Shown: positions 1 through 64,000 of the stretch, one piece after another
Position numbering within the stretch: the first letter of the stretch is position 1
How the letters are laid out: the number at the start of each line of letters is the position of its first letter
Source of the DNA: Loktanella sp.
GTDB taxonomy: Bacteria > Pseudomonadota > Alphaproteobacteria > Rhodobacterales > Rhodobacteraceae
Length of the DNA stretch: 64,000 nucleotides
Reading direction: 5' to 3'
NCBI GenBank assembly: GCA_017390475.1
Contig: JAFPBO010000014.1
Coordinates: 62,001-126,000 of the forward strand
Position numbers and translations under genes: made by a program
Notes under the pieces: model-generated
Databases searched by the model: none
Told to the model about the DNA's origin: nothing
What the model saw: only the letters and a program-made list of their open reading frames with translations

Positions 1-1057
1 CCTTTTGCAAGGCCATCCCACCGGCAGAGGCGAATTTCAGGTGTTTGGGCGGGGTATCCAGAAACCACATTTCATTGTTCAGCCCGTTGAACAGGGTGTT
101 CACACCGCTGAGCCATGTGACTTTGTAATTCTCAAAGGCACGTTTGAGGTTCGTCAACGGGCGCGGATTCGGGATCAGGATGTTGCGCGCGCCGATGGAA
201 TAGAACCCCAGAAAATTCACCGTGAAGGCAAAGATATGATACAGCGGCAGGGCAGTCAGCGCGACCTCTTTGCCCTTTTCCAGATTGGTGATCATCGACA
301 TGGTCTGCGACATGTTCATCAGGATATTTGCGTGTGACAGCATCGCCCCCTTGGACACGCCCGTCGTGCCGCCGGTATATTGCAGGCAGGCGACATCGTC
401 GGGCTGGATCGTCCGGCGATACGCCTCGATCGCGTTGTGCAGGCTGTCATGTTTGGCGCGGCCTTTCGCGATCGCATCTGGCAGCCGGATATGCGGGACA
501 GTGATTGGCAGAACTGTCTTATCCCAATGTTTCTGCACCAGCCCGACAATCATCCGTGGCAGGGATGGCAGAAATTCCGCGACTTTGGTGACAATGACAT
601 GTTTGACCGGATAGGTCTTTACCGCCTCGGCCAGTTTATCGGCGAACATATCCACGACGACCACGGCGGCGGGTTCGGCATCGGCAAATTGCCTGGCCAT
701 CTCTTCGGCGGTGTAGAGCGGGTTGACGTTGACCAGCACGCAACCTGCCTTGAACACCGCCATGGCAGCCACTGGATAGGCCAGGCAATTGGGCACCTGT
801 ACGGCAACCCTGTCACCTGCCTGCAATCCGGCGATATCGCGCAGATAGACGGCCAGTGCACCCGACATTTCATCCGCCTGCCGGAAAGTCAGTGTGCCAT
901 TCATGCCGTTGGGCAGAACCGTCGTGAAGGCTGGCAAATCACCATAGACCGCAGCAGTCGATGTGATGAAATCCCCCAAGGACCGGTGCGACATGTCATT
1001 GATCGTTGTTGGTACCGACTGGCCATAAATGGCCGTCCATGGACGGTCTTCTCCCAC
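1..1057 (-). CDS. fadD: Long-chain fatty acid--CoA ligase, 5' part (cut by window edge)
   Basis: Activates fatty acids to acyl-CoA (acyl-adenylate mechanism) for beta-oxidation. About 352 N-terminal residues lie in the window and the C-terminus is outside. The AMP-binding P-loop YTGGTTGVSKGAMLSH is seen around residues 226-241. Near the edge the translation runs NYKVTWLSGVNTLFNGL and then SAGGMALQK, which matches the FadD core (GVNTLF, SAGGGMPVQ). I start it at a GTG at 1057 because GGGAGGAAG lies 5-6 bases upstream and the frame stays open to base 1. No upstream ATG fits. Family assignment is certain; chain-length preference is not visible. Confidence 0.9.
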   Translation of the reverse strand, partial: MGEDRPWTAIYGQSVPTTINDMSHRSLGDFITSTAAVYGDLPAFTTVLPNGMNGTLTFRQADEMSGALAVYLRDIAGLQAGDRVAVQVPNCLAYPVAAMAVFKAGCVLVNVNPLYTAEEMARQFADAEPAAVVVVDMFADKLAEAVKTYPVKHVIVTKVAEFLPSLPRMIVGLVQKHWDKTVLPITVPHIRLPDAIAKGRAKHDSLHNAIEAYRRTIQPDDVACLQYTGGTTGVSKGAMLSHANILMNMSQTMSMITNLEKGKEVALTALPLYHIFAFTVNFLGFYSIGARNILIPNPRPLTNLKRAFENYKVTWLSGVNTLFNGLNNEMWFLDTPPKHLKFASAGGMALQK

Positions 1058-1521
1058 AATGCTTCCTCCCAAAAGCCGTTTGGAAGAGCCTAACCGGAAT
1101 ATCACCTTTGTGAAGCCAATGATTGCGACACGACGTTACGTCGTGAACCCGGCCGATCATCCCCGCCAAGAATGTGCGTTTGCCGCACCCTATGGGCCGC
1201 AATTGCCCAGGCTGGGAACCCGGATTGGTTTTTTCAGCAATGCCGCTAGTCAAGGTAATCAGGGCGACGCTGCTTTTGGTATGATTCTGGACGATGCCAC
1301 CGCCTTGGCAGGACCGGACACCAACTATCGCCTGATCCGGTGACAGGGCTTGCGGCAATGACTGTATGATCTTTGGGCCGGCAGCGGATTTTGATGCGCA
1401 GGGTGGCCTGCCAATCGCGATGGCATATCCGGCCGTTGCGATCTGGTTGTCACCCGCAGCAACCAATCCGTTGGATCCGATGCCAGAGGCTTCGTCACGG
1501 TGATCCGCGTTTAGCGCAGCC
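1058..1521. other. Intergenic region without a supported gene
   Basis: This 464-base gap lies between the RND permease stop and the fadD start. Open frames exist on both strands, but none has a recognisable domain, and the longest minus-strand frame runs into the fadD start out of frame. It carries the CACGACG palindrome and presumably the fadD promoter. I see no clear terminator for the RND operon. Confidence 0.6.
1129..1145. promoter_or_regulatory. Palindrome upstream of fadD, candidate operator
   Basis: CACGACG and its exact reverse complement CGTCGTG are separated by TTA. The site lies 72 bases upstream of the GTG start of the acyl-CoA ligase gene. Perfect 7-bp arms in a promoter-sized gap suggest a repressor site, but the binding protein is unknown and a small RNA hairpin is also possible. 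Confidence 0.35.
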
Positions 1522-4500
1522 CTATTCCGCCGGAGCGGTCAGTGCCGTACCCGGCAAATGCCGCTTGGCGCGTTTTTCGACCAGCATCAGCATCGCCGGG
1601 GTCACCAGCAAGGTCAGCACCGTGGCAAAGACCAGCCCGCCTGCGATGGCGCTGGACAATTCTGTCCACCACTGGGTTGACGGGGCACCATAGACAATCT
1701 CGCGCGTGAAAAAGTTGATGTTCAGCCCGATCACCATCGGCATCAGCCCCAGCGCGGTCGTCACCGAGGTCAGCACCACCGGGCGCAGTCGCTGCGCCCC
1801 AGTGCGCAAGGCAGCCTCCAGCGCGGATTGCCCTGCGGCGCGCAATTCGTTGTAGGTATCGATCAGCACGATATTGTTGTTGACCACGATCCCGGCCAGC
1901 GCGATTACCCCGATCCCACCCATGACCACGCCAAAGGGTCTGCCGGTGATCATCAGCCCCAGCAACACGCCCGCGATGGAAAAGACGATGGCCGACATCA
2001 CGACGAAGGCCTGCCAGAAACTGTTGAACTGGGTCAGCAGGATCAGGAACATCAGCCCGATGGCGGACACAAAGGCACCGATCAGAAAGATCATCGATTC
2101 GGCCTGATCTTCTGCCTCACCACCAAATTTGATGCTGACGCTCGGGGGCAGATCAAGCGTGTCAATTGCCGCTTGCAAGGCCAGCGTCTGGTCATTGGCC
2201 AGCATCCCCGGTGCCACATCAGCCGAAATCGTCAGCACCCGGCCCTGATCGATACGGGTGATCACGCCGCTGCGCGGTGCCGGGTTGAAAGACACGAAAT
2301 TTGAAATCGGCACCAGCCCGACAGAGGTCGGCACACGCAGCGCTTCCAGTTCGGCCAGGGTGCGGCTTTCGGCCGGAAAACGCACGACGATATCAACTTC
2401 GCCATCGCCGTCTTCGGGACGGTAATTCGCAACATTGATCCCGGCGGTCAGCAATTGGACGGCCTGCCCCAACAGCGCAACATCAGCGCCGCTGCGTGCC
2501 GCCTCGGACCGGTCAACACTGATCTGCCATTCCACGCCGGGGCTGGGCCGCGAATCGACAACGTCGATAAAACCGCCGATACGGTCCATCGTTTCCAGGA
2601 TCGCCTGCACCGCTGCGGTCTGGTCAGCATCAATGCGACTGTAGATTTCCAGATTGATCGGCTTGCCGCCGCCGGGGCCACCGGCGTCGGTCTGGACCTG
2701 CACCTCAATCCCGGGGATTTCGGCCATGTCAGCGCGGATATCCTCGGCAATCAGGGCGACAGGCCGACGGGTATCCCAATCGGTCAGTTCCAACTGCAGC
2801 CCGCCGATCACATCACCGCCGTCGCGCGTCCCACCGGAGCGGGCGTAGATGCTGGCAATCTCGTCATATGCGGCAAGTCGGGACTCGACCTGGCGGATCA
2901 GGGCGTCTTGTTCAAAGATCGAAAAATTATCCTTGGCCAGAATTTCGACCTGGGCATATTCAGGTTCAACCTCGGGAAAAAAAGTCAGCCCATTGCCAAA
3001 ATGGCCATAAGCCACGAAAGACGCCACCAGCGCGATCATCGCCACGCTCAGCGTGGTCCAGGGGCGCAGGATAGACCATTCCAGCACGCGGATATAGCCG
3101 CCCATGAAACCGGTCATATCACGCGGATCACCATGTTCGGCCGCATGCAATTGCGCCTTGGCCTGGGCGGTCTGGCCCTGGCGCTTACCGATCAGACCAC
3201 CGACGACAGGGATAAAGATCAGCGCCATGAACAATGACGCCGACAGCGTCACGATCACGGTGATCGGCAGGAATTTCATGAATTCGCCCACGACACCGGT
3301 CCAAAACAGCAGCGGAAAGAACACACAAAGCGTGGTCGCGGTCGAGGCGATGATCGGCCAGGCCATCCGCTTTGCCGCGCGGGCATAGGCGGTGCGCGGG
3401 TCATCACCTTCGTGCAGATAGCGGTCGGCCAGTTCGACGGTCACAATCGCCCCGTCCACCAGCATGCCCACCACCAGGATCAGCGAGAACAGCACCACGA
3501 TATTCATCGTGAAACCCATGAAATACAGCACGGCAACGCCAGACAAAAACGCACCGGGAATGGCCAACCCCACCAGCACCGAGGATCGCAGCCCCAGCGC
3601 ATAGACCACGACGATCATCACCAGAATGATCGCCGCGATCACATTGGCTTCTAGATCGGACAGCATGGTCTTGACGGTTTTGCTTTCGTCGAGTGTATAG
3701 CTGATCTCTACATTGTCGGGCCATTCCTGTTGCTCGCGCTCAATGACCTCGCGCACGGCATCCACGGTATCGATGATATTGGCACCAGCGCGTTTCTTGA
3801 TTTCCAGCGCCAGCGCGGGCTGGCCATTGATCCGGGCAAAACCGGTCGGGTCCTCGAATGTACGCCGGATCGTGGCGACATCTGCAAAGGTCACGACGGT
3901 CTGTCCCCGCGTAATGATCGGCAGATCCATCACGTCCTGCACATTTTCGATCAACCCCGGCACTTTCAGGACGATGCGTCCGGCCTCACTTTCGATAGCA
4001 CCGGCGGCGATCAGCTGGTTGTTGCGGGTGATGGACCCGATCAATTCGTCAAAGGACAGGTTGTAGGTTTCAAACACGGTGGGGTCGATCAGGACCTCAA
4101 GCAATTCATCACGCTTGCCGGCGACATCAACCTCCAGCACACCGCTCAGCGCCTCGATCTCATCTTTCAGGTCGTCTGTCAGCGCGTTCAGTGTGCGTTC
4201 TGGAACCGGGCCGGACAAGATCACCGTCAGGATCGGGAACAATGCGGTGTTAATCTCGGTCACGGTCAGCTGCACGTTGTCGGGCAGGTCATTTTCGGCC
4301 TTGTCAGCCGCCTGTCGCACGTCATCCAGCGCAGTGCCGGCATCATAGCCGGGCTCAAACTCCAGCTGCACTGTCGCAAAACCTTCGCCAGCCTTGGCGA
4401 TCATGGTCTTGAGCCCGGTCAGAGACGCAAATTGCGTCTCCATCGGGCGCACCAGCACATCTTCGGAATCCTGTGGCGAAATGCCGTCCAGTGTGGTCGA

Positions 4501-4644
4501 GACATAGACGACCGGGATCGTGACCTCTGGATTGCTTTCCTTGGGGATCGCGATATAGGCCAGCGCGCCAATCAGCAGCAGAAAGCTCAGGATCAAACCG
4601 ATGACCTTGCTGCGGCTGAAAACAGCGTCGATGATCCCGTTCAT
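1522..4644 (-). CDS. RND efflux transporter, inner-membrane permease
   Basis: Proton-driven exporter of the AcrB/MexB (HAE-RND) superfamily in the cytoplasmic membrane. It is 1040 residues, the usual length. The N-terminus has the first membrane helix (LILSFLLLIGALAYIAIPKE). Two large periplasmic loops alternate with two helix bundles. Helix 4-like VVGMLVDGAIVTVE and the C-terminal GVIALAGIVVNNNIVLIDT are typical. The start overlaps the stop of the membrane fusion protein gene by four bases (ATGA), so the two are translationally coupled. There is no outer-membrane channel gene beside them. Substrate cannot be read from the sequence. Confidence 0.95.
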   Translation of the reverse strand: MNGIIDAVFSRSKVIGLILSFLLLIGALAYIAIPKESNPEVTIPVVYVSTTLDGISPQDSEDVLVRPMETQFASLTGLKTMIAKAGEGFATVQLEFEPGYDAGTALDDVRQAADKAENDLPDNVQLTVTEINTALFPILTVILSGPVPERTLNALTDDLKDEIEALSGVLEVDVAGKRDELLEVLIDPTVFETYNLSFDELIGSITRNNQLIAAGAIESEAGRIVLKVPGLIENVQDVMDLPIITRGQTVVTFADVATIRRTFEDPTGFARINGQPALALEIKKRAGANIIDTVDAVREVIEREQQEWPDNVEISYTLDESKTVKTMLSDLEANVIAAIILVMIVVVYALGLRSSVLVGLAIPGAFLSGVAVLYFMGFTMNIVVLFSLILVVGMLVDGAIVTVELADRYLHEGDDPRTAYARAAKRMAWPIIASTATTLCVFFPLLFWTGVVGEFMKFLPITVIVTLSASLFMALIFIPVVGGLIGKRQGQTAQAKAQLHAAEHGDPRDMTGFMGGYIRVLEWSILRPWTTLSVAMIALVASFVAYGHFGNGLTFFPEVEPEYAQVEILAKDNFSIFEQDALIRQVESRLAAYDEIASIYARSGGTRDGGDVIGGLQLELTDWDTRRPVALIAEDIRADMAEIPGIEVQVQTDAGGPGGGKPINLEIYSRIDADQTAAVQAILETMDRIGGFIDVVDSRPSPGVEWQISVDRSEAARSGADVALLGQAVQLLTAGINVANYRPEDGDGEVDIVVRFPAESRTLAELEALRVPTSVGLVPISNFVSFNPAPRSGVITRIDQGRVLTISADVAPGMLANDQTLALQAAIDTLDLPPSVSIKFGGEAEDQAESMIFLIGAFVSAIGLMFLILLTQFNSFWQAFVVMSAIVFSIAGVLLGLMITGRPFGVVMGGIGVIALAGIVVNNNIVLIDTYNELRAAGQSALEAALRTGAQRLRPVVLTSVTTALGLMPMVIGLNINFFTREIVYGAPSTQWWTELSSAIAGGLVFATVLTLLVTPAMLMLVEKRAKRHLPGTALTAPAE

Positions 4645-5783
4645 GGCTGGACCAATGCCGTCAGGTTTTGCGTCTGTGGCCGGGGATCAACCGCATCACC
4701 ATCGGTCACGAAACCCTGACCGATGGTGATGATCCGCGCGGTATCAGGCAATCCGGCGATCCAGATCCCGTCGGTCTGGGCGCGCACAATCTCGACCAGT
4801 GAAAACACGACGCGGTTGTCGTCATCCACGGTCTTGATCCCGAGTTCGCCATTCGTACCAAGTGACAGCACCGCAGGCGACACGAAATGACCCCGTGCCT
4901 GCCCGGTTGGCACCGACACACGTGCGCTCAACCCGGCGGGCATCACGCTGTCAGGGTTGTCGACGGCGATTTCGACCCGGAATGTTCGGGTCTGCTGATC
5001 GGCATTGGCCCCGATAAAGGTGACGGTACCGCTTTTCTGTTCGCCGGTGATGAAGGACACTTCAGCCTCTTGCCCGGTCTGCAACCGCGACAGCGCCTGT
5101 TGCGGTACCTGTACGACGACGGTCAATGGATCATTGTCCAGAACTTCGGCAACGGTATCGCCACTGTCGACAAATTCGCCTTCATTGATGGTCAGGTCAT
5201 TCAGCCGCCCAGCGAAAGGCACGGTGATCGCCGTGTTCTTGACCTGATCCTCTGCCGTGGTCACTGCAGCCTCTGCTGCAGCCTGTGCTGCGCGCGCCTG
5301 CGAGACCCGATCCTCGGTCGCGACGCCGCGCCCTTGCAGGGCCAGCGCATTTTCAAAGTCGCGCCGCGCCTGTGCCAGTTGTGTCTGCGCCTGCAACAAT
5401 TGTGATTGGGCGATAGTGTCGTCGATCCGCGCGATTTCCTGCCCGGCGGTCACCAGATCACCGCGCGAGACGGGAACAGAGGCGATCTGACCACCAGCCT
5501 TGGCGCGGATCGTTGCTGTCCGGTCGGGAATTGACTGACCCTCAGCCGTCAGCACCAGCGGCACATCCTGCGCCACCGAATCTATCACGGCCACGCTGAT
5601 CGTGCGCTCCGCAGGAACCTCTGCCCCGTCCAGCGCTGCCGCCGAAGGCAGCACGATCCCGCTGCCCATCCATCCGACCAGCGCCAGAACCAGAAAACCG
5701 GCGATCCATTTCGACCGCCCGGCCCCTTTGTCCGTATCGAATTGCAGTTGTCCCGTCTGATTAAGGGGCGTTTCACCAGCCAT
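4641..5783 (-). CDS. RND efflux periplasmic adaptor (membrane fusion protein)
   Basis: Bridges the RND pump to an outer-membrane channel. The 380-residue protein has an N-terminal membrane anchor (WIAGFLVLALVGWMGSGIVL), a lipoyl/biotinyl-like half-motif (IRAKAGGQIASVPVSRGDLVTAGQ), a short alpha-hairpin rich in Ala/Gln around residues 120-170, a second lipoyl half (ITVPFAGRLNDLTINEGEFV) and a beta-barrel domain. The ATG at 5783 is preferred over an in-frame start 93 bases upstream because AAGGAAAA lies just before it and the protein then begins ahead of the anchor. First gene of the efflux operon. Confidence 0.93.
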   Translation of the reverse strand: MAGETPLNQTGQLQFDTDKGAGRSKWIAGFLVLALVGWMGSGIVLPSAAALDGAEVPAERTISVAVIDSVAQDVPLVLTAEGQSIPDRTATIRAKAGGQIASVPVSRGDLVTAGQEIARIDDTIAQSQLLQAQTQLAQARRDFENALALQGRGVATEDRVSQARAAQAAAEAAVTTAEDQVKNTAITVPFAGRLNDLTINEGEFVDSGDTVAEVLDNDPLTVVVQVPQQALSRLQTGQEAEVSFITGEQKSGTVTFIGANADQQTRTFRVEIAVDNPDSVMPAGLSARVSVPTGQARGHFVSPAVLSLGTNGELGIKTVDDDNRVVFSLVEIVRAQTDGIWIAGLPDTARIITIGQGFVTDGDAVDPRPQTQNLTALVQP

Positions 5784-5829
5784 CTGGTTTTCCTTGTTGC
5801 AAGACTGCGGCAGGCCTTTCGCCGATCGG

Positions 5830-5841
5830 CCTACAGGTAGG
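5830..5841. promoter_or_regulatory. Small palindrome upstream of the efflux operon
   Basis: CCTACAGGTAGG is symmetric (CCTAC/GTAGG around AG) and lies about 46 bases upstream of the adaptor start in the region divergent to pxpB. Its form suits a TetR-type site, but no regulator gene is adjacent. The assignment is tentative. Confidence 0.25.
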
Positions 5842-6016
5842 AAGGTTGGGTCAACGATACCAGATGCAAGCGTCAATTTAGCACGACATTCTCACAACAA
5901 GCTTATGGCTGTTGCCTATTTGTGTGCCAACTGCCCGGCAGAGGGCAATTGACCCCGGTCTGGACATTCCCCCATGCCGCATGCCTAACTCTGCCCGGCC
6001 CAAGCAGGAGCAGCGG

Positions 6017-6760
6017 ATGCCTGAAATCATGTCCCCACTGGCTGACCCCGCCTTTTGCCCTTTGGGGGTTGATGGCGTGCTGGTCCGGTTCGCGCGCGCG
6101 CTGACGGCAGAGGCGAATGCCAGCGCCAGCGGCTTTTGTGCGCAGATCAAGGCGGCGGCACTGCCAGGGGTGACAGAACTGGCATCGTCGCTGACCTCGG
6201 TGCGCGTAGGATTTGATCCGGCGGTGACGGACCGGCAGCGTATCACCGCACAGCTACGCGATCTGTTGACCGGTCTGCAAAGCGCCGACACCTCGCCCCG
6301 CCGCCTGTGGCGCATCCCGGTGGCATTCGGCCCAAGCCATGCGCCGCAGCTGCATGAAGCAGCGCAGCTTGCAGGGTTAACCGCCGAACAGGCTGTTGCA
6401 GAAATCACCACAACGATGCTGCGCGTGCTGGCAATCGGTTTTGCCCCCGGCCAGCCCTATCTGGGGCTGATGCCCCTGCATTGGGATATCCCACGCCAGT
6501 CAGACCTGACCCCGCATGTGCCGCGCGGCGCATTGGTCACGGCGGTGCGCCAGCTGATCATTTTCGCCGCCGATACCCCCACCGGCTGGCGGCAGATTGG
6601 ACAAAGCGCGTTCTCCGTCTGGCAGCCAGACAGCGACACGCCCTTCCTGCTGGATGCGGGGGACGGGTTGCAGTTCGTCGCGGTATCCGATGACACTTTG
6701 CGTGATCTGCAGGCCAATCCCGACAGCAATGGCGGCGCGCGCTGCGAGGTTTTGCGCTGA
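6017..6760 (+). CDS. pxpB: 5-oxoprolinase subunit PxpB (KipI / allophanate hydrolase subunit 1 family)
   Basis: With PxpA and PxpC it hydrolyses 5-oxo-L-proline to glutamate using ATP, in the cytoplasm. The family core IGFAPGQPYLG and the following ...PRGALVTAV...TPTGWRQIGQS segment are clear. Length is 247 residues with the ATG at 6017, chosen because AGGAG lies six bases upstream; an in-frame upstream extension has no such site. The stop overlaps the pxpC start (TGATG). The same fold occurs as urea amidolyase C-terminal parts, but the adjacent PxpA homologue favours 5-oxoprolinase. Confidence 0.9.
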   Translation: MPEIMSPLADPAFCPLGVDGVLVRFARALTAEANASASGFCAQIKAAALPGVTELASSLTSVRVGFDPAVTDRQRITAQLRDLLTGLQSADTSPRRLWRIPVAFGPSHAPQLHEAAQLAGLTAEQAVAEITTTMLRVLAIGFAPGQPYLGLMPLHWDIPRQSDLTPHVPRGALVTAVRQLIIFAADTPTGWRQIGQSAFSVWQPDSDTPFLLDAGDGLQFVAVSDDTLRDLQANPDSNGGARCEVLR

Positions 6761-7779
6761 TGCCGGTCCTGACACTGCATAGCGCCGGCCCCGGTGTGAC
6801 GGTCCAGGACCTCGGCCGTCCCGGCTGGACCGCGCAGGGCCTGTCACGCGGCGGTGCCGCCGACCGGCTTGCCGTATTGGAAGCCGCGGCTTTGCTGCAT
6901 CAGGACAGCGGTTTTGCAGTGCTGGAAATGATCGGCTTTGGCGGGGTCTTCAGTAGCGATCAACCAACACGTTTCGTCCTGACCGGGGCCGGGATGCAGG
7001 CCAGTATAGATGGCGCGGCGGTGCCGCCCTACACCACACAATTGCTGCCCGCGGGCGCGCAGCTCACCATCGGCGGTGCCCGGCATGGGGTATTCGGCTA
7101 TCTGGCCTTTGCCGGTGGTATTCTGACAGAACCCGTGATGGACAGCCGCGCCACCCATCTGACCGCAGGGCTGGGGCGGGCGCTGGCGGCAGGGGACACC
7201 CTGCCACTGGGCGATGATCCCAGACCCGACATGCCACCGCAGCGGCTGAACCCACCCGACCGCTGCAACGGCGGGATGGTCCGGATGATGACCGGTCCGC
7301 AGACCGATTTGTTTGATGAACAGACTCTTGCCGATTTTCTTGCCACATCGTTCCGACGCAGCCCGCGGGGCAACAGGCAAGGTGTCCGACTGGACCATGA
7401 CGGCGCATCATTCGCGGCCAAGGGCGGGCTGAGCGTCACGTCTGACCTGATCGTGCCCGGCGATGTGCAGCTGACCGGCGACGGCGTTCCCTATGTGCTG
7501 CTGACAGAATGCCAGACCATCGGCGGCTACCCCCGCATCGGCACCGTGATTCCGGCAGACCTGCCCCGCGTGGCGCAGGCCGCGCCCGGCACCGCGCTGC
7601 AATTCACGCTACTCGATCTCGCTGCAGCGGATGCAACGGCAGAGCCTGACATGGCCGTGCTGCGCCGCCTGCAACAGGCCCGCCAGCCATTGATCCGCGA
7701 CCTGCATGACATCGCCGATCTCTTGGGCTACCAACTGATCAGTGGTGTCACTGCAGGTGACGATCTGGAACAGGACTGA
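6760..7779 (+). CDS. pxpC: 5-oxoprolinase subunit PxpC (biotin-dependent carboxyltransferase-like)
   Basis: KipA / allophanate hydrolase subunit 2 family, 339 residues, usual length. The N-terminal signature SAGPGVTVQDLGRPGW is characteristic, followed by SRGGAADRLA. It forms the second half of the PxpBC complex that works with PxpA on 5-oxoproline. The start ATG overlaps the pxpB stop by one base (TGATG), and the stop lies two bases before the pxpA start, so the three are one translational unit. Confidence 0.9.
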   Translation: MPVLTLHSAGPGVTVQDLGRPGWTAQGLSRGGAADRLAVLEAAALLHQDSGFAVLEMIGFGGVFSSDQPTRFVLTGAGMQASIDGAAVPPYTTQLLPAGAQLTIGGARHGVFGYLAFAGGILTEPVMDSRATHLTAGLGRALAAGDTLPLGDDPRPDMPPQRLNPPDRCNGGMVRMMTGPQTDLFDEQTLADFLATSFRRSPRGNRQGVRLDHDGASFAAKGGLSVTSDLIVPGDVQLTGDGVPYVLLTECQTIGGYPRIGTVIPADLPRVAQAAPGTALQFTLLDLAAADATAEPDMAVLRRLQQARQPLIRDLHDIADLLGYQLISGVTAGDDLEQD

Positions 7780-7780
7780 C

Positions 7781-8557
7781 ATGACAATCACAATCGATCT
7801 GAACGCCGATATGGGCGAAAGCTTTGGCCCATGGACCATGGGCGATGATGCGGCTTTGCTGGATATCATCACCTCGGCCAATGTGGCTTGCGGCTTTCAC
7901 GCGGGCGACCCCGATGTGATGGATCAGACCATGCGCAATGCTGTTGCGCGCGGTGTGGGCATCGGCGCGCATCCCGGTTTTGCCGATCTCAAAGGGTTCG
8001 GTCGCCGCGATCTGCCGATCCCAGCGGATGAATTGGCCAATGCCGTCGCCTATCAGCTGGGTGCGGCGCAGGCGATGGCACGGCGCGCCGGTGGCCGGGT
8101 CCGGCATCTGAAGCTGCATGGCGCGCTGGCCAATATGGCCTCGGTCGATGTGGAACTGGCGCGCAGCTGCTATCAGGCCGCGCTGGAGGTGGACCCCGAT
8201 CTGGTGATCATGGTGCTGGCCGCCACGGCACAGGAACAGGCCGCACGCGCCTTGGGCTGCAACTGGGCGGGAGAGATTTTCGCCGATCGCGCCTATAATG
8301 ACGATGCCACTTTGGTGGACCGCCGCCAGCCCGGTGCCGTGCTGCATGACCCTGATGTGGTCGGCCCGCGCATTCTGGCGATGTTGCAGGCCAATGCGAT
8401 CATCACCGCCAGCGGCAAACATATACCCTGCAAGATCGACACGATCTGCCTGCATGGCGACACGCCCGGCGCTGTCGCCATCGCGCGCGGCTTGCGCGAT
8501 CACCTCACACAGGCGGGGGTCACGCTTGCCTCGCTTTCATCCCGGAGTTCGTCATGA
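7781..8557 (+). CDS. pxpA: 5-oxoprolinase subunit PxpA (LamB/YcsF family)
   Basis: LamB/YcsF-type subunit of the 5-oxoprolinase complex; 258 residues. The N-terminus DLNADMGESFGPW and SANVACGFHAGDPDVM are the family signature, with GIGAHPGFADLKGFGRR and VRHLKLHGAL following. The start at 7781 follows AGGA at suitable distance; an earlier in-frame ATG would lie inside pxpC. The stop overlaps the allE start by four bases (ATGA). Confidence 0.92.
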   Translation: MTITIDLNADMGESFGPWTMGDDAALLDIITSANVACGFHAGDPDVMDQTMRNAVARGVGIGAHPGFADLKGFGRRDLPIPADELANAVAYQLGAAQAMARRAGGRVRHLKLHGALANMASVDVELARSCYQAALEVDPDLVIMVLAATAQEQAARALGCNWAGEIFADRAYNDDATLVDRRQPGAVLHDPDVVGPRILAMLQANAIITASGKHIPCKIDTICLHGDTPGAVAIARGLRDHLTQAGVTLASLSSRSSS

Positions 8558-9366
8558 CCAATTACTACGCCCCCACAGGTGGTCTGCCCGCGCAAACTGA
8601 TATGCTGACCGGGCGCGCAGTATTCACCACCGCCTATGCCGTGATCCCCAAGGGCGTGATGACCGATATCGTCACCAGCAACCTGCCGTTCTGGGAAAAG
8701 ACCCGGGCATGGGTACTGGCGCGGCCCTTGTCAGGCTTTGCCGAGACCTTCAGCCAGTATGTTGTCGAGGTCGCTCCCGGTGGCGGCAGCACCCGGCCCG
8801 AGACGGATAAGGCGGCACAAGGCGTGATCTTTGTGGTCAAGGGCGGCTTTACCCTGACCATCGCGGGCGAAGCACGTGCCATGCGCCCCGGCAGCTATGC
8901 CTATCTGCCCGCCGGTTGCGACTGGCAGGTCCATAATGACAGTGAGACACCCACGACATTCCACTGGGTGCGCAAGATTTACCGCGCAGTCGATGGCATC
9001 GCGACACCCGCAGCTTTTGTCACCGACGAAGGCGCTGCGACGACCGTGGCGATGCCCGATACGGATGGTGTCTGGGCCACCACCCGTTTTGTCGATCCGG
9101 CCGATATGCGCCACGATATGCATGTCAATATCGTTACCCTGCAACCGGGTGGTGTGATCCCCTTTGCCGAAACCCATGTGATGGAACACGGGCTTTACGT
9201 GCTGGAAGGCAAGGCGGTCTATCGGCTCAATCAGGATTGGGTCGAGGTCGAGGCGGGCGATTTCATGTGGCTGCGCGCCTTTTGCCCACAGGCTTGTTAT
9301 GCAGGCGGGCCGGGGCCTTTCCGCTATCTGCTTTATAAGGACGTAAACCGGCATATGCCCTTGTAA
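8554..9366 (+). CDS. allE: (S)-ureidoglycine aminohydrolase (bicupin)
   Basis: Releases ammonia from (S)-ureidoglycine to give (S)-ureidoglycolate in purine (allantoin) breakdown. 270 residues with two cupin domains. In the C-terminal cupin the Mn ligands are present as Glu206, His208, His212 and Gln246, and the substrate-binding Tyr261-Lys262 (YKDVNRHM) is also kept, so the enzyme should be active. It is the last gene of the pxpBCA cluster and starts inside the pxpA stop (ATGA). No other allantoin gene lies in the window, which makes this placement unusual. Confidence 0.88.
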   Translation: MTNYYAPTGGLPAQTDMLTGRAVFTTAYAVIPKGVMTDIVTSNLPFWEKTRAWVLARPLSGFAETFSQYVVEVAPGGGSTRPETDKAAQGVIFVVKGGFTLTIAGEARAMRPGSYAYLPAGCDWQVHNDSETPTTFHWVRKIYRAVDGIATPAAFVTDEGAATTVAMPDTDGVWATTRFVDPADMRHDMHVNIVTLQPGGVIPFAETHVMEHGLYVLEGKAVYRLNQDWVEVEAGDFMWLRAFCPQACYAGGPGPFRYLLYKDVNRHMPL

Positions 9367-9393
9367 CCACGTCATGCCACCGGCAGGATATGT

Positions 9394-10269
9394 TCACGCG
9401 GAAGATGCCGCTTTCTGGCGCGCGCGCCAGAGGGTGAAAAGCCCGGCCCCCACGACGATGGCCGCACCCAACGCCACATTCGGCCGGATCGTTTCGCCCA
9501 TCAGCCCGACACCGATCATGCTGGCAAAGACCAGTTGCAGATAGGCAAAGGGCTGGACGGCGCTGGCCTCGGCCACCTCATAGGTCTTGATCAGCAGCCA
9601 ATGCCCCGCGGCGCCGGTGATGCACAGCGTGGTCATCCAGCGCCAGTCAGCGGCGGACATCGGTTCCCAAAACCAGATGCCAACGACCGTCATCACCACC
9701 GCGCCTGACGTACCGGTCCAGAAAAATGACGTCGTGGTATTGTCCAGCCGCGCCGCATAGCGCGTCAGCAACCCGTAAAGTGCGAACATGAACCCCGCCA
9801 AAAGCGGGATCGCCGCCGCCGGGGAAAAGACCGCGAAACCCGGTTGCAGGATCACCAGCACCCCGACAAAGCCGATACCGATGGCAACCCACCGCCGCCA
9901 GCCGACACCTTCGCCCAGGATCGGACCGGAAAGTGCAGCGATCAGCAACGGATAACAGGCAAAGATCGCATGGCTTTCGACCAGTCCCAGATAGACGAAA
10001 GCGGTGACCATGACGCAGATTTCCAGCGCCAGCAGGGTGCCGCGCGCGATCTGAAGGACCGGTTGCTTGGTGCGCGCCGCCGCCCGGATGGATCCCGATT
10101 GTCTGCGCGCAATCGCCATGACAAAAGCCGCAAAAAACCAATAGCGCACCATCACGATCATCACGACGTTGTTGTTGACCGCCAGATGCTGCGAAATCCC
10201 GTCCTGAATGGCGAAAATAAAGGTGGTCAGGATCATCAGTGTGATCCCGAGCCTGGTATTAGTCTGCAT
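9394..10269 (-). CDS. EamA-family (DMT) membrane transporter
   Basis: Drug/metabolite transporter superfamily permease of 291 residues with about ten hydrophobic helices arranged as two EamA repeats; it begins MQTNTRLGITLMILTTFIFAIQDG. Substrate unknown. The ATG at 10269 overlaps the last codons of mnmD and has AAGGA six bases upstream, so the gene is probably translated from the mnmD transcript. It converges with allE, with 27 bases between their stops. Confidence 0.85.
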   Translation of the reverse strand: MQTNTRLGITLMILTTFIFAIQDGISQHLAVNNNVVMIVMVRYWFFAAFVMAIARRQSGSIRAAARTKQPVLQIARGTLLALEICVMVTAFVYLGLVESHAIFACYPLLIAALSGPILGEGVGWRRWVAIGIGFVGVLVILQPGFAVFSPAAAIPLLAGFMFALYGLLTRYAARLDNTTTSFFWTGTSGAVVMTVVGIWFWEPMSAADWRWMTTLCITGAAGHWLLIKTYEVAEASAVQPFAYLQLVFASMIGVGLMGETIRPNVALGAAIVVGAGLFTLWRARQKAASSA

Positions 10270-10939
10270 CTTCCATCCTTGCACGGGTCATATGCCGCTT
10301 GCGCCCATAGCCTTTGTGTTTGGTGACTGTAAAACCGGCGTCAGACAGGCTGCGCCTGATGAGACCTGCAGCGCTGTAGGTTGCTGCCGTGCCGCCCCGC
10401 TTTGTATGGTCTGCAACCGCCTGCAGCAGGCTGGGTTCCCAGAGTTCGGGGTTCTTGACGGGTGAAAACCCGTCCAGATACCACGCATCAACCTTACCGG
10501 CCCAGACAGGCAAAGTCTGGCGCGCATCGCCGGTGAACACCTGCAGGGTCAGTCCAGCGTCCAATTCCGTCGGGCCCATACCGGGTGTCCAGGCTGCCAA
10601 CAGCTTGCCTGCATAATCTGCAATCGTCGGGAATTGTGCCAGCGCTTTGGCCATATCCGGCAACGCCATCGGAAAAGCCTCGAACGAGGTGAAATGTAGC
10701 TGACCGGGCCTGCCCGCCTGTACCCAGACATCCCAGGTGACCAGCAGATTCAGCCCGGTGCCAAAACCCAGCTCGCCGATGTGAAAATCGCCCCCGAACC
10801 GCGTGGGCAGATCATTGCCCGCGACAAACACATGCTCCGTTTCCGCCAGACCATCGTCCAGCGAGAAGTAAGGATCGTCAAAATCCTGCGCAATCGGCAC
10901 GCCGTCCCGCCATTGTAGTTTTGCTGTCTGGTCTGTCAT
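10259..10939 (-). CDS. mnmD: tRNA (mnm5s2U34)-methyltransferase MnmD
   Basis: SAM-dependent methylation of 5-aminomethyl-2-thiouridine at the tRNA wobble base. The 226-residue protein corresponds to the N-terminal (DUF752) half of E. coli MnmC. The SAM site GELGFGTGLNLLVTWD, HFTSFEAFPM and DAWYLDGFSPVKNPELW are all present. The ATG at 10939 is chosen because the protein then begins MTDQTAKLQWRDG as in the family. The FAD-oxidase half of MnmC is missing from this polypeptide, but an oxidase gene starts 48 bases away in the other direction. Confidence 0.9.
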   Translation of the reverse strand: MTDQTAKLQWRDGVPIAQDFDDPYFSLDDGLAETEHVFVAGNDLPTRFGGDFHIGELGFGTGLNLLVTWDVWVQAGRPGQLHFTSFEAFPMALPDMAKALAQFPTIADYAGKLLAAWTPGMGPTELDAGLTLQVFTGDARQTLPVWAGKVDAWYLDGFSPVKNPELWEPSLLQAVADHTKRGGTAATYSAAGLIRRSLSDAGFTVTKHKGYGRKRHMTRARMEDAD

Positions 10940-10986
10940 GCGCTGCTGCCCTAGGTCTGGGGCATCTTTGGGCGGAAGGGCGCGGA

Positions 10987-12012
10987 ATGGCAATTGCTGA
11001 TATCACGGTGATGGGAGCGGGGGTCTTTGGCCTGTCGGTGGCTTATGCCTGCGCGCTGCGCGGTGCGGCGGTGCAGGTGATTGATCCGGCCGGTGTGGCA
11101 GCTGGGGCCAGCGGCGGGCTGGTCGGCGCGCTTGCCCCGCATGTGCCGGAGAACTGGAACGACAAAAAGGCGTTTCAATTCGACAGCCTGATCATGGCCG
11201 AAGAATTCTGGGCCGGTGTCGCCGCCCGGACCGGGGCAGATACCGGCTATGCCCGCACTGGCCGTCTGCAGCCTCTGGCCGATGACCGCGCGGTGAGTCT
11301 TGCACGTGACCGGGCCGTATCAGCAGGCGATCTGTGGCAGGGGCTGGCGACATGGCAGGTGGAACCTGTCAGCGACAGCCCATGGATGCCGCCATCGCCC
11401 AGCGGCTATGTCGTGCGCGACAGCCTGTCGGCGCTGATCCATCCCCGCAGCGCGACCCGGGCCCTGGCCGACGCCGTTGTGGCACTGGGTGGAAGAATAG
11501 CGCGCGATGGCGATGCGACGGGCAAGGTCGTCTGGGCCACCGGCTGGGCCGGAATGCAGGAAATCGGTGGCAATGGGGTGAAAGGACAGGCCGCTTTACT
11601 GCGCTATGACGCGGCAGGTAGCCCACAACTCTTTGCCGATGCGCTGCATATCATCCCGCATCTGGATGGGACGGTGGCCATCGGTTCCACATCGGAACGG
11701 GACTTCACCGATCCCACGGGCACCGATAGCGCCCTGGATGATGTGATCGCGCGGGCCATCGCTGCTTTTCCTGTGTTGCAGGGGGCGGCCATCATCGAAA
11801 ACTGGGCCGGTGTCCGCCCCCGCGCAGCAAGCCGCGCGCCGGTCCTGGGCCAGCATCCGGCCCGCAAAGGCGATTACATCGCGAATGGCGGCTTCAAGAT
11901 TGGCTTTGGCATGGCGCCCAAAGCAGGTGCCGTCATGGCTGACCTGTTGCTGGAAGGTATCGACGCAATCCCCGATGGATTTCGCGCCACGCCCCCGATC
12001 TTCCGAGCTTAA
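10987..12012 (+). CDS. FAD-dependent oxidoreductase, candidate stand-alone MnmC oxidase
   Basis: DAO/DadA-type flavoprotein of 341 residues. The Rossmann motif VMGAGVFGLSVAYA lies at residues 8-21, GASGGLVGALAPHVPE follows (compare GASGNRQGALYP of the MnmC oxidase half), and GGFKIGFGMAPKAG lies near the end. It is divergent from mnmD with 47 bases between starts. By family and position I infer that it oxidises cmnm5s2U34 to nm5s2U34 for MnmD, but a glycine/D-amino-acid oxidase of other use cannot be excluded. GGAAGGG precedes the ATG. The last codons lie inside a dispersed intergenic repeat. Confidence 0.75.
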   Translation: MAIADITVMGAGVFGLSVAYACALRGAAVQVIDPAGVAAGASGGLVGALAPHVPENWNDKKAFQFDSLIMAEEFWAGVAARTGADTGYARTGRLQPLADDRAVSLARDRAVSAGDLWQGLATWQVEPVSDSPWMPPSPSGYVVRDSLSALIHPRSATRALADAVVALGGRIARDGDATGKVVWATGWAGMQEIGGNGVKGQAALLRYDAAGSPQLFADALHIIPHLDGTVAIGSTSERDFTDPTGTDSALDDVIARAIAAFPVLQGAAIIENWAGVRPRAASRAPVLGQHPARKGDYIANGGFKIGFGMAPKAGAVMADLLLEGIDAIPDGFRATPPIFRA

Positions 12013-12030
12013 ATATCCCCGCCGGAGGCA
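12001..12030. repeat. Dispersed intergenic repeat, copy 1
   Basis: Shares 27 of 30 bases with 25281-25310 and a core with 35823-35846. On the minus strand it reads GCCTCCGGCGGGG then ATATTTAAG, 3' of nusB. It also supplies the final codons and TAA stop of the flavoprotein gene on the plus strand. Confidence 0.75.
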
Positions 12031-12060
12031 TCTGGACTATCGACGCCACCAAGGTCGGGA

Positions 12061-12528
12061 TCAGAAAGCCTCTGGCTGCGCTTCGCGTGCCATATGATCA
12101 AGCACTGCGTTGACGAATTTCGGTTCCTTGCCGTCATGCGAAAACGCCTCGGCCACGGCAACAAATTCACTGATCACCACTTTTGGCGGTGTGTCCTTGT
12201 CCAGCAATTCAGCCCCCGCAGCGCGGAACAGGGCGCGCCATGTCGGGTCAATCCGCGCAATCGGCCATTTCACCACAAGTGCCCGGTCGGTCATCTGGTC
12301 GATCTTGGCCTGCAAATCGACGGCGCGGTCCATCATGCGGCGGAACGTATCGACATCGCCTTCAGCCATTTCGACATCATCGATGATTTCACCGAAACGG
12401 TGATCTTCGAATTCACGGGTGATGGCATCGACGGTCTGGCCCGTCGCCTCCATCTGAAACAGCGCCTGCACCGCAAAAAACCGGGCGGCGGATTTCATCT
12501 TGCGGCGTTGGTTGTTGGATATGGTCAT
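12061..12528 (-). CDS. nusB: Transcription antitermination factor NusB
   Basis: RNA-binding protein that with NusE (S10) joins the antitermination complex on boxA RNA, mainly for rRNA operons. 155 residues, all-alpha NusB fold; RRKMKSAARFFAVQALFQME at the N-terminus and KVVISEFVAVAEAF near the end are typical. The ATG overlaps the ribH stop (ATGA), the usual ribH-nusB coupling. Last gene of the riboflavin cluster; a dispersed repeat follows. Confidence 0.95.
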   Translation of the reverse strand: MTISNNQRRKMKSAARFFAVQALFQMEATGQTVDAITREFEDHRFGEIIDDVEMAEGDVDTFRRMMDRAVDLQAKIDQMTDRALVVKWPIARIDPTWRALFRAAGAELLDKDTPPKVVISEFVAVAEAFSHDGKEPKFVNAVLDHMAREAQPEAF

Positions 12529-13052
12529 ACTGTCGATTTACCTGCCATCAGAATGTCACTGGTGAAACCGACACCTTTTTCAGACTTGCCCCATTTGCGT
12601 GACAGCGCCACCAGATGCAAGGCCGCAGCTGCGGCACCGCCGCCTTTGTTCATCTGTGCGGGATCAGCACGCACCGCCGCCTGCGCGTGGTTTTCCACGG
12701 TCAGGATACCATTGCCGATGCACAAACCCTGCAGGCCCAGCAATTGCAGCGCGCGACTACTGTCATTGCAGACGGTGTCATAATGCGTGGTCTCGCCCCG
12801 GATCACGCAGCCAAGCGCGACATAGCCGTCAAAATTGCTCATCCGTGCGGCAATGCCGATGGCGGTAGGGATCTCCAGCGCGCCCGGGACATGGACGATG
12901 TCATGCGTCGCCCCGGCCTTTTCAATCTCGGCCAAGGCACCGGTGATCTGGTGATCGCTGATGTCTTTGTAATAGGGCGAAGCGACGATCAGTATCTTCA
13001 CCGGCTTATCAAATTCCGGCAGTGGCAGGATGTGATGCGAGGGTCCGGCCAT
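12525..13052 (-). CDS. ribH: 6,7-dimethyl-8-ribityllumazine synthase
   Basis: Condenses 5-amino-6-ribitylaminouracil with 3,4-dihydroxybutanone 4-phosphate, the penultimate step of riboflavin synthesis. 175 residues. PGALEIPTAIGIAA and GCVIRGETTHYDTVCND (containing the catalytic His) are clear. The start ATG overlaps the ribBX stop by one base. Confidence 0.95.
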   Translation of the reverse strand: MAGPSHHILPLPEFDKPVKILIVASPYYKDISDHQITGALAEIEKAGATHDIVHVPGALEIPTAIGIAARMSNFDGYVALGCVIRGETTHYDTVCNDSSRALQLLGLQGLCIGNGILTVENHAQAAVRADPAQMNKGGGAAAAALHLVALSRKWGKSEKGVGFTSDILMAGKSTV

Positions 13053-14182
13053 CAGCCAATCTCCGATATTTTGCGGGTGCCGACGATTTCAAGGCCGTAG
13101 GCATCAAGGCCAACGACCTTGGGCTTGGGCGAATTGGTCAGCAGGGTGATTTCATGCAGACCCAGCGCCGATAGGATCTGCGCGCCAAGGCCATATTGGC
13201 GTAGGGTCTGGGGGCTCGCCTCTTCGGATGGGTGCAGCGTCATATGCAGATCACGCAGCAGGACCAACGCGCCGCGCCCTTCCTCGGCGATCGCCAGCAT
13301 CGCATCGCCGAATTCATTGCGCCGCCCGTTGGGGCCGACACCGACGACATCCAGCATCGGGTCCAGCGCATGCATCCGCACCAGCACAGGCTCTGGCGTG
13401 GTGATATCGCCTTTGACCAAAGCAATATGTTCGGCACCTTGGGTTTCGTCAACGAAAATATGCATCTCCCAATCACCACCGAATTCCGAGGTGATTGTCG
13501 TGGCGCTGCGTTCCACCACCAGATTGTCATGGCGGCGGCGATAGGCGATCAGATCGCTGATCGTGCCGATTTTCAGCCCGTGCAATTGCGCAAAGGCGAC
13601 CAGATCAGGCAGACGTGCCATTTCGCCGTCTTCCTTCATGATCTCGCAGATCACACCGGACGGGTTCAGCCCGGCAAGGCGGCTGATATCGACGGCTGCC
13701 TCAGTATGACCTGCGCGGACAAGCACGCCGCCCTCGCGCGCGCGCAGCGGAAAGACATGGCCGGGTGTCGCGATATCGGCGGCACCTTTGGCGGCATCAA
13801 TCGCGACCGAGACAGTGCGCGCACGGTCTGCGGCGGAAATGCCGGTGCTGACGCCTTCGCGGGCCTCGATGCTGACGGTAAAGGCAGTTTCATGCCGCGA
13901 TGAATTGTTTGATGCCATCAAGGGCAGGCCCAAGGCGTCAATCCGGCTACCGGGCAGCGACAGGCAGATCAATCCGCGGCCGTGTTTGGCCATGAAATTG
14001 ATCGCATCGGGTGTGGCCATCTGCGCGGGGATCACCAGATCGCCTTCGTTTTCGCGGTCCTCGTGATCGACGAGGATGAACATCCTGCCATTGCGGGCAT
14101 CATCGATGATATCTTCGATCTTGCTGATCGCATCGGACCAATCGATTTCAACCGGACCCGGCGTTTCAAAAGTAGATGACAT
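13052..14182 (-). CDS. ribB: 3,4-dihydroxy-2-butanone 4-phosphate synthase with degenerate GTP cyclohydrolase II domain (RibBX)
   Basis: Residues 1 to about 210 form an intact RibB domain (VDHEDRENEGDLVIPAQ; HTEAAVDISRLAGLNPSGV). The C-terminal domain keeps the RibA fold outline (HIALVKGDITTPEPVLVRMH, AEEGRGALVL, LLTNSPKP). It lacks the RibA zinc cysteines (expected SECLTGD..RCDCG; here ALDPMLDVVGVGPNGRR) and the QEGRNIGL motif. It should therefore make the butanone phosphate but not convert GTP, as described for RibBX proteins. A separate ribA must exist elsewhere. The ATG at 14182 (376 residues) is preferred; an in-frame ATG at 14224 is possible. Confidence 0.9.
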   Translation of the reverse strand: MSSTFETPGPVEIDWSDAISKIEDIIDDARNGRMFILVDHEDRENEGDLVIPAQMATPDAINFMAKHGRGLICLSLPGSRIDALGLPLMASNNSSRHETAFTVSIEAREGVSTGISAADRARTVSVAIDAAKGAADIATPGHVFPLRAREGGVLVRAGHTEAAVDISRLAGLNPSGVICEIMKEDGEMARLPDLVAFAQLHGLKIGTISDLIAYRRRHDNLVVERSATTITSEFGGDWEMHIFVDETQGAEHIALVKGDITTPEPVLVRMHALDPMLDVVGVGPNGRRNEFGDAMLAIAEEGRGALVLLRDLHMTLHPSEEASPQTLRQYGLGAQILSALGLHEITLLTNSPKPKVVGLDAYGLEIVGTRKISEIG

Positions 14183-14251
14183 CAGCGACCCCGCAGCTTG
14201 CTTGCCTGCCAGATAGCCCAGCATCCGCCGTTTGAAAAGGGCCGCATCAGG

Positions 14252-14275
14252 TAAGGTGGACCTTGATCCACCTTA
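14252..14275. repeat. Inverted repeat TAAGGTGGA...TCCACCTTA, copy 1
   Basis: Nine-base perfect arms around CCTTGA. The right arm contains the TAA stop of the preceding minus-strand gene. It matches the core of the 40-bp palindrome at 30391-30430 in 22 of 24 bases, so it is a REP-like element, possibly acting as a terminator or mRNA-stabilising hairpin between the unknown gene and ribBX. Confidence 0.7.
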
Positions 14276-14827
14276 TGAAAAGAACGCCTCGGCGCTGACA
14301 TAACCCGCAAGCCGGGCGGCGGCGACCCATTCGCGTTCGAAATCTGTGTCGCCGACCAGCACAAAACGGTCCGCGGGCTGACGCAAAGTCACAGCAATGC
14401 CGTCCAGATCGCGCCGCATGGCAGACCAACTGTCGGCAAAGCGTGGCGCGGCAAAAGCCCGATCGATCACTGGCTGCGCCGCCAGATAACTTGGCGTCAC
14501 AGGACGATGCGCGACGGCATGTCGCGCGGCATTGACCAAACCTTCCAATCTGTCGGCACGATCCGCAGGCAGCGCTTGCCCATCACGCAGGACCCGCAAC
14601 GCATTGCTGGAAAACAAAAACCCGATAAGATCATGGCCATTGCTGGCCCTGATCCCGGCATAGGTCTTGTAGGGCAGGCCCAGTTCAGCCGCACGTTTCA
14701 CCCGCAGGCGCACCACTTCTATCGGCAGGACCGGCAGCAGTTCGCGACGCGCCTTTGCCCAGGCATGGACCCGCCAGCTATGGCCCGATGCGACCGACAA
14801 CCCCGAATTATGCCCGATCCCCGCCAT
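14273..14827 (-). CDS. Conserved-looking unknown protein inside the riboflavin operon
   Basis: 184 residues, no recognised enzymatic domain. It begins MAGIGHNSG, a short peptide I associate with the N-termini of various alphaproteobacterial proteins. The rest is mostly helical, rich in Ala/Arg, without membrane segments or signal peptide. The central GLPYKTYAGIRASNGHDLIGFLFSS is the most conserved-looking part. The ATG at 14827 overlaps the ribE stop (TGATG), so it is coupled to riboflavin synthase; ribBX follows. A role in flavin metabolism or its control is only inferred from position. Confidence 0.75.
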   Translation of the reverse strand: MAGIGHNSGLSVASGHSWRVHAWAKARRELLPVLPIEVVRLRVKRAAELGLPYKTYAGIRASNGHDLIGFLFSSNALRVLRDGQALPADRADRLEGLVNAARHAVAHRPVTPSYLAAQPVIDRAFAAPRFADSWSAMRRDLDGIAVTLRQPADRFVLVGDTDFEREWVAAARLAGYVSAEAFFS

Positions 14828-15423
14828 CAATCATACTCGCGCAGGCGCGCAACATAGCGGGCCATCGTGTCGATCTCGATATTGATCAGATCGCCGACGG
14901 CCACCTCGCCCCATGTTGTCGCTGTCTTGGTATGCGGAATGAAATTGATTCCGAAATCGCGGCCCGACACCTCGTTCACCGTCAGCGATGTGCCGTCCAA
15001 CGCAACCGAGCCCTTGGGCGCAATGAACCGCGCCAACTGCTCTGGCGCACGGAACGTCACCCGCGTGCTGTCGCCTTCGTCGCGCAGGCCGACCACTTCG
15101 GCCACGCCATCGACATGGCCCGATACGATATGCCCGCCCAGTTCATCACCGACCTTCAGCGCGCGTTCGAGGTTCAGGCGTTTGCCCACAACCCAGCCAC
15201 CGACATTGGTCGCGCCCACGGTTTCCGCTGAAATCTGCACGTCAAACCAGTTCTGCGGCTCGCGCCCCAGCGCGATCACCGTCAGACACACCCCATTGCA
15301 GGCGATGGAGGCCCCGATGTCGACCCCCGCCACATCATACCCCGTGCCGATCCGTGCGCGCAGATCACCGCGCTGTTCGAGTTCCAGCACCCGGCCAATA
15401 TCGGTGACAATTCCTGTGAACAT
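14827..15423 (-). CDS. ribE: Riboflavin synthase alpha chain
   Basis: Dismutates two lumazine molecules to riboflavin. 198 residues with two lumazine-binding repeats. The N-terminus MFTGIVTDIGRV is the canonical start, and LGGHIVSGHVDGVAEV and GVCLTVIALG belong to the repeats. First gene of the ribE-unknown-ribBX-ribH-nusB run. I looked for an FMN riboswitch in the 110 bases upstream and saw none of its conserved stems. Confidence 0.95.
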   Translation of the reverse strand: MFTGIVTDIGRVLELEQRGDLRARIGTGYDVAGVDIGASIACNGVCLTVIALGREPQNWFDVQISAETVGATNVGGWVVGKRLNLERALKVGDELGGHIVSGHVDGVAEVVGLRDEGDSTRVTFRAPEQLARFIAPKGSVALDGTSLTVNEVSGRDFGINFIPHTKTATTWGEVAVGDLINIEIDTMARYVARLREYD

Positions 15424-15495
15424 CGGTTTTCCTTTCGGTCTTATCCTGACCTAGCGCCTTGCAACCAGGCAGACAAGCACCCCCGGCATGCTCCG

Positions 15496-15524
15496 CCTCA
15501 TTCCGGCCAAAATCATGATATAAT
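15496..15524 (+). promoter_or_regulatory. Possible promoter for kpsS
   Basis: A perfect TATAAT lies at 15519-15524, about 33 bases before the kpsS ATG, in an AT-rich island. No good -35 hexamer is present at the right distance, so the call is weak. Confidence 0.3.
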
Positions 15525-15556
15525 GATGTGCAAATTTGTGTTTGTCAGTAAGTGTC

Positions 15557-16837
15557 ATGAGTAACCAGCGCCGTTTTTTGTTTCTTCAAGGGCCACATGG
15601 GCCGTTCTTTCGCCAATTGGCAGGAATGCTGCGCCATGCCGGCTGTGATGTCTGGCGTGTGGGCTTCAACGCGGGCGATGCGGCGTTCTGGTGGTGCGAC
15701 TGCGGCTATCTGCCGTTCCGCGCCGGACCTGCCGATTGGCCCGCGGCACTGGCGACGATATTGCACGACAAACAGATCACCGATCTGGTGTTGTACGGTG
15801 ATACCCGCCCGGTTCACGCTGTGGCGATCAGACAGGCCCGCACCGCTGGTTTACGCATTCATGTCTTTGAAGAAGGTTATCTGCGCCCCTATTGGGTGAC
15901 CTATGAACGCGACGGCAGCAACGGCAATTCGGCACTGCTGAACCTGACGGTGCTGCAGATTCAGGCCCAGCTGACGCAGGCGGGCGATGACCTGCCGACC
16001 CCGCCCGCGCATTGGGGCGACATGCGCCAGCATATTTTCTACGGCGCACTTTATCATTGGTTCGTGATGTTCATGAACTGGCGCTATCCGCAGTTTCAGC
16101 CGCACCGTCCGCTGCCAATCCTGCGCGAAGCACAGCTCTATTCCCAGCGCCTGCTGATGCTGCCGTTTCACGCACTCAGCAGGGCCTTTGCCACCATGCG
16201 GATCAAGACCAGAGGCCAGCCTTATCATCTGGCCCTGTTGCAACTTGAACATGACTCGAGCTTTCAGGCCCATTCCCCTTTCAAGGACATGCGCGATTTC
16301 ATTGAGGTGGTGATCACCGGTTTCGCCCGAGGGGCCCGGCCCGATCATCATCTGGTGTTCAAGGCGCACCCGCTGGAAACCGGACGCTACCAGTTGCAGA
16401 AAGTCATCCGTCACACTGCCCGCGATCACGGCTTGTCTGACCGGGTGCATTACGTACGTGGTGGCAAACTGGCCCGTCTGCTGGATGGTGCACGCAGTGC
16501 CGTGACGGTCAATTCGACTGCGGGCCAGCAGGTGCTGTGGCGCGGCATTCCGCTGCGGATTTTCGGGACGGCGGTTTACAACAAACCGGAATTCGTCTCG
16601 GACCAGCCGCTGCCCGCTTTCTTTGCCGATCCGCGCAAACCTGACGCGGCGGCCTATCGCGATTACCGGCAGTTCCTGCTGGAAACCAGCCAAGTGCCAG
16701 GCGGCTATTATTCGACCAAAGGCCGTCGTCAGCTGAAACAGCAATTGGTGGACATGATGCTGGCCGAAACTGACCCCTACACCGCGCGACTTGCCAAAAC
16801 CGCCCCTGCGCCCGATGCGCTGCGGCTGGTCAGCTGA
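15557..16837 (+). CDS. kpsS: Capsule polysaccharide glycosyltransferase KpsS
   Basis: KpsS adds the first Kdo to lyso-phosphatidylglycerol in the conserved poly-Kdo linker of group 2-type capsules. 426 residues. The N-terminus FLFLQGPHGPFFRQLAGML and VWRVGFNAGD are family signatures, and DRVHYVRGGKL and TVNSTAGQQVLWRGIP form the C-terminal Kdo-transferase part. The ATG at 15557 gives the family start; its ribosome site is weak. It is followed 40 bases later by kpsC in the same direction and lies opposite to the riboflavin genes on both sides. Confidence 0.88.
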   Translation: MSNQRRFLFLQGPHGPFFRQLAGMLRHAGCDVWRVGFNAGDAAFWWCDCGYLPFRAGPADWPAALATILHDKQITDLVLYGDTRPVHAVAIRQARTAGLRIHVFEEGYLRPYWVTYERDGSNGNSALLNLTVLQIQAQLTQAGDDLPTPPAHWGDMRQHIFYGALYHWFVMFMNWRYPQFQPHRPLPILREAQLYSQRLLMLPFHALSRAFATMRIKTRGQPYHLALLQLEHDSSFQAHSPFKDMRDFIEVVITGFARGARPDHHLVFKAHPLETGRYQLQKVIRHTARDHGLSDRVHYVRGGKLARLLDGARSAVTVNSTAGQQVLWRGIPLRIFGTAVYNKPEFVSDQPLPAFFADPRKPDAAAYRDYRQFLLETSQVPGGYYSTKGRRQLKQQLVDMMLAETDPYTARLAKTAPAPDALRLVS

Positions 16838-16877
16838 TGCGCGGGTCAAGGCTGGGGCGCGGGCCTAGCTCACCCTG

Positions 16878-18872
16878 ATGACCGTCCCTGCACGTACCAA
16901 CCTGTATGTCTATTCGGGCGGTTTTCTGACCCAGCCCCGGATCAGGCGCATGCTGTCACTTGCAGGCTATGATATCCGGCTGGGCGCGCCCGGGCCGGAT
17001 GATCTCGTCGGCGTCTGGGGCCAAAGCCGCACCGCGCCAAGGGGCGAGGCTGTGGCGCGCCACCAAGGTACCAGTCTGGTGCGGATCGAAGACGCGTTCC
17101 TGCGATCCGTCCGTCCGGGCCGTGCGGGTGATCTGCCGATCGGTCTGAATATCGACCGGCGGGGCGTGCATTTCGACCCTGCGACGATATCTGATCTGGA
17201 ACATATCCTGACGCAAAACCCGCTGGATGACACCGCCCTGCTGGACCGCGCGCGCGCCGGAATTACCGCCATGCACCAGCACCACCTGTCCAAATACACC
17301 TGTTTTGATCCGGACGCGCCGGTGCCCGCCCCGGGCTATGTGCTGGTCATCGACCAGACCCGCAAGGATGCCTCGATCAGCGCCAGCGGGGCCGATGCCA
17401 ACACATTCCGCGACATGCTGTTTTACGCGCAGACCGAACACCCCGGTCAGCGGATCGTGATCAAAACCCATCCCGAAACCGCCCAGGGCCATAAAGAGGG
17501 CTATTTCGGCGCCGCCGATTGCAGCGACCGGATCAGCCTTTGTGATGCGCCGGTTTCACCCTGGGCGCTGCTGGCGGGGGCGGTGGCGGTCTATACCGTC
17601 AGTTCGCAACTAGGGTTCGAGGCGATCCTTGCGGGCCATAAACCCGTCGTCTTTGGCCAGCCTTTCTACATCGGCTGGGGGCTGAGTGATGACCGCAAAC
17701 CGCTGCAACGCCGTCAACGTCGCCTGACTCGGGCGCAATTGTTTGCAGGCGCGATGATTCTGTATCCGACGTGGTATGACCCTTATCACGACCGGCTGTG
17801 CAGCTTTGAAGAGGCCTGCGCCACCCTGACCGCCCTAACCCGCAGCTGGCGCGACGATCATCGCGGCTGGGTCGCGGCAGATATGCGGCTGTGGAAACGG
17901 CGGCCCTTGCAGCAGTTTTTCGGGCAATACCGGCCGGTGCGTTTTGCCAAAGGCGCAAAAGTTGCGGCGCAGGCCCAGGGCACCAACCGCAATCTGATGC
18001 GTTGGGCCAATACTGACGCGCGCGATGCGGTGTTGGTCGAGGATGGTTTCCTGCGCTCACGCGGTCTTGGCGCCGATCTGGTTGCACCGCTGAGCCTGGT
18101 GCTGGATGATCTGGGCATCTATTACGACGCGACCCGTCCCAGCCGTTTGGAGGTGCTGATAAACCAATCGCAAAATCTGGACAAAGGCATGCGCGACCGC
18201 GCGCAGGCCTTGCTGGCACGGATCACGGCGGCGGGATTATCGAAATACAACCTGCACGCCGCAGAACTGCCCACCCTCCCTCAAGGACGGCGGATTCTGG
18301 TCCCCGGTCAGGTCGAAGATGACGCCAGCATCCGGCTGGGCGCGGGCGAAATCCGCACAAACGCAGCACTTCTTGCCGCTGTGCGCGCCGCCAACCCTGC
18401 TGCCGTGGTGATCTATAAACCGCATCCCGACGTGCGCGCAGGCCTGCGCCCGGGCGATGTGCCGAATGCGGGCGACTGGGCCGATCTGGTACTGGAAAAC
18501 GCCGATCCGATCGCCGCAATCAAGGCCTGCGATGCAGTCTGGACCATGACGTCACTGCTGGGGTTCGAGGCTTTGCTGCATGACCGCCACGTCACCTGTC
18601 TTGGCACGCCTTTCTATGCAGGTTGGGGTCTGACCGATGACCGCGCCCCGCCTGTCGCGCGTCGCAGCGCGAGCGTGGACCTGACCGCGCTGATTCACGC
18701 GACATTGATCGCCTATCCGCGTTACCTCGACCCTGTCACCGGCCTGCCCTGCCCGGTCGAGGTGGTGGTAGACCGTCTGGAACATGGCGATATCCCTGCA
18801 GCACCCCGCTTCAACCGCGCCTTGGCGAAACTTCAGGGCATTTTCGCAAGCTACGCGCCCCTGTGGCGTTAA
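16878..18872 (+). CDS. kpsC: Capsule polysaccharide beta-Kdo transferase KpsC
   Basis: Extends the poly-Kdo linker with alternating linkages using two glycosyltransferase modules. 664 residues, the family length. The internal duplication is visible: SQLGFEAILAGHKPVVFG..PFYIGWGLSDDR near residues 238-270 and SLLGFEALLHDRHVTCLG..PFYAGWGLTDDR near 557-590, each preceded by a KTHPE/KPHPD motif. Pairs with kpsS. Export genes kpsMTED are not in the window. Confidence 0.92.
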   Translation: MTVPARTNLYVYSGGFLTQPRIRRMLSLAGYDIRLGAPGPDDLVGVWGQSRTAPRGEAVARHQGTSLVRIEDAFLRSVRPGRAGDLPIGLNIDRRGVHFDPATISDLEHILTQNPLDDTALLDRARAGITAMHQHHLSKYTCFDPDAPVPAPGYVLVIDQTRKDASISASGADANTFRDMLFYAQTEHPGQRIVIKTHPETAQGHKEGYFGAADCSDRISLCDAPVSPWALLAGAVAVYTVSSQLGFEAILAGHKPVVFGQPFYIGWGLSDDRKPLQRRQRRLTRAQLFAGAMILYPTWYDPYHDRLCSFEEACATLTALTRSWRDDHRGWVAADMRLWKRRPLQQFFGQYRPVRFAKGAKVAAQAQGTNRNLMRWANTDARDAVLVEDGFLRSRGLGADLVAPLSLVLDDLGIYYDATRPSRLEVLINQSQNLDKGMRDRAQALLARITAAGLSKYNLHAAELPTLPQGRRILVPGQVEDDASIRLGAGEIRTNAALLAAVRAANPAAVVIYKPHPDVRAGLRPGDVPNAGDWADLVLENADPIAAIKACDAVWTMTSLLGFEALLHDRHVTCLGTPFYAGWGLTDDRAPPVARRSASVDLTALIHATLIAYPRYLDPVTGLPCPVEVVVDRLEHGDIPAAPRFNRALAKLQGIFASYAPLWR

Positions 18873-18888
18873 CTTCTTATTTCCCAAA

Positions 18889-18944
18889 GGCCTCCGGGCG
18901 AGGGGCAGCGCCCCTCACGCGGCAAAGCCGCGGCCTCTGGCGGT
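18889..18944. terminator. Hairpin cluster between convergent kpsC and ribD
   Basis: GAGGGGC-AGC-GCCCCTC at 18900-18916 is followed directly by CGCGGC-AAA-GCCGCG at 18918-18932, flanked by GGCCTC on both sides. Two stable stems between convergent stops fit a bidirectional terminator. There is no long T tract, so the mode of termination is unclear. Confidence 0.55.
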
Positions 18945-19001
18945 GATAATTCGGTGAATGCGCGCAACGCGCAATTTCACCTGGTCGGAAGATGTGAAAG
19001 A

Positions 19002-20084
19002 TCACGCCACGTACCGCCAATGGCTCATGACATCATCGCCAAGACGAGACAGATCATGCAAAGCAAAGCGCGGCGCATCGACCAGCCGCCCAATCCCCAT
19101 CGCGGCCAGCGACGGCGTGCCTTCGGCCCCGATAGCGCGACCGGCGGTCATCACTACCAGATCATCGACCAGACCGGCCCCCAGCAAGGATGCCGCGAGC
19201 ATCCCCCCGCCTTCACAGAACAGCCGGGTGATCCCCGCATCCGCCAGCGCGCGCATCATCGCATCGGGGTCGACCTGACCCGCGCGGAGCGCACAGGGCA
19301 GGCTGACCGCACCGTGGCTCACCCAAGCCGCCACATCGGCATCCGGTCCGTGGCAGAGCCAGACGGGCACGTCGCGCGCAGATTGCGCCAGTTGGCTGGT
19401 CACCGGCAGTTTTGCCGCGCGCGACACAACCACCCGCACCGGCTGGCGCGTGATGCCAAGCCCGCGCACGGTGAGCGCGGGATCATCCGCCCGCAATGTC
19501 CCTGCCCCCACCATCACCGCATCATGGCGTGCGCGCATCATATGCACCGCACGGCGGGCAAGCGGACCGGTGATCCACTGGCTTTCGCCGCTGGCTGTTG
19601 CGATCCGCCCGTCCAATGTGCCCGCCAGTTTCAGCGTCACAAAGGGGCGCCGACCGGTGATCCGCGACAGAAAACCGGCGTGATCGGCGCGCGCCTGATC
19701 CGCCATCAGACCCACCTCGACCACGATACCTGCCTGTTCCAGCATCGCAATCCCGCGCCCTGAAACACGCGGATCAGGATCACCCAAGGCAACCACGATA
19801 CGCGCCACGCCCGCCGCGATCAGCGCTTCGGCGCAGGGCGGGGTTTTGCCGTGATGGGCGCAGGGTTCCAGCGTGACATAAACCGTCGCCCCCCGCGCAG
19901 CTTCGCCAGCTTGCGTCAAGGCCACCACTTCGGCATGAGGACGCCCGCCATCCTGCGTCCAGCCACGCCCGACAATGCAGCCGTGATTGACGATCACGCA
20001 GCCGACCGCAGGGTTAGGCCAGACACGCCCCATCCCGCGCCGCCCCAATTGCAGGGCCAGCGCCATATAGCGGGCGTCGGTCAC
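19002..20084 (-). CDS. ribD: Riboflavin biosynthesis deaminase/reductase RibD
   Basis: Bifunctional enzyme: deaminates diaminohydroxyphosphoribosylaminopyrimidine and then reduces the ribosyl side chain. 360 residues. The zinc deaminase motif is complete (His50-Ala-Glu52, Cys75, Cys84 in [12 protein letters not shown]). The reductase half begins near residue 145 ([17 protein letters not shown]) and includes [14 protein letters not shown]. The ATG overlaps the nrdR stop (ATGA). It is separated from the other riboflavin genes by the capsule pair. Confidence 0.95.
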
Positions 20085-20551
20085 TCGTCTTCTTTGGCCG
20101 TGATCGGGCGCAATTCGCTGACGAATTTGTCGAAATCATCCGCCGCCTGGAAGTTCTTGTAAACGCTGGCGAATCGCACATAGGCCACAGTGTCGATCCG
20201 TGCGAGGCTTTCCATCACGATCTCGCCGATTGTGCCGGAAGGGATATCCGTATCGCCCAGACTTTCCAGCCGACGCACGATGCCGCTGATCATCTGATCC
20301 ATGCGTTCGGGTTCAACGGGCCGCTTTTGCAAGGCGATCCGGATCGAACGTTCCAGTTTCTGACGGTCGAAATCTTCACGCCGCCCGTTGGATTTTATGA
20401 CCACCAGATCTCGCAATTGCACCCGTTCATAGGTGGTGAAACGCCCGCCGCAAGCAGGACAGAACCGCCTGCGCCGGATTGCAACGTGATCTTCTGCGGG
20501 GCGGGAATCCTTGACCTGGGTATCGACATTTCCGCAAAAGGGGCAACGCAT
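20081..20551 (-). CDS. nrdR: Transcriptional repressor NrdR
   Basis: Zinc-ribbon/ATP-cone repressor of ribonucleotide reductase genes. 156 residues. The zinc cysteines are Cys3, Cys6, Cys31 and Cys34 (MRCPFC..RFCPAC), and the ATP-cone follows ([20 protein letters not shown]). AAGGACC lies before the ATG. The nrdR-ribD coupling is widespread in alphaproteobacteria. Confidence 0.96.
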
Positions 20552-20590
20552 GAGTGGTCCTTTGGTCTATGTGTGGGGGGCAGACCCCAG

Positions 20591-20599
20591 TTATCCACA
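20591..20599 (+). promoter_or_regulatory. Consensus DnaA box upstream of nrdR
   Basis: TTATCCACA is a perfect DnaA box about 40 bases before the nrdR start. A single box of nine bases can occur by chance in a window of this size, so function is uncertain. Confidence 0.3.
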
Positions 20600-20658
20600 G
20601 CCACTATAAGAACCTGCCCCGGTTTTGGGTAGGGGGCAAATCACACCGCAAGATACAG

Positions 20659-21161
20659 TTATTCGTCCTGTTGCGCGACCCAAGTCCGGGCTTCGTGGTC
20701 AAACATCATGCCTGCTGCTTCTTTTGCGGCAAACAATCCTTCACCCCAGGTAAAATCCAAAGCGTCGGTGGCGCAGGTCAGTACGGCGACGTCTTTCTCG
20801 CCAAAGCTGATGCGCACACCGCCGAAACCGGCAGAAGCGTCCTCAGACATGCGGTCAAAACCTGCGTAAACTTCATAGATGTAACCGGCGTTGGTGAAAC
20901 GGACGTTTTCCCAGATTGCCCGCCCGATACCTGGCCATGGGGTGTAATCCACCTTTGCCACGCTAGAGGACAGCGCCAGTTCCGGCGACTGACCCAAAGG
21001 GCCAAAACGGTACTGGACGGTGTCATCATCAAAACAAACGCGCAATGACTTGCCGCTGCCTTCAATGTGGCAAGCCATAAAGGTCTGCTCTTCCGGCATA
21101 CAAGCCGCCCGCGCGGACGCCGCCCCACCGATGAGAACCGACAGGACGAGCGCTGATCGCA

Positions 21162-21162
<1 letters not shown>
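20659..21162 (-). CDS. Small exported protein of unknown function, coupled to rpoD
   Basis: 167 residues with an N-terminal signal peptide (MRSALVLSVLIGGAASARAACMPE). The mature part has four cysteines (ACMPE, MACHI, RVCFD, LTCAT) that could form two disulfides, and a beta-rich pattern; no domain is recognised. The start ATG shares its A with the rpoD stop (TAATG), so it can be translated from the rpoD message. A function linked to sigma-70 is not implied. Confidence 0.75.
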
Positions 21163-23141
<1,979 letters not shown>

Positions 23142-23174
23142 TCAAAGGGACCTTTCCAAGTCGTCGTTCCGTAG

Positions 23175-23228
23175 CCGAAGTGATTCGGCCGATTCGGTAT
23201 CTATCGAATCAACCCTGCATCGGCAGGG
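23175..23228 (-). terminator. Hairpins between dnaG and rpoD
   Basis: CCCTGC-ATCG-GCAGGG (23213-23228) and CCGAA-GTGA-TTCGG (23175-23188) lie in the 130-base gap after the dnaG stop. On the minus strand the first is followed by TTGATTCG rather than a T run. It could attenuate read-through or process the transcript, leaving rpoD to its own promoter. Confidence 0.4.
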
Positions 23229-23271
23229 ACCGCAAGCAGATGACTACGTGTTTTTCAGTTATGTTGCCAGT

Positions 23272-25239
23272 TCAGGACCTAGTCTGGTCGCCTTTTTTGG
23301 CAAAATTGATCTGGTCGAGCAATTGATCCAATGCATTCAGCTCGTCCTTTTTCATCCGCGCCCCGTTGGCACCGACCGCATATTCGGCGCGATCTTCGTT
23401 GTCGCCGCGCCCGGCTTTATCCACCGCAGCGCTGGCTTGCGCCAGCCGCCAGGTCAGACCTTCATCGGCCAGACCACCCAAATCCTCGACCGCATCCTCT
23501 ATCTCGCGGGCGTGACCACGGCGCGCCGTCAGTTTGGCAAATTCTTCCGCGAGACATAGCCGGGCGACCTCAGCCTCCCCCATCCGTCGCACCGCAGGGC
23601 TGATAGCGACATGGCTTTGCGTCAACAGTTTTTCAAGGGGATCAGGTCCCAGATCAGCAGAAATAGCCGTTTTCAGATCAGCCGCGCCCAGATGACGCAG
23701 GATTGCGGCCTGCAGATCGCGATGCCCAGGGTCGTGACAATCGATACGTTCCAGCGCATCGGCAAATTCCACCGCGACAGTGGGAGCCACGATCATCGTC
23801 GCCAATATCACCGCCTCGCGCAGATGTTCCTGCGTCGTCGCCCCGGCCCCCAGCACGGAGGTTTTCGAAGAAGCCACCGGGCTGATCATCCGCTTCCAAG
23901 GATCGCTATTGCGTGACCATGCCACACCCTGCGCCTTGCGCGGGACAGCAGGACGGCGGGTGCTGAACAAGGCCCAGCGCATTTCCTTGATCGCCTCGCC
24001 GTAATGCGTGCGAATCGATGGATCGGCGATCAGCTTTATTTTCTCGCGCAGGGCCTTGTCCAATGCCGCCTTGCGCTCGGGGCTGTCAAAGTTCTTGCCC
24101 TCAGTTTCGCGCTGCCACAGCAATTGCACCATCGGGATCGCGTCATCGAGCAGCTTTTGCATCGCCCCCGGCCCCTGCGCTTTGATCACATCATCAGGGT
24201 CCAGCCCCGGCGGCATCAGCGCGAAACGCAAGCTATGCCCCGCCTCCAGCAAGGGCAGCGCGATATCGATCAGCCGCATCGCCGCGCGCAGACCGGCAGT
24301 ATCGCCATCCAGCGCGATGATCGGTTCGGGTGCGATCCGCCACAAAAGCCGCAACTGATCCTCGGTAATCGCTGTCCCCAGCGGCGCAACCGTCGCAGTA
24401 AACCCCGCCTCTGACAGCGCAATCACATCCATATAGCCTTCGGCCACGATCAAAGGCTTGCCCTTGCCCGCCGCCTCCCGCGCGGGACCGTGGTTATAGA
24501 GGCTGCGGCCTTTGTCGAACAATGGCGTCTCAGGCGAATTGTAATATTTCGCCGGATGATTCGGGTCCATCGCGCGGCCACCCATGCCGATGGCGCGGCC
24601 CCGCGGGTCGCGAATCGGAAAGATGATCCTCCCGCGGAACCTGTCGTAAGGCGCGCCGCCCCGATCACTTTCAGCCGCAATGCCAGCGGCGATCACCAGC
24701 CTGGCATCTACCCCCTGCCCCGTCAGATGCGCGAATGCGCCGCCATGCGTCGGGGCAAAACCAATCTCCCAGCGCGCCTGTGCCTCGGGGCTCAGGCCCC
24801 GACGGGCCAGATATTCGCGCGCCGCCACCGCCGCCCCGGTCTGCAATTGCAGCCGGTGCCATTTGACGACCTGCTCCATAACATCGACCAGCGCCATACG
24901 CGCATCGGCCTTTTGCTGGGCCTGCGGATCGCGTTCCGGCATAGGCATCCCGGCTTCACCGGCCAGAATCTTCACCGCTTCCATGAAATCGACATTCTCG
25001 GTCTCGCGGACAAAGGAAATGGCATCGCCCTTGGCATGACAACCGAAGCAATAATAAAAGCCCTTCTTGTCGTCGACGTGGAAACTGGCGCTTTTCTCCT
25101 GATGGAACGGACAAGGCGCCCACAGATCGCCCTTGCCCGGATTGGACTTGCGGTTATCCCACATGACTTTGCGCCCGACGACTTGCCCTAACGACAGCCG
25201 GTTGCGCAATTCATCCAGAAATCCGGGTGGCAAACTCAT
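23272..25239 (-). CDS. dnaG: DNA primase
   Basis: Synthesises RNA primers at the replication fork with DnaB. 655 residues. The zinc-binding domain has Cys43, His46, Cys64 and Cys67 (APCPFHQEK, YYCFGCHAKGD); the catalytic core includes the TOPRIM motif LIVAEGYMDVIALSEAGF and the acidic IIALDGDTAGLRAA. A C-terminal helicase-interaction region of about 200 residues follows. Upstream of rpoD in the same orientation. Confidence 0.97.
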   Translation of the reverse strand: MSLPPGFLDELRNRLSLGQVVGRKVMWDNRKSNPGKGDLWAPCPFHQEKSASFHVDDKKGFYYCFGCHAKGDAISFVRETENVDFMEAVKILAGEAGMPMPERDPQAQQKADARMALVDVMEQVVKWHRLQLQTGAAVAAREYLARRGLSPEAQARWEIGFAPTHGGAFAHLTGQGVDARLVIAAGIAAESDRGGAPYDRFRGRIIFPIRDPRGRAIGMGGRAMDPNHPAKYYNSPETPLFDKGRSLYNHGPAREAAGKGKPLIVAEGYMDVIALSEAGFTATVAPLGTAITEDQLRLLWRIAPEPIIALDGDTAGLRAAMRLIDIALPLLEAGHSLRFALMPPGLDPDDVIKAQGPGAMQKLLDDAIPMVQLLWQRETEGKNFDSPERKAALDKALREKIKLIADPSIRTHYGEAIKEMRWALFSTRRPAVPRKAQGVAWSRNSDPWKRMISPVASSKTSVLGAGATTQEHLREAVILATMIVAPTVAVEFADALERIDCHDPGHRDLQAAILRHLGAADLKTAISADLGPDPLEKLLTQSHVAISPAVRRMGEAEVARLCLAEEFAKLTARRGHAREIEDAVEDLGGLADEGLTWRLAQASAAVDKAGRGDNEDRAEYAVGANGARMKKDELNALDQLLDQINFAKKGDQTRS

Positions 25240-25280
25240 GCGGGCAGTATCCGCCTTTTAAGCGCAAAGGCCAATGCATC

Positions 25281-25310
25281 TTCCGAGCAAAAATATCCCC
25301 GCCGGAGGCG
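25281..25310. repeat. Dispersed intergenic repeat, copy 2
   Basis: On the minus strand, 3' of soxG, it reads CGCC-TCC-GGCG as a short hairpin and then GGGATATTTTTGC. It lies between the soxG stop and the dnaG start. Nearly identical to 12001-12030. Confidence 0.75.
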
Positions 25311-25327
25311 CGACCTGTCGCGCAGCG

Positions 25328-25870
25328 TCAGGGCGCATCCCGCGCTGCCACCCCTGACATCGCCACCGTCAAATCCTGCACCAAAGAAGCTGCCATCGAC
25401 CGCATCACCATGATCTCGAACTGTTGTGCGCCGGTCCGGGTGATGCTGACCGGCATCTGGTCCAGCAGGCTGCGGGCCGTCTGGCCGGTCGCGAACACCC
25501 CGGCGCGCAGGTCCAGCGGCAACAGCCGCGCCAGCACATCCGTGACAGCATCCCCAGCAATCGCGACAGCGGCCCAGCCATCGGACTGATCGGTGACCGC
25601 CGCCAGCCCGTCCAGCGCGACAGGTGCATTGACCAGCCATTGGCCATGGCCGATCCATTGGCAAATGGTCTCACCCGCTACATCCCGACGATTTACCGCA
25701 CTCAACCCCAGCCCAAGCTGCACCTGCATCTGTGCCGACACGGCCTCTGCCTTTCCCTGATAGGGCGCAACCGACCACAACCCATCACGGACAATTTCGG
25801 TGCAGGTCACAGTGCCGATCTTCACAGGCAACAGATCCGCAAAGGGGCCGAGGGCGATCAATCTAGCCAC
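25328..25870 (-). CDS. soxG: Sarcosine oxidase gamma subunit
   Basis: Small subunit of heterotetrameric sarcosine oxidase, structurally related to the GcvT fold. 180 residues. CQWIGHGQWLV and the C-terminal RTGAQQFEIMVMRSMAASL fit the family. I start at the GTG at 25870, which overlaps the soxA stop region and has GGGAGGA seven bases upstream; an in-frame ATG 24 bases earlier lies inside soxA. Last gene of the sox operon. Confidence 0.85.
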   Translation of the reverse strand: MARLIALGPFADLLPVKIGTVTCTEIVRDGLWSVAPYQGKAEAVSAQMQVQLGLGLSAVNRRDVAGETICQWIGHGQWLVNAPVALDGLAAVTDQSDGWAAVAIAGDAVTDVLARLLPLDLRAGVFATGQTARSLLDQMPVSITRTGAQQFEIMVMRSMAASLVQDLTVAMSGVAARDAP

Positions 25871-28769
25871 GGGCGCGTCCTCCCTCTGGATCAAAGAATA
25901 CCGGGGCGCAGACCTCGGCCAATGTATCGACGCCGCGCAAATGATCGACCATGCGGATCACCTCGCCATGCCGTTCGGGCCCATGTTGCAGGAACGCGAG
26001 TCCCAGATAGCAATCCAAGGTCGGCGAATAACAGGCCGAGGTGACATAGCCTTCGTCATTAGCGCTGATCGCCTTCGCCTCTCTGGCAAACAGATGCGCC
26101 CCAGCGGTCAGTCGTCGCCCCTCTTCGACCGCGCGCAGACCGATCAGCCTTTCGCGGGCGGGATCAACCAGACCGGGGCGGCTTGATGCGGCCTGCCCGA
26201 TGCAATCCTTGCTGTCATGGATCATCGCCGCCAGCCCCAGATCATAGGCAGTGGTGCGCCCGTGCAATTCCGCATGGGTCAGCAAGCCTTTTTCGATGCG
26301 CAACACATTCAGCGCCTCCATCCCATATGGGCCACCGCCCAAGGTGCGGGCCTGCCCGGCCAACTGCCGGAATAGGCTTTCTCCATAACGCGCGGGCACG
26401 GCAATCTCGACCGCCATTTCACCCGAAAAGGAAATCCGGAACATCCGGCCAACAACGCCACCGATCCCCACGGGACCACAGGCCATGAATGGCCAATCGA
26501 CATCACTGATCTCTTCATCCAGCATCGTGTTGAGCAGCACCATCGCCTTTGGCCCCGCAACGGCAAATTGCGCCCAGTGATCTGTCACCGAACTCACCCG
26601 CGCATCCAGATCAGGGCGCAGCACCTGCGTCACAAATTCCAGATGCCGCATCACCTGCCCCGCCGCAGCGGTGGTCGTGGTGATGACGAAATGCTGGTCG
26701 CCCAACCGCGCGACAGTGCCGTCATCCATGACGAACCCATCCTCGCGCAGCATCAGCCCATAGCGGACGCGACCCTGCTTCAGCGTGGAGATGCGGTTGG
26801 TATAGACGAAATCCAGCAGCGCCGCCGCATCCGGCCCCTGCACATCGATCTTGCCAAGGGTCGAGACATCGCAGACGCCCACAGCACCCCGGACATAGCC
26901 GACCTCGCGGTCACAGGATTGCCGCCAGCCGACCTCGCCTTCCAGCGGGAAATAGCTGGGGCGATACCACAGCCCCGCCTCAACCATCGGCGCACGTGCC
27001 GCGACCGAGGCATGATGCGACGTGGTCAGGCGCATCGGCGCAAAACCTTTGCCCTGTCCACCCGCCCCCATCGCGGCGATGCTGACCGGCACGAAAGGCG
27101 GGCGAAAGGTCGTCGTCCCGGTCTCGGGAATGCCGCGCCCGGTCAGATCGGCCAGCACCGCCAGCGCCAGCACGTTAGACGATTTGCCTTGATCAGGCGC
27201 CATCCCCTGGGTGGTATAGCGTTTCATATGCTCGACCGACTGCAAGTTCTCCTGCGCCGATATAACTATATCCTTAGTTGTGACGTCATTTTGATAATCC
27301 ACCCATTTGCGGCCCTTGCCGGGCAGTTCCCAGAGCGGCGCAATCGCATAGGTACGCGCCTCAGCCTGTGGCAGCGTCACCTTGGCTTTGAACCCAAGGT
27401 CTCGGCTGACCTCTGCACCAAGTTCCGCCCCTTCGCGCAGACAGCCCGATGTGTCGAACACCCCGTTACACGCGCCGGCCGCGACCATGCCGGGGATCGC
27501 ATCCGGCGTCGGCACAAAGGCCGCGATATCCTCGCGCCAAACGGGCCGGCCATTCATATGGCAGGTCAGATGTACGGAAGGGTTCCAGCCGCCCGACATG
27601 GCCAGACAATCCGTCTGGATCACCCGCGTCCCGCCCTGATGGGTGACAGTGATGCTGGTCAGCCCAAGCCGCCCAGTCGTGGCCGTAATCCTGCCGCCGG
27701 TAAAGACCGGATAATCGCCGCTGACCTGCACATCGGCGCGGCTGTCGATGACCCCCGCGACCTTTACCCCCGCAGCATGCAGATCGCGCGCTGTGCGATG
27801 CGCGTCATCGTTATTGCCGAACACGGTGACCGATTTGCCCGGCGCCACGCCCCAGCGGTTGACGTAAGACCGCACCGCGCCCGCCAGCATGATCCCGGGC
27901 CGGTCGTTATTCGCAAAAGCAACCGGCCGCTCTAATGCACCGGCACAAAGCACCGCACGCTTCGCCACGATCCGCCAGAAACACTCCAGTAGTCCGTCCG
28001 CATGCGCAGGCCCTGCGATCCGTTCCAGCGCGCCATAGGTGCCTTGGTCGTAGGCCCCCGTCACGGTGGTGCGCGGCATCAGCCGAACATTCGGCATCGC
28101 CGCAAGCGTCGCCAGCACATCGGCCACCCAAAGGGCGGCGGGCTGGCCATCGACATCCTCGACCTCGCGCAACAGGCGGCCACCCATGGCGCTGTCTTCA
28201 TCCGCGAGGATCACATCCGCGCCCGCCCGCGCCGCCGTCAGCGCGGCCATCAAGCCTGCAGGGCCTGCCCCGATCACCAGCACATCACAAAACGCGAATG
28301 CCTTCTCATAGCGGTCTTCATTCGCCTGCCCGCTCAGAGCACCCAACCCCGCCGCGCGCCGGATCATCGGTTCATACAACCGCTTCCAATAACTGCGGGG
28401 CCACATGAAGGTCTTATAATAGAACCCCGCCCCCAGAAATGGCGCAAACAGATCATTCACCGCCAGCGCATCATGGCGCAGGCTGGGCCAGGCGTTCTGA
28501 CTGCGCACCTCCAGCCCCTCAGAGACGTCCAGCATCGTGGCCCGGACGTTGGGGTCTTGCGCCGCGCCGCGCCCGACTGTGACCAGCGCATTGGGTTCTT
28601 CCGGCCCTGCCGTCAGGATACCGCGTGGGCGGTGGTATTTGAACGACCGGCCGACCAGTCTGATCCCATTCGCCAACAAGGCGGCGGCGACGGGCTCTCC
28701 CGGCACACCTTGCACAGGTTTGCCGTCAAAGGTGAAAGTCACCGTCTGCCGGGGTGAATGCAGCCTCAT
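25863..28769 (-). CDS. soxA: Sarcosine oxidase alpha subunit
   Basis: Catalyses with SoxBDG the oxidative demethylation of sarcosine to glycine, passing the C1 unit to tetrahydrofolate. 968 residues: an N-terminal ferredoxin-like segment (VTFTFDGKPVQGVPGEPVAAA), an NAD-binding domain (VLVIGAGPAGLMAALTAA) and a C-terminal GcvT-like folate domain from about residue 580. Start ATG overlaps the soxD stop (ATGA). Confidence 0.95.
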   Translation of the reverse strand: MRLHSPRQTVTFTFDGKPVQGVPGEPVAAALLANGIRLVGRSFKYHRPRGILTAGPEEPNALVTVGRGAAQDPNVRATMLDVSEGLEVRSQNAWPSLRHDALAVNDLFAPFLGAGFYYKTFMWPRSYWKRLYEPMIRRAAGLGALSGQANEDRYEKAFAFCDVLVIGAGPAGLMAALTAARAGADVILADEDSAMGGRLLREVEDVDGQPAALWVADVLATLAAMPNVRLMPRTTVTGAYDQGTYGALERIAGPAHADGLLECFWRIVAKRAVLCAGALERPVAFANNDRPGIMLAGAVRSYVNRWGVAPGKSVTVFGNNDDAHRTARDLHAAGVKVAGVIDSRADVQVSGDYPVFTGGRITATTGRLGLTSITVTHQGGTRVIQTDCLAMSGGWNPSVHLTCHMNGRPVWREDIAAFVPTPDAIPGMVAAGACNGVFDTSGCLREGAELGAEVSRDLGFKAKVTLPQAEARTYAIAPLWELPGKGRKWVDYQNDVTTKDIVISAQENLQSVEHMKRYTTQGMAPDQGKSSNVLALAVLADLTGRGIPETGTTTFRPPFVPVSIAAMGAGGQGKGFAPMRLTTSHHASVAARAPMVEAGLWYRPSYFPLEGEVGWRQSCDREVGYVRGAVGVCDVSTLGKIDVQGPDAAALLDFVYTNRISTLKQGRVRYGLMLREDGFVMDDGTVARLGDQHFVITTTTAAAGQVMRHLEFVTQVLRPDLDARVSSVTDHWAQFAVAGPKAMVLLNTMLDEEISDVDWPFMACGPVGIGGVVGRMFRISFSGEMAVEIAVPARYGESLFRQLAGQARTLGGGPYGMEALNVLRIEKGLLTHAELHGRTTAYDLGLAAMIHDSKDCIGQAASSRPGLVDPARERLIGLRAVEEGRRLTAGAHLFAREAKAISANDEGYVTSACYSPTLDCYLGLAFLQHGPERHGEVIRMVDHLRGVDTLAEVCAPVFFDPEGGRARG

Positions 28770-29029
28770 GATGCAACCTTCGCGGCTAGGGCGCTACCTT
28801 GTACCGCATGGCTCACCGTATCGCGCGCCACCACGATCCACGCGCCGCAGCCACCCTCATGATACCACAGATCACGGGTCGCACCCGCAGGGTTGTCGCG
28901 GTTGTGCAGGTAATCATCCCAAGCTTCAACGCCCGCATCCCTGGCAGGACGGTCCAATGCCAAAGCATCGCCCATATAATAAAATTCGCGCCGGTCCCTT
29001 TCGCCGCAATGGGGGCAGTTAATCCGCAT
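28766..29029 (-). CDS. soxD: Sarcosine oxidase delta subunit
   Basis: Zinc-binding small subunit, 87 residues. The metal site is seen as Cys5-x2-Cys8 (INCPHCGERDRREF) with further ligands toward HEGGCGAW. It stabilises the complex. It lies 45 bases after soxB and overlaps the start of soxA. Confidence 0.93.
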   Translation of the reverse strand: MRINCPHCGERDRREFYYMGDALALDRPARDAGVEAWDDYLHNRDNPAGATRDLWYHEGGCGAWIVVARDTVSHAVQGSALAAKVAS

Positions 29030-29074
29030 GATCCGCCTTCATTCTTATTTCTTTCAAATACGCGAATCCGACCG

Positions 29075-30328
29075 TCAATGCAGGTTATGCTGCGCGCCGG
29101 TGCCTTCTTCATCCATCAGCCCCACGCCAGTGCGGAACCGGTCCAGCCTGAACCGCGCTGCCGTAGCATGCGGCTGGCCTGTCGCCATCAGATGCGCCAA
29201 GGCAAAGCCAGAGGCCGGAACCGCCTTGAACCCGCCGTAACACCAGCCGCAATCCAGAAACAAACCCTTCGTATCAGTGGTGTCGATGATCGGGCTGCCG
29301 TCAGGCGTCATATCCATGATCCCGCCCCATGACCGCAGCACACGCGCCTTGCCGATCATTGGCATCAGGGTCATCGCCGCCTTCATCACATGCTCGGCCA
29401 TCGGCAGATTGCCCCGCGCTGCGTAAGAGGCATAGAAATCCAGATCACCCCCGAAGACGAGACCGCCCTTGTCCGACTGGCTGATATAGAAATGGCCCAT
29501 GCCGAAACTGACGACATGGTCGATGATTGGCTTCAACCCCTCTGTCACAAAAGCCTGCAGCACATGGCTTTCCACTGGCAAGCGCATCCCGGCAAGGGCG
29601 GCGACCTGCCCTGACCGGCCAGCGGTGACGATGGCGACCTTGCGTGCCTTGATCGCGCCGCGTGTGGTCTGCACGCCAGTGACAGCGCCGTTTTCGATAT
29701 CGATCCCGGTGACTTCGCAGTTCTGGATCAGGTCGACACCGCGCTGGTCTGCCGCACGGGCATAGCCCCAGGCGACGGCATCATGCCGGGCGGTGCCGCC
29801 GCGCGGATGGAACAAACCGCCATAGATCGGGAACCGTCCGTTATCGAAATCAAGATAGGGCAGATGCGCGCGCACCCCTTCGCGGTCGAGCAGGATCGCG
29901 TCGTCACCATGGTTGATCATCGCATTGCCGCGCCGCACGAAAGCATCGCGCTGGCCGTCGGAATGGAACAGGCTGATCACCCCGCGCTGCGACAGCATCA
30001 CGTTGTAATTCAGTTGCTGCGACATCCCTTCCCACAGCTTCAGTGAATGGGAATAGAATTCCTGATTGCCGGGCAGAAAGTAATTGGCGCGCACAATGGT
30101 CGTGTTGCGGCCAATATTACCGCTGCCGATATGGCCCTTTTCCAGCACCGCGATATTGGTCAGCCCATGTTCGCGCGCAAGGTAGTAGGCCGTGGCCAGA
30201 CCATGCCCGCCACCGCCGATGATGATCGCGTCATAGCGGGGTTTCGGGGCCGGGTCGCGCCAAAGGGGTTTCCAGCCGTGCTGGCCGAAAAGCCCTTGTT
30301 TGATGACCTGAAAACCCGAATATCCCAT
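29075..30328 (-). CDS. soxB: Sarcosine oxidase beta subunit
   Basis: Flavin subunit where sarcosine is oxidised; carries FAD and covalent FMN in the family. 417 residues. The dinucleotide fold AIIIGGGGHGLATAYYLA lies near residues 35-52, GSGNIGRNTTIVRANY follows with the flavinylation region in the usual place, and LDCGWCYGGFKAVPASG is near the end. First gene of soxBDAG. The glyA and purU/folD genes often beside such operons are absent here. Confidence 0.95.
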   Translation of the reverse strand: MGYSGFQVIKQGLFGQHGWKPLWRDPAPKPRYDAIIIGGGGHGLATAYYLAREHGLTNIAVLEKGHIGSGNIGRNTTIVRANYFLPGNQEFYSHSLKLWEGMSQQLNYNVMLSQRGVISLFHSDGQRDAFVRRGNAMINHGDDAILLDREGVRAHLPYLDFDNGRFPIYGGLFHPRGGTARHDAVAWGYARAADQRGVDLIQNCEVTGIDIENGAVTGVQTTRGAIKARKVAIVTAGRSGQVAALAGMRLPVESHVLQAFVTEGLKPIIDHVVSFGMGHFYISQSDKGGLVFGGDLDFYASYAARGNLPMAEHVMKAAMTLMPMIGKARVLRSWGGIMDMTPDGSPIIDTTDTKGLFLDCGWCYGGFKAVPASGFALAHLMATGQPHATAARFRLDRFRTGVGLMDEEGTGAQHNLH

Positions 30329-30390
30329 GATCCGCCCTTTGCTGCGCGATCAAAGACTAGACTATTCATGGCGGACCGAAAGGGGCAAAT

Positions 30391-30430
30391 GCGGCGGGTA
30401 AGGTGGATCATGATCCACCTTACCCGCCGC
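30391..30430. repeat. Perfect 40-bp palindrome between gdh and soxB
   Basis: The half GCGGCGGGTAAGGTGGATCA is followed immediately by its exact reverse complement. It begins four bases after the gdh TAA stop and ends 62 bases before the soxB start. Its core repeats the element at 14252-14275. Likely a REP-like element acting as transcription terminator for gdh, or a barrier between the two transcripts. Confidence 0.85.
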
Positions 30431-30434
30431 CCGG

Positions 30435-31874
30435 TTAAAGACCCTTGGCGCGATAGCTGTCAGCGACCTTGCGTATCGACACCAGATAGGCCGCCGTGCG
30501 CAGATCATGCACATCATCACGCCCGTGCCAGACCGCGCGCATCGCCTGATAGGCCGCGCGCATCGTGTCATCGAGGCCAGAGCGCACCAATTCCAGTTCA
30601 TCCGCGCCGCGCAGGTATTTTTCCTTGAAATCCGGCGACAAGGTCCAGCCCAGCCCCTTGTCCGAGGACAGCCGCTCCAATTCATCCACCACCAGCTGGT
30701 GGCGCGATTCTTCCTGTCGGCGCTGCATCCGGCCAAAGCGGATATGCGACAGGTTCTTGACCCATTCGAAATAGGACACCGTCACACCGCCCGCATTGGC
30801 GTACATATCGGGGATGATGACACAGCCCTTTTCACGCAGGATATCATCGGCACCTGCCGTGATCGGACCATTCGCCGCTTCAATGATCAGCGGGGCCTTG
30901 ATCCGCGCGGCGTTGGACAGGTTGATCACAGCCTCCAATGCGGCAGGGATCAGGATATCGCATTCCGCCTCTAGCAGTTTGGCACCATCCGCGTGATGAG
31001 CAGCACCTGGATAGCCCGCAATCCCACCATGTTTGACGATCCAGGCGCGCACCGCTTCGACGTTCAGACCCTTTTCATCGTGCAAAGCGCCGTCACGTTC
31101 GATGATGCCGGTGATCAGCGCGCCGTCTTCCTCGGACAGGAATTTGGCGGCGTGATAGCCGACATTGCCCAGCCCCTGAACGATGATCCGCTTGCCATCC
31201 AGCTTGCCGGTCAGATTGGCCTTCGCGATATCCTCGGGGTAGCGGAAAAATTCGCGCAAGGCATATTGCACGCCGCGGCCAGTCGCCTCGACCCGGCCTG
31301 CGATACCACCCGCATTGGTCGGCTTGCCGGTCACGCAGGCGGCTGCATTGATATCGGTGGTGTTCATCCGGCGGTATTGATCGGCGATCCAGGCCATTTC
31401 CCGCTCGCCCGTGCCCATGTCGGGGGCAGGCACGTTCTGCGCCGGGTGGATCAGATCGCGCTTGATCAGCTCATAGGCGAAGCGGCGGGTGATCAGTTCC
31501 AGCTCATGTTCGTTCCAATCCGCCGGATTGATCCGTAACCCGCCTTTGGAGCCGCCAAAGGGCGCCTCAACCAGCGCGCATTTATAGGTCATCAGCGCCG
31601 CCAGCGCCTCGACCTCGTCCTGATGGACGTTGGGGGCGAAACGGATGCCGCCTTTCACGGGTTCCATATGTTCGGAATGGACCGAGCGGTAGCCGGTGAA
31701 TGTATGCAGCGAACCACGCAGGCGCACGCCAAAACGGACGGTATAGGTGGCGTTACAAACCCTGATCTTTTCCTCAAGGCCGGGGCTGAGGTCCATCAGG
31801 GCCACAGCACGATTGAACATCATGTCGACGGATTCGCGGAAACTAGGTTCAAAGAGGGTATCAGGCTGGGTCAT
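30435..31874 (-). CDS. gdhA: Glutamate dehydrogenase (Glu/Leu/Phe/Val family)
   Basis: Interconverts glutamate and 2-oxoglutarate plus ammonia. 479 residues. The substrate-binding EAPFGGSKGGLRINP, the catalytic region NVPAPDMGTGEREMAW and the Rossmann motif IVQGLGNVGYHAAKFL are complete. AAGGATG precedes the ATG. Cofactor choice (NAD or NADP) cannot be fixed by eye. The 160 bases upstream hold its promoter, with nothing I could define. Confidence 0.92.
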   Translation of the reverse strand: MTQPDTLFEPSFRESVDMMFNRAVALMDLSPGLEEKIRVCNATYTVRFGVRLRGSLHTFTGYRSVHSEHMEPVKGGIRFAPNVHQDEVEALAALMTYKCALVEAPFGGSKGGLRINPADWNEHELELITRRFAYELIKRDLIHPAQNVPAPDMGTGEREMAWIADQYRRMNTTDINAAACVTGKPTNAGGIAGRVEATGRGVQYALREFFRYPEDIAKANLTGKLDGKRIIVQGLGNVGYHAAKFLSEEDGALITGIIERDGALHDEKGLNVEAVRAWIVKHGGIAGYPGAAHHADGAKLLEAECDILIPAALEAVINLSNAARIKAPLIIEAANGPITAGADDILREKGCVIIPDMYANAGGVTVSYFEWVKNLSHIRFGRMQRRQEESRHQLVVDELERLSSDKGLGWTLSPDFKEKYLRGADELELVRSGLDDTMRAAYQAMRAVWHGRDDVHDLRTAAYLVSIRKVADSYRAKGL

Positions 31875-32034
31875 GTCACATCCTTCATTCTAACGTGCCG
31901 GGCCAGACGGCACTGAAACCAGCATAAGAACAACCGCAGCGAATGTGTCGAAAAAATAGGCAGTTTGCAAAATTCGGGCGATTAGCCTGAACGCCATATC
32001 CGGGCCGGGCGAATGATCCGGTTTTCACGCCGGA

Positions 32035-32520
32035 TCAGGCATCGCGGTCCCTGATCCGCAGCGCGATCTGTTCGGCCATGAATTTTGCCTGTCCGGCGGC
32101 GGTCACGCCCCCTACCCCGACACGCTTGCCGATCCGCCACCACAGGCCGGGGGCCCAGCCACGCGGATGACGTTTGGTCAGCACCAAGGTAAAGCCATTT
32201 GCCGGTTTCATCGCCAGCGCGCCGCGATCCACATGGCTGACTTCGTCCAGTCGCGCCAGCAACCTGCCGGCCGTGTCGCGCAATTCCGTTTCAGTCAAGA
32301 CAATGCCAAACTGCGTCGCCCGCCACAGCCGCTCGCCCAGCCACAGGGCAGAACCGCCAAAAGCCAGCAGAAATATCAACCAAGGCAGCGCAGGGGGCTG
32401 CGCAAGCGCGGTATAGATCAAGGCACCACCCAGCAAAAACAGAACCACACAGGCAAAATAGCGGCGCGGCTGCGACGCTTGGACAGAGGCAAAAACACCG
32501 TCGTGATCAGGCTGGAACAT
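32035..32520 (-). CDS. Small membrane protein of unknown function
   Basis: 161 residues. Two hydrophobic helices (YFACVVLFLLGGALIYTAL and LPWLIFLLAFGGSALWLG, about residues 22-60) are followed by a soluble PH-like beta-rich region (TETELRDTAGRLLARLDEVSHVD). The ATG at 32520 has AAGGA seven bases upstream; a longer form would overlap the TetR gene. It lies directly behind that regulator and may be its operon partner. Confidence 0.75.
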   Translation of the reverse strand: MFQPDHDGVFASVQASQPRRYFACVVLFLLGGALIYTALAQPPALPWLIFLLAFGGSALWLGERLWRATQFGIVLTETELRDTAGRLLARLDEVSHVDRGALAMKPANGFTLVLTKRHPRGWAPGLWWRIGKRVGVGGVTAAGQAKFMAEQIALRIRDRDA

Positions 32521-32536
32521 CAAATATCCTTTCGCG

Positions 32537-33124
32537 TCAGCGGCTGACGGATTTTTGCACAAGATCGCAGTAAATATCTTCGATCGCATCCATACCCAGA
32601 CGGCCGCCTTCGCGATACCAATGGCTGAGGCCGGTCAACATCGCAATGATCGCCATTGTTGCCACCCGGGTATCGGGCACGGCAAAGATGCCTTCGGCCA
32701 CACCGTCGCGCAGGATATCTTCTAATGCAGTTTCGTATTGGCGACGCATTGATTCCAAGGTGGCAAAGTTTTCGGGCTCAAGGCTGCGCAATTCCATGTA
32801 AGAGACAAAAACCTCATCCGAGCGGGGCAGATGAAAGCGGATATGAAACCGGGTGAACCCGTCAAGCCGCATGCGTGGATCACCCTCGATCTTCGCGGCA
32901 GCCAGCGCGCCAAGCACGTCATCCATATGCGCCCGCATCAGATCAAACAGCAGGCTTTGTTTATCGGCGGTATAGTTGTACAGCGCACCGGCCTGCACGC
33001 CCACCTCTGCCGCGATCTGGCGCATTGATACGGCGGCAAAGCCGTGCCGTGCGATCAGGCGCAGGGCGGTCTGCTGCACCCTGGGGCCGGTGATATCGGA
33101 ATGAGAACCTTGTTTGCGTGCCAT
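32537..33124 (-). CDS. TetR/AcrR-family transcriptional regulator
   Basis: 195 residues. The N-terminal helix-turn-helix spans residues 14-60 (ALRLIARHGFAAVSMRQIAAEVGVQAGALYNYTADKQSLL). The C-terminal ligand domain resembles the regulator group linked to acyl-CoA or aromatic ligands (RMRLDGFTRFHIRFHL), but the ligand is unknown. A TGAAC..GTTCA palindrome lies 14 bases before its start and could be its own operator. Confidence 0.88.
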   Translation of the reverse strand: MARKQGSHSDITGPRVQQTALRLIARHGFAAVSMRQIAAEVGVQAGALYNYTADKQSLLFDLMRAHMDDVLGALAAAKIEGDPRMRLDGFTRFHIRFHLPRSDEVFVSYMELRSLEPENFATLESMRRQYETALEDILRDGVAEGIFAVPDTRVATMAIIAMLTGLSHWYREGGRLGMDAIEDIYCDLVQKSVSR

Positions 33125-33137
33125 GCCGCCATGTAAC

Positions 33138-33151
33138 TGAACGGATGTTCA
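33138..33151. promoter_or_regulatory. Candidate TetR operator
   Basis: TGAAC-GGAT-GTTCA is a perfect inverted repeat between the divergent TetR gene and the lipoprotein gene. Size and position suit autoregulation by the TetR protein. Confidence 0.4.
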
Positions 33152-33203
33152 AATGAAAAGCCCGACTTGCCGTGATCCGCGCGCCGTGCCTATTGTCTGG
33201 CAC

Positions 33204-33434
33204 ATGCGCTATGCCCTGCCGATCCTGTTTTTGCTTGCTGCCTGCGCGGATATTCCGGCGCTGGACGGCACCCTGTCCGATGCGGCGCGCGCTGCACCTT
33301 ATCCACGGCTGTTGCCGCTGGGTGACACGCCCGCACCGATCACACTGGAAAACAGCGCAATGGATGCGCGCGTCGCCGCCTTGCAACGCCGGGCCGATGC
33401 CTTGCGCCAGATCAATCCCGGCGCGTTGCAGTAG
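33204..33434 (+). CDS. Small lipoprotein of unknown function
   Basis: 76 residues. The signal peptide MRYALPILFLLAAC ends in a lipobox (LLAAC), so the protein is probably anchored by a diacylglycerol Cys. The rest is about 60 residues with a YPRLLPLGD segment and a helical tail (DARVAALQRRADALRQI). The ATG at 33204 is chosen because earlier in-frame starts put a hydrophilic extension before the signal peptide. It stands 54 bases before hom. Confidence 0.65.
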   Translation: MRYALPILFLLAACADIPALDGTLSDAARAAPYPRLLPLGDTPAPITLENSAMDARVAALQRRADALRQINPGALQ

Positions 33435-33488
33435 CCTTGCCTATTCGCTACACCGCGCGGGAAACCCGACACAGATGGATTTGACAGC

Positions 33489-34775
33489 ATGACACAACCT
33501 TTACGGCTCGGCATTGCAGGACTGGGCACCGTCGGTGTGGGTGTCGTGCGGATGATCCAGAAACATGGTGATCTGTTGCAGACCCGGTCTGGCCGCGCCA
33601 TCACGATCAGCGCGGTCAGCGCGCGCAGCCGCGACAAGGATCGCGGCGTCGATCTGTCGGGTTATATCTGGGAGGATGATCCCGTCGCCCTTGCCCGCCG
33701 AGATGATGTCGATGTCTTTGTCGAGGTGATGGGCGGCGAAAACGGCCCTGCCAAGGAATCGACTGAAGCGGCGATTGCGGCAGGCAAGGATGTTGTCAGC
33801 GCCAACAAGGCCTTGCTGGCCGTGCACGGCCACGCCTTGGCACTGGCGGCAGAGGCCTCAGGCAGCGTGATCCGGTTCGAAGCCGCAGTGGCGGGCGGTA
33901 TCCCCGTGGTCAAAGCCTTGACCGAAGGGCTGGCAGGCAATGACATCACCCGGATCATGGGCGTGATGAACGGCAGCTGCAACTACATCCTGACCCGGAT
34001 GGAAAACGCCGGACTGTCCTATCAAGAAGTATTCGACGAGGCCAACGCGCTTGGCTATCTCGAAGCAGATCCCGAACTGGATGTGGGCGGGATTGACGCG
34101 GGGCACAAACTGGCGCTGCTCGCCTCCATCGCCTTTGGCACGCAGGTGGATTTCGGCGCGGTGCAGCTGGAAGGCATCGGCGCGGTCAGCATCGACGACA
34201 TCCATCACGCCGCCGATATGGGGTTCAAGATCAAACTTCTGGGCGTCGCGCAGATGACAGGCCGTGGGCTGGAACAGCGCATGTCGCCCTGTCTGGTGCC
34301 TGATACATCGCCGCTGGGGCAATTGCAGGGCGGCACCAACATGATCGTGCTGGAAGGCGATTATGTCGGCCAGATCGTGCTGCGCGGCGCCGGTGCGGGC
34401 GAAGGCCCCACTGCCAGCGCCGTAATGGGCGATGTGATGGATATCGCCCGCGGCATCCGGATATCAACCTTTGGACAACCGGCGAACACATTGCGACGCG
34501 CGCGCGCAGCACAGGCTGCCGTGCCTGCACCCTATTACCTGCGGATGAAACTGCTCGATAAACCCGGCGCTTTGGCAAAGGTCGCGCGCGCCTTGGGCGA
34601 TGCGGGAATCTCCATCGACCGGATGCGCCAATACGATCATGCCGACACCGCCGCCCCGGTGCTGATCGTGACCCACAAAACGACGCGAACCGCGCTGGAC
34701 GAAGCTTTGGCCGCGTTTCAGGAGACAGGTGTGGTCTATGGCGATCCTGTAGCGATCCGGATCGAGGCGGTTTAG
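33489..34775 (+). CDS. hom: Homoserine dehydrogenase
   Basis: Reduces aspartate semialdehyde to homoserine for threonine and methionine synthesis. 428 residues. NAD(P)-binding GIAGLGTVGVGVV lies near residue 8, the catalytic-domain GVMNGSCNYILTRME and ALGYLEADPELDVGGIDAGHK are complete, and a C-terminal ACT domain (LLDKPGALAKVARALGDAGI) suggests feedback control by threonine. Confidence 0.97.
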   Translation: MTQPLRLGIAGLGTVGVGVVRMIQKHGDLLQTRSGRAITISAVSARSRDKDRGVDLSGYIWEDDPVALARRDDVDVFVEVMGGENGPAKESTEAAIAAGKDVVSANKALLAVHGHALALAAEASGSVIRFEAAVAGGIPVVKALTEGLAGNDITRIMGVMNGSCNYILTRMENAGLSYQEVFDEANALGYLEADPELDVGGIDAGHKLALLASIAFGTQVDFGAVQLEGIGAVSIDDIHHAADMGFKIKLLGVAQMTGRGLEQRMSPCLVPDTSPLGQLQGGTNMIVLEGDYVGQIVLRGAGAGEGPTASAVMGDVMDIARGIRISTFGQPANTLRRARAAQAAVPAPYYLRMKLLDKPGALAKVARALGDAGISIDRMRQYDHADTAAPVLIVTHKTTRTALDEALAAFQETGVVYGDPVAIRIEAV

Positions 34776-34843
34776 CGCAAACAGTCTTGCGGCAGTGACA
34801 CCGACAAGGTTTACGTGACCGGAACCACCAAAGGAATATGCCC

Positions 34844-35809
34844 ATGCCCACGCCTCTTGATTTCAATGACCGCAACCTGTCACTAGGGCTTGCCCGCGTA
34901 TCTGAGGCTGCTGCCATCGCTTGCGCCCCCCTGATCGGGCGCGGTGATGAAAAAGCCGCCGATCAGGCGGCGGTTGATGCGATGCGGACCCAGCTTAACA
35001 AGCTTGATATCGCAGGCGTCGTCGTGATCGGCGAAGGCGAACGCGACGAAGCGCCGATGCTTTTCATCGGCGAAGAAGTCGGCACCGGCAACGGGCCGGG
35101 CGTGGATATCGCGCTGGACCCGTTGGAAGGTACAACGCTGACCGCCAAGGATATGCCCAATGCGCTGGCCGTTATCGCGATGGGGCCGCGCGGGTCGATG
35201 CTGCATGCGCCGGATGTCTATATGGATAAACTGGCCGTCGGCCCTGGGTTTCGCCTCGGCGTTGTGACGCTGGATATGTCGCCATCCGAACGGGTTTCGG
35301 CATTGGCTGCCGCCAAGGGCTGTTCGACCAAAGATATCACCGTCTGTGTACTGGAACGCCCGCGACATGAGGATATGATCACCGAAATCCGCAGCACCGG
35401 TGCTGCGATCCGGCTGATCACCGATGGCGATGTCGCCGGTGTGATGCATTGCGCCGAACCTGACCTGACTGGCATCGACATGTATATGGGTTCCGGCGGC
35501 GCACCCGAAGGCGTGCTCGCGGCGGCAGCGCTGAAATGCATGGGTGGGCAGATTTTCGGCCGACTGATGTTCCGCAACGACGACGAACGCGGTCGCGCCA
35601 CCAAGGCAGGGATCACTAATTTCGACCGCGTCTATACCCGCGATGATATGGTCACCGGCGATGTGATCTTTGCCGCGACGGGGGTAACCGACGGGTCATT
35701 GGTGCCGGGAATCAAGCGTGAAATCGGCTTTGTCACGACGGAAACAATCCTGATGCGGTCCAAAACCGGATCGGTCCGGCGGATGATCTATCGCAACCCG
35801 ACCAAGTAA
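34844..35809 (+). CDS. glpX: Class II fructose-1,6-bisphosphatase
   Basis: Gluconeogenic phosphatase producing fructose 6-phosphate. 321 residues. The metal site is in IALDPLEGTTLTA, with VVIGEGERDEAPML before it and MGSGGAPEGVLAAAAL after. I prefer the ATG at 34844 over the one at 34838 because AAGGAA then has seven bases of spacing. Lies between hom and recJ in the same direction. Confidence 0.95.
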   Translation: MPTPLDFNDRNLSLGLARVSEAAAIACAPLIGRGDEKAADQAAVDAMRTQLNKLDIAGVVVIGEGERDEAPMLFIGEEVGTGNGPGVDIALDPLEGTTLTAKDMPNALAVIAMGPRGSMLHAPDVYMDKLAVGPGFRLGVVTLDMSPSERVSALAAAKGCSTKDITVCVLERPRHEDMITEIRSTGAAIRLITDGDVAGVMHCAEPDLTGIDMYMGSGGAPEGVLAAAALKCMGGQIFGRLMFRNDDERGRATKAGITNFDRVYTRDDMVTGDVIFAATGVTDGSLVPGIKREIGFVTTETILMRSKTGSVRRMIYRNPTK

Positions 35810-35822
35810 GGCGCTGACGCGC

Positions 35823-35846
35823 CGCCTCCGGCGGGAGTATTTTTGG
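35823..35846. repeat. Dispersed intergenic repeat, copy 3
   Basis: Reads CGCC-TCC-GGCG then GGAGTATTTTTGG on the plus strand, 13 bases after the glpX stop. Same orientation relative to the preceding gene as the copies at 12001 and 25281. The short GC stem followed by a T run resembles a weak terminator. Confidence 0.7.
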
Positions 35847-35898
35847 AAAAAAGAAGACGGGCGTGGCGCTGGGGCCGCGCCGCTGGTAGTATGCGGGT

Positions 35899-37659
35899 AT
35901 GAATATACCACAAGATCATGCGTTTTTGGGCGTCACCTCTTCGTTGACGGGCCGTCGTTGGGTTGGCCCCTCTGTGCAAGAGGATCGCGCGGCAGAGGCG
36001 ATGGCGCAGGCGACCAATCTGCCCGCGCCCCTGTGCCGGACATTGGCCCGGCGTCATGTGACGTCGCAACAGGCGGCGCTGTATCTGGCACCGACATTGC
36101 GCGATCTCTTGCCTGACCCGCGCAGCTTGCGCGATATGGAAAAAGCTGCCACACGGTTTCTGGATGCCGTCACCCGGCGACAACGGATCGCGGTTTTCGC
36201 GGATTATGATGTCGATGGCGGTGCCTCCGCCGCCTTGCTGATCGTCTGGCTACGGCAGATGGGCTTGCGGGCGACGCTCTATATCCCCGACCGAATTGAC
36301 GAAGGATACGGACCGAACGATGAAGCTATGGCAGGGCTGGCGGCGGCACATGATCTGATCATCTGCGTGGATTGTGGTACGCTGTCACATGGCCCGATTG
36401 CCGCTGCCAAAGGCGCGGATGTGATCGTGCTGGATCACCACCTTGGCGGCGAAACTCTCCCCGATGCAGCGGCTGTCGTGAACCCGAACCGGCAGGATGA
36501 AAGCGGTGATCTGGCGCATCTTTGTGCCGCCGCTGTCGTGTTCCTGATGCTGGTCGAGGCGAACCGGCAATTGCGGCTGGCGGGCAAGACCGGGCCCGAA
36601 CTGATGGGAATGCTCGATCTGGTGGCGTTGGCGACGGTCGCGGATGTTGCGCCGCTGGTCGGGGTCAATCGTGCCTTTGTCCGCCAGGGCCTGACGGTGA
36701 TGGCACGCCGCGCCCGTCCGGGGCTGACGGCGCTCGCAGATGTGGCGGGACTGGATGCCGCGCCGACATCACATCATCTTGGGTTTCTGCTGGGGCCACG
36801 GGTCAATGCAGGCGGGCGGATCGGCAAGGCCGATCTGGGCGCGCGGCTGTTGGCAACCGATGATGCGTCAGAGGCGCGCGATCTGGCCGATATGCTGGAC
36901 CAGTTGAACACCGAAAGACGCGCGGTGGAACAGGCCGTCCGCGATGTCGCGATTATGCAGGCCGAAACGCGTGGCACCGATGGTCCGCTGGTCTGGGCTG
37001 CAGCAGAAGGCTGGCATCCCGGTGTCGTGGGAATCGTCGCCGCGCGATTGAAAGAGGCGACCAACCGCCCCGCCGTTGTGATCGGGTTCGAGGATGGAAT
37101 CGGCAAAGGCTCTGGCCGGTCGGTATCGGGGATCGATCTGGGAGCTGCGATCCAGCGGCTGGCGCATGAGGGTCTGCTGATCAAAGGCGGCGGGCACAAG
37201 ATGGCTGCAGGTCTCAGCGTGACGCAGGAAAATCTGGAACCGGCGATGGCGCGGCTGGCGGAACTGCTGGACAAACAAGGGGCCGGTGCGCTGGGGCCGG
37301 CCGACCTGCGGCTCGACAGCATCCTGATGCCCGGGGCCGCCAATGTCGATCTGGTGACATTGCTGGATGACGCAGGCCCCTTTGGCGCCGGTGCCCCGGC
37401 CCCGCGCTTTGCCTTTCCCGATTGTCAGATTCTTTTTGTCAAACAAGTCGGTGAAAACCATCTGAAGATCAGCTTTGGTGATGGCCTGGGCGCACGGATC
37501 GATGCGATCTGTTTCGGCGCGATGGACGGGCCATTGGGCCCTGCCCTGCTGCAGCATAACGGCGGGCGGTTCCACCTTGCCGGACGGCTGGAGGTTAATG
37601 TCTGGCAGGGTCGCCAATCCGTCCAACTGCGGCTGGAAGACGCCGCTGCTGCCCACTAA
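35899..37659 (+). CDS. recJ: Single-stranded-DNA-specific exonuclease RecJ
   Basis: 5'-3' exonuclease of recombination and mismatch repair. 586 residues. DHH-family motifs are in place: motif I FADYDVDG with Asp102/Asp104/Asp106, Asp158 in CVDCG, and the DHH at 179-181; the DHHA1 motif GGGHKMAAG lies near residue 435. An OB-fold follows. It ends 74 bases before tRNA-Glu. Confidence 0.95.
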   Translation: MNIPQDHAFLGVTSSLTGRRWVGPSVQEDRAAEAMAQATNLPAPLCRTLARRHVTSQQAALYLAPTLRDLLPDPRSLRDMEKAATRFLDAVTRRQRIAVFADYDVDGGASAALLIVWLRQMGLRATLYIPDRIDEGYGPNDEAMAGLAAAHDLIICVDCGTLSHGPIAAAKGADVIVLDHHLGGETLPDAAAVVNPNRQDESGDLAHLCAAAVVFLMLVEANRQLRLAGKTGPELMGMLDLVALATVADVAPLVGVNRAFVRQGLTVMARRARPGLTALADVAGLDAAPTSHHLGFLLGPRVNAGGRIGKADLGARLLATDDASEARDLADMLDQLNTERRAVEQAVRDVAIMQAETRGTDGPLVWAAAEGWHPGVVGIVAARLKEATNRPAVVIGFEDGIGKGSGRSVSGIDLGAAIQRLAHEGLLIKGGGHKMAAGLSVTQENLEPAMARLAELLDKQGAGALGPADLRLDSILMPGAANVDLVTLLDDAGPFGAGAPAPRFAFPDCQILFVKQVGENHLKISFGDGLGARIDAICFGAMDGPLGPALLQHNGGRFHLAGRLEVNVWQGRQSVQLRLEDAAAAH

Positions 37660-37733
37660 AAAGAAGTCGGAAAAAGCGCAAATACCCCCTTGCGCGCACT
37701 GCGGGCTTTGCCTAAAAGCGCGACACCAGCTGC

Positions 37734-37808
37734 GGTCCCTTCGTCTATCGGTTAGGACGCCAGGTTTTCAACCTGGAAAGAGGGGTTCGATTCCCCTAGG
37801 GACTGCCA
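37734..37808 (+). tRNA. tRNA-Glu (anticodon UUC)
   Basis: 75 bases including an encoded CCA. The acceptor stem GGTCCCT pairs with AGGGACT (G1-U72 wobble as usual for tRNA-Glu). The D stem GTCT/GGAC, anticodon stem CCAGG/CCTGG with loop TTTTCAA (anticodon TTC) and T arm AGGGG-TTCGATT-CCCCT all form. No integrase or duplicated 3' end is seen beside it. Confidence 0.96.
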
Positions 37809-38025
37809 TTGGTTCTATTTTTCCCTGAATTATTATATTTGTGCCTCAATGTTGGGACAGGATTTCTGACTGGCGGGCGTCTGTAGGATCGCAGGCGTTT
37901 CAGATGCGCCAGGCCACAATCTGTCAGCGTTGCGCTGGTCGCGTCACCCTGTGCCGGGCGTTTCTGCGTGATGACAATTGGCAAGCCTGCTAGATTCACC
38001 GCGCCGCCCCGCAAATCACCGCGTG

Positions 38026-39783
38026 CTATGACACCGCCTCTGGTGCGACCAGATGCCCGCCACCCAGATCGGTCAGGGCAAGCCGCGTGATCTGCTCACC
38101 GATCCGCCGCATCGGCGACGGCGGCTCACCCGCGGGGCGTAGATAAGGCAGCCGTGTGCGGGTCGGATCCGGGATCGGGACGGCCTCCAGCAGACGGCGG
38201 GTATAGGGGTGGCGCGGATTGCCGAATATCTGGTCGCGTGTGCCCATTTCCACGATCTGGCCCAGATACATCACAGCCAGCCGGTCGACGACATTTTCGA
38301 CCACTGCCATGTCGTGGCTGATGAACAGATAGGCCACGCCGAATTCGGCCTTCAACTCTTCCAACAGCGCCAGCACACGGGCCTGCACCGACACATCCAG
38401 CGCCGACACGCTTTCGTCGCAAATGATCAGCCGGGGCCGCAACGCCAACGCGCGGGCGACGCAGATGCGTTGCCGCTGGCCGCCGGAAAATTCATGCGGA
38501 TAGCGGGTCATCTGATCCGGAGTCAGCCCGACACGGCGAAAGAGTTCCGCCGTGCGATCATGTCGTTCGCTGGCCGTGCCGATCCCGTGGATCACCAAAG
38601 GTTCCGCGACCGCATCGCCGACCTTCATCCTTGGGTCGAGGGCGGCCATCGGGTCCTGAAACACCATCTGCACATCGCGGCAGATATCCTTGCGGCCCTG
38701 CGCGGTCAGACCCGCCAAGGATTTGCCATCCACATTGATCTGCCCCTGATGCGGGACCAAACCAACCAGCGCCTTGGCAATCGTGGATTTGCCACAGCCG
38801 CTTTCGCCGACAAGGCCAAAGGTCTCGCCGGGTTGGATGTCGAACGTCACACCTTCCACCGCATGCACGCGGTGGGTGGGACGGCCCAGAAAATTCGCGC
38901 CGATGTCGAAATGCACTTTCACATCGACCAATCGCGCCACCGGGACCAGTGCCTTGGGCGGCAAAGAGGCCGCACGTGCGGCCCCTGCCCCCAGCCGTGG
39001 CACAGCCGCCAACAGATCGCGGGTATATTCGGCTTGTGGGGCGGCGAAGACATCCGTCGTTCGCCCTTGCTCAACCATCCGGCCCGCCTGCATCACTACG
39101 ACGCGATCCGCCGTTTCCGCCACCACGCCCATATCATGCGTGATCAGGATGATCGCTGCGCCGGTCTGCTGCTGCAGGTCCCTGAGCAGTTCAAGCACCT
39201 CGCGCTGCACGGTCACATCCAATGCAGTCGTCGGTTCATCCGCGATCAGCAGCGCCGGACGCAAAGCCAGCGCCATGGCGATCATCACCCGCTGGCGCAT
39301 CCCGCCAGATAATTCATGCGGATATTGGCCCATCCGGCGTTCGGGTTCGGCAAGCCGCACTTGCCGCAAGGCTGCAATGGCTGCCACACGCGCCTGATTG
39401 CGCGACAGCGGCTCGTGCGCCCGGATCGCCTCGGTCAATTGCGTGCCGATGGTCTGCACCGGGTTCAGCGAGGTCATCGGCTCCTGAAAGATCATCGCCA
39501 CCTGCGCGCCGCGCAAAGGCCGCATCTGGTTTTCGTTGAGTTGCGTCAGATCGGTGCCGCCCAGCACCATCTGCCCAGATGTCACAGTCACATTGTTCGG
39601 CAATAAACCCATAAGCGCCAGTGAGGTGATGGATTTCCCCGACCCGCTTTCGCCTGCAATCGCCAGCGTTTCGCCCGCGCGGAGATCGAAACTCAGGTCC
39701 GAGACAAGGGGTTTCACCACCCCCCTGTCCCGGACCGAGACGGTCAGATCGCGGACTGACAGCAACGGATCAGGCATAGTCAT
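38026..39783 (-). CDS. ABC transporter, double ATP-binding subunit (DppD-DppF fusion type)
   Basis: Energises the peptide-type importer encoded upstream. 585 residues with two complete nucleotide-binding domains: GESGSGKS / LSGGMRQRVMIA in the first and GESGCGKST / FSGGQRQRICVARA in the second (from about residue 300). A C-terminal oligopeptide-transporter tail (NPRHPYTRRLLEAVP) is present. The ATG at 39783 overlaps the amidase stop by four bases. Last gene of the amide operon. Confidence 0.93.
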   Translation of the reverse strand: MTMPDPLLSVRDLTVSVRDRGVVKPLVSDLSFDLRAGETLAIAGESGSGKSITSLALMGLLPNNVTVTSGQMVLGGTDLTQLNENQMRPLRGAQVAMIFQEPMTSLNPVQTIGTQLTEAIRAHEPLSRNQARVAAIAALRQVRLAEPERRMGQYPHELSGGMRQRVMIAMALALRPALLIADEPTTALDVTVQREVLELLRDLQQQTGAAIILITHDMGVVAETADRVVVMQAGRMVEQGRTTDVFAAPQAEYTRDLLAAVPRLGAGAARAASLPPKALVPVARLVDVKVHFDIGANFLGRPTHRVHAVEGVTFDIQPGETFGLVGESGCGKSTIAKALVGLVPHQGQINVDGKSLAGLTAQGRKDICRDVQMVFQDPMAALDPRMKVGDAVAEPLVIHGIGTASERHDRTAELFRRVGLTPDQMTRYPHEFSGGQRQRICVARALALRPRLIICDESVSALDVSVQARVLALLEELKAEFGVAYLFISHDMAVVENVVDRLAVMYLGQIVEMGTRDQIFGNPRHPYTRRLLEAVPIPDPTRTRLPYLRPAGEPPSPMRRIGEQITRLALTDLGGGHLVAPEAVS

Positions 39784-40739
39784 GCGAAAACCGAGCGTGG
39801 GAAATAGAACGATACTACCCAATTGGGCATATCGACGATTTCCGATATCCGCAGATCGCCACAGGTCGACACCAGCATATAGGCATCGACCGCCGCCATG
39901 CCGTGCTGCGCGCAGAGCAGATCGACCATCTGTTCCACCGCTTGGCGCGCGCCGGTCATCAGGTCGGGGCCGATGCCGGTTGTGACCTCATAACCATCCG
40001 CGTCGATATGGCGGGTCACGGGGCCAGCCGTGGTAAAGCGCGGCATTTTCAGATTGGCACCTTTGACCAGATCCAGCGTCAGCGTCACATCCATCGGGCT
40101 TTCGATGGCGGTGCCGCAGACCTCGCCATCGCCTTGGGCGGCATGGGTGTCACCGACGGAAAACAGCGCCCCCGCGACCTCGACCGGCAGGTAAAGCACC
40201 GTGCCTTTGGCGATATCGCGGATGTCGAGATTGCCCCCCGTCCGGCGTGGCGGCACGATGGAATGCAGGCCGGGTTCCGCCTGCGCGACGCCAATGGTCC
40301 CGGTGAACGGCTTCAGCGCGACCTTGCCATGTGTGCCCCAAAGGGCGGGTTCCAGACTGACCGCATCGTATTTCCACAAGGTCAGTGCCGGATCAGTGAA
40401 CTGATCGGCAAGCAGCCCGAAACCGGGGATATTCGCCGTCCAGCCCCAGGCAGAGCCATCCTGCACGCGTGGTGCAAAGTCATGCAGAGTGATTTTCAGC
40501 GCATCGCCGGGTTCGGCTCCATCGACATAGATCGGGCCGGATACCGGATTGATCTTGCCGAAATCCAGAGCTGTGACGTCAGCTACCGTGCTCGACGGGC
40601 CAAGCTGGCCCGCCGATGAATCCTGACAGTGAAACAGGATCGTTGATCCGGGTGCGACCACCTCGGCCGGGGCAATGGAATTGTCCCAGCCGAAATGGTG
40701 CTGCGCCCCGTGGATCGTGTAGTCGCAGTTTTTGCACAT
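39780..40739 (-). CDS. fmdA: Acetamidase/formamidase family amidohydrolase
   Basis: Hydrolyses small aliphatic amides (formamide, acetamide) to ammonia and the acid in the cytoplasm. 319 residues. FHCQDSSAGQLGP and VGDTHAAQGDGEVCGTAIE are family hallmarks with metal-binding His/Asp/Glu. It lies between the solute-binding protein and the ATPase gene of a Dpp-type importer and behind AmiC/AmiR-type regulators, which supports an amide substrate. The exact amide is unknown. Confidence 0.88.
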   Translation of the reverse strand: MCKNCDYTIHGAQHHFGWDNSIAPAEVVAPGSTILFHCQDSSAGQLGPSSTVADVTALDFGKINPVSGPIYVDGAEPGDALKITLHDFAPRVQDGSAWGWTANIPGFGLLADQFTDPALTLWKYDAVSLEPALWGTHGKVALKPFTGTIGVAQAEPGLHSIVPPRRTGGNLDIRDIAKGTVLYLPVEVAGALFSVGDTHAAQGDGEVCGTAIESPMDVTLTLDLVKGANLKMPRFTTAGPVTRHIDADGYEVTTGIGPDLMTGARQAVEQMVDLLCAQHGMAAVDAYMLVSTCGDLRISEIVDMPNWVVSFYFPRSVFA

Positions 40740-40744
40740 CAGAT

Positions 40745-42364
40745 TTACTCGGTCACAAAGACATAGTCATAGTTGACAGGGATCGACACCGGATCGACAT
40801 AAAGCGCGTCATCACCCCCCATGCGGGCCGATTTCATCGTGTAGCGCTGTTCGTTGAACACCGGCACCCAAGGGGCTTCGGCCATCACATCCTGATAGAC
40901 CTGCGACCACATTTCCAGCCGCTCTGGTGCTGCAGGGTCGATGAAGCTGTCAGCTTCAACAGCCATGGCATCGATCCCTTCATTGCAGAATTTCGACCAG
41001 TTCCAGCCCCCCTCGCCCGCGCCGGCGCAACCGAGGATCGGGCCATAAAAGTTCGAGGGGTCCGGGAAATCAGCGATCCAGGCCATGCCGCCGGACCAGA
41101 TCATCGGCGCCTCTCCCGCGCCGCCAGCCTCGATCACATTGGCCTGTGCCAGACTGCGGATTTCCAGTGTCACGCCGATCTCTGCCAGATCCTGCTGGAT
41201 CGCTTGGGCGATCCGCGGGTTGGGGTCGGTGTTCATCACGTAAAGCTCGGTGGTGAAACCATCCGCAAAACCGGCCTCGGCCAGTTTGGCCTTGGCGGCT
41301 TCGACATCATACGCGAAACCATCGAACCCTTCGCTATAGCCTGGCATGCTGGGTGGCAGCGGCTGGGTGGCGGGCACAGCGCGCCCGTTGATGATCTGGA
41401 CGATCCGTTCCTTGTTGATCGCCATGTTCACCGCCTCGCGCACGGCAAGCTGATCGAACGGGGCAACGCCGACATTCAACGTGATATAGCCGGTATGCAA
41501 CTGGCCGCCTTCGATCACGCGCGCAGCCTGTTCAGGATCAGCCATGACTTCGACGAATTTCGCAGGCGGGATGCCGTCACCCGGCACGTCGACTTCACCC
41601 TGTTGCAAGCGAAGAAGTGCGACAATCGGCTCTTGCCCGACCTCAAAGGTGATGCCATCCAGATATGGTACGCCTTCACGCCAGTAATCGGCGTTCTTTT
41701 CAAAGACGACGCGCTGGCCGATGGTCCAGTCAGTCAGTTTAAACGCGCCCGTACCGACAGGGTTCTTGCCGAAATCATCGCCCATTTCCTCGACCACCTC
41801 TTGCGGCACGATGGAGGCAAAGTTCAGCCCCATCACATGCAGGAAGGTTGCATCAGGCCGTGACAGGGTGATCTGCACGGTCAGCGGATCAAGCACCTCG
41901 ACCCCCGCCAACGTCTCTGCCGCACCGCTTGAAATCTCGTCAAACCCGACAATCGACGCAAAGAACCCTGCGCCGGGCGATTGCGTGGCAGGCAAGGTCA
42001 CACGGTCGAGCGAATATTTGACATCTTCAGCCGTCATTTCACGGCCGTTGTGGAAGGTCACACCCTCACGCAGCGTGAAGGTAAAGACAGTGCCATCCTC
42101 GGACACCTCATAGCTTTCGGCCAGACCGGGGCGCAGATCGGTGGTGCCGGGGACATAATCCATCAGCCCGTCAAATAGCGATTTGATCATCGACCAGTTC
42201 TGCCAATCATAGCCGATGGCTGGGTCGAGCGTGGCGACATCATCCTTATAGGTGATGGTGATCATGCCACCCGGTGTCGCGGCGGGGTCAGGTGTGTAAT
42301 CCTGTGCCGCCAGCGGCAGCGCCATGGCAGCGATAAGAGCAGTCGAACAAAGCAGTTTTTTCAT
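40745..42364 (-). CDS. ABC transporter solute-binding protein, peptide family (SBP_bac_5)
   Basis: Periplasmic receptor of the importer. 539 residues with a signal peptide (MKKLLCSTALIAAMALPLAAQ). LRPGLAESYEVSEDGTVFTFTLREGVTFHNGREMTAEDV-type sequence near residues 70-115 is diagnostic of DppA/OppA proteins. The ATG at 42364 has AGGAA seven bases before it. In this operon it probably delivers an amide or amidated compound rather than peptides; this is inference. Confidence 0.92.
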   Translation of the reverse strand: MKKLLCSTALIAAMALPLAAQDYTPDPAATPGGMITITYKDDVATLDPAIGYDWQNWSMIKSLFDGLMDYVPGTTDLRPGLAESYEVSEDGTVFTFTLREGVTFHNGREMTAEDVKYSLDRVTLPATQSPGAGFFASIVGFDEISSGAAETLAGVEVLDPLTVQITLSRPDATFLHVMGLNFASIVPQEVVEEMGDDFGKNPVGTGAFKLTDWTIGQRVVFEKNADYWREGVPYLDGITFEVGQEPIVALLRLQQGEVDVPGDGIPPAKFVEVMADPEQAARVIEGGQLHTGYITLNVGVAPFDQLAVREAVNMAINKERIVQIINGRAVPATQPLPPSMPGYSEGFDGFAYDVEAAKAKLAEAGFADGFTTELYVMNTDPNPRIAQAIQQDLAEIGVTLEIRSLAQANVIEAGGAGEAPMIWSGGMAWIADFPDPSNFYGPILGCAGAGEGGWNWSKFCNEGIDAMAVEADSFIDPAAPERLEMWSQVYQDVMAEAPWVPVFNEQRYTMKSARMGGDDALYVDPVSIPVNYDYVFVTE

Positions 42365-42399
42365 GATGATCTTCCTGTTGTTGATGGTGGTTAATTGCT

Positions 42400-43320
42400 T
42401 CACCGCATCTTGATGCGCGGATCGATGAAGGGGGTGATGACGTCAGCCAAAAGATTGCCCAGCACGATGGCGGTCGCCGACACCATGGTGACCCCCATGA
42501 TGATCGGGATATCGACACGCTGGATTGCCTGCCAGGCAAGCTGCCCGATGCCGGGCCAGCCGAACACGCTTTCGACGACGACGAGCCCGCCCATGAAAAT
42601 GCCGATATCGATCCCGATCATCGCGATGATCGGCAGGATCGCATTAGGCAAGGCATGGCGGGTCAGAATTCGCGCACGGGTCAGCCCCTTGGCGCGCGCG
42701 GTGCGGATGTAATCCTGCCGCAGCACCTCGATCATCGACGACCGCATCATGCGCGAATACCAGCCTGATCCCATGATCCCCAGCGTGATCGCGGGCAGCA
42801 CCAGATGTGCGAAGGTGCCGTAACCGCCGATGGGAAACCAGCCAAGCTGGACGGCAAAGACGTATAGCAGCAGCAGACCGACCACGAATTGCGGGGCCGA
42901 GACGGCTACGAAACTGGTCACCATCAAGGCCTGATCCAAGGGCCGCCCGCGAAACATCGCAGCGATCACGCCCAGCGTTAGCCCGATCAGCAATTCGCAG
43001 AAAATCCCGCCCGCCATCAACAGCAAGGTCGCAGGCAGCCGCGAGGCGATCAGCGCCGACACTTCTGTCCTTTGCAGATAGCTGCGGCCCATATCACCTT
43101 GGACAAGCCCCGCCAGATAGCGGCCATATTGCACCAGCAACGGCTGATCCAACCCCAGTTGCTGGCGGATATTCTCCACCGTCTGCGCCGTAGCGGATCG
43201 GCCTGCAATCTGGCGCACCGGATCGGCTGGCAGGACGTAAAGCAGCACGAAAGTAATGAAACTGACGCCCAGCAGGATCAGCACGGCCTGAATAACGCGA
43301 CGCAACAGATATCCGGCCAT
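42400..43320 (-). CDS. ABC transporter permease, DppB type
   Basis: Inner-membrane subunit of the importer, 306 residues, six hydrophobic helices; the N-terminus YLLRRVIQAVLILLGVSFITFVLLYVLP-like segment and the EAA loop TARAKGLTRARILTRHALPNA are typical. The ATG overlaps the DppC-type stop (TGATG). Confidence 0.93.
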   Translation of the reverse strand: MAGYLLRRVIQAVLILLGVSFITFVLLYVLPADPVRQIAGRSATAQTVENIRQQLGLDQPLLVQYGRYLAGLVQGDMGRSYLQRTEVSALIASRLPATLLLMAGGIFCELLIGLTLGVIAAMFRGRPLDQALMVTSFVAVSAPQFVVGLLLLYVFAVQLGWFPIGGYGTFAHLVLPAITLGIMGSGWYSRMMRSSMIEVLRQDYIRTARAKGLTRARILTRHALPNAILPIIAMIGIDIGIFMGGLVVVESVFGWPGIGQLAWQAIQRVDIPIIMGVTMVSATAIVLGNLLADVITPFIDPRIKMR

Positions 43321-44213
43321 CAATCCTGCCCTCTTTGTGTGGGGTCCAGCACATCGCGCAAGGCATCACCGACCAGATTGAACGCCAATGCCAACAGCAG
43401 GATCGCGGCTCCCGGGATGAACACGAGCCACGGCGCGGCCTGAAAATAGGTCTGGTTTTCAAAGATGATATTGCCCCAGCTTGGCGTCGGCGGTTGCACC
43501 CCGACACCAAGGAAACTCAGGGTCGCCTCCAACAATACGGTGACCGAAATGCCCAAAGTCCCCCAGACAATCAGCGTCGGCACCAGATGCGGCAGGATAT
43601 GCCGGAACAGGATGCGCGATTGTGATGCGCCCAAGGTGCGTTCGGCGGCGATGAACTCACGCTCTGACAGGCTGGTGGTTTCAGTATAGACCACACGCGC
43701 AGTCTGCACCCAGTTCACCAGCGCGATGACCATCGCCACGATCCAGAGCGAGGGCTGGAAAATCGCCGCCAGACAAATCGCCAGCAACAGCGCCGGAAAG
43801 GCCATCATCAGATCAGTAAAGCGCATCAGCACCGACCCGATCCAGCCCCGCAGAAACCCCGCAGTCAGCCCGATCAATGTACCGATGATCAGCGCCGCGC
43901 CATTCGCCACCACCCCGATGATCAGCGAGGTGCGCGCGCCGTAAAGGATACGGCTGAACAAATCGCGCCCTAGCAGGTCCGTGCCCATCAGAAAGTCGCC
44001 GCCCGGCGGCATCGGTGCGCCTTGCAGGGTCAGACCGTCGAACAATTGCTCGTTCGGGCCATAGCGCACCAGCCAAGGCGCAAAGATCGCCCCACCCACG
44101 ACGATGAAAATGATCGCAAAGCCGAACAAAGCAAGCTTGCGGCGTAGCAGGCGGCGGAAGACACCCGCGCCGCCCTTGGGCGCCTGCAAGGGGATCGGGG
44201 CGATATCAACCAT
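43320..44213 (-). CDS. ABC transporter permease, DppC type
   Basis: Second permease subunit, 297 residues, six helices. LMGTDLLGRDLFSRILYGARTS and the EAA loop AAERTLGASQSRILFRHILPH mark the DppC family. The ATG at 44213 lies inside the end of the antiterminator gene and has AGGAG seven bases upstream; a GTG six bases earlier is less likely. Confidence 0.93.
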   Translation of the reverse strand: MVDIAPIPLQAPKGGAGVFRRLLRRKLALFGFAIIFIVVGGAIFAPWLVRYGPNEQLFDGLTLQGAPMPPGGDFLMGTDLLGRDLFSRILYGARTSLIIGVVANGAALIIGTLIGLTAGFLRGWIGSVLMRFTDLMMAFPALLLAICLAAIFQPSLWIVAMVIALVNWVQTARVVYTETTSLSEREFIAAERTLGASQSRILFRHILPHLVPTLIVWGTLGISVTVLLEATLSFLGVGVQPPTPSWGNIIFENQTYFQAAPWLVFIPGAAILLLALAFNLVGDALRDVLDPTQRGQD

Positions 44214-44796
44214 GATCACTCTCCTGAGGTCCGGCGTTGGAGACGATGCGTTCTGCCGCTTCCTCGAAACTCACCCGCCAGGCCATCGCCATCGCGCGCA
44301 GCTGGTCATAGGCGGCATCTTCCGACTTGCCCCGCGCGGCCAGCAAGGCCACGGCGCGCACCACAGTTTGCCGCTGCCCCAACCGCGCGCGCAGGCTGGT
44401 AATCCGGTCGGCCATTTCGGCGCGTGCGTCAAAAGTCGCGCGCGCAATCAGCAAGGCGGAATAGACGCCGCCCGTTCCCACAGGTTTCAAAATCTGCGCA
44501 TCAGCGCCAAAATTCATCAGCCATTCGATGCGCCCCGGTGCCTCGGACCCGACAAGGGCGATAGTGGGCATCGGGGCCTGACCTGCAGGCCAAGGGAATT
44601 GATCGTCATAGGCGGTATCGACGTCCAGAAACAGGTAATCGCTGCTGCGCGCCGCTGCAGGCAGATCGGGCCAATAACTGACGGCCTGCAACCCGATCGC
44701 CTCTAACTGGCGGGTCAGGGCAACCACTGTCGCATGCGGGCGATGCAGGATCGCAGCATTTGCACCGCCCAGTTCGGGGATCTGCAAGCGCCGCAT
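44206..44796 (-). CDS. amiR: ANTAR-domain antiterminator, AmiR/NasT type
   Basis: RNA-binding antitermination regulator of 196 residues. The N-terminal part is a pseudo-receiver (LFLDVDTAYDD, PTIALVGSEAPGRIEWLMNFGADAQILKP). A coiled coil (residues 120-140) leads to the ANTAR helices VVRAVALLAARGKSEDAAYDQLRAMAMAWRVSFEEAAERIV, shown here in parts: LLAARGKSEDAAYDQLR and AMAWRVSFEEAAERIV. As with Pseudomonas AmiR it should be held inactive by the AmiC-like protein and act on the operon leader. ATG overlaps the amiC stop (TGATG). Confidence 0.88.
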   Translation of the reverse strand: MRRLQIPELGGANAAILHRPHATVVALTRQLEAIGLQAVSYWPDLPAAARSSDYLFLDVDTAYDDQFPWPAGQAPMPTIALVGSEAPGRIEWLMNFGADAQILKPVGTGGVYSALLIARATFDARAEMADRITSLRARLGQRQTVVRAVALLAARGKSEDAAYDQLRAMAMAWRVSFEEAAERIVSNAGPQESDHG

Positions 44797-45890
44797 CACG
44801 TTACCACTCGCAAGGCCGGGCGCGGCGTGTCGCGACCCATCGTCAGGTACGGATCACCTTCGACCAGACCCATGGATTTCAACGGTACAAAGGCACCGTC
44901 CTGCACCTGTGCAATCACCACCGGCAGGCTGGTGTGATGGGTGCGCGCATTGATCCCCATCTGCGTTGCCTTCGGCAAGGCCAACAGGTCCGCCAGTGGC
45001 AACATCTCTGCCCCCGGATGATCATTCAGCAAATGCGCCAGCATCATGACAGAGGCATGCGCCGCCGCCTCGAACGATGAGCCAAAATCGCACCCCTCAC
45101 CCTGCGCCAGATCAGGCATCCCGCGGAACCACGGCCCAGCGGCGATAACGCCTTCGCCCGCATCGCCGATAGCGGGCAATTCGCATTCGGTCAGGTTGCA
45201 GGACAGCACCGGGCAATTACCTTGCGCGAAATAGGGATCTTTGGCGCGCAGTTCAGCCATGACCTGCAAAAACGCATATTGGGATGGGCCGATCAGCTGG
45301 TTCAGCACGAAATCCGGTCGTAGTTCGGCAATTTCATCGACAATCCGCGCCACATCGGTCGCCCCCAGCGGCAAATAGCGTTCGCCGAGAACAGACCCAC
45401 CGGCACGCATCCCGATTTCGCGCGCCAGCCGGTTCATCTCCCATCCCCAGATGTAATTCGACCCGGTCAGGTAGCTGCGCGTCCCATGCCGGGCAAAGGC
45501 GTGATCGAGCAATGGCAACAGGTGCTGGTTCGGGCAGGCATGGGTATAGACGATGCGATCCGAAGTCTCGAACCCTTCATGCGGCACCGGATACCACAGC
45601 GCGCCATCAGCCCGTTCAAGTGCAGGGATCACTTCCTTACGGCTCCAGGATGTGGTGCAGCCAATGACATGGCGCGCAGCGGTTTCGCGCAGGATGTCTT
45701 CGCACATCGGGGCATAGGCATCGACATTCCCCTGCGGATCACGGGTGACAGCGCGGAAGGCAATGTCAAAAGCCGGATCAGCATTGACCTGCGCGATACC
45801 TTTCAAGGCGCCGGTCAGGCTCGCCTCACCCAACAGGCTGTAGGTGCCAGAGCGCGAAAACAAAATGCCAAGGTCGATCTTGCGTTTCAA
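44796..45890 (-). CDS. amiC: AmiC-like amide sensor (cytoplasmic periplasmic-binding fold)
   Basis: Type I binding-protein fold without a signal peptide, 364 residues, like AmiC, which binds small amides and releases AmiR. DLGILFSRSGTYSLLGEASL at the N-terminus, IGCTTSWSRKEVIPALE and GSNYIWGWEMNRLAREIG support this. No ATG fits: the frame opens with TTG at 45890, only 16 bases after a terminator hairpin, with a weak GAAAG as ribosome site. Inefficient initiation may be part of the control. First gene of the seven-gene amide operon. Confidence 0.88.
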   Translation of the reverse strand: MKRKIDLGILFSRSGTYSLLGEASLTGALKGIAQVNADPAFDIAFRAVTRDPQGNVDAYAPMCEDILRETAARHVIGCTTSWSRKEVIPALERADGALWYPVPHEGFETSDRIVYTHACPNQHLLPLLDHAFARHGTRSYLTGSNYIWGWEMNRLAREIGMRAGGSVLGERYLPLGATDVARIVDEIAELRPDFVLNQLIGPSQYAFLQVMAELRAKDPYFAQGNCPVLSCNLTECELPAIGDAGEGVIAAGPWFRGMPDLAQGEGCDFGSSFEAAAHASVMMLAHLLNDHPGAEMLPLADLLALPKATQMGINARTHHTSLPVVIAQVQDGAFVPLKSMGLVEGDPYLTMGRDTPRPALRVVT

Positions 45891-45906
45891 TGCAGTGCTT
45901 TCAACG

Positions 45907-45923
45907 AAAAAAGCCCCGCTTTT
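45907..45923 (-). terminator. Leader terminator before amiC
   Basis: On the minus strand AAAAGC-GGG-GCTTTT is followed by TT, a small stem with a T run ending 16 bases before the amiC start. A terminator between promoter and first gene is what an AmiR/NasT-type antiterminator would control. Confidence 0.55.
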
Positions 45924-45955
45924 CCCGGCAAACGCAGGTTGCGGTTGCAGGAAAA
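45920..45955 (-). promoter_or_regulatory. Alternative (antiterminator-like) hairpin in the amiC leader
   Basis: TTTTCC (45955-45950) can pair with GGAAAA (45925-45920). Inside, GCAA pairs with TTGC and CGCA with TGCG around ACC. The long stem uses the same AAAA that forms the left arm of the terminator, so the two structures exclude each other. The canonical paired hexaloops of ANTAR target RNAs are not obvious. Confidence 0.5.
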
Positions 45956-45986
45956 ACGAGGCGTGAATGCCGGATATGTCATGGCC

Positions 45987-46015
45987 ATCTCGGCCAAGAT
46001 TCGCGGCTTTGTCAA
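45987..46015 (-). promoter_or_regulatory. Possible promoter of the amide operon
   Basis: A perfect TTGACA (46015-46010) is followed after 17 bases by CGAGAT (45992-45987), a poor -10 element. The start would give a leader of roughly 90 bases containing both hairpins. Confidence 0.35.
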
Positions 46016-46145
46016 CTGTTCGCCGGCGACAATGGCCCAGACCACCGGCAAGCGCCTGAATTTTAGGCAGCTAGCACAGCTTTTACAGGCATTGGTCCAG
46101 CAGAGCGTAATTCTGGCGCTGCGAGATCACAGAGCCGCCCATATA

Positions 46146-46604
46146 TCAGTCAGTTTCAACCAGTAACGGCGGCGCAGAATGAGAGTTCAGATTTTCATCG
46201 CCACGCAGCATGGTCCGTTCTGCATCTGCGCGGTTTTCTTCGACAATATCGCCGATCTCGCCATTATGGGCCTCTTCAAATGTCATCAGCGCGATCGCCT
46301 CGCTGGCCTGTGAAAGTTGGGCCTGCGCAAACTCTTTCAGCTGGGGATCATTAAAGACTTTGTCAGAATCCTCAAACAGCACATCGCATTGCACGTCCTC
46401 GAAATCTGCCGCGCATTCCGTCACGACCGCACGGACTGGTCCGCAATTCGTGGCATTGGGCATGGCGACACATTCACTGACGATTGGCACGAAAGTCGCC
46501 GATTCCTGCGCAGTTTCCGCTTGGGTCTGCGCGCTGATAGCGAAGGGAAGGACACTGAAACAAAGCCCAACTGCACCAGCCGCATATAAAATTTTGAACG
46601 GCAT
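46146..46604 (-). CDS. Small exported protein of unknown function
   Basis: 152 residues with a signal peptide (LYAAGAVGLCFSVLPFAISAQ). The mature part holds four cysteines (SECVAMPNATNCG, TECAADFEDVQCD) in a pattern suggesting two disulfides, then an acidic helical tail (LKEFAQAQLSQASEAIALM). AGGAGAAAATA precedes the ATG. No domain recognised. Stands alone between the amide operon and the reductase gene. Confidence 0.7.
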   Translation of the reverse strand: MPFKILYAAGAVGLCFSVLPFAISAQTQAETAQESATFVPIVSECVAMPNATNCGPVRAVVTECAADFEDVQCDVLFEDSDKVFNDPQLKEFAQAQLSQASEAIALMTFEEAHNGEIGDIVEENRADAERTMLRGDENLNSHSAPPLLVETD

Positions 46605-46745
46605 TATTTTCTCCTGTCAACATGCGTCACGGTTGTTGCGCCTTCCGGGCCTGCCTGAAAGCGTCGAACCAACCCGCTTAGTCAACCCACGAGCCGCTAC
46701 TTTCGTTCCCTGTGCTTTAGCAGAAAACGCAGAGCCTGCGCAAAG

Positions 46746-47813
46746 TCACTGCGCCGGGATCAACTTGTCAGCACGCAGACGCGCAAACAGATCAAAGAAC
46801 GCGTCATCCGTGGCAACATATCCGGTAAAGCCCATCCGGCGGCATTTCGACATGTCGGTGACCACTTCGATCGGGCGGCCAAGATCGGCGTCAGTGTGCC
46901 AGGGCGAAACAAGCCGGTTTATATCGGCTTCGGCAAGGCCATGGCGGGCGACAATGTCAGACCATATCTTTGCATCGTCTTTCATCTGTTTGGCAAGCGG
47001 GCGGGCAGTCCCATCAAACTCTTCCGCCTCAATGCCGAACGCGTCGGCGATGCGGCTCCACATCCAGCGCCACCGGAAGATGTCGCCGTTAACGATGTTG
47101 AAATCCTCATTGCGGGCTTCAGGGGTGACTGCGGCCCAGACGACCTGTGCTGCAAGCTGCCGCGCATCCGTCATATCGGTCAGGCCCGCCCATTGCATCG
47201 CCGATCCGGGAAAGCGGAACGGACGCCCGGTCTCGCGGCAGATGGTGGCGTAGACAGCCAGCGTCGCACCCATATTCATGGCATTGCCGACCGCCTTGCC
47301 GATCACCGTATGCGGGCGATGAATGCTCCAGCCAAAACCGTCACGCGCTGCAGCGGCAAATACTTCGTCTTCCTGCGCATAGTAGAAATTTTCGACGTCA
47401 AGCCTGCCCTGATCCTCGCGGAACGGGGTCTGCGGCAGGGTGCCTTGCCCGTAGGCCTCGAACGGGCCGAGATAATGTTTGAGGCCTGTGACCAGTGCCA
47501 CATGTTCCACCGAACCTGCGGGCGATAGCGCGTCCAGCAGGTTGCGCACCATCGCCGCGTTGACGGTGATGTTTTCGGCCTCGGTGTTTTGCCGCAACCA
47601 GCTGGTCAGAAACACATGTGTCGGGTTGATCCCGGCCAGCGCTGCGGCCAAGGCTTGCGGTTCCAGCAAATCGGCTGCGACCGGGGTCACGCCGTCTTGT
47701 TGTCCGGGATTCCGGGCCAGACCAAAGACCTGCCATCCGTCGAGAACCAGCCTTTCGGCGACAGCACTTCCCTGAATGCCAGTGACACCAACCACCAATG
47801 CGCGTTTCGTCAT
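46746..47813 (-). CDS. PRISE-type NAD(P)-dependent reductase (SDR superfamily)
   Basis: 355 residues. The Rossmann motif VVGVTGIQGSAVAERL is at the N-terminus. TGLKHYLGPFEAYG contains the Lys of the progesterone 5-beta-reductase/iridoid synthase-like (PRISE) family, and NFYYAQEDEVF its Tyr. These enzymes reduce activated C=C bonds of enones. The ATG at 47813 has GGAG about seven bases upstream. It follows the TRAP operon on the same strand, 163 bases behind dctM. Substrate unknown. Confidence 0.8.
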   Translation of the reverse strand: MTKRALVVGVTGIQGSAVAERLVLDGWQVFGLARNPGQQDGVTPVAADLLEPQALAAALAGINPTHVFLTSWLRQNTEAENITVNAAMVRNLLDALSPAGSVEHVALVTGLKHYLGPFEAYGQGTLPQTPFREDQGRLDVENFYYAQEDEVFAAAARDGFGWSIHRPHTVIGKAVGNAMNMGATLAVYATICRETGRPFRFPGSAMQWAGLTDMTDARQLAAQVVWAAVTPEARNEDFNIVNGDIFRWRWMWSRIADAFGIEAEEFDGTARPLAKQMKDDAKIWSDIVARHGLAEADINRLVSPWHTDADLGRPIEVVTDMSKCRRMGFTGYVATDDAFFDLFARLRADKLIPAQ

Positions 47814-47976
47814 CCTGCTCTCCAATTTGGTTGTCGTGCGGCACCGATGATCCGGCCTTGGGCCCGGGCAATGACCCGTTCCTGCACGACGTTATGAGAG
47901 CCGACCTAACCACTCTGCCCCGGTTATCCAAGGCATGGTGCGTTTACCTGCGCCAGACCCGGAAGGCAGAGCCCGC

Positions 47977-49281
47977 TTACATCATCCCGGCATAGCGCGG
48001 CAGCCACAGAACCAGATCCGGCGAAAAGGTCAGCACCATCAGCAGCGCGATCAGCAAAGCCAGGAAAATCCAGATTTCGCGGATCATCTCGCCGACCGGA
48101 ATGCCGGTCAGCGCTTTGATGATAAATAGCAGGATCCCGTAGGGCGGCGTTATCAACCCGATCATCATGTTAAAGACCAACACGATCCCCAGATGCACCA
48201 GATCAATGCCCAATGCGGCGGCGGCCGGCAGGAACAGCGGCGTGACCACCAGCATGATCGTCGAGACATCCAGAAAACAGCCCAACACCAGATACAGCAC
48301 ATTGAGCAGCAGCAGGAACTTGATCACCGTCAGGTCCATACTTTGGAACAGGGCAAAGACGTCCTGTGGCAACCGTTCGACGGTGACGATATAGTTAAAG
48401 ATGAACGCGCCACACAGAACGATTGTGACGACGGCTGTCGTGCGCATGGTCGATTTCACAACTTCCCAGAAGTCACGCAAACCCAGGACACGATAGGCAA
48501 AAGAGGCAAGCAGGATCGCATAGAATGCAGATACCGCCGCAGCCTCTGTCGGGGTGAAGATACCGGAATAGATACCGCCCAGCAGGATTACCGGCATCAA
48601 CAGCGCCGGGAAAGCCCGAAGGAACACCAGGGGCAACATCAGCAGCGGCACTGTCGCTTCGACCGGGAAGCCGCGGACCTTTGCCATGATGTAAACCGCG
48701 ACCCCAAGGGTGACGCAGATCATCAGTGCCGGGATCACGCCGCCAAGAAATAGCGCGCCCACCGATGTTGATGAGATCAGCGCATAAAACACCATCGGAA
48801 TGGATGGCGGAAAGATCGGCCCAACGACCGAGGATGTCGCGGTGATCGCCCCGGCAAAGCCACGCGGATAGCGCCCATCCTGTGTCATCATGCCGGTGAT
48901 GACCTTCCCGACGCCGGCCACATCTGAAATGGCCGACCCGGACATGCCAGAAAAGATCAGCGATGTCAGAATATTGACCTGCGCCAGTCCGCCCGGAACC
49001 CGCCCGACCAATGCCAATGCGAATGACAGCAGCCGGTCCGAAACCTTGCCTGCATTCATGATATTTCCGGCGAAGATGAACAATGGCACCGCAAGGGCAA
49101 CAAAATTGCCAAAGACGCCGTTCAGCACATTTTCTGCCGCCAGTCCGACATCACGCCCGGCCATAACCAGATAAAAGATACTGGAGACGATCATCGCGAT
49201 CCCCAGCGGCACGCCGGTGATCGTTGTCACTACCAAAATCACAAGCATAATGATCAGCGCATAATCTGCGAAAAATTCCAT
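47977..49281 (-). CDS. dctM: TRAP transporter large permease (DctM family)
   Basis: Sodium-coupled importer subunit, 434 residues with about twelve membrane helices. GMSGSAISDVAGVGKVITGMM and FPPSIPMVFYALIS are conserved DctM segments. The ATG at 49281 gives the usual N-terminus (MEFFADYALIIMLV), 16 bases after dctQ. Confidence 0.94.
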   Translation of the reverse strand: MEFFADYALIIMLVILVVTTITGVPLGIAMIVSSIFYLVMAGRDVGLAAENVLNGVFGNFVALAVPLFIFAGNIMNAGKVSDRLLSFALALVGRVPGGLAQVNILTSLIFSGMSGSAISDVAGVGKVITGMMTQDGRYPRGFAGAITATSSVVGPIFPPSIPMVFYALISSTSVGALFLGGVIPALMICVTLGVAVYIMAKVRGFPVEATVPLLMLPLVFLRAFPALLMPVILLGGIYSGIFTPTEAAAVSAFYAILLASFAYRVLGLRDFWEVVKSTMRTTAVVTIVLCGAFIFNYIVTVERLPQDVFALFQSMDLTVIKFLLLLNVLYLVLGCFLDVSTIMLVVTPLFLPAAAALGIDLVHLGIVLVFNMMIGLITPPYGILLFIIKALTGIPVGEMIREIWIFLALLIALLMVLTFSPDLVLWLPRYAGMM

Positions 49282-49297
49282 CAATTCAGGTATCCTG

Positions 49298-49801
49298 TCA
49301 AATTTGCGCGCGCCAGTCCGGTCCAACCAGACGGAACAGCCGTGCAGCCGCTTTCAGGGCAAAGCCCACAACGAACAAAAGGTAGCAGCCATAGATCCAA
49401 TGCATCGGCAACCGCATCACCGGGCTTTTGCGGCGCGTCAGGAACTCCAGATATTCCAGCGTATAGGGAATAAGGATTCCGAAGGCGACGATCACCATGA
49501 TCATGGAAAAGATTGCGAATATCCGCTGCACCTTTGGCGACACGGCGGAATAGACCACGTCAAAAGCAACATGTTCGCGGATCGGCACGACAAAGGCCGC
49601 AGCCCAGAACACTGTCCAGATAAATGCGATCATGGTAAATTCTTCGGTCCAGCGCAGCGGATCGCCGATGACATAGCGAAAGAAGATCTGGATGATAAAA
49701 CCGGCAAAGGCTGTGATGAACAGCAGCCCGCCAACCGCGTTGGCGACCTGCGTCAGCAGGTCACCAATGCGATGAAAGGACGATTTTTCTTGCCCTGTCA
49801 C
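49298..49801 (-). CDS. dctQ: TRAP transporter small permease (DctQ family)
   Basis: 167 residues, four helices, with the typical RYVIGDPLRWTEEF segment. It starts with GTG at 49801 behind GGAGGCGAGGC, 12 bases after the dctP stop. Confidence 0.93.
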   Translation of the reverse strand: MTGQEKSSFHRIGDLLTQVANAVGGLLFITAFAGFIIQIFFRYVIGDPLRWTEEFTMIAFIWTVFWAAAFVVPIREHVAFDVVYSAVSPKVQRIFAIFSMIMVIVAFGILIPYTLEYLEFLTRRKSPVMRLPMHWIYGCYLLFVVGFALKAAARLFRLVGPDWRAQI

Positions 49802-49813
49802 GCCTCGCCTCCG

Positions 49814-50800
49814 TTAATCGGCGAGCGCATTGATCGCATCAACCCAGCCTTCTGGCCAGTCGGCCGAACGGGGGGAATCGGCATAGAAGGCCTGTACATG
49901 GCTGCGGAACGCATCCAGATCAGGCTCGGTGACCTGAAGCCCTTCGCTTTCAAAGAAAGCAACCAGTCGGGCTTCTTCTGCCAGCCGCTCTTCGTTGTTC
50001 CAGTCGCAGGCTTCGATTGCGGCATCGCGCAAGGCAGTCTGTTCATCTGCGTCAAGCTGATCCCAAGTCTGGTTATTAACGACGATATTGACGCCATCCA
50101 CCAGATGATTGGTCAGAACGATCTGCTCGGTGACTTCATAAAACTTAGCGGCTTCGACCGTTGGCAGCGGATTGTCCTGCGCGTCGATCGTGCCGGTTTG
50201 CAGCGCCAGATACACCTCACCAAACGGCAGCGGGGTTGGCGACGCGCCCAAGGCTTCGCCCAGGAACAGCCAGGAATCTGATCCCGGCATCCGCAGCTTT
50301 ACACCTTGCAGATCGGCAGGGGTCTGCACATCACGCACCCGGCGGAGGTTCATCTGACGTGTACCCAGATAGCAGGTGTCCAGCACCTGCACATCCATTT
50401 CGTCGGATACTCTTTGCACAAATTCAGCGCCGATATCGGACCCGAGGAAAGCCCGATAATGGTCGGGAGTTTGGAACAGATAACCTGCGGTCAAAAGGTT
50501 ATAGGCCGGGATACTGTCAGAGATCAGCTGGAACGACAGATAAGTGACTTCTGCATTGCCACGCTGCAAAGCGTCCAAATCGGCCCCCTGCCCGAACAAT
50601 GACCCGGAATCGTAAAGCTGAACATCAAACCGGTCCGGCACTGCCGTATTCAGCGCATCAGAAAACACCTGCATCGCGCGCGTATGAATATCTGATGGCA
50701 CCGAAGCCGTCGTGAATTTCAGCTCAATCGTGTCCTGCGCCAGTGCGGCGCCGCCCATCAGTGTGGTGGCCAGCATGGTGGCGATAAGTTTGTTTCGCAT
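49814..50800 (-). CDS. dctP: TRAP transporter solute-binding protein (DctP family)
   Basis: Periplasmic receptor, 328 residues, with signal peptide (MRNKLIATMLATTLMGGAALAQ). LKLRMPGSDSWLFLGEALGA-type region (LRMPGSDSWLF, residues about 165-175) and FGEVYLALQTGTIDAQDNPL are characteristic and carry the Arg that binds a carboxylate. GGAGGAG precedes the ATG at 50800. Divergent from the DapA-type aldolase, so the substrate may be a keto- or sugar acid. Confidence 0.93.
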   Translation of the reverse strand: MRNKLIATMLATTLMGGAALAQDTIELKFTTASVPSDIHTRAMQVFSDALNTAVPDRFDVQLYDSGSLFGQGADLDALQRGNAEVTYLSFQLISDSIPAYNLLTAGYLFQTPDHYRAFLGSDIGAEFVQRVSDEMDVQVLDTCYLGTRQMNLRRVRDVQTPADLQGVKLRMPGSDSWLFLGEALGASPTPLPFGEVYLALQTGTIDAQDNPLPTVEAAKFYEVTEQIVLTNHLVDGVNIVVNNQTWDQLDADEQTALRDAAIEACDWNNEERLAEEARLVAFFESEGLQVTEPDLDAFRSHVQAFYADSPRSADWPEGWVDAINALAD

Positions 50801-50897
50801 GTCGGTTTCTCCTCCCGGTCGTGCATTGATTGCAGAGGCCGCAATGTTGCGGCGGTTTGCAAAAGTCACTTTACGAGTGGGCTACACTTATGTAAAG

Positions 50898-50912
50898 ACT
50901 GATTGTATCAGT
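50898..50912. promoter_or_regulatory. Palindrome between dctP and the aldolase gene, candidate GntR operator
   Basis: ACTGAT-TGT-ATCAGT has perfect six-base arms and sits midway between the divergent starts at 50800 and 50956. The GntR-type regulator is encoded next to the aldolase, and FCD-type GntR proteins bind short palindromes of this kind. Confidence 0.45.
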
Positions 50913-50955
50913 TCTACACTCAAACACCGAATAAGATGGGCTAAAGGGAAAATTA

Positions 50956-51858
50956 ATGCACAATAACAATAGATTGACTGGCGTCGTCGGGGCAGCAATC
51001 ACACCGCTTAACCTTGACCTCACGCCCGATGTGGATCGGCTGTTTGCGCATTGCACGCATATGTTGGCGCAGGGCTGCACCTATACTTCGGTGTTCGGTA
51101 CGACCGGCGAAGGTGCGTCCTTTTCCGCCCGTCAGAAAATCGACGCGCTGCGCCAGTTGGCAAAGCTTGGCCTTGATATGTCCCGCCAGATCCCCGGCAT
51201 CATGGAAAGCAGCATTGACGCCGCAGCAGAGCAATACCGCGTGGCAGCCGATCTGGGCGTGCGTGCCGCGCTGATCATCCCCCCGTTTTACTATACCCCT
51301 GCGGACGATGATGCGGTGGCTGATTTCTACGCCGCTGTCGTCACCCGCGCCGGGTCGCCAGATCTGGGCATTGTCCTTTATAATTTTCCAGCCTTCAGTG
51401 GCGTGTGTTTCACACCTGATCTGGTGCGACGCGTTGTTGCGCGATTGGGCAAGCGGGTGATTGGCATCAAGGATTCGACAGGCAATCTGGAGGAAGGTCT
51501 GGCATTGATCGCAGCCTTCCCCGATCTGGCGATCTTTACCGGCGATGACCGTCTGGTCACGCGCATGGTTGCCGCTGGTGGCGCGGGCATGATCGGCGGT
51601 ATGGTCAATTTGTTCCCGGCGGAATGTGTGGCATTGTTCAATGGTCAGGCCTCGCAAGACGCAGAGGATCTGGCGACGTCGCGGATTGCAACCGTGAACG
51701 ACATGGGCGGCTTGTCCGCCATCAAGGCGGTCTTGGGCCTGCGTCATGATGACCCGGCCTATACCCGCACTTGCCCGCCACTCCGGGGCTTGACGCCAGA
51801 GGCAGGTGCCAGTGTTCTCCGTGAACTGGGGCTGGAAAAGGAACTGGCCCCTTCGTGA
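50956..51858 (+). CDS. DapA-family class I aldolase/lyase
   Basis: Schiff-base aldolase of 300 residues (dihydrodipicolinate synthase / N-acetylneuraminate lyase superfamily). FGTTGEGASFS, the Tyr motif LYNFPAFSGV and the Schiff-base Lys in VIGIKDSTGN are intact. AAGGGAAAATTA precedes the ATG. Neighbouring TRAP, GntR and glycosidase genes point to breakdown of a 2-keto-3-deoxy sugar acid or similar, not lysine synthesis. Substrate not determined. Confidence 0.88.
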   Translation: MHNNNRLTGVVGAAITPLNLDLTPDVDRLFAHCTHMLAQGCTYTSVFGTTGEGASFSARQKIDALRQLAKLGLDMSRQIPGIMESSIDAAAEQYRVAADLGVRAALIIPPFYYTPADDDAVADFYAAVVTRAGSPDLGIVLYNFPAFSGVCFTPDLVRRVVARLGKRVIGIKDSTGNLEEGLALIAAFPDLAIFTGDDRLVTRMVAAGGAGMIGGMVNLFPAECVALFNGQASQDAEDLATSRIATVNDMGGLSAIKAVLGLRHDDPAYTRTCPPLRGLTPEAGASVLRELGLEKELAPS

Positions 51859-51899
51859 TAAATAGTCGCCCCGTTCAGGCACCCATCAGGGAGGTAGCG

Positions 51900-52580
51900 A
51901 TGGCCGCCAAATCAAATGCAGTGACACCGCGCCGCACCGATGGCGGCGTGACCAAAGCCGCCTATGAGACCTTTCAGGCAGCCCTTCTGGACGGGCGCCT
52001 GCGCCCCGGCCAATTGGTCAGCCAGCGCGATCTGGTGGATATGCTGCATTTGTCGGTCGGTGCGTTGCGTGAACTTTTGCCCCGGTTGAAGGCCGAAGGT
52101 CTGGTGCTGGTCTATCCGCAGCGCGGTATTCAGGTGCCTGCCATCGACCTGCCGATGATCCGCGATGCATTCCAGATGCGCGCTGCCCTGGAACGCGAGG
52201 CAGTGTTGCATGCCGTCAAATCAATGCCCGCCGCAGAGCTGATCACGCAACGCAAACTGCATGAAGACGTGCTGGCGCAGGTCACAGATTCCGCAGATGA
52301 CGCGCTGTTTGCCCGCGGGCAAGAAGTGGACAGCGGTTTTCACGCCACATTGATGGCGGCCACGATGAATGCGCTGTTGATCAACGCGCATCACATCAAC
52401 AGTATCCGTATTCGACTGATCAAGCTGGACCGGATCAGCCTTGGCCCCAACACCCTGCCGAGCGCATTCAACGACCATCTGGCCGTCATCGATGCGATCC
52501 TGTCGCGCGATCCCACCGCCGCGACACAAGCGATGGACCGCCATATCGCCAATGCCCGCGACAGGGCGATGGAGCTATAG
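51900..52580 (+). CDS. GntR-family regulator (FCD subfamily)
   Basis: 226 residues. Winged helix-turn-helix in the N-terminus (LRPGQLVSQRDLVDMLHLSV, GALRELLPRLKAEGLV) and an all-helical FCD ligand domain with the metal-binding type His residues (HATLMAATMN, FNDHLAVIDAIL, DRHIANARDRA). GGGAGGT lies before the ATG at 51900. Located between aldolase and rhamnosidase, it most likely controls this cluster and the divergent TRAP operon. Confidence 0.9.
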   Translation: MAAKSNAVTPRRTDGGVTKAAYETFQAALLDGRLRPGQLVSQRDLVDMLHLSVGALRELLPRLKAEGLVLVYPQRGIQVPAIDLPMIRDAFQMRAALEREAVLHAVKSMPAAELITQRKLHEDVLAQVTDSADDALFARGQEVDSGFHATLMAATMNALLINAHHINSIRIRLIKLDRISLGPNTLPSAFNDHLAVIDAILSRDPTAATQAMDRHIANARDRAMEL

Positions 52581-55256
52581 ATGCCTGTTGATAGTGAAAA
52601 CAACAGGCCGCATGTCCTGCGTTTGCGCTGCAACGACTTGTGCATGCCGGATGGGCTGCACAACCCGGTGCCAAAATTCAGCTGGGCCGTTGCAGGGAAT
52701 ACCCCCCATGTCACCGCCTGGCGCATCATTGCCGATTTTTCGGCTGATCGCATCGCGCATGGGCGCGGCGATTTATGGGATAGCGGCAAGGTCGAAGCAC
52801 CCGGCGTGTTCAATGCGACATGGGATGGGCCTGCCCTGCCAAGCGATGCGCGGGTGTTCTACAGCGTTCAGATCTGGGATCATCGTGGTCGCGTGTCAGA
52901 CTTTGCGGAACCCGCATCATTCTTTACCGGGCTGGCGACGCAGGACTGGCGCGGCGATTGGATCGCCCGCTATTTCGTGCTGCCAGAAGGGCGCGCCGTC
53001 CCGCAGGACACGCGCTATGACAACCGCTTTCAGGCGCGGCCTGCCGATTATCTGCGCCGCTCTTTTGAGGTGCCCGGCAAACCTGTACGGGCCTTTGTCT
53101 ATGTCTCGGCTCTTGGCCTCTATGAGCTGTACCTGAACGGTCAGCGCATCGGCGATCACGTGATGACACCGGGGTGGACCGATTACCATATCCGCGCCCC
53201 TTATCAGACCTTCGATGTTACCAACCTGCTGACCGAAGGCCCGAATGTCATTGGGGCGATCCTCGGCGAAGGCTGGTATAGCGGCCGCATCGGCCACAAC
53301 CAGCGCCGTGCAGGCAACCATTATGGCGGGCGTCCGGCGCTGATGCTGCAATTGCATGTGGAATATGACAACGGCGAAACCCTTTGCCTCACATCCGATG
53401 ACCAATGGCAGACAAGGCAAGGCCCGATCTGTTATTCGGATTTTCTGGCAGGCGAAATGTATGATGCCCGGCTGGAACTGAAGGGCTGGTGCGAACAGGG
53501 ATATCAACCGAAATACTGGCAACCGGTCGAGGTAATCAGCCCCGAACCCTGCGCCCCGTTGCTGGAACCATCGCGCACAGAGCCCGCCCGCGAGGTCGCC
53601 GTTCTACCGGTGCAACACCAAAGCACAGCGCCTGATGGCAGCATGGTCTTTGATTTCGGGCAGAACCTTGCGGGCTATGTCCAGATGCAGGTGACCGCAC
53701 CGCGCGGTACCGAAATCAGACTGCGCCATGCCGAACGGCTGGATGATGATGGCGCACTTTACACCGCCAACCTGCGTTATGCCGTGTCCGAGGATATCTA
53801 TATCTGCCACGGCGATGGCGTCGAACATTTCACCCCGCGTTTCACCTTTCACGGTTTTCAATATCTGGGCCTGTCAGCCTCTGCGCCTTTGCAAGACCTG
53901 TCGCTGCAGGCCGTCGCCATTCAGACAGACCTGCCGGTGACAGGCCAGATCAGCACCGGAAACCCGATGCTGAACCAGCTTATTTCAAACATATTCTGGA
54001 GCCAGCGTGGCAATTTCCTGTCTGTGCCGACCGATTGCCCGCAACGCGATGAACGTTATGGCTGGACCGCAGATGCGCAGGTCTTCTGGCGGACGGCGGG
54101 CTATTTCATGGATGTCTCGACTTTCCTGTCGAAATGGATGGAAGACCTGATTGACGGTCAGTCAGCGGACGGCGTTTTCCCCGATGTCGCCCCCACAAAA
54201 CCGCTGAACCCCTACCGTTTGACACCCCAGCCCGGCGCACCGGCCTGGGGAGATGCGCCCATCATCATGGCTTGGGAACACTACACCCGCTACGCCGATA
54301 CGCACCTGTTGCAGCGCTGCTGGCAACCCTTTTGCGACTGGATGGACTGGATCGCGGCACACAACCCCGATGGTCTGCGCGTCAATGCGGTGAACAACAA
54401 CTATGGCGACTGGCTGTCGATCGGACCTGCCACACACCGACCGCTGATAAATACCGCTTACTGGATACATCTGGCCGATCTGATGGGCCATATTGCCGGG
54501 GTGATTGGTGAACCTTCTGCCCGCTGGACCGCGCTTGCCGCACGGCTGCGCAAGAGCTTTGTCACCAGTTTCTGGACCGCGCAGGGCACTCTGACCGGGG
54601 ATACCCAGACCGCCTATCTGCTGGCGCTGGATTTTGACCTGCTGCCACCTGCCTTGCGCCCACAGGCGGCGGCACGGTTGGGTGCGTTGATTGACGCAGC
54701 GGACGGGCATTTGCAGACCGGCTTTCTGGGCGTACGCCATCTGGCACCGGTGGTCTGCGACTGGCTGTCACCCACCCGCGCGGTGGATTTGCTGCTGAAG
54801 GAAACCTATCCGTCATGGGGGTTTTCCATTGCCCAAGGTGCCACCACGATCTGGGAACGTTGGGACGGCTGGACACCCGAAGCGGGATTTCAGTCTACCG
54901 CGATGAATTCTTTCAACCATTACGCCTATGGCGCTGTAGGTGAATGGATATGGGCACGGCTGGCCGGTATTGATACAGACGCTGCGGAACCAGGGTTTCG
55001 CAGATTACGGATGCGCCCGGTCTTTGATGCGCGCATCGGCCATGTGACGGCCCATTATGATGCACCGCATGGCCGTATCCACAGTGCCTGGGCGATGCAG
55101 GGCGATCACGTGACCTGGCAAATCACCCTGCCCGCCGATACCAGTGCCGATGTCGCCCTGCCGCAAGGCTGGACCGCACCGCAGGGCACAGATTTCACCT
55201 TGACCGCCGGGGTGTATGATCTGCATCTGACCCGAACAGAAAGGAACGATAGATGA
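52581..55256 (+). CDS. Alpha-L-rhamnosidase (GH78)
   Basis: Removes terminal alpha-L-rhamnose by inversion. 891 residues: N-terminal beta-sandwich domains, the family motif MVFDFGQNLAGYVQM near residue 355, the catalytic (alpha/alpha)6 barrel with DCPQRDERYGWTADAQ near 485 (the Glu of RDE is the expected general acid) and GATTIWERWDGW near 752 (expected base), and a C-terminal beta-domain. There is no signal peptide, so it acts on imported oligosaccharides or glycosides. It begins at the base after the GntR stop and overlaps the kinase start (ATGA). Confidence 0.93.
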   Translation: MPVDSENNRPHVLRLRCNDLCMPDGLHNPVPKFSWAVAGNTPHVTAWRIIADFSADRIAHGRGDLWDSGKVEAPGVFNATWDGPALPSDARVFYSVQIWDHRGRVSDFAEPASFFTGLATQDWRGDWIARYFVLPEGRAVPQDTRYDNRFQARPADYLRRSFEVPGKPVRAFVYVSALGLYELYLNGQRIGDHVMTPGWTDYHIRAPYQTFDVTNLLTEGPNVIGAILGEGWYSGRIGHNQRRAGNHYGGRPALMLQLHVEYDNGETLCLTSDDQWQTRQGPICYSDFLAGEMYDARLELKGWCEQGYQPKYWQPVEVISPEPCAPLLEPSRTEPAREVAVLPVQHQSTAPDGSMVFDFGQNLAGYVQMQVTAPRGTEIRLRHAERLDDDGALYTANLRYAVSEDIYICHGDGVEHFTPRFTFHGFQYLGLSASAPLQDLSLQAVAIQTDLPVTGQISTGNPMLNQLISNIFWSQRGNFLSVPTDCPQRDERYGWTADAQVFWRTAGYFMDVSTFLSKWMEDLIDGQSADGVFPDVAPTKPLNPYRLTPQPGAPAWGDAPIIMAWEHYTRYADTHLLQRCWQPFCDWMDWIAAHNPDGLRVNAVNNNYGDWLSIGPATHRPLINTAYWIHLADLMGHIAGVIGEPSARWTALAARLRKSFVTSFWTAQGTLTGDTQTAYLLALDFDLLPPALRPQAAARLGALIDAADGHLQTGFLGVRHLAPVVCDWLSPTRAVDLLLKETYPSWGFSIAQGATTIWERWDGWTPEAGFQSTAMNSFNHYAYGAVGEWIWARLAGIDTDAAEPGFRRLRMRPVFDARIGHVTAHYDAPHGRIHSAWAMQGDHVTWQITLPADTSADVALPQGWTAPQGTDFTLTAGVYDLHLTRTERNDR

Positions 55257-56884
55257 CTTATTTTCTGGGTGTTGACGTCGGCACCGGCAGTGCGCGTGCG
55301 GGGGTGTTTGATACGTCAGGTTGCTTGCTGGGCACGGCGGCGCAGGCGATCACGACCTATCGGCCGCGGTCGGGTTTTGCGCAGCAAAGTGCGGCGCAGA
55401 TCTGGGCGGCGGTTGCGAAAGCGGTGCGTGGCGCTGTTGCCGATGCCAAAGTGGATGCCACTCAAATCAGCGGTATCGGCTTTGATGCGACCTGTTCGCT
55501 CGTGGTCAGTACCGCGCAGGGCGATCCGGTCTCGGTCGACCCGGACGGGGCGCCAGATCAGGATGTCATCTTGTGGATGGATCACCGCGCATTGGGGGAT
55601 GCAGAGGCGATCAACGCCATCGGTGGCGCGCCGCTGCAATATGTCGGCGGCAAGATCTCGCCAGAGATGGAATTGCCCAAACTGCGTTGGCTGAAACGCG
55701 AAAAGCCGGAGGCCTGGGCCAGCGCTGGCGCATTTTTCGATCTGCCCGACTGGCTGGTGCATCGCGCGACCGGCAACGAGACGCGGTCACTGTGTTCGAT
55801 GGTCTGCAAATGGACCTATCTGGGCCATAAGGGCCTGCAGGGCGAAGGCTGGGACGATGGTTTTCTGACCGCTATTGGCCTGGAAGACCTGACAGATGGC
55901 AACCACGGCCGCATTGGTGCAAGCCTGGCCGCGCCTGGTCAAAGCTGCGGCGGGCTGACGGATGCCGCAGCACAAGAGCTGGGTCTGCGCCCCGGCACGC
56001 CTGTCGCGGCGAGCCTGATTGACGCCCATGCCGGTGCCTTGGGCACGTTGGGTGTCGGGTTGGCGCCGGGCGCGGCGCTTGACGGACGGCTGGCGGTGAT
56101 TGCGGGCACATCGACCTGCCATATTGCGCTGACACGCGATCCGGTTTTTGTGCCCGGCATCTGGGGGCCCTATTTCGGGGTGGTGACAGATCAGCTCTGG
56201 GCGCTGGAAGGCGGGCAATCGGCTGCCGGGGCGCTGCTGGATCATGTGATCGCGCGGCATGCTGACTCTGCCGCGCTGCTTCAGCAGGCCCAGGCGCAGG
56301 GCTGCCGGGTGACCGATCTGATCGAGGCGCATCTGGCGCAGATGGCTGATGAAACCGCAACCCTGACGCAAAACCGGCATGTGCAGCCGGATTTCCATGG
56401 CAATCGGTCGCCGCGCGCAGAACCCTGGCGCAAAGGCGGCGTTGCGGGGCTGACGCTGGACAGCGGGATGGACGATCTGGCGCTGGACTATCTGGCCACG
56501 TTGCAGGCGCTGGCCTATGGCACCCGCCATATCCTGCAGGCGATGCGGGATCAGGGCGTGGTGATCGACACGCTGGTGGTCAGCGGCGGGCTGGCGCGCA
56601 ACGCGCTTTACCTGCGCGAACATGCCGATGCGACAGGCTGCAATGTCGTCGTGCCGGATCAGGACGAACCGGTGCTGCTGGGCTGCGCCATGCTGGGCGC
56701 TGTGGCCGCAGGCGCGCAAGCCGATCTGCCAGCCGCCATGGCGGCCATGTCGGGTGCGGGTGCAGTGATTGCCCCGCGCGGCGGTGCCATCGCCGCCTAT
56801 CACGACCGAAAATACAATGTGATGCTGCGCATGCAGGACGATTACGCCGCCTATGTGGCGATCATGAAAGGGAGTGACCAATGA
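55253..56884 (+). CDS. FGGY-family pentulose/ribulokinase-like kinase
   Basis: Phosphorylates a ketose, 543 residues. [17 protein letters not shown] is the phosphate-1 motif, [14 protein letters not shown] is typical of the D-ribulokinase/ribitol kinase branch, and [13 protein letters not shown] and [19 protein letters not shown] are in the C-terminal domain. Coupled to the isomerase (ATGA overlap) and the rhamnosidase. It probably phosphorylates the ketose made by the isomerase; whether this is rhamnulose, fuculose or ribulose is open. Confidence 0.88.
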
Positions 56885-58461
56885 CCACCATCCATCTTGT
56901 CGCCAGCGGCGACCTGCGTGAAAGCGCCAATATCCAATGCTGGCCTGCGCAAAAGGCCATGGAAGGCAAGCTGATCTCTGTCTTCGCCGAAATGGGCCAT
57001 GATCTGATCCGCGCGCATCCGGTCAAGCCGCAGGGCCATGGCTTTATCGCCTCGCAACGCGAAGGGATGGATATCTTCGCCGGGATCGAGCCCGACGCGC
57101 CCTTGGTCGTTGCCGAGGCCGTGTGGCAATATTCCCATCACGTCCTACCCGGCCTGACCACCCATCGCGGCCCGATCCTGACGGTGGCGAATTGGTCAGG
57201 GCAATGGCCCGGACTGGTGGGCATGCTGAACCTCAACGGCTCCCTGACCAAGGCCGGGGTGAACTACGCGACGCTCTGGTCGGAAACCTTTGACGACGGG
57301 TTTTTCCGTGACGGGCTGGCCGAATGGCTCCGCGACGGCACGGTGACCCATGATGCCAGCCATGTCGCCGCTTTCGACGCGGCAATTCCGGCAGAGGATG
57401 CCGCGATCATCGCCGCCATCAAGGACGATCTGCAAAGCCGCAAGACCATTCTGGGTGTCTTCGACGAAGGCTGCATGGGCATGTATAATGCCATCATCCC
57501 CGATGAATTGCTGATGCCGATGGGCGTGTTCAAGGAACGGCTGTCGCAATCCGCGCTGTACCACGCGACCAAGGCGGTGCCCGAGGAGGAGGCGCGCGCC
57601 GTCTATGACTGGCTCTGCGCCCGCGGTCTGACCTTTCACCTGGGCAGCGATCACGCGACGGAACTGACCGAAGCGCAGGTGCTGGACCAATGCCGCATGT
57701 ATATCGCCGCCGTGCGGATGGCCGATGAATTCGGCTGCGAGGCGATCGGTATCCAGTATCAGCAAGGGCTGAAAGACCTGCTGCCCGCCTCCGATCTGGT
57801 CGAAGGCATGCTGAACAATGACGACCGCCCCGATGTCACCGGCGCTGACGGCACCGTCATCCGAGCCGGTCAGGCCATCGTGCATTTCAACGAGGTTGAT
57901 GAATGCGCCGCTCTGGACGGGGTCCTGACCAATCGCCTGCATCGCGCGATGGGGCAGCCGGTGGAAAATACCCTACATGATCTGCGCTGGGGCGGCGTGC
58001 CCGAAGGAGGCGATGATTTTGTCTGGCTGTTCGAAATCTCCGGCGCGGTGCCGCCTGCGCATAATACCGGTGGCTGGGCCGGGTCGGAAAGCCTGCGCCA
58101 GCCTGCAATGTTCTTCCCTGCGGGCGGTGGCAGCCTGAAAGGGATCGCCAAACCCGGCGAGATTATCTGGAGCCGGATCTACCTGCAGGATGGCGCGCTG
58201 CACATGGATATCGGACGCGGACAGGCGGTTGCATTGTCCGACGCCGAAGTCGCCCGCAGGTCGGCTGACACGACGCCGGAATGGCCGATCATGAATGCTG
58301 TGCTGACCGGCGTGACCCGCGATCAGATGATGGCCCGCCACAAGGCCAACCACATCCAGATCGCCTATGCCACATCCCCAGAAACCGCCGACCGCGCCAT
58401 GACCGCAAAGGCAGCACTGGCCAAATCACTCGGAATAAACGTCTGGAAATGCGGCGGGTGA
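56881..58461 (+). CDS. L-fucose isomerase-like aldose-ketose isomerase
   Basis: 526 residues in the L-fucose/L-arabinose isomerase superfamily. [19 protein letters not shown] contains the first metal-binding Glu region. [20 protein letters not shown] follows with the Asp, and a late His region closes the protein. Somewhat shorter than E. coli FucI (591). Substrate may be L-fucose, L-rhamnose or D-arabinose; the GH78 gene upstream favours a 6-deoxyhexose. Last gene of the plus-strand cluster; no aldolase for a phosphorylated ketose follows. Confidence 0.85.
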
Positions 58462-58500
58462 CGACGGATAATCTGTATCGCCGGGGGCGGCCTGACCAGC

Positions 58501-59592
58501 TTAATGCACCGCCTTGCGCTGGGTGGCATCATCGGCGAAAAGATGGGCCTGCGCGGCATCAAAGCGCAGGCCGATCTCGGTGCCTGGCGCAAGGATACGG
58601 TCCTCCGCTAGGGCGGCGATGACCTTTTCCCCATCTTTCAGCATCACCTCGACCACGGTCTCGGCCCCCAGCCTTTCGGTCAGCGCGACCTTGCCGTGCA
58701 ACATGCCCTCTGACGGCGCGACAGGATGCAGATACTGGGGCCGAATGCCCAGAACGCCCCGACCACCGACAGACAGCGCCCTGCCCTTATGCGCGACCTT
58801 GATTGGCTGCATTGCCGCATTCTCGACCGTGGCCAGTTCGGATTCCATCTCTGTCAGTTTCACATCAATGAAATTCATCGAAGGTGCGCCCAGAAACCCT
58901 GCGACGAACAGGTTATCGGGGGCGTGATACAGATCCATCGGTGTGCCGACCTGCATCACCAGACCGTCCTTGAGCACGACGATCTTGTCGGCCAGTGTCA
59001 TCGCCTCGACCTGATCATGGGTGACATAGATCATCGACGCGCCAAGCGATTGGTGCAGTTTGCCGATCTCCATGCGCATATCCATCCGCAAGGCCGCGTC
59101 GAGATTGGACAAGGGTTCGTCAAAAAGGAATACTTTCGGATCGCGCACAATCGCCCGGCCGATGGCAACGCGCTGCCGCTGCCCACCTGATAGCTGGCTG
59201 GGTTTGCGATCCATCAGATGTTCCATCTGCAGGATGCGCGCGGCTTCGGCCACCTTGGCTGCGGCTTCTGCCTTGGGGGTCTTGTTGATGGTCAGACCGA
59301 ATGCCACGTTTTCGCGCACGGTCATATGCGGAAAGATCGCGTAGGTCTGGAACACCATGGCGATTCCGCGATCCTTGGGCTGGCGGTCATTCATCCGCAC
59401 GCCGTCGATTTCAAGATCGCCGTCCGTGATATCCTCCAGCCCCGCGATCATCCGCAGCAAGGTGGATTTGCCACAGCCGGACGGGCCGACGAAAACAACG
59501 AATTCGCCATCCGCAATGTCGATGTCGACGCCCTTGATGACGTCGACCGCGCCGAATGACTTGCGCACATTGCGCAAACTGACTTGTGCCAT
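58501..59592 (-). CDS. ABC sugar transporter ATPase (MalK/UgpC family)
   Basis: 363 residues with Walker A GPSGCGKST, signature LSGGQRQRVAIGRA, Walker B VFLFDEPLSNLDA and a C-terminal TOBE/OB domain from about residue 240. It energises the MalFG-type permeases at 60642-62602. It follows the glycosidase with a six-base gap and converges with the isomerase gene. Confidence 0.94.
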   Translation of the reverse strand: MAQVSLRNVRKSFGAVDVIKGVDIDIADGEFVVFVGPSGCGKSTLLRMIAGLEDITDGDLEIDGVRMNDRQPKDRGIAMVFQTYAIFPHMTVRENVAFGLTINKTPKAEAAAKVAEAARILQMEHLMDRKPSQLSGGQRQRVAIGRAIVRDPKVFLFDEPLSNLDAALRMDMRMEIGKLHQSLGASMIYVTHDQVEAMTLADKIVVLKDGLVMQVGTPMDLYHAPDNLFVAGFLGAPSMNFIDVKLTEMESELATVENAAMQPIKVAHKGRALSVGGRGVLGIRPQYLHPVAPSEGMLHGKVALTERLGAETVVEVMLKDGEKVIAALAEDRILAPGTEIGLRFDAAQAHLFADDATQRKAVH

Positions 59593-59598
59593 GTTTCT

Positions 59599-60618
59599 CT
59601 ACTCCGCTGCTTGTGACAGGCGCTGGACAGACAGTGTGCCATCCGGGGCGATGACAATCGGTTCGGGGTCCATCACATAGCCCTTGAAACTGTCCTTGCC
59701 GCTGTCGGCAAAGCCCATGATAACCAGCCCTTCGCCACCATGATGCGCCGTGTCGCAGATCCTTGCGGCATAGCGACGGCACGGCAGATCACCGTCCAGA
59801 AAGCCGGGCGCGACCCGCCATGGCCCGCGCGGGCTGTCCCCCATCAGGTAATGCGAGCCTGTCACGGGTCCGCCCGGCGTGGCGGCTGCACGCACCTGCG
59901 AGAAATGATCAGCGGCCGTGCAGAACAGGCAATACCATTGGCCGTTCACCGCAAAGACCTGCGGCACCTCAAGCTGCCCGTAATCACCGACAAAGACCGG
60001 CGGTTGCAGGGTCCATGTGTAAAGGTCAGGCGAGGTGGCAAAACCGATGGCACCGCCTGCATTCGGTTCTGCAATGCCGGGGGCGCGCGCGGTGAAATAC
60101 ATCAGCCAGCCGTCACCGTCGGGGTCACGCATGACCCATGGGTCGCGCATCGCACGGTCATGCCAGTGGCCGATGGCATGATCCTTCTCATAGAACTCAG
60201 CATTCGGCCCCGCCAGATCAAGACAGAAACCGGCATCCTGCCCAGCCGTTTCGACCCGTTCCCATCTATGCAGGTCCGTCGATGTGGCATGTCCGATCCG
60301 CTGGTACATGCCCCGCTCTGCCGATCCGCCGCCGGTGTAGAACAGATGCCATAGCCCGTCATCGCCGCGCAGCGTCGACCCGGTCCACGTCGTTGTATCG
60401 TCAAAAGCGGGCCCGCTTTCGGTCGGAGCAAGGCAGGTGCCGAGATGATCCCAACTGACCAGGTCATCACTGACCGCATGGCCTTGGGATACATTGAAAT
60501 GACGCAGATCAGGATCGCCGAGCGATTTAGGCGCTTTGAGGTAATAGCCGTGCCAGCGGGTTCCGTCATGCAGATACCAGCTATCCCAGATCCAGTGCGT
60601 GTCGAGTGCGAGTGTCAT
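59599..60618 (-). CDS. Glycoside hydrolase of the GH32/43/68 five-bladed propeller type
   Basis: 339 residues, no signal peptide. HWIWDSWYLHDG near the N-terminus supplies the likely Asp nucleophile, AMRDPWVMRDPDG the RDP motif, and GQLEVPQVFAVNGQWYCLFC the acid Glu. This order fits beta-fructosidase/arabinanase-like enzymes. The exact family is not certain. AGGAAG precedes the ATG at 60618. It lies between the permease and ATPase genes of the sugar importer, so it should cleave the imported sugar in the cytoplasm. Confidence 0.78.
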   Translation of the reverse strand: MTLALDTHWIWDSWYLHDGTRWHGYYLKAPKSLGDPDLRHFNVSQGHAVSDDLVSWDHLGTCLAPTESGPAFDDTTTWTGSTLRGDDGLWHLFYTGGGSAERGMYQRIGHATSTDLHRWERVETAGQDAGFCLDLAGPNAEFYEKDHAIGHWHDRAMRDPWVMRDPDGDGWLMYFTARAPGIAEPNAGGAIGFATSPDLYTWTLQPPVFVGDYGQLEVPQVFAVNGQWYCLFCTAADHFSQVRAAATPGGPVTGSHYLMGDSPRGPWRVAPGFLDGDLPCRRYAARICDTAHHGGEGLVIMGFADSGKDSFKGYVMDPEPIVIAPDGTLSVQRLSQAAE

Positions 60619-60641
60619 CGTGTCTTCCTGTAGGTGAGTGG

Positions 60642-61523
60642 TCAGCCCTTGACGCCGGTTGAGGCGATCGAGGCAATGAATGCGCGTTGCATGTAAAGAT
60701 AGAAGGCCAGCACAGGGACGGTGATCATGCTGAGATAGGCCATGATCTCTCCCCATGCGCGGTTGAGTTGAAAGAAATATTGCAGACCGACCATCACGGG
60801 CCGGTAACTCTCTTGCTGAACAACCATCAGCGGCCAGAGATACTGGTTATACATGATCAGAAACTTGAGAATTGCGGCCGTCGCCAGAACCGGACCGGCC
60901 AGCGGCATGACGATCCGGCGATAGATGGTCCAGGATGACGCCCCTTCGACACGAGCCGCCTCGATCAATTCGCCCGGCAGGTCTTTGAAATACTGCACGA
61001 ACAGAAAGATCGTCAGCCCGTCCGCGATCCATGGGATGATCTGGACCCGATAGGTGTTGAGCCAGCCAATCTGGAACCCGTCCAGCCCGATCCAAGGCAG
61101 GTTGGCCGCAATAAGCAAAAGCGGAATCGCGATTGTCTCGAACGGCACGATCAGCGTGGCGACGATGATCGCAAGCAACAGCTTGCGGCCCCGCCAGCGC
61201 AGAAACACAAAGGAAAACGCCGCAAGCGAACAGACGAACAGGGACAACAGCACGGTCACGCCTGTCACAAGGACCGAGTTGAACACGAAAAGCCCGACCG
61301 GCGCCCGCGCAAAGGCGGCGGCGTAATTGTCCAAAGAGATATCGCCCACCGGCAGAAATGCCCGCAAACTTGCGGTATCCGCCAGCAGTTGTGCATCTGG
61401 CTTGAACGATGACACCACCATGAACACCAGCGGGAACAAAAAGATGACTGCGATCAGCGACAGCACCGTATATCGCACGGCAAGCCGCAGGCCGGAATTA
61501 TCGGGGCTAATGGTGGCCATCAT
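60642..61523 (-). CDS. ABC sugar transporter permease (MalG type)
   Basis: 293 residues, six helices; the EAA loop LIEAARVEGASSWTIYRRIVMPL is typical (parts: EAARVEGASSWTIYRR). The start overlaps the stop of the MalF-type gene (ATGA), behind GGGAGAA. Confidence 0.94.
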   Translation of the reverse strand: MMATISPDNSGLRLAVRYTVLSLIAVIFLFPLVFMVVSSFKPDAQLLADTASLRAFLPVGDISLDNYAAAFARAPVGLFVFNSVLVTGVTVLLSLFVCSLAAFSFVFLRWRGRKLLLAIIVATLIVPFETIAIPLLLIAANLPWIGLDGFQIGWLNTYRVQIIPWIADGLTIFLFVQYFKDLPGELIEAARVEGASSWTIYRRIVMPLAGPVLATAAILKFLIMYNQYLWPLMVVQQESYRPVMVGLQYFFQLNRAWGEIMAYLSMITVPVLAFYLYMQRAFIASIASTGVKG

Positions 61524-62602
61524 GTCTTCTCCCGTGTGAGAAAGCCCTGAATCAGGCTGATTGTCAGGACGAGCAGGAACAGCAGCACCGAAATCGTTGA
61601 CCCGCCGGAAATGTCCTGCCGCCCATATCCGCGTTCGACGGCCTGAAAGACGATGGTCTGCGTGCTGTCGCGCGGGCCACCATTGGTCATCACGTCGATC
61701 TGCGCGAACAGCGCAAAGGCCTGCATGGTGATGACGATCAGGATCAGCACCGCAGTATTGCGCAATCCCGGCCAGGTGACATAGCGAAACGTCTGTGCTT
61801 TCGATGCACCCTCAATGGCCGCTGCCTCATAGAGCGTGGGCGAAATCGTCTGCAAGCCCGACAGCCAGATCACCATGTGAAAGCCGACAGCTTGCCAGAT
61901 CGACATGACCATGATCGCGCCCAGCGCCGTGGACGGGTCGCCCAGCCAGTCATGCCCTTCGAACCAGCCAAAAGTCAGGGCCGACAGCATATTGTTCAGC
62001 AATCCGTTGTTGCCGTCATAAATGAACCGCCACAACAGCGAGACCACCACAATCGACACGACGACCGGCATGAAATAGACCGCGCGGTAAAAGCTGATCC
62101 CGCGCAGCCGCTGATTGATCAGCAAGGCAAGCCCAAGGGCCAGCGTCGCCTGCACCGGCGCAACGATGATCACAAACAGCAGTGTGTTGACCAGCGCCTT
62201 CATGAAGACCACGTCGCGCGCCAGCACGATGGTCCGCGCCTCATCGCTACGTTCCCAGGAAAACCATTCGCGCATGCCAGCAAGATTGGCAAAATCGGGA
62301 TTGCCCCGGATGATTGTGCGCAGGCGCGGATATTCGGGCGCACCGGCCGCGTTGCGGATGATCTCACCCTCATCGTCACGCTCGGGCTGGATCGTGGTCA
62401 CGCCAACGCCAAGCAACCGGCTGTAATTGGCCATTCCGATGAATTGCGTCGGGTTTGGCGAAATCAGCCGCTGATTGGTAAACGACAGGGCAATCGCAAA
62501 GAAGAACGGCAGGATGATGAAAATTGCGATCAGGCCGAAACCCGGCAGCGCCATCGCCCATCCTGCGGCGGTATTGGTCGTCAATTTGCTGGCGCGTGCC
62601 AT
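61520..62602 (-). CDS. ABC sugar transporter permease (MalF type)
   Basis: 360 residues. The N-terminal helix GFGLIAIFIILPFFFAIALS is followed by an enlarged periplasmic loop (about residues 45-130), then the helices and the EAA loop YEAAAIEGASKAQTFRYVTW. I prefer the ATG at 62602 with GGGGG nine bases upstream; an ATG at 62623 without a clear site is possible. Confidence 0.92.
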   Translation of the reverse strand: MARASKLTTNTAAGWAMALPGFGLIAIFIILPFFFAIALSFTNQRLISPNPTQFIGMANYSRLLGVGVTTIQPERDDEGEIIRNAAGAPEYPRLRTIIRGNPDFANLAGMREWFSWERSDEARTIVLARDVVFMKALVNTLLFVIIVAPVQATLALGLALLINQRLRGISFYRAVYFMPVVVSIVVVSLLWRFIYDGNNGLLNNMLSALTFGWFEGHDWLGDPSTALGAIMVMSIWQAVGFHMVIWLSGLQTISPTLYEAAAIEGASKAQTFRYVTWPGLRNTAVLILIVITMQAFALFAQIDVMTNGGPRDSTQTIVFQAVERGYGRQDISGGSTISVLLFLLVLTISLIQGFLTREKT

Positions 62603-62640
62603 GGTCGGCCCCCGTTCAGTCATGCATCTGTGGTTGAAGA

Positions 62641-62668
62641 AGGCCCCGCCACCAAAGGCGCGGGGCCT
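62641..62668 (-). terminator. Hairpin between solute-binding protein and permease genes
   Basis: AGGCCCCGC pairs perfectly with GCGGGGCCT across a ten-base loop, eight bases after the binding-protein stop. There is no T run, so it probably causes partial termination or protects the upstream mRNA, raising the binding protein over the permeases. Confidence 0.6.
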
Positions 62669-62676
62669 CGGGCGCT

Positions 62677-63927
62677 TTAGTTATAGCCGTTATTGCGCTG
62701 GATATCGGTGTCGATCTCGTCCACCGCCGCATCAAGCGTATCGGCAACATCGGCACCATTGGCGATATCGGCCAGCGCTTTTTCGAATACCTTGGCCGCA
62801 ACCACATATCCGGGCGTTACAGGCCGCAGCGTGCCTTGCGCTGCCGACAGATCAAAGAACACGGCCATTGGCGCGCCTTCGCTGTAATATTGCGTCATCT
62901 CTGCTGCTGTCGGCGTCGCCGGGATCAGGCCGATACCATCAGAGAATGCGGCGAGATATTCATCCTGCAACGCAAATTCGATAAAGGCAGAAGCACCTTC
63001 AGGATGGTCGGATGTGGCCGAGACACCGAATTGCCAGCTTGCGGCACCGATCTTTGGGCCATGACCAAAATCGGGCGCAGGCAGGAACAATGTATCTTCA
63101 AATGCCAGCAGCGTATTCAGCGCCATCCAGTTTCCAGTCCAACTGAAAGCAAAACGGCCATCGGTAAATCCGGTATCCAGATCGGCTGGGTCCTGGCTGG
63201 TACCGGGCGCATAGCCTGCTTCGAAAAGCCCCTGCCACCATTCGCCAAATGCCATCGCCTCATCGCCGTTCAACACGCCTTCGGCTGTCTGATAGGTCTC
63301 ACGGTCAATGATATCGCCGCCAAAAGACTGCAGGAAGGGACTGAACGCATAGGGATACCATTCACCCGCATCCGCCATCCCGAGATTGATTGCATATTCG
63401 TAATTGCCACTCTGCTTGGCCGCCTCAAGTGCGGCGTTGAATTCGTCGCCCGTCCAGGGATCGTCCAGCGTTGGGGTGCGCAGACCAAGTTCGTCCAGAA
63501 TGGACTGCCGGGTCACCAGGGCAACAGCGGCATCCCAGAAGCCGACAGAATACAGCTGATCATTGTAATAGCCCTTCGTGCCTGGCAGAAAATCAGCGAT
63601 CACGTCTTCATCAATCAGAAGCGGCTGCATATAGCCAGCCCAGGCCCAGTTCGGCATGACCGGTCCGTCCACATCCATGATGTCTGGCAAATTGCCCGCA
63701 AGCGCGGCAGCTATGACGCTGTCGTTATAGGCACCTTGCGGAAAGCTTTCGAGCGACACGACATAATCGGACTGGCTCGCGTTGAAATCGCTGACGATAC
63801 CGTTGATGATTTCGCTTTCCACGACATTGCCGGCACCATGGTACCACATCGACAAAGGCGTCTGCGCCGATACCGCAGTGCCGGATAGCAAGGCAACGAT
63901 GCTTGCGCTCAGTGTAACTGTTTTCAT
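62677..63927 (-). CDS. ABC sugar transporter solute-binding protein
   Basis: Periplasmic receptor of the family 1 (MalE-like) group, 416 residues, with signal peptide (VTLSASIVALLSGTAVSAQ). LSMWYHGAGN, VVSLESFPQGAYNDSVIAA and the Trp-rich FSWTGNWMALNT segment suggest carbohydrate stacking. GGAGAGAGAG precedes the ATG at 63927. First gene of the importer operon; its promoter would lie in the last 73 bases of the window or beyond. Confidence 0.93.
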   Translation of the reverse strand: MKTVTLSASIVALLSGTAVSAQTPLSMWYHGAGNVVESEIINGIVSDFNASQSDYVVSLESFPQGAYNDSVIAAALAGNLPDIMDVDGPVMPNWAWAGYMQPLLIDEDVIADFLPGTKGYYNDQLYSVGFWDAAVALVTRQSILDELGLRTPTLDDPWTGDEFNAALEAAKQSGNYEYAINLGMADAGEWYPYAFSPFLQSFGGDIIDRETYQTAEGVLNGDEAMAFGEWWQGLFEAGYAPGTSQDPADLDTGFTDGRFAFSWTGNWMALNTLLAFEDTLFLPAPDFGHGPKIGAASWQFGVSATSDHPEGASAFIEFALQDEYLAAFSDGIGLIPATPTAAEMTQYYSEGAPMAVFFDLSAAQGTLRPVTPGYVVAAKVFEKALADIANGADVADTLDAAVDEIDTDIQRNNGYN

Positions 63928-64000
63928 GGTCTCTCTCTCCCTTGGGTTTTGAAATCTACGACAGGCGTTCTGCTCAGCACGGATTCGCGCCATGCGACCG

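Follow-up and report, generated by a model that had tools for sequence, protein, structure and literature searches.

The window, the whole 64,000-nt stretch of Loktanella sp. DNA that was analysed, carries an operon of seven minus-strand genes. An amiC-like sensor gene with a TTG start (44796..45890; Peripla_BP_5/6 domain match) comes first and amiR (44206..44799), assigned by Pfam to an AmiR_N plus ANTAR antiterminator protein, comes second; domain matches mark the others as two Opp/Nik-type ABC permeases (43320..44219 and 42400..43323), an SBP_bac_5 solute-binding protein (40745..42403), an FmdA_AmdA acetamidase/formamidase family enzyme (39780..40739; PF03069, 201.8 bits) and a double ABC-transporter ATPase (38026..39822). 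The AmiR protein scores 43.6 bits against PF21332 (cut-off 27) and 38.5 bits against PF03861 (cut-off 27.3), and its closest solved chain is the AmiR of 1qo0 (E 4.8e-6). No hydrophobic signal peptide was seen by eye on the AmiC-like protein, and a distant second AmiC relative, with 30% identity, is encoded elsewhere in the genome (G000:C19:25823-26398). The FmdA_AmdA protein reaches 132.9 against an NCBIfam formamidase cut-off of 500, far under it, and therefore formamide cannot be taken as its established substrate. An open frame upstream on the same strand (46146-46604) stops at 46146, which leaves about 180 nt between it and the terminator described below.

The leader of amiC, also on the minus strand, begins with a putative -35 element TTGACA (46010..46015) and a weak -10 element, CGAGAT/GAGATG (45992-45986), from which transcription would start at about 45980. 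Two hairpins follow. The first, termed P2, is a candidate antiterminator hairpin GGC-ATTCAC-GCC (45960..45971), with a 3 bp stem and a hexaloop holding A1, C4 and A5. The second is a long intrinsic terminator hairpin (45913..45962), GCCUCGUUUUUCC...GGGAAAAGCGGGGC, with a folding energy of about -31 to -32.5 kcal/mol, whose stem ends in GGGGC and is immediately followed by a UUUUUU tract (45907..45912). Its nucleotides 1-3 (45962-45960) are the 3′ arm, GCC, of P2. The leader folds more stably than its dinucleotide shuffles (z -3.14), as only 1 of 200 shuffles was as good. The initial annotation had described the TTGACA element (46015-46010), a short and a long hairpin, the TTG start codon (45890) and, in second place in the operon, an ANTAR gene, all of which are present; it overlooked P2, which lies inside the region it dealt with.

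Among the marks of an ANTAR-target RNA, the window leader thus has a hexaloop with A1 on at least 3 bp of stem, and an overlap of P2 with an intrinsic terminator through the GCC common to both, but neither G4 nor a dual arrangement of P1 and P2 joined by a short linker. That a standard dual hexaloop was missing had been noticed before, and indeed the leader contains no A1/G4 hexaloop: the only A..G.. hexaloop with at least three pairs in 45850-46150 lies within amiC (45882-45869). A search of the leader for Rfam families returned none above gathering score, the best being mir-320 with E 2.2, far below its own gathering score.

P2, terminator and promoter in related amiC leaders

The upstream regions of amiC were compared at 80 loci from GTDB contigs, the 80 top-ranking of 191 confirmed relatives, which with the window make 81 regions. 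Searched with the pattern GGC-N6-GCC, allowing any loop and not demanding A1, 80 of the 81 regions, the window included, hold such an element adjoining the terminator, and loop position 1 is A in all 80 elements found. Position 4 is C in 62, A in 11, T in 6 and G in 1, the window having C, while position 5 is G58 A21 T1. The earlier suggestion that the RNA recognition element may be a variant one is well supported by the comparison. The sole region without the pattern, L044, keeps the terminator, and its 5′ GGC and promoter appear to have given way to other sequence, through either natural loss or a junction in the assembly. L044 was left out of all P2 tables, and L066, in which the 3′ arm was mis-picked, out of the alignment (A1). 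A sigma-54 reading of GGCA..GC was rejected for its wrong spacing by eye, and a second A1 hexaloop 3′ of P2 was also rejected, with 3 of 27 leaders of promoter type A (2.8 in shuffles) and 10 of 52 of type B (6.9 in shuffles), the types being defined below.

The terminator was assessed on the 79 aligned leaders, 76 of them distinct, with identical rows counted once. The six basal pairs of its stem are paired in 98.0% of cases, and the three pairs made by GCC are kept in 76, 76 and 75 of the 76 distinct leaders. Two-sided changes in the six basal pairs number 36, against a shuffle mean of 11.0 and none of 500 shuffles with as many, and sliding the register lowers the pairing to 36.6-62.5%. In P2 the three stem pairs never vary, so that covariation says nothing on P2 either way. 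Of the check that the initial annotation had proposed, covariation in both stems, the part concerning the terminator stem gave a positive answer for the true terminator, and the part concerning the antiterminator stem was silent.

The spacing between a -35-like TTG and P2 sorts the leaders into two types. Those of type A, with an exact TTGAC 43-48 nt 5′ of P2, number 27 including the window; type B, at 49-60 nt, comprises 52, of which 37 have an exact TTGAC (51-60 nt); one leader falls outside both. The position of P2 is fixed to the terminator rather than to the promoter. In a FastTree tree of AmiC, many forks of which are weak, the window clade consists of 16 type A rows and L044; the tree also includes L062, a very long row that is probably a frame-shifted artefact.

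The two types differ in a P1-like hairpin, defined as having at least 4 bp with 3 GC pairs and ending no more than 5 nt from P2. Among the 27 leaders of type A not one has it, where simple shuffles give 1.3; in type B it occurs in 32 of the 52 (2.9 by simple shuffles), and there it ends 1-4 nt before P2; 20 of the 52 lack it, and the unclassified leader has one too. Its loop measures 5 nt in 19, 6 nt in 11 and 7 nt in 1 of 31 cases. P1 pairs were tallied by hand: every inner pair is standard in the 26 distinct forms, as is the outermost in 20 of them, with a few compensatory changes.

These counts bear on the possibility that the leaders are of the canonical dual-hexaloop kind and that P1 was missed, either because transcription starts further upstream or because the P1 of type A has another form. 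The -10 element of the window is weak, a best -10 with A2 and T6 occurs in 17 of 27 type A leaders as against 34 of 37 of type B, and the window has a tggccg-AGA-tggcca inverted repeat 10 nt 5′ of P2. However, the P1-like hairpin that is frequent in type B is absent throughout type A, an A1 hexaloop 3′ of P2 is no commoner than chance, and the canonical A..G.. hexaloop was rejected, being found in 8 of 80 leaders against 9.55 in shuffles, which is chance level. If the type A promoter is right, about 7-12 nt of RNA would precede P2, which is too little for P1. We regard a missed P1 as unlikely. Further P1-like or A..G.. hairpins were seen beside P2 elsewhere. In L214-L219 (family f160, same class), P1 is CCGGC-7 nt-GCCGG, 2 nt before P2, whose loops read AAGAAT, AAATGT or AAGTGT; in the sister operons of L124-L127, A..G.. 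hexaloops (AACGGC, AATGGC, AATGAA) lie about 50 nt 5′ of P2, beyond the published EutV linkers.

The invariance of the GGC and GCC arms, which show no covariation, is also what a protein-DNA site would look like, and GGC-A-N5-GCC could be a DNA operator of another regulator beside an ordinary terminator. Yet the element is not a DNA palindrome, as A1 is fixed and position 6 is C34 G30 A14 T2; the distance to the promoter shifts while the overlap with the terminator stays exact; and the NasT-like leader of the same genome, described below, has the same geometry. An operator is accordingly quite improbable. Still less can be said for the view that the hairpin constitutively terminates the upstream gene (46146-46604), or acts as a general damper, without any action of AmiR: although that same-strand frame does end nearby, the hairpin adjoins amiC in 80 leaders with GGCA ahead of each, and none of the other sites scored in the window genome is comparable, so that we give this account very little weight. 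The initial annotation took a short hairpin, AAAAGC-GGG-GCTTTT, for the terminator and gave the role of antiterminator to the longer one. The sequence does allow both hairpins, but this scheme is the least credible of all, because the long hairpin is far stabler (about -32 against -7.8 kcal/mol), ends exactly at U6 and has a base that covaries in relatives; some hairpin with 6 or more pairs that extends into the U tract is possible in 34 of 80 leaders (the window included), mostly with other pairings. The two roles had been swapped.

AmiR, NasT-like loci and the reach of the element

The gene of the partner protein, amiR, accompanies amiC in 79 of the 80 loci; L071, the exception, stops 154 nt past amiC. 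At the positions by which EutV contacts RNA, the 79 AmiR proteins keep R142 (79), M172 (79), R168 (78), R175 (76) and Y164 (75, with F in the other 4), and the positions of N173 and R177 are mostly changed. K149 of EutV is replaced by V in all 79 loci, as in the window. According to passages of PMC8934654, K149 hydrogen-bonds G4 together with R142 and E160. The window AmiR thus has R, V, E and Y where the G4-contacting set of EutV is R142, K149, E160 and Y164. Pseudomonas aeruginosa AmiR has Q, K, E and H there, and therefore the R/K/E/Y set is a feature of EutV and not of AmiR.

Over the 117 P2 loops that were read, GGCA being required, position 4 is C75 A20 T13 G9. The nine loci with G4 (L094, L117, L121, L125, L127, L140, L229, L234, L238) encode AmiRs with V or I at 149. 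K149 is present in the NasT-like protein of the window genome and in L129, L131, L132, L135-L139, L153, L224 and L230; of the K149 amiR loci, the only one read around a model hit, L135, has GGC-AAGGAT-GCC, with G4, after amiR. A strict co-change of residue 149 with loop G4 was rejected, since operons with G4 loops also occur without K149, and what these sequences suggest is an association at the level of lineages only.

The window genome encodes a second ANTAR protein beside an NMT1_2 protein, a pair that would be NasT/NasS-like. Before its NMT1_2 gene (L134; G000:C42:6000-13000, ~6203-6277) stand ccgc-AATGAT-gcgg and, after 14 nt, ggc-AACGTC-gcc, the gcc of which begins a terminator in a geometry like that of the window P2; these dual A1-G4 hexaloops are of the canonical kind, and immediately 5′ of them is a third loop, ctgc-AACGAT-gcag. 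A nasS-like set was assembled from 120 genomes of the family, 41 of which had a match, giving 30 loci. Behind these genes an A1-G4 hexaloop with at least 4 bp occurs in 26 of 30 (3.5 in shuffles), while position 4 is A in 4, C in 5 and T in 2 (2.4, 3.4 and 2.8 in shuffles); a tighter scan, in which the 3′ arm had to carry a terminator, left a candidate in 11 of 30, 8 of them with G4. With the reserve that the stem criteria are unequal (3 bp for amiC, 4 bp for nasS-like loci), position 4 of the loop distinguishes the two classes of ANTAR target.

Beyond the first 80 loci, the P2 element was sought within 100 nt of amiC. It was found in 12 of 19 more distant sister loci (L115-L133), and not at amiC in the other seven, L116 and L128-L133; in 39 of 39 of L185-L223, many from the same species as the first set; and in 3 of 16 of L224-L239. 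In L140 and L142, from other families, it lies 135-150 nt upstream of amiC, and no P2 element was found at amiC in L135-L138, L144, L145 and L153. Another amiC-amiR subfamily (L226-L228, L231) has GGGC-A-N5-GCCC 131-138 nt upstream of amiC, together with a conserved ATTTCCAAC and a terminator-like stretch starting near ggc-GAGGGC-gcc, possibly a long-linker version of the arrangement.

A model, R1, was built on 79 leaders with the window in the seed. In the window genome, where 150 of 4116 first-look candidates were scored, it gives 34 bits to the window site and 20.7 (E 0.83) to the next. It recovers unseeded amiC leaders, among them L214, L215, L217, L220 and L221, and reaches into other families; at E up to 1 it has no match for L125-L127, L223 and L234, among others. 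Across 60 relatives, 5 genomes gave 6 matches between them at E up to 0.1; of these, the window, G394 (the L140 locus) and, at a glance, L249 were looked at, and the first two were recognised as amiC leaders. A strict pattern matched once in the window genome (0 in the reversed control) and in 113 of 394 family genomes (13 matches in the reversed control); many of the matching strings form no continuous stem by eye, and the pattern therefore cannot count the element. A regulon acting in trans in the window genome was rejected, as only the window site stands out by the strict pattern and, among the candidates scored, by R1.

Proposed attenuation and comparison with known ANTAR systems

Based on the layout of P2 on the terminator, its conservation and the linkage of amiC and amiR, we propose that attenuation by the ANTAR protein AmiR is likely, and we put at roughly 75% the probability that a cis-acting, AmiR-dependent transcription attenuator controls the operon. 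By default, the RNA begun at about 45980 would form the terminator hairpin (45962-45913) followed by U6, and transcription would stop before amiC. Upon induction, a small ligand, presumably an amide, would free AmiR from AmiC, and an AmiR dimer could capture GGC-ATTCAC-GCC as soon as this hexaloop hairpin leaves the polymerase. This capture would keep GCC from pairing with GGC in the 3′ arm of the terminator, so that the base of the stem at the U tract is opened or blocked, and read-through would allow all seven genes, with amiC and amiR among them, to be transcribed. The self-contained cis attenuation by AmiC and AmiR that the initial annotation had suggested is supported by the comparison, and its pair of terminator and antiterminator is not.

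P2 and the base of the terminator are mutually exclusive, because GCC is common to both. When P2 was enforced in folding, three basal pairs were lost and the energy rose from -32.5 to -27.0, which would leave the larger part of the terminator free to fold. As only three pairs are lost, the block would have to come from the loss of the pairs on the U-tract side or from the bound AmiR dimer standing in the way. Terminator pairs next to the U tract are those that matter most. Binding by AmiR, the ligand and the sufficiency of losing or masking the basal pairs are what we infer for this step. More tentatively, and with slightly less than even confidence, the AmiR of this clade may read a single GGC-[A-N-N-C-R-N]-GCC hairpin, with no G4 and no P1, and thus be insulated from NasT, which would read A1-G4 hexaloops in the same cell; this would amount to a second code of ANTAR recognition in alphaproteobacteria.

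Present models of ANTAR action derive mostly from EutV and NasR and hold that A1 and G4 are needed and that P1 has to recruit the dimer before P2, racing the polymerase. Passages of the EutV studies describe dual hairpins, A1 and G4, and the linker length as all mattering (PMC3369931), and one hexaloop as the minimal binding unit, with P1 required in vivo and single hexaloops expected only where the time limit set by the polymerase is missing (PMC8934654). For NasR, parts of PMC7496416 report a preference for A1 and G4, with about 12 uM for a single hairpin against 1 uM for two; for actinobacterial ANTAR RNAs, the text seen of PMC8164766 gives A1 and G4 as kept in more than half; and a NasT leader of Paracoccus denitrificans is treated in the portion seen of PMC5424462. 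The type A leaders look like natural one-hairpin, non-G4 cases sitting directly on the terminator, while orthologous operons have P1. Such leaders make it testable whether P1 is required and what sets the specificity of two ANTAR circuits in one cell, and published covariance searches, if they insist on dual A1/G4 loops, would probably overlook them. In the open-licence literature, no paper on this leader class was found by title or abstract opening, which is weak evidence of novelty.

The window leader resembles that of amiE in P. aeruginosa, with its AmiR-AmiC pair, in having an AmiC-like sensor, an AmiR of AmiR_N plus ANTAR, a leader terminator and an amide operon. However, the amiE leader, known here by description only, has two A1/G4 hexaloops according to a passage of PMC3369931, whereas the window has one without G4, and the attenuated operon here begins with amiC-amiR. 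As in the eut leaders read by EutV of Enterococcus faecalis, a small A1 hexaloop hairpin overlaps the 5′ arm of an intrinsic terminator, although EutV needs P1, a set linker and A1 plus G4 in vivo (in the parts seen of PMC3369931 and PMC8934654) and the window leader lacks P1 and G4. With the NasT/NasS-type leader of its own genome it shares a P2 of the form GGC-hexaloop-GCC whose GCC starts the terminator, but that leader has two hexaloops with a linker of 14 nt, of the A1-G4 kind prevailing behind nasS-like genes. Therefore, the amiC leader is probably an attenuator of the AmiR type whose recognition element is a variant one, departing from the ANTAR leaders described so far in G4 and P1.
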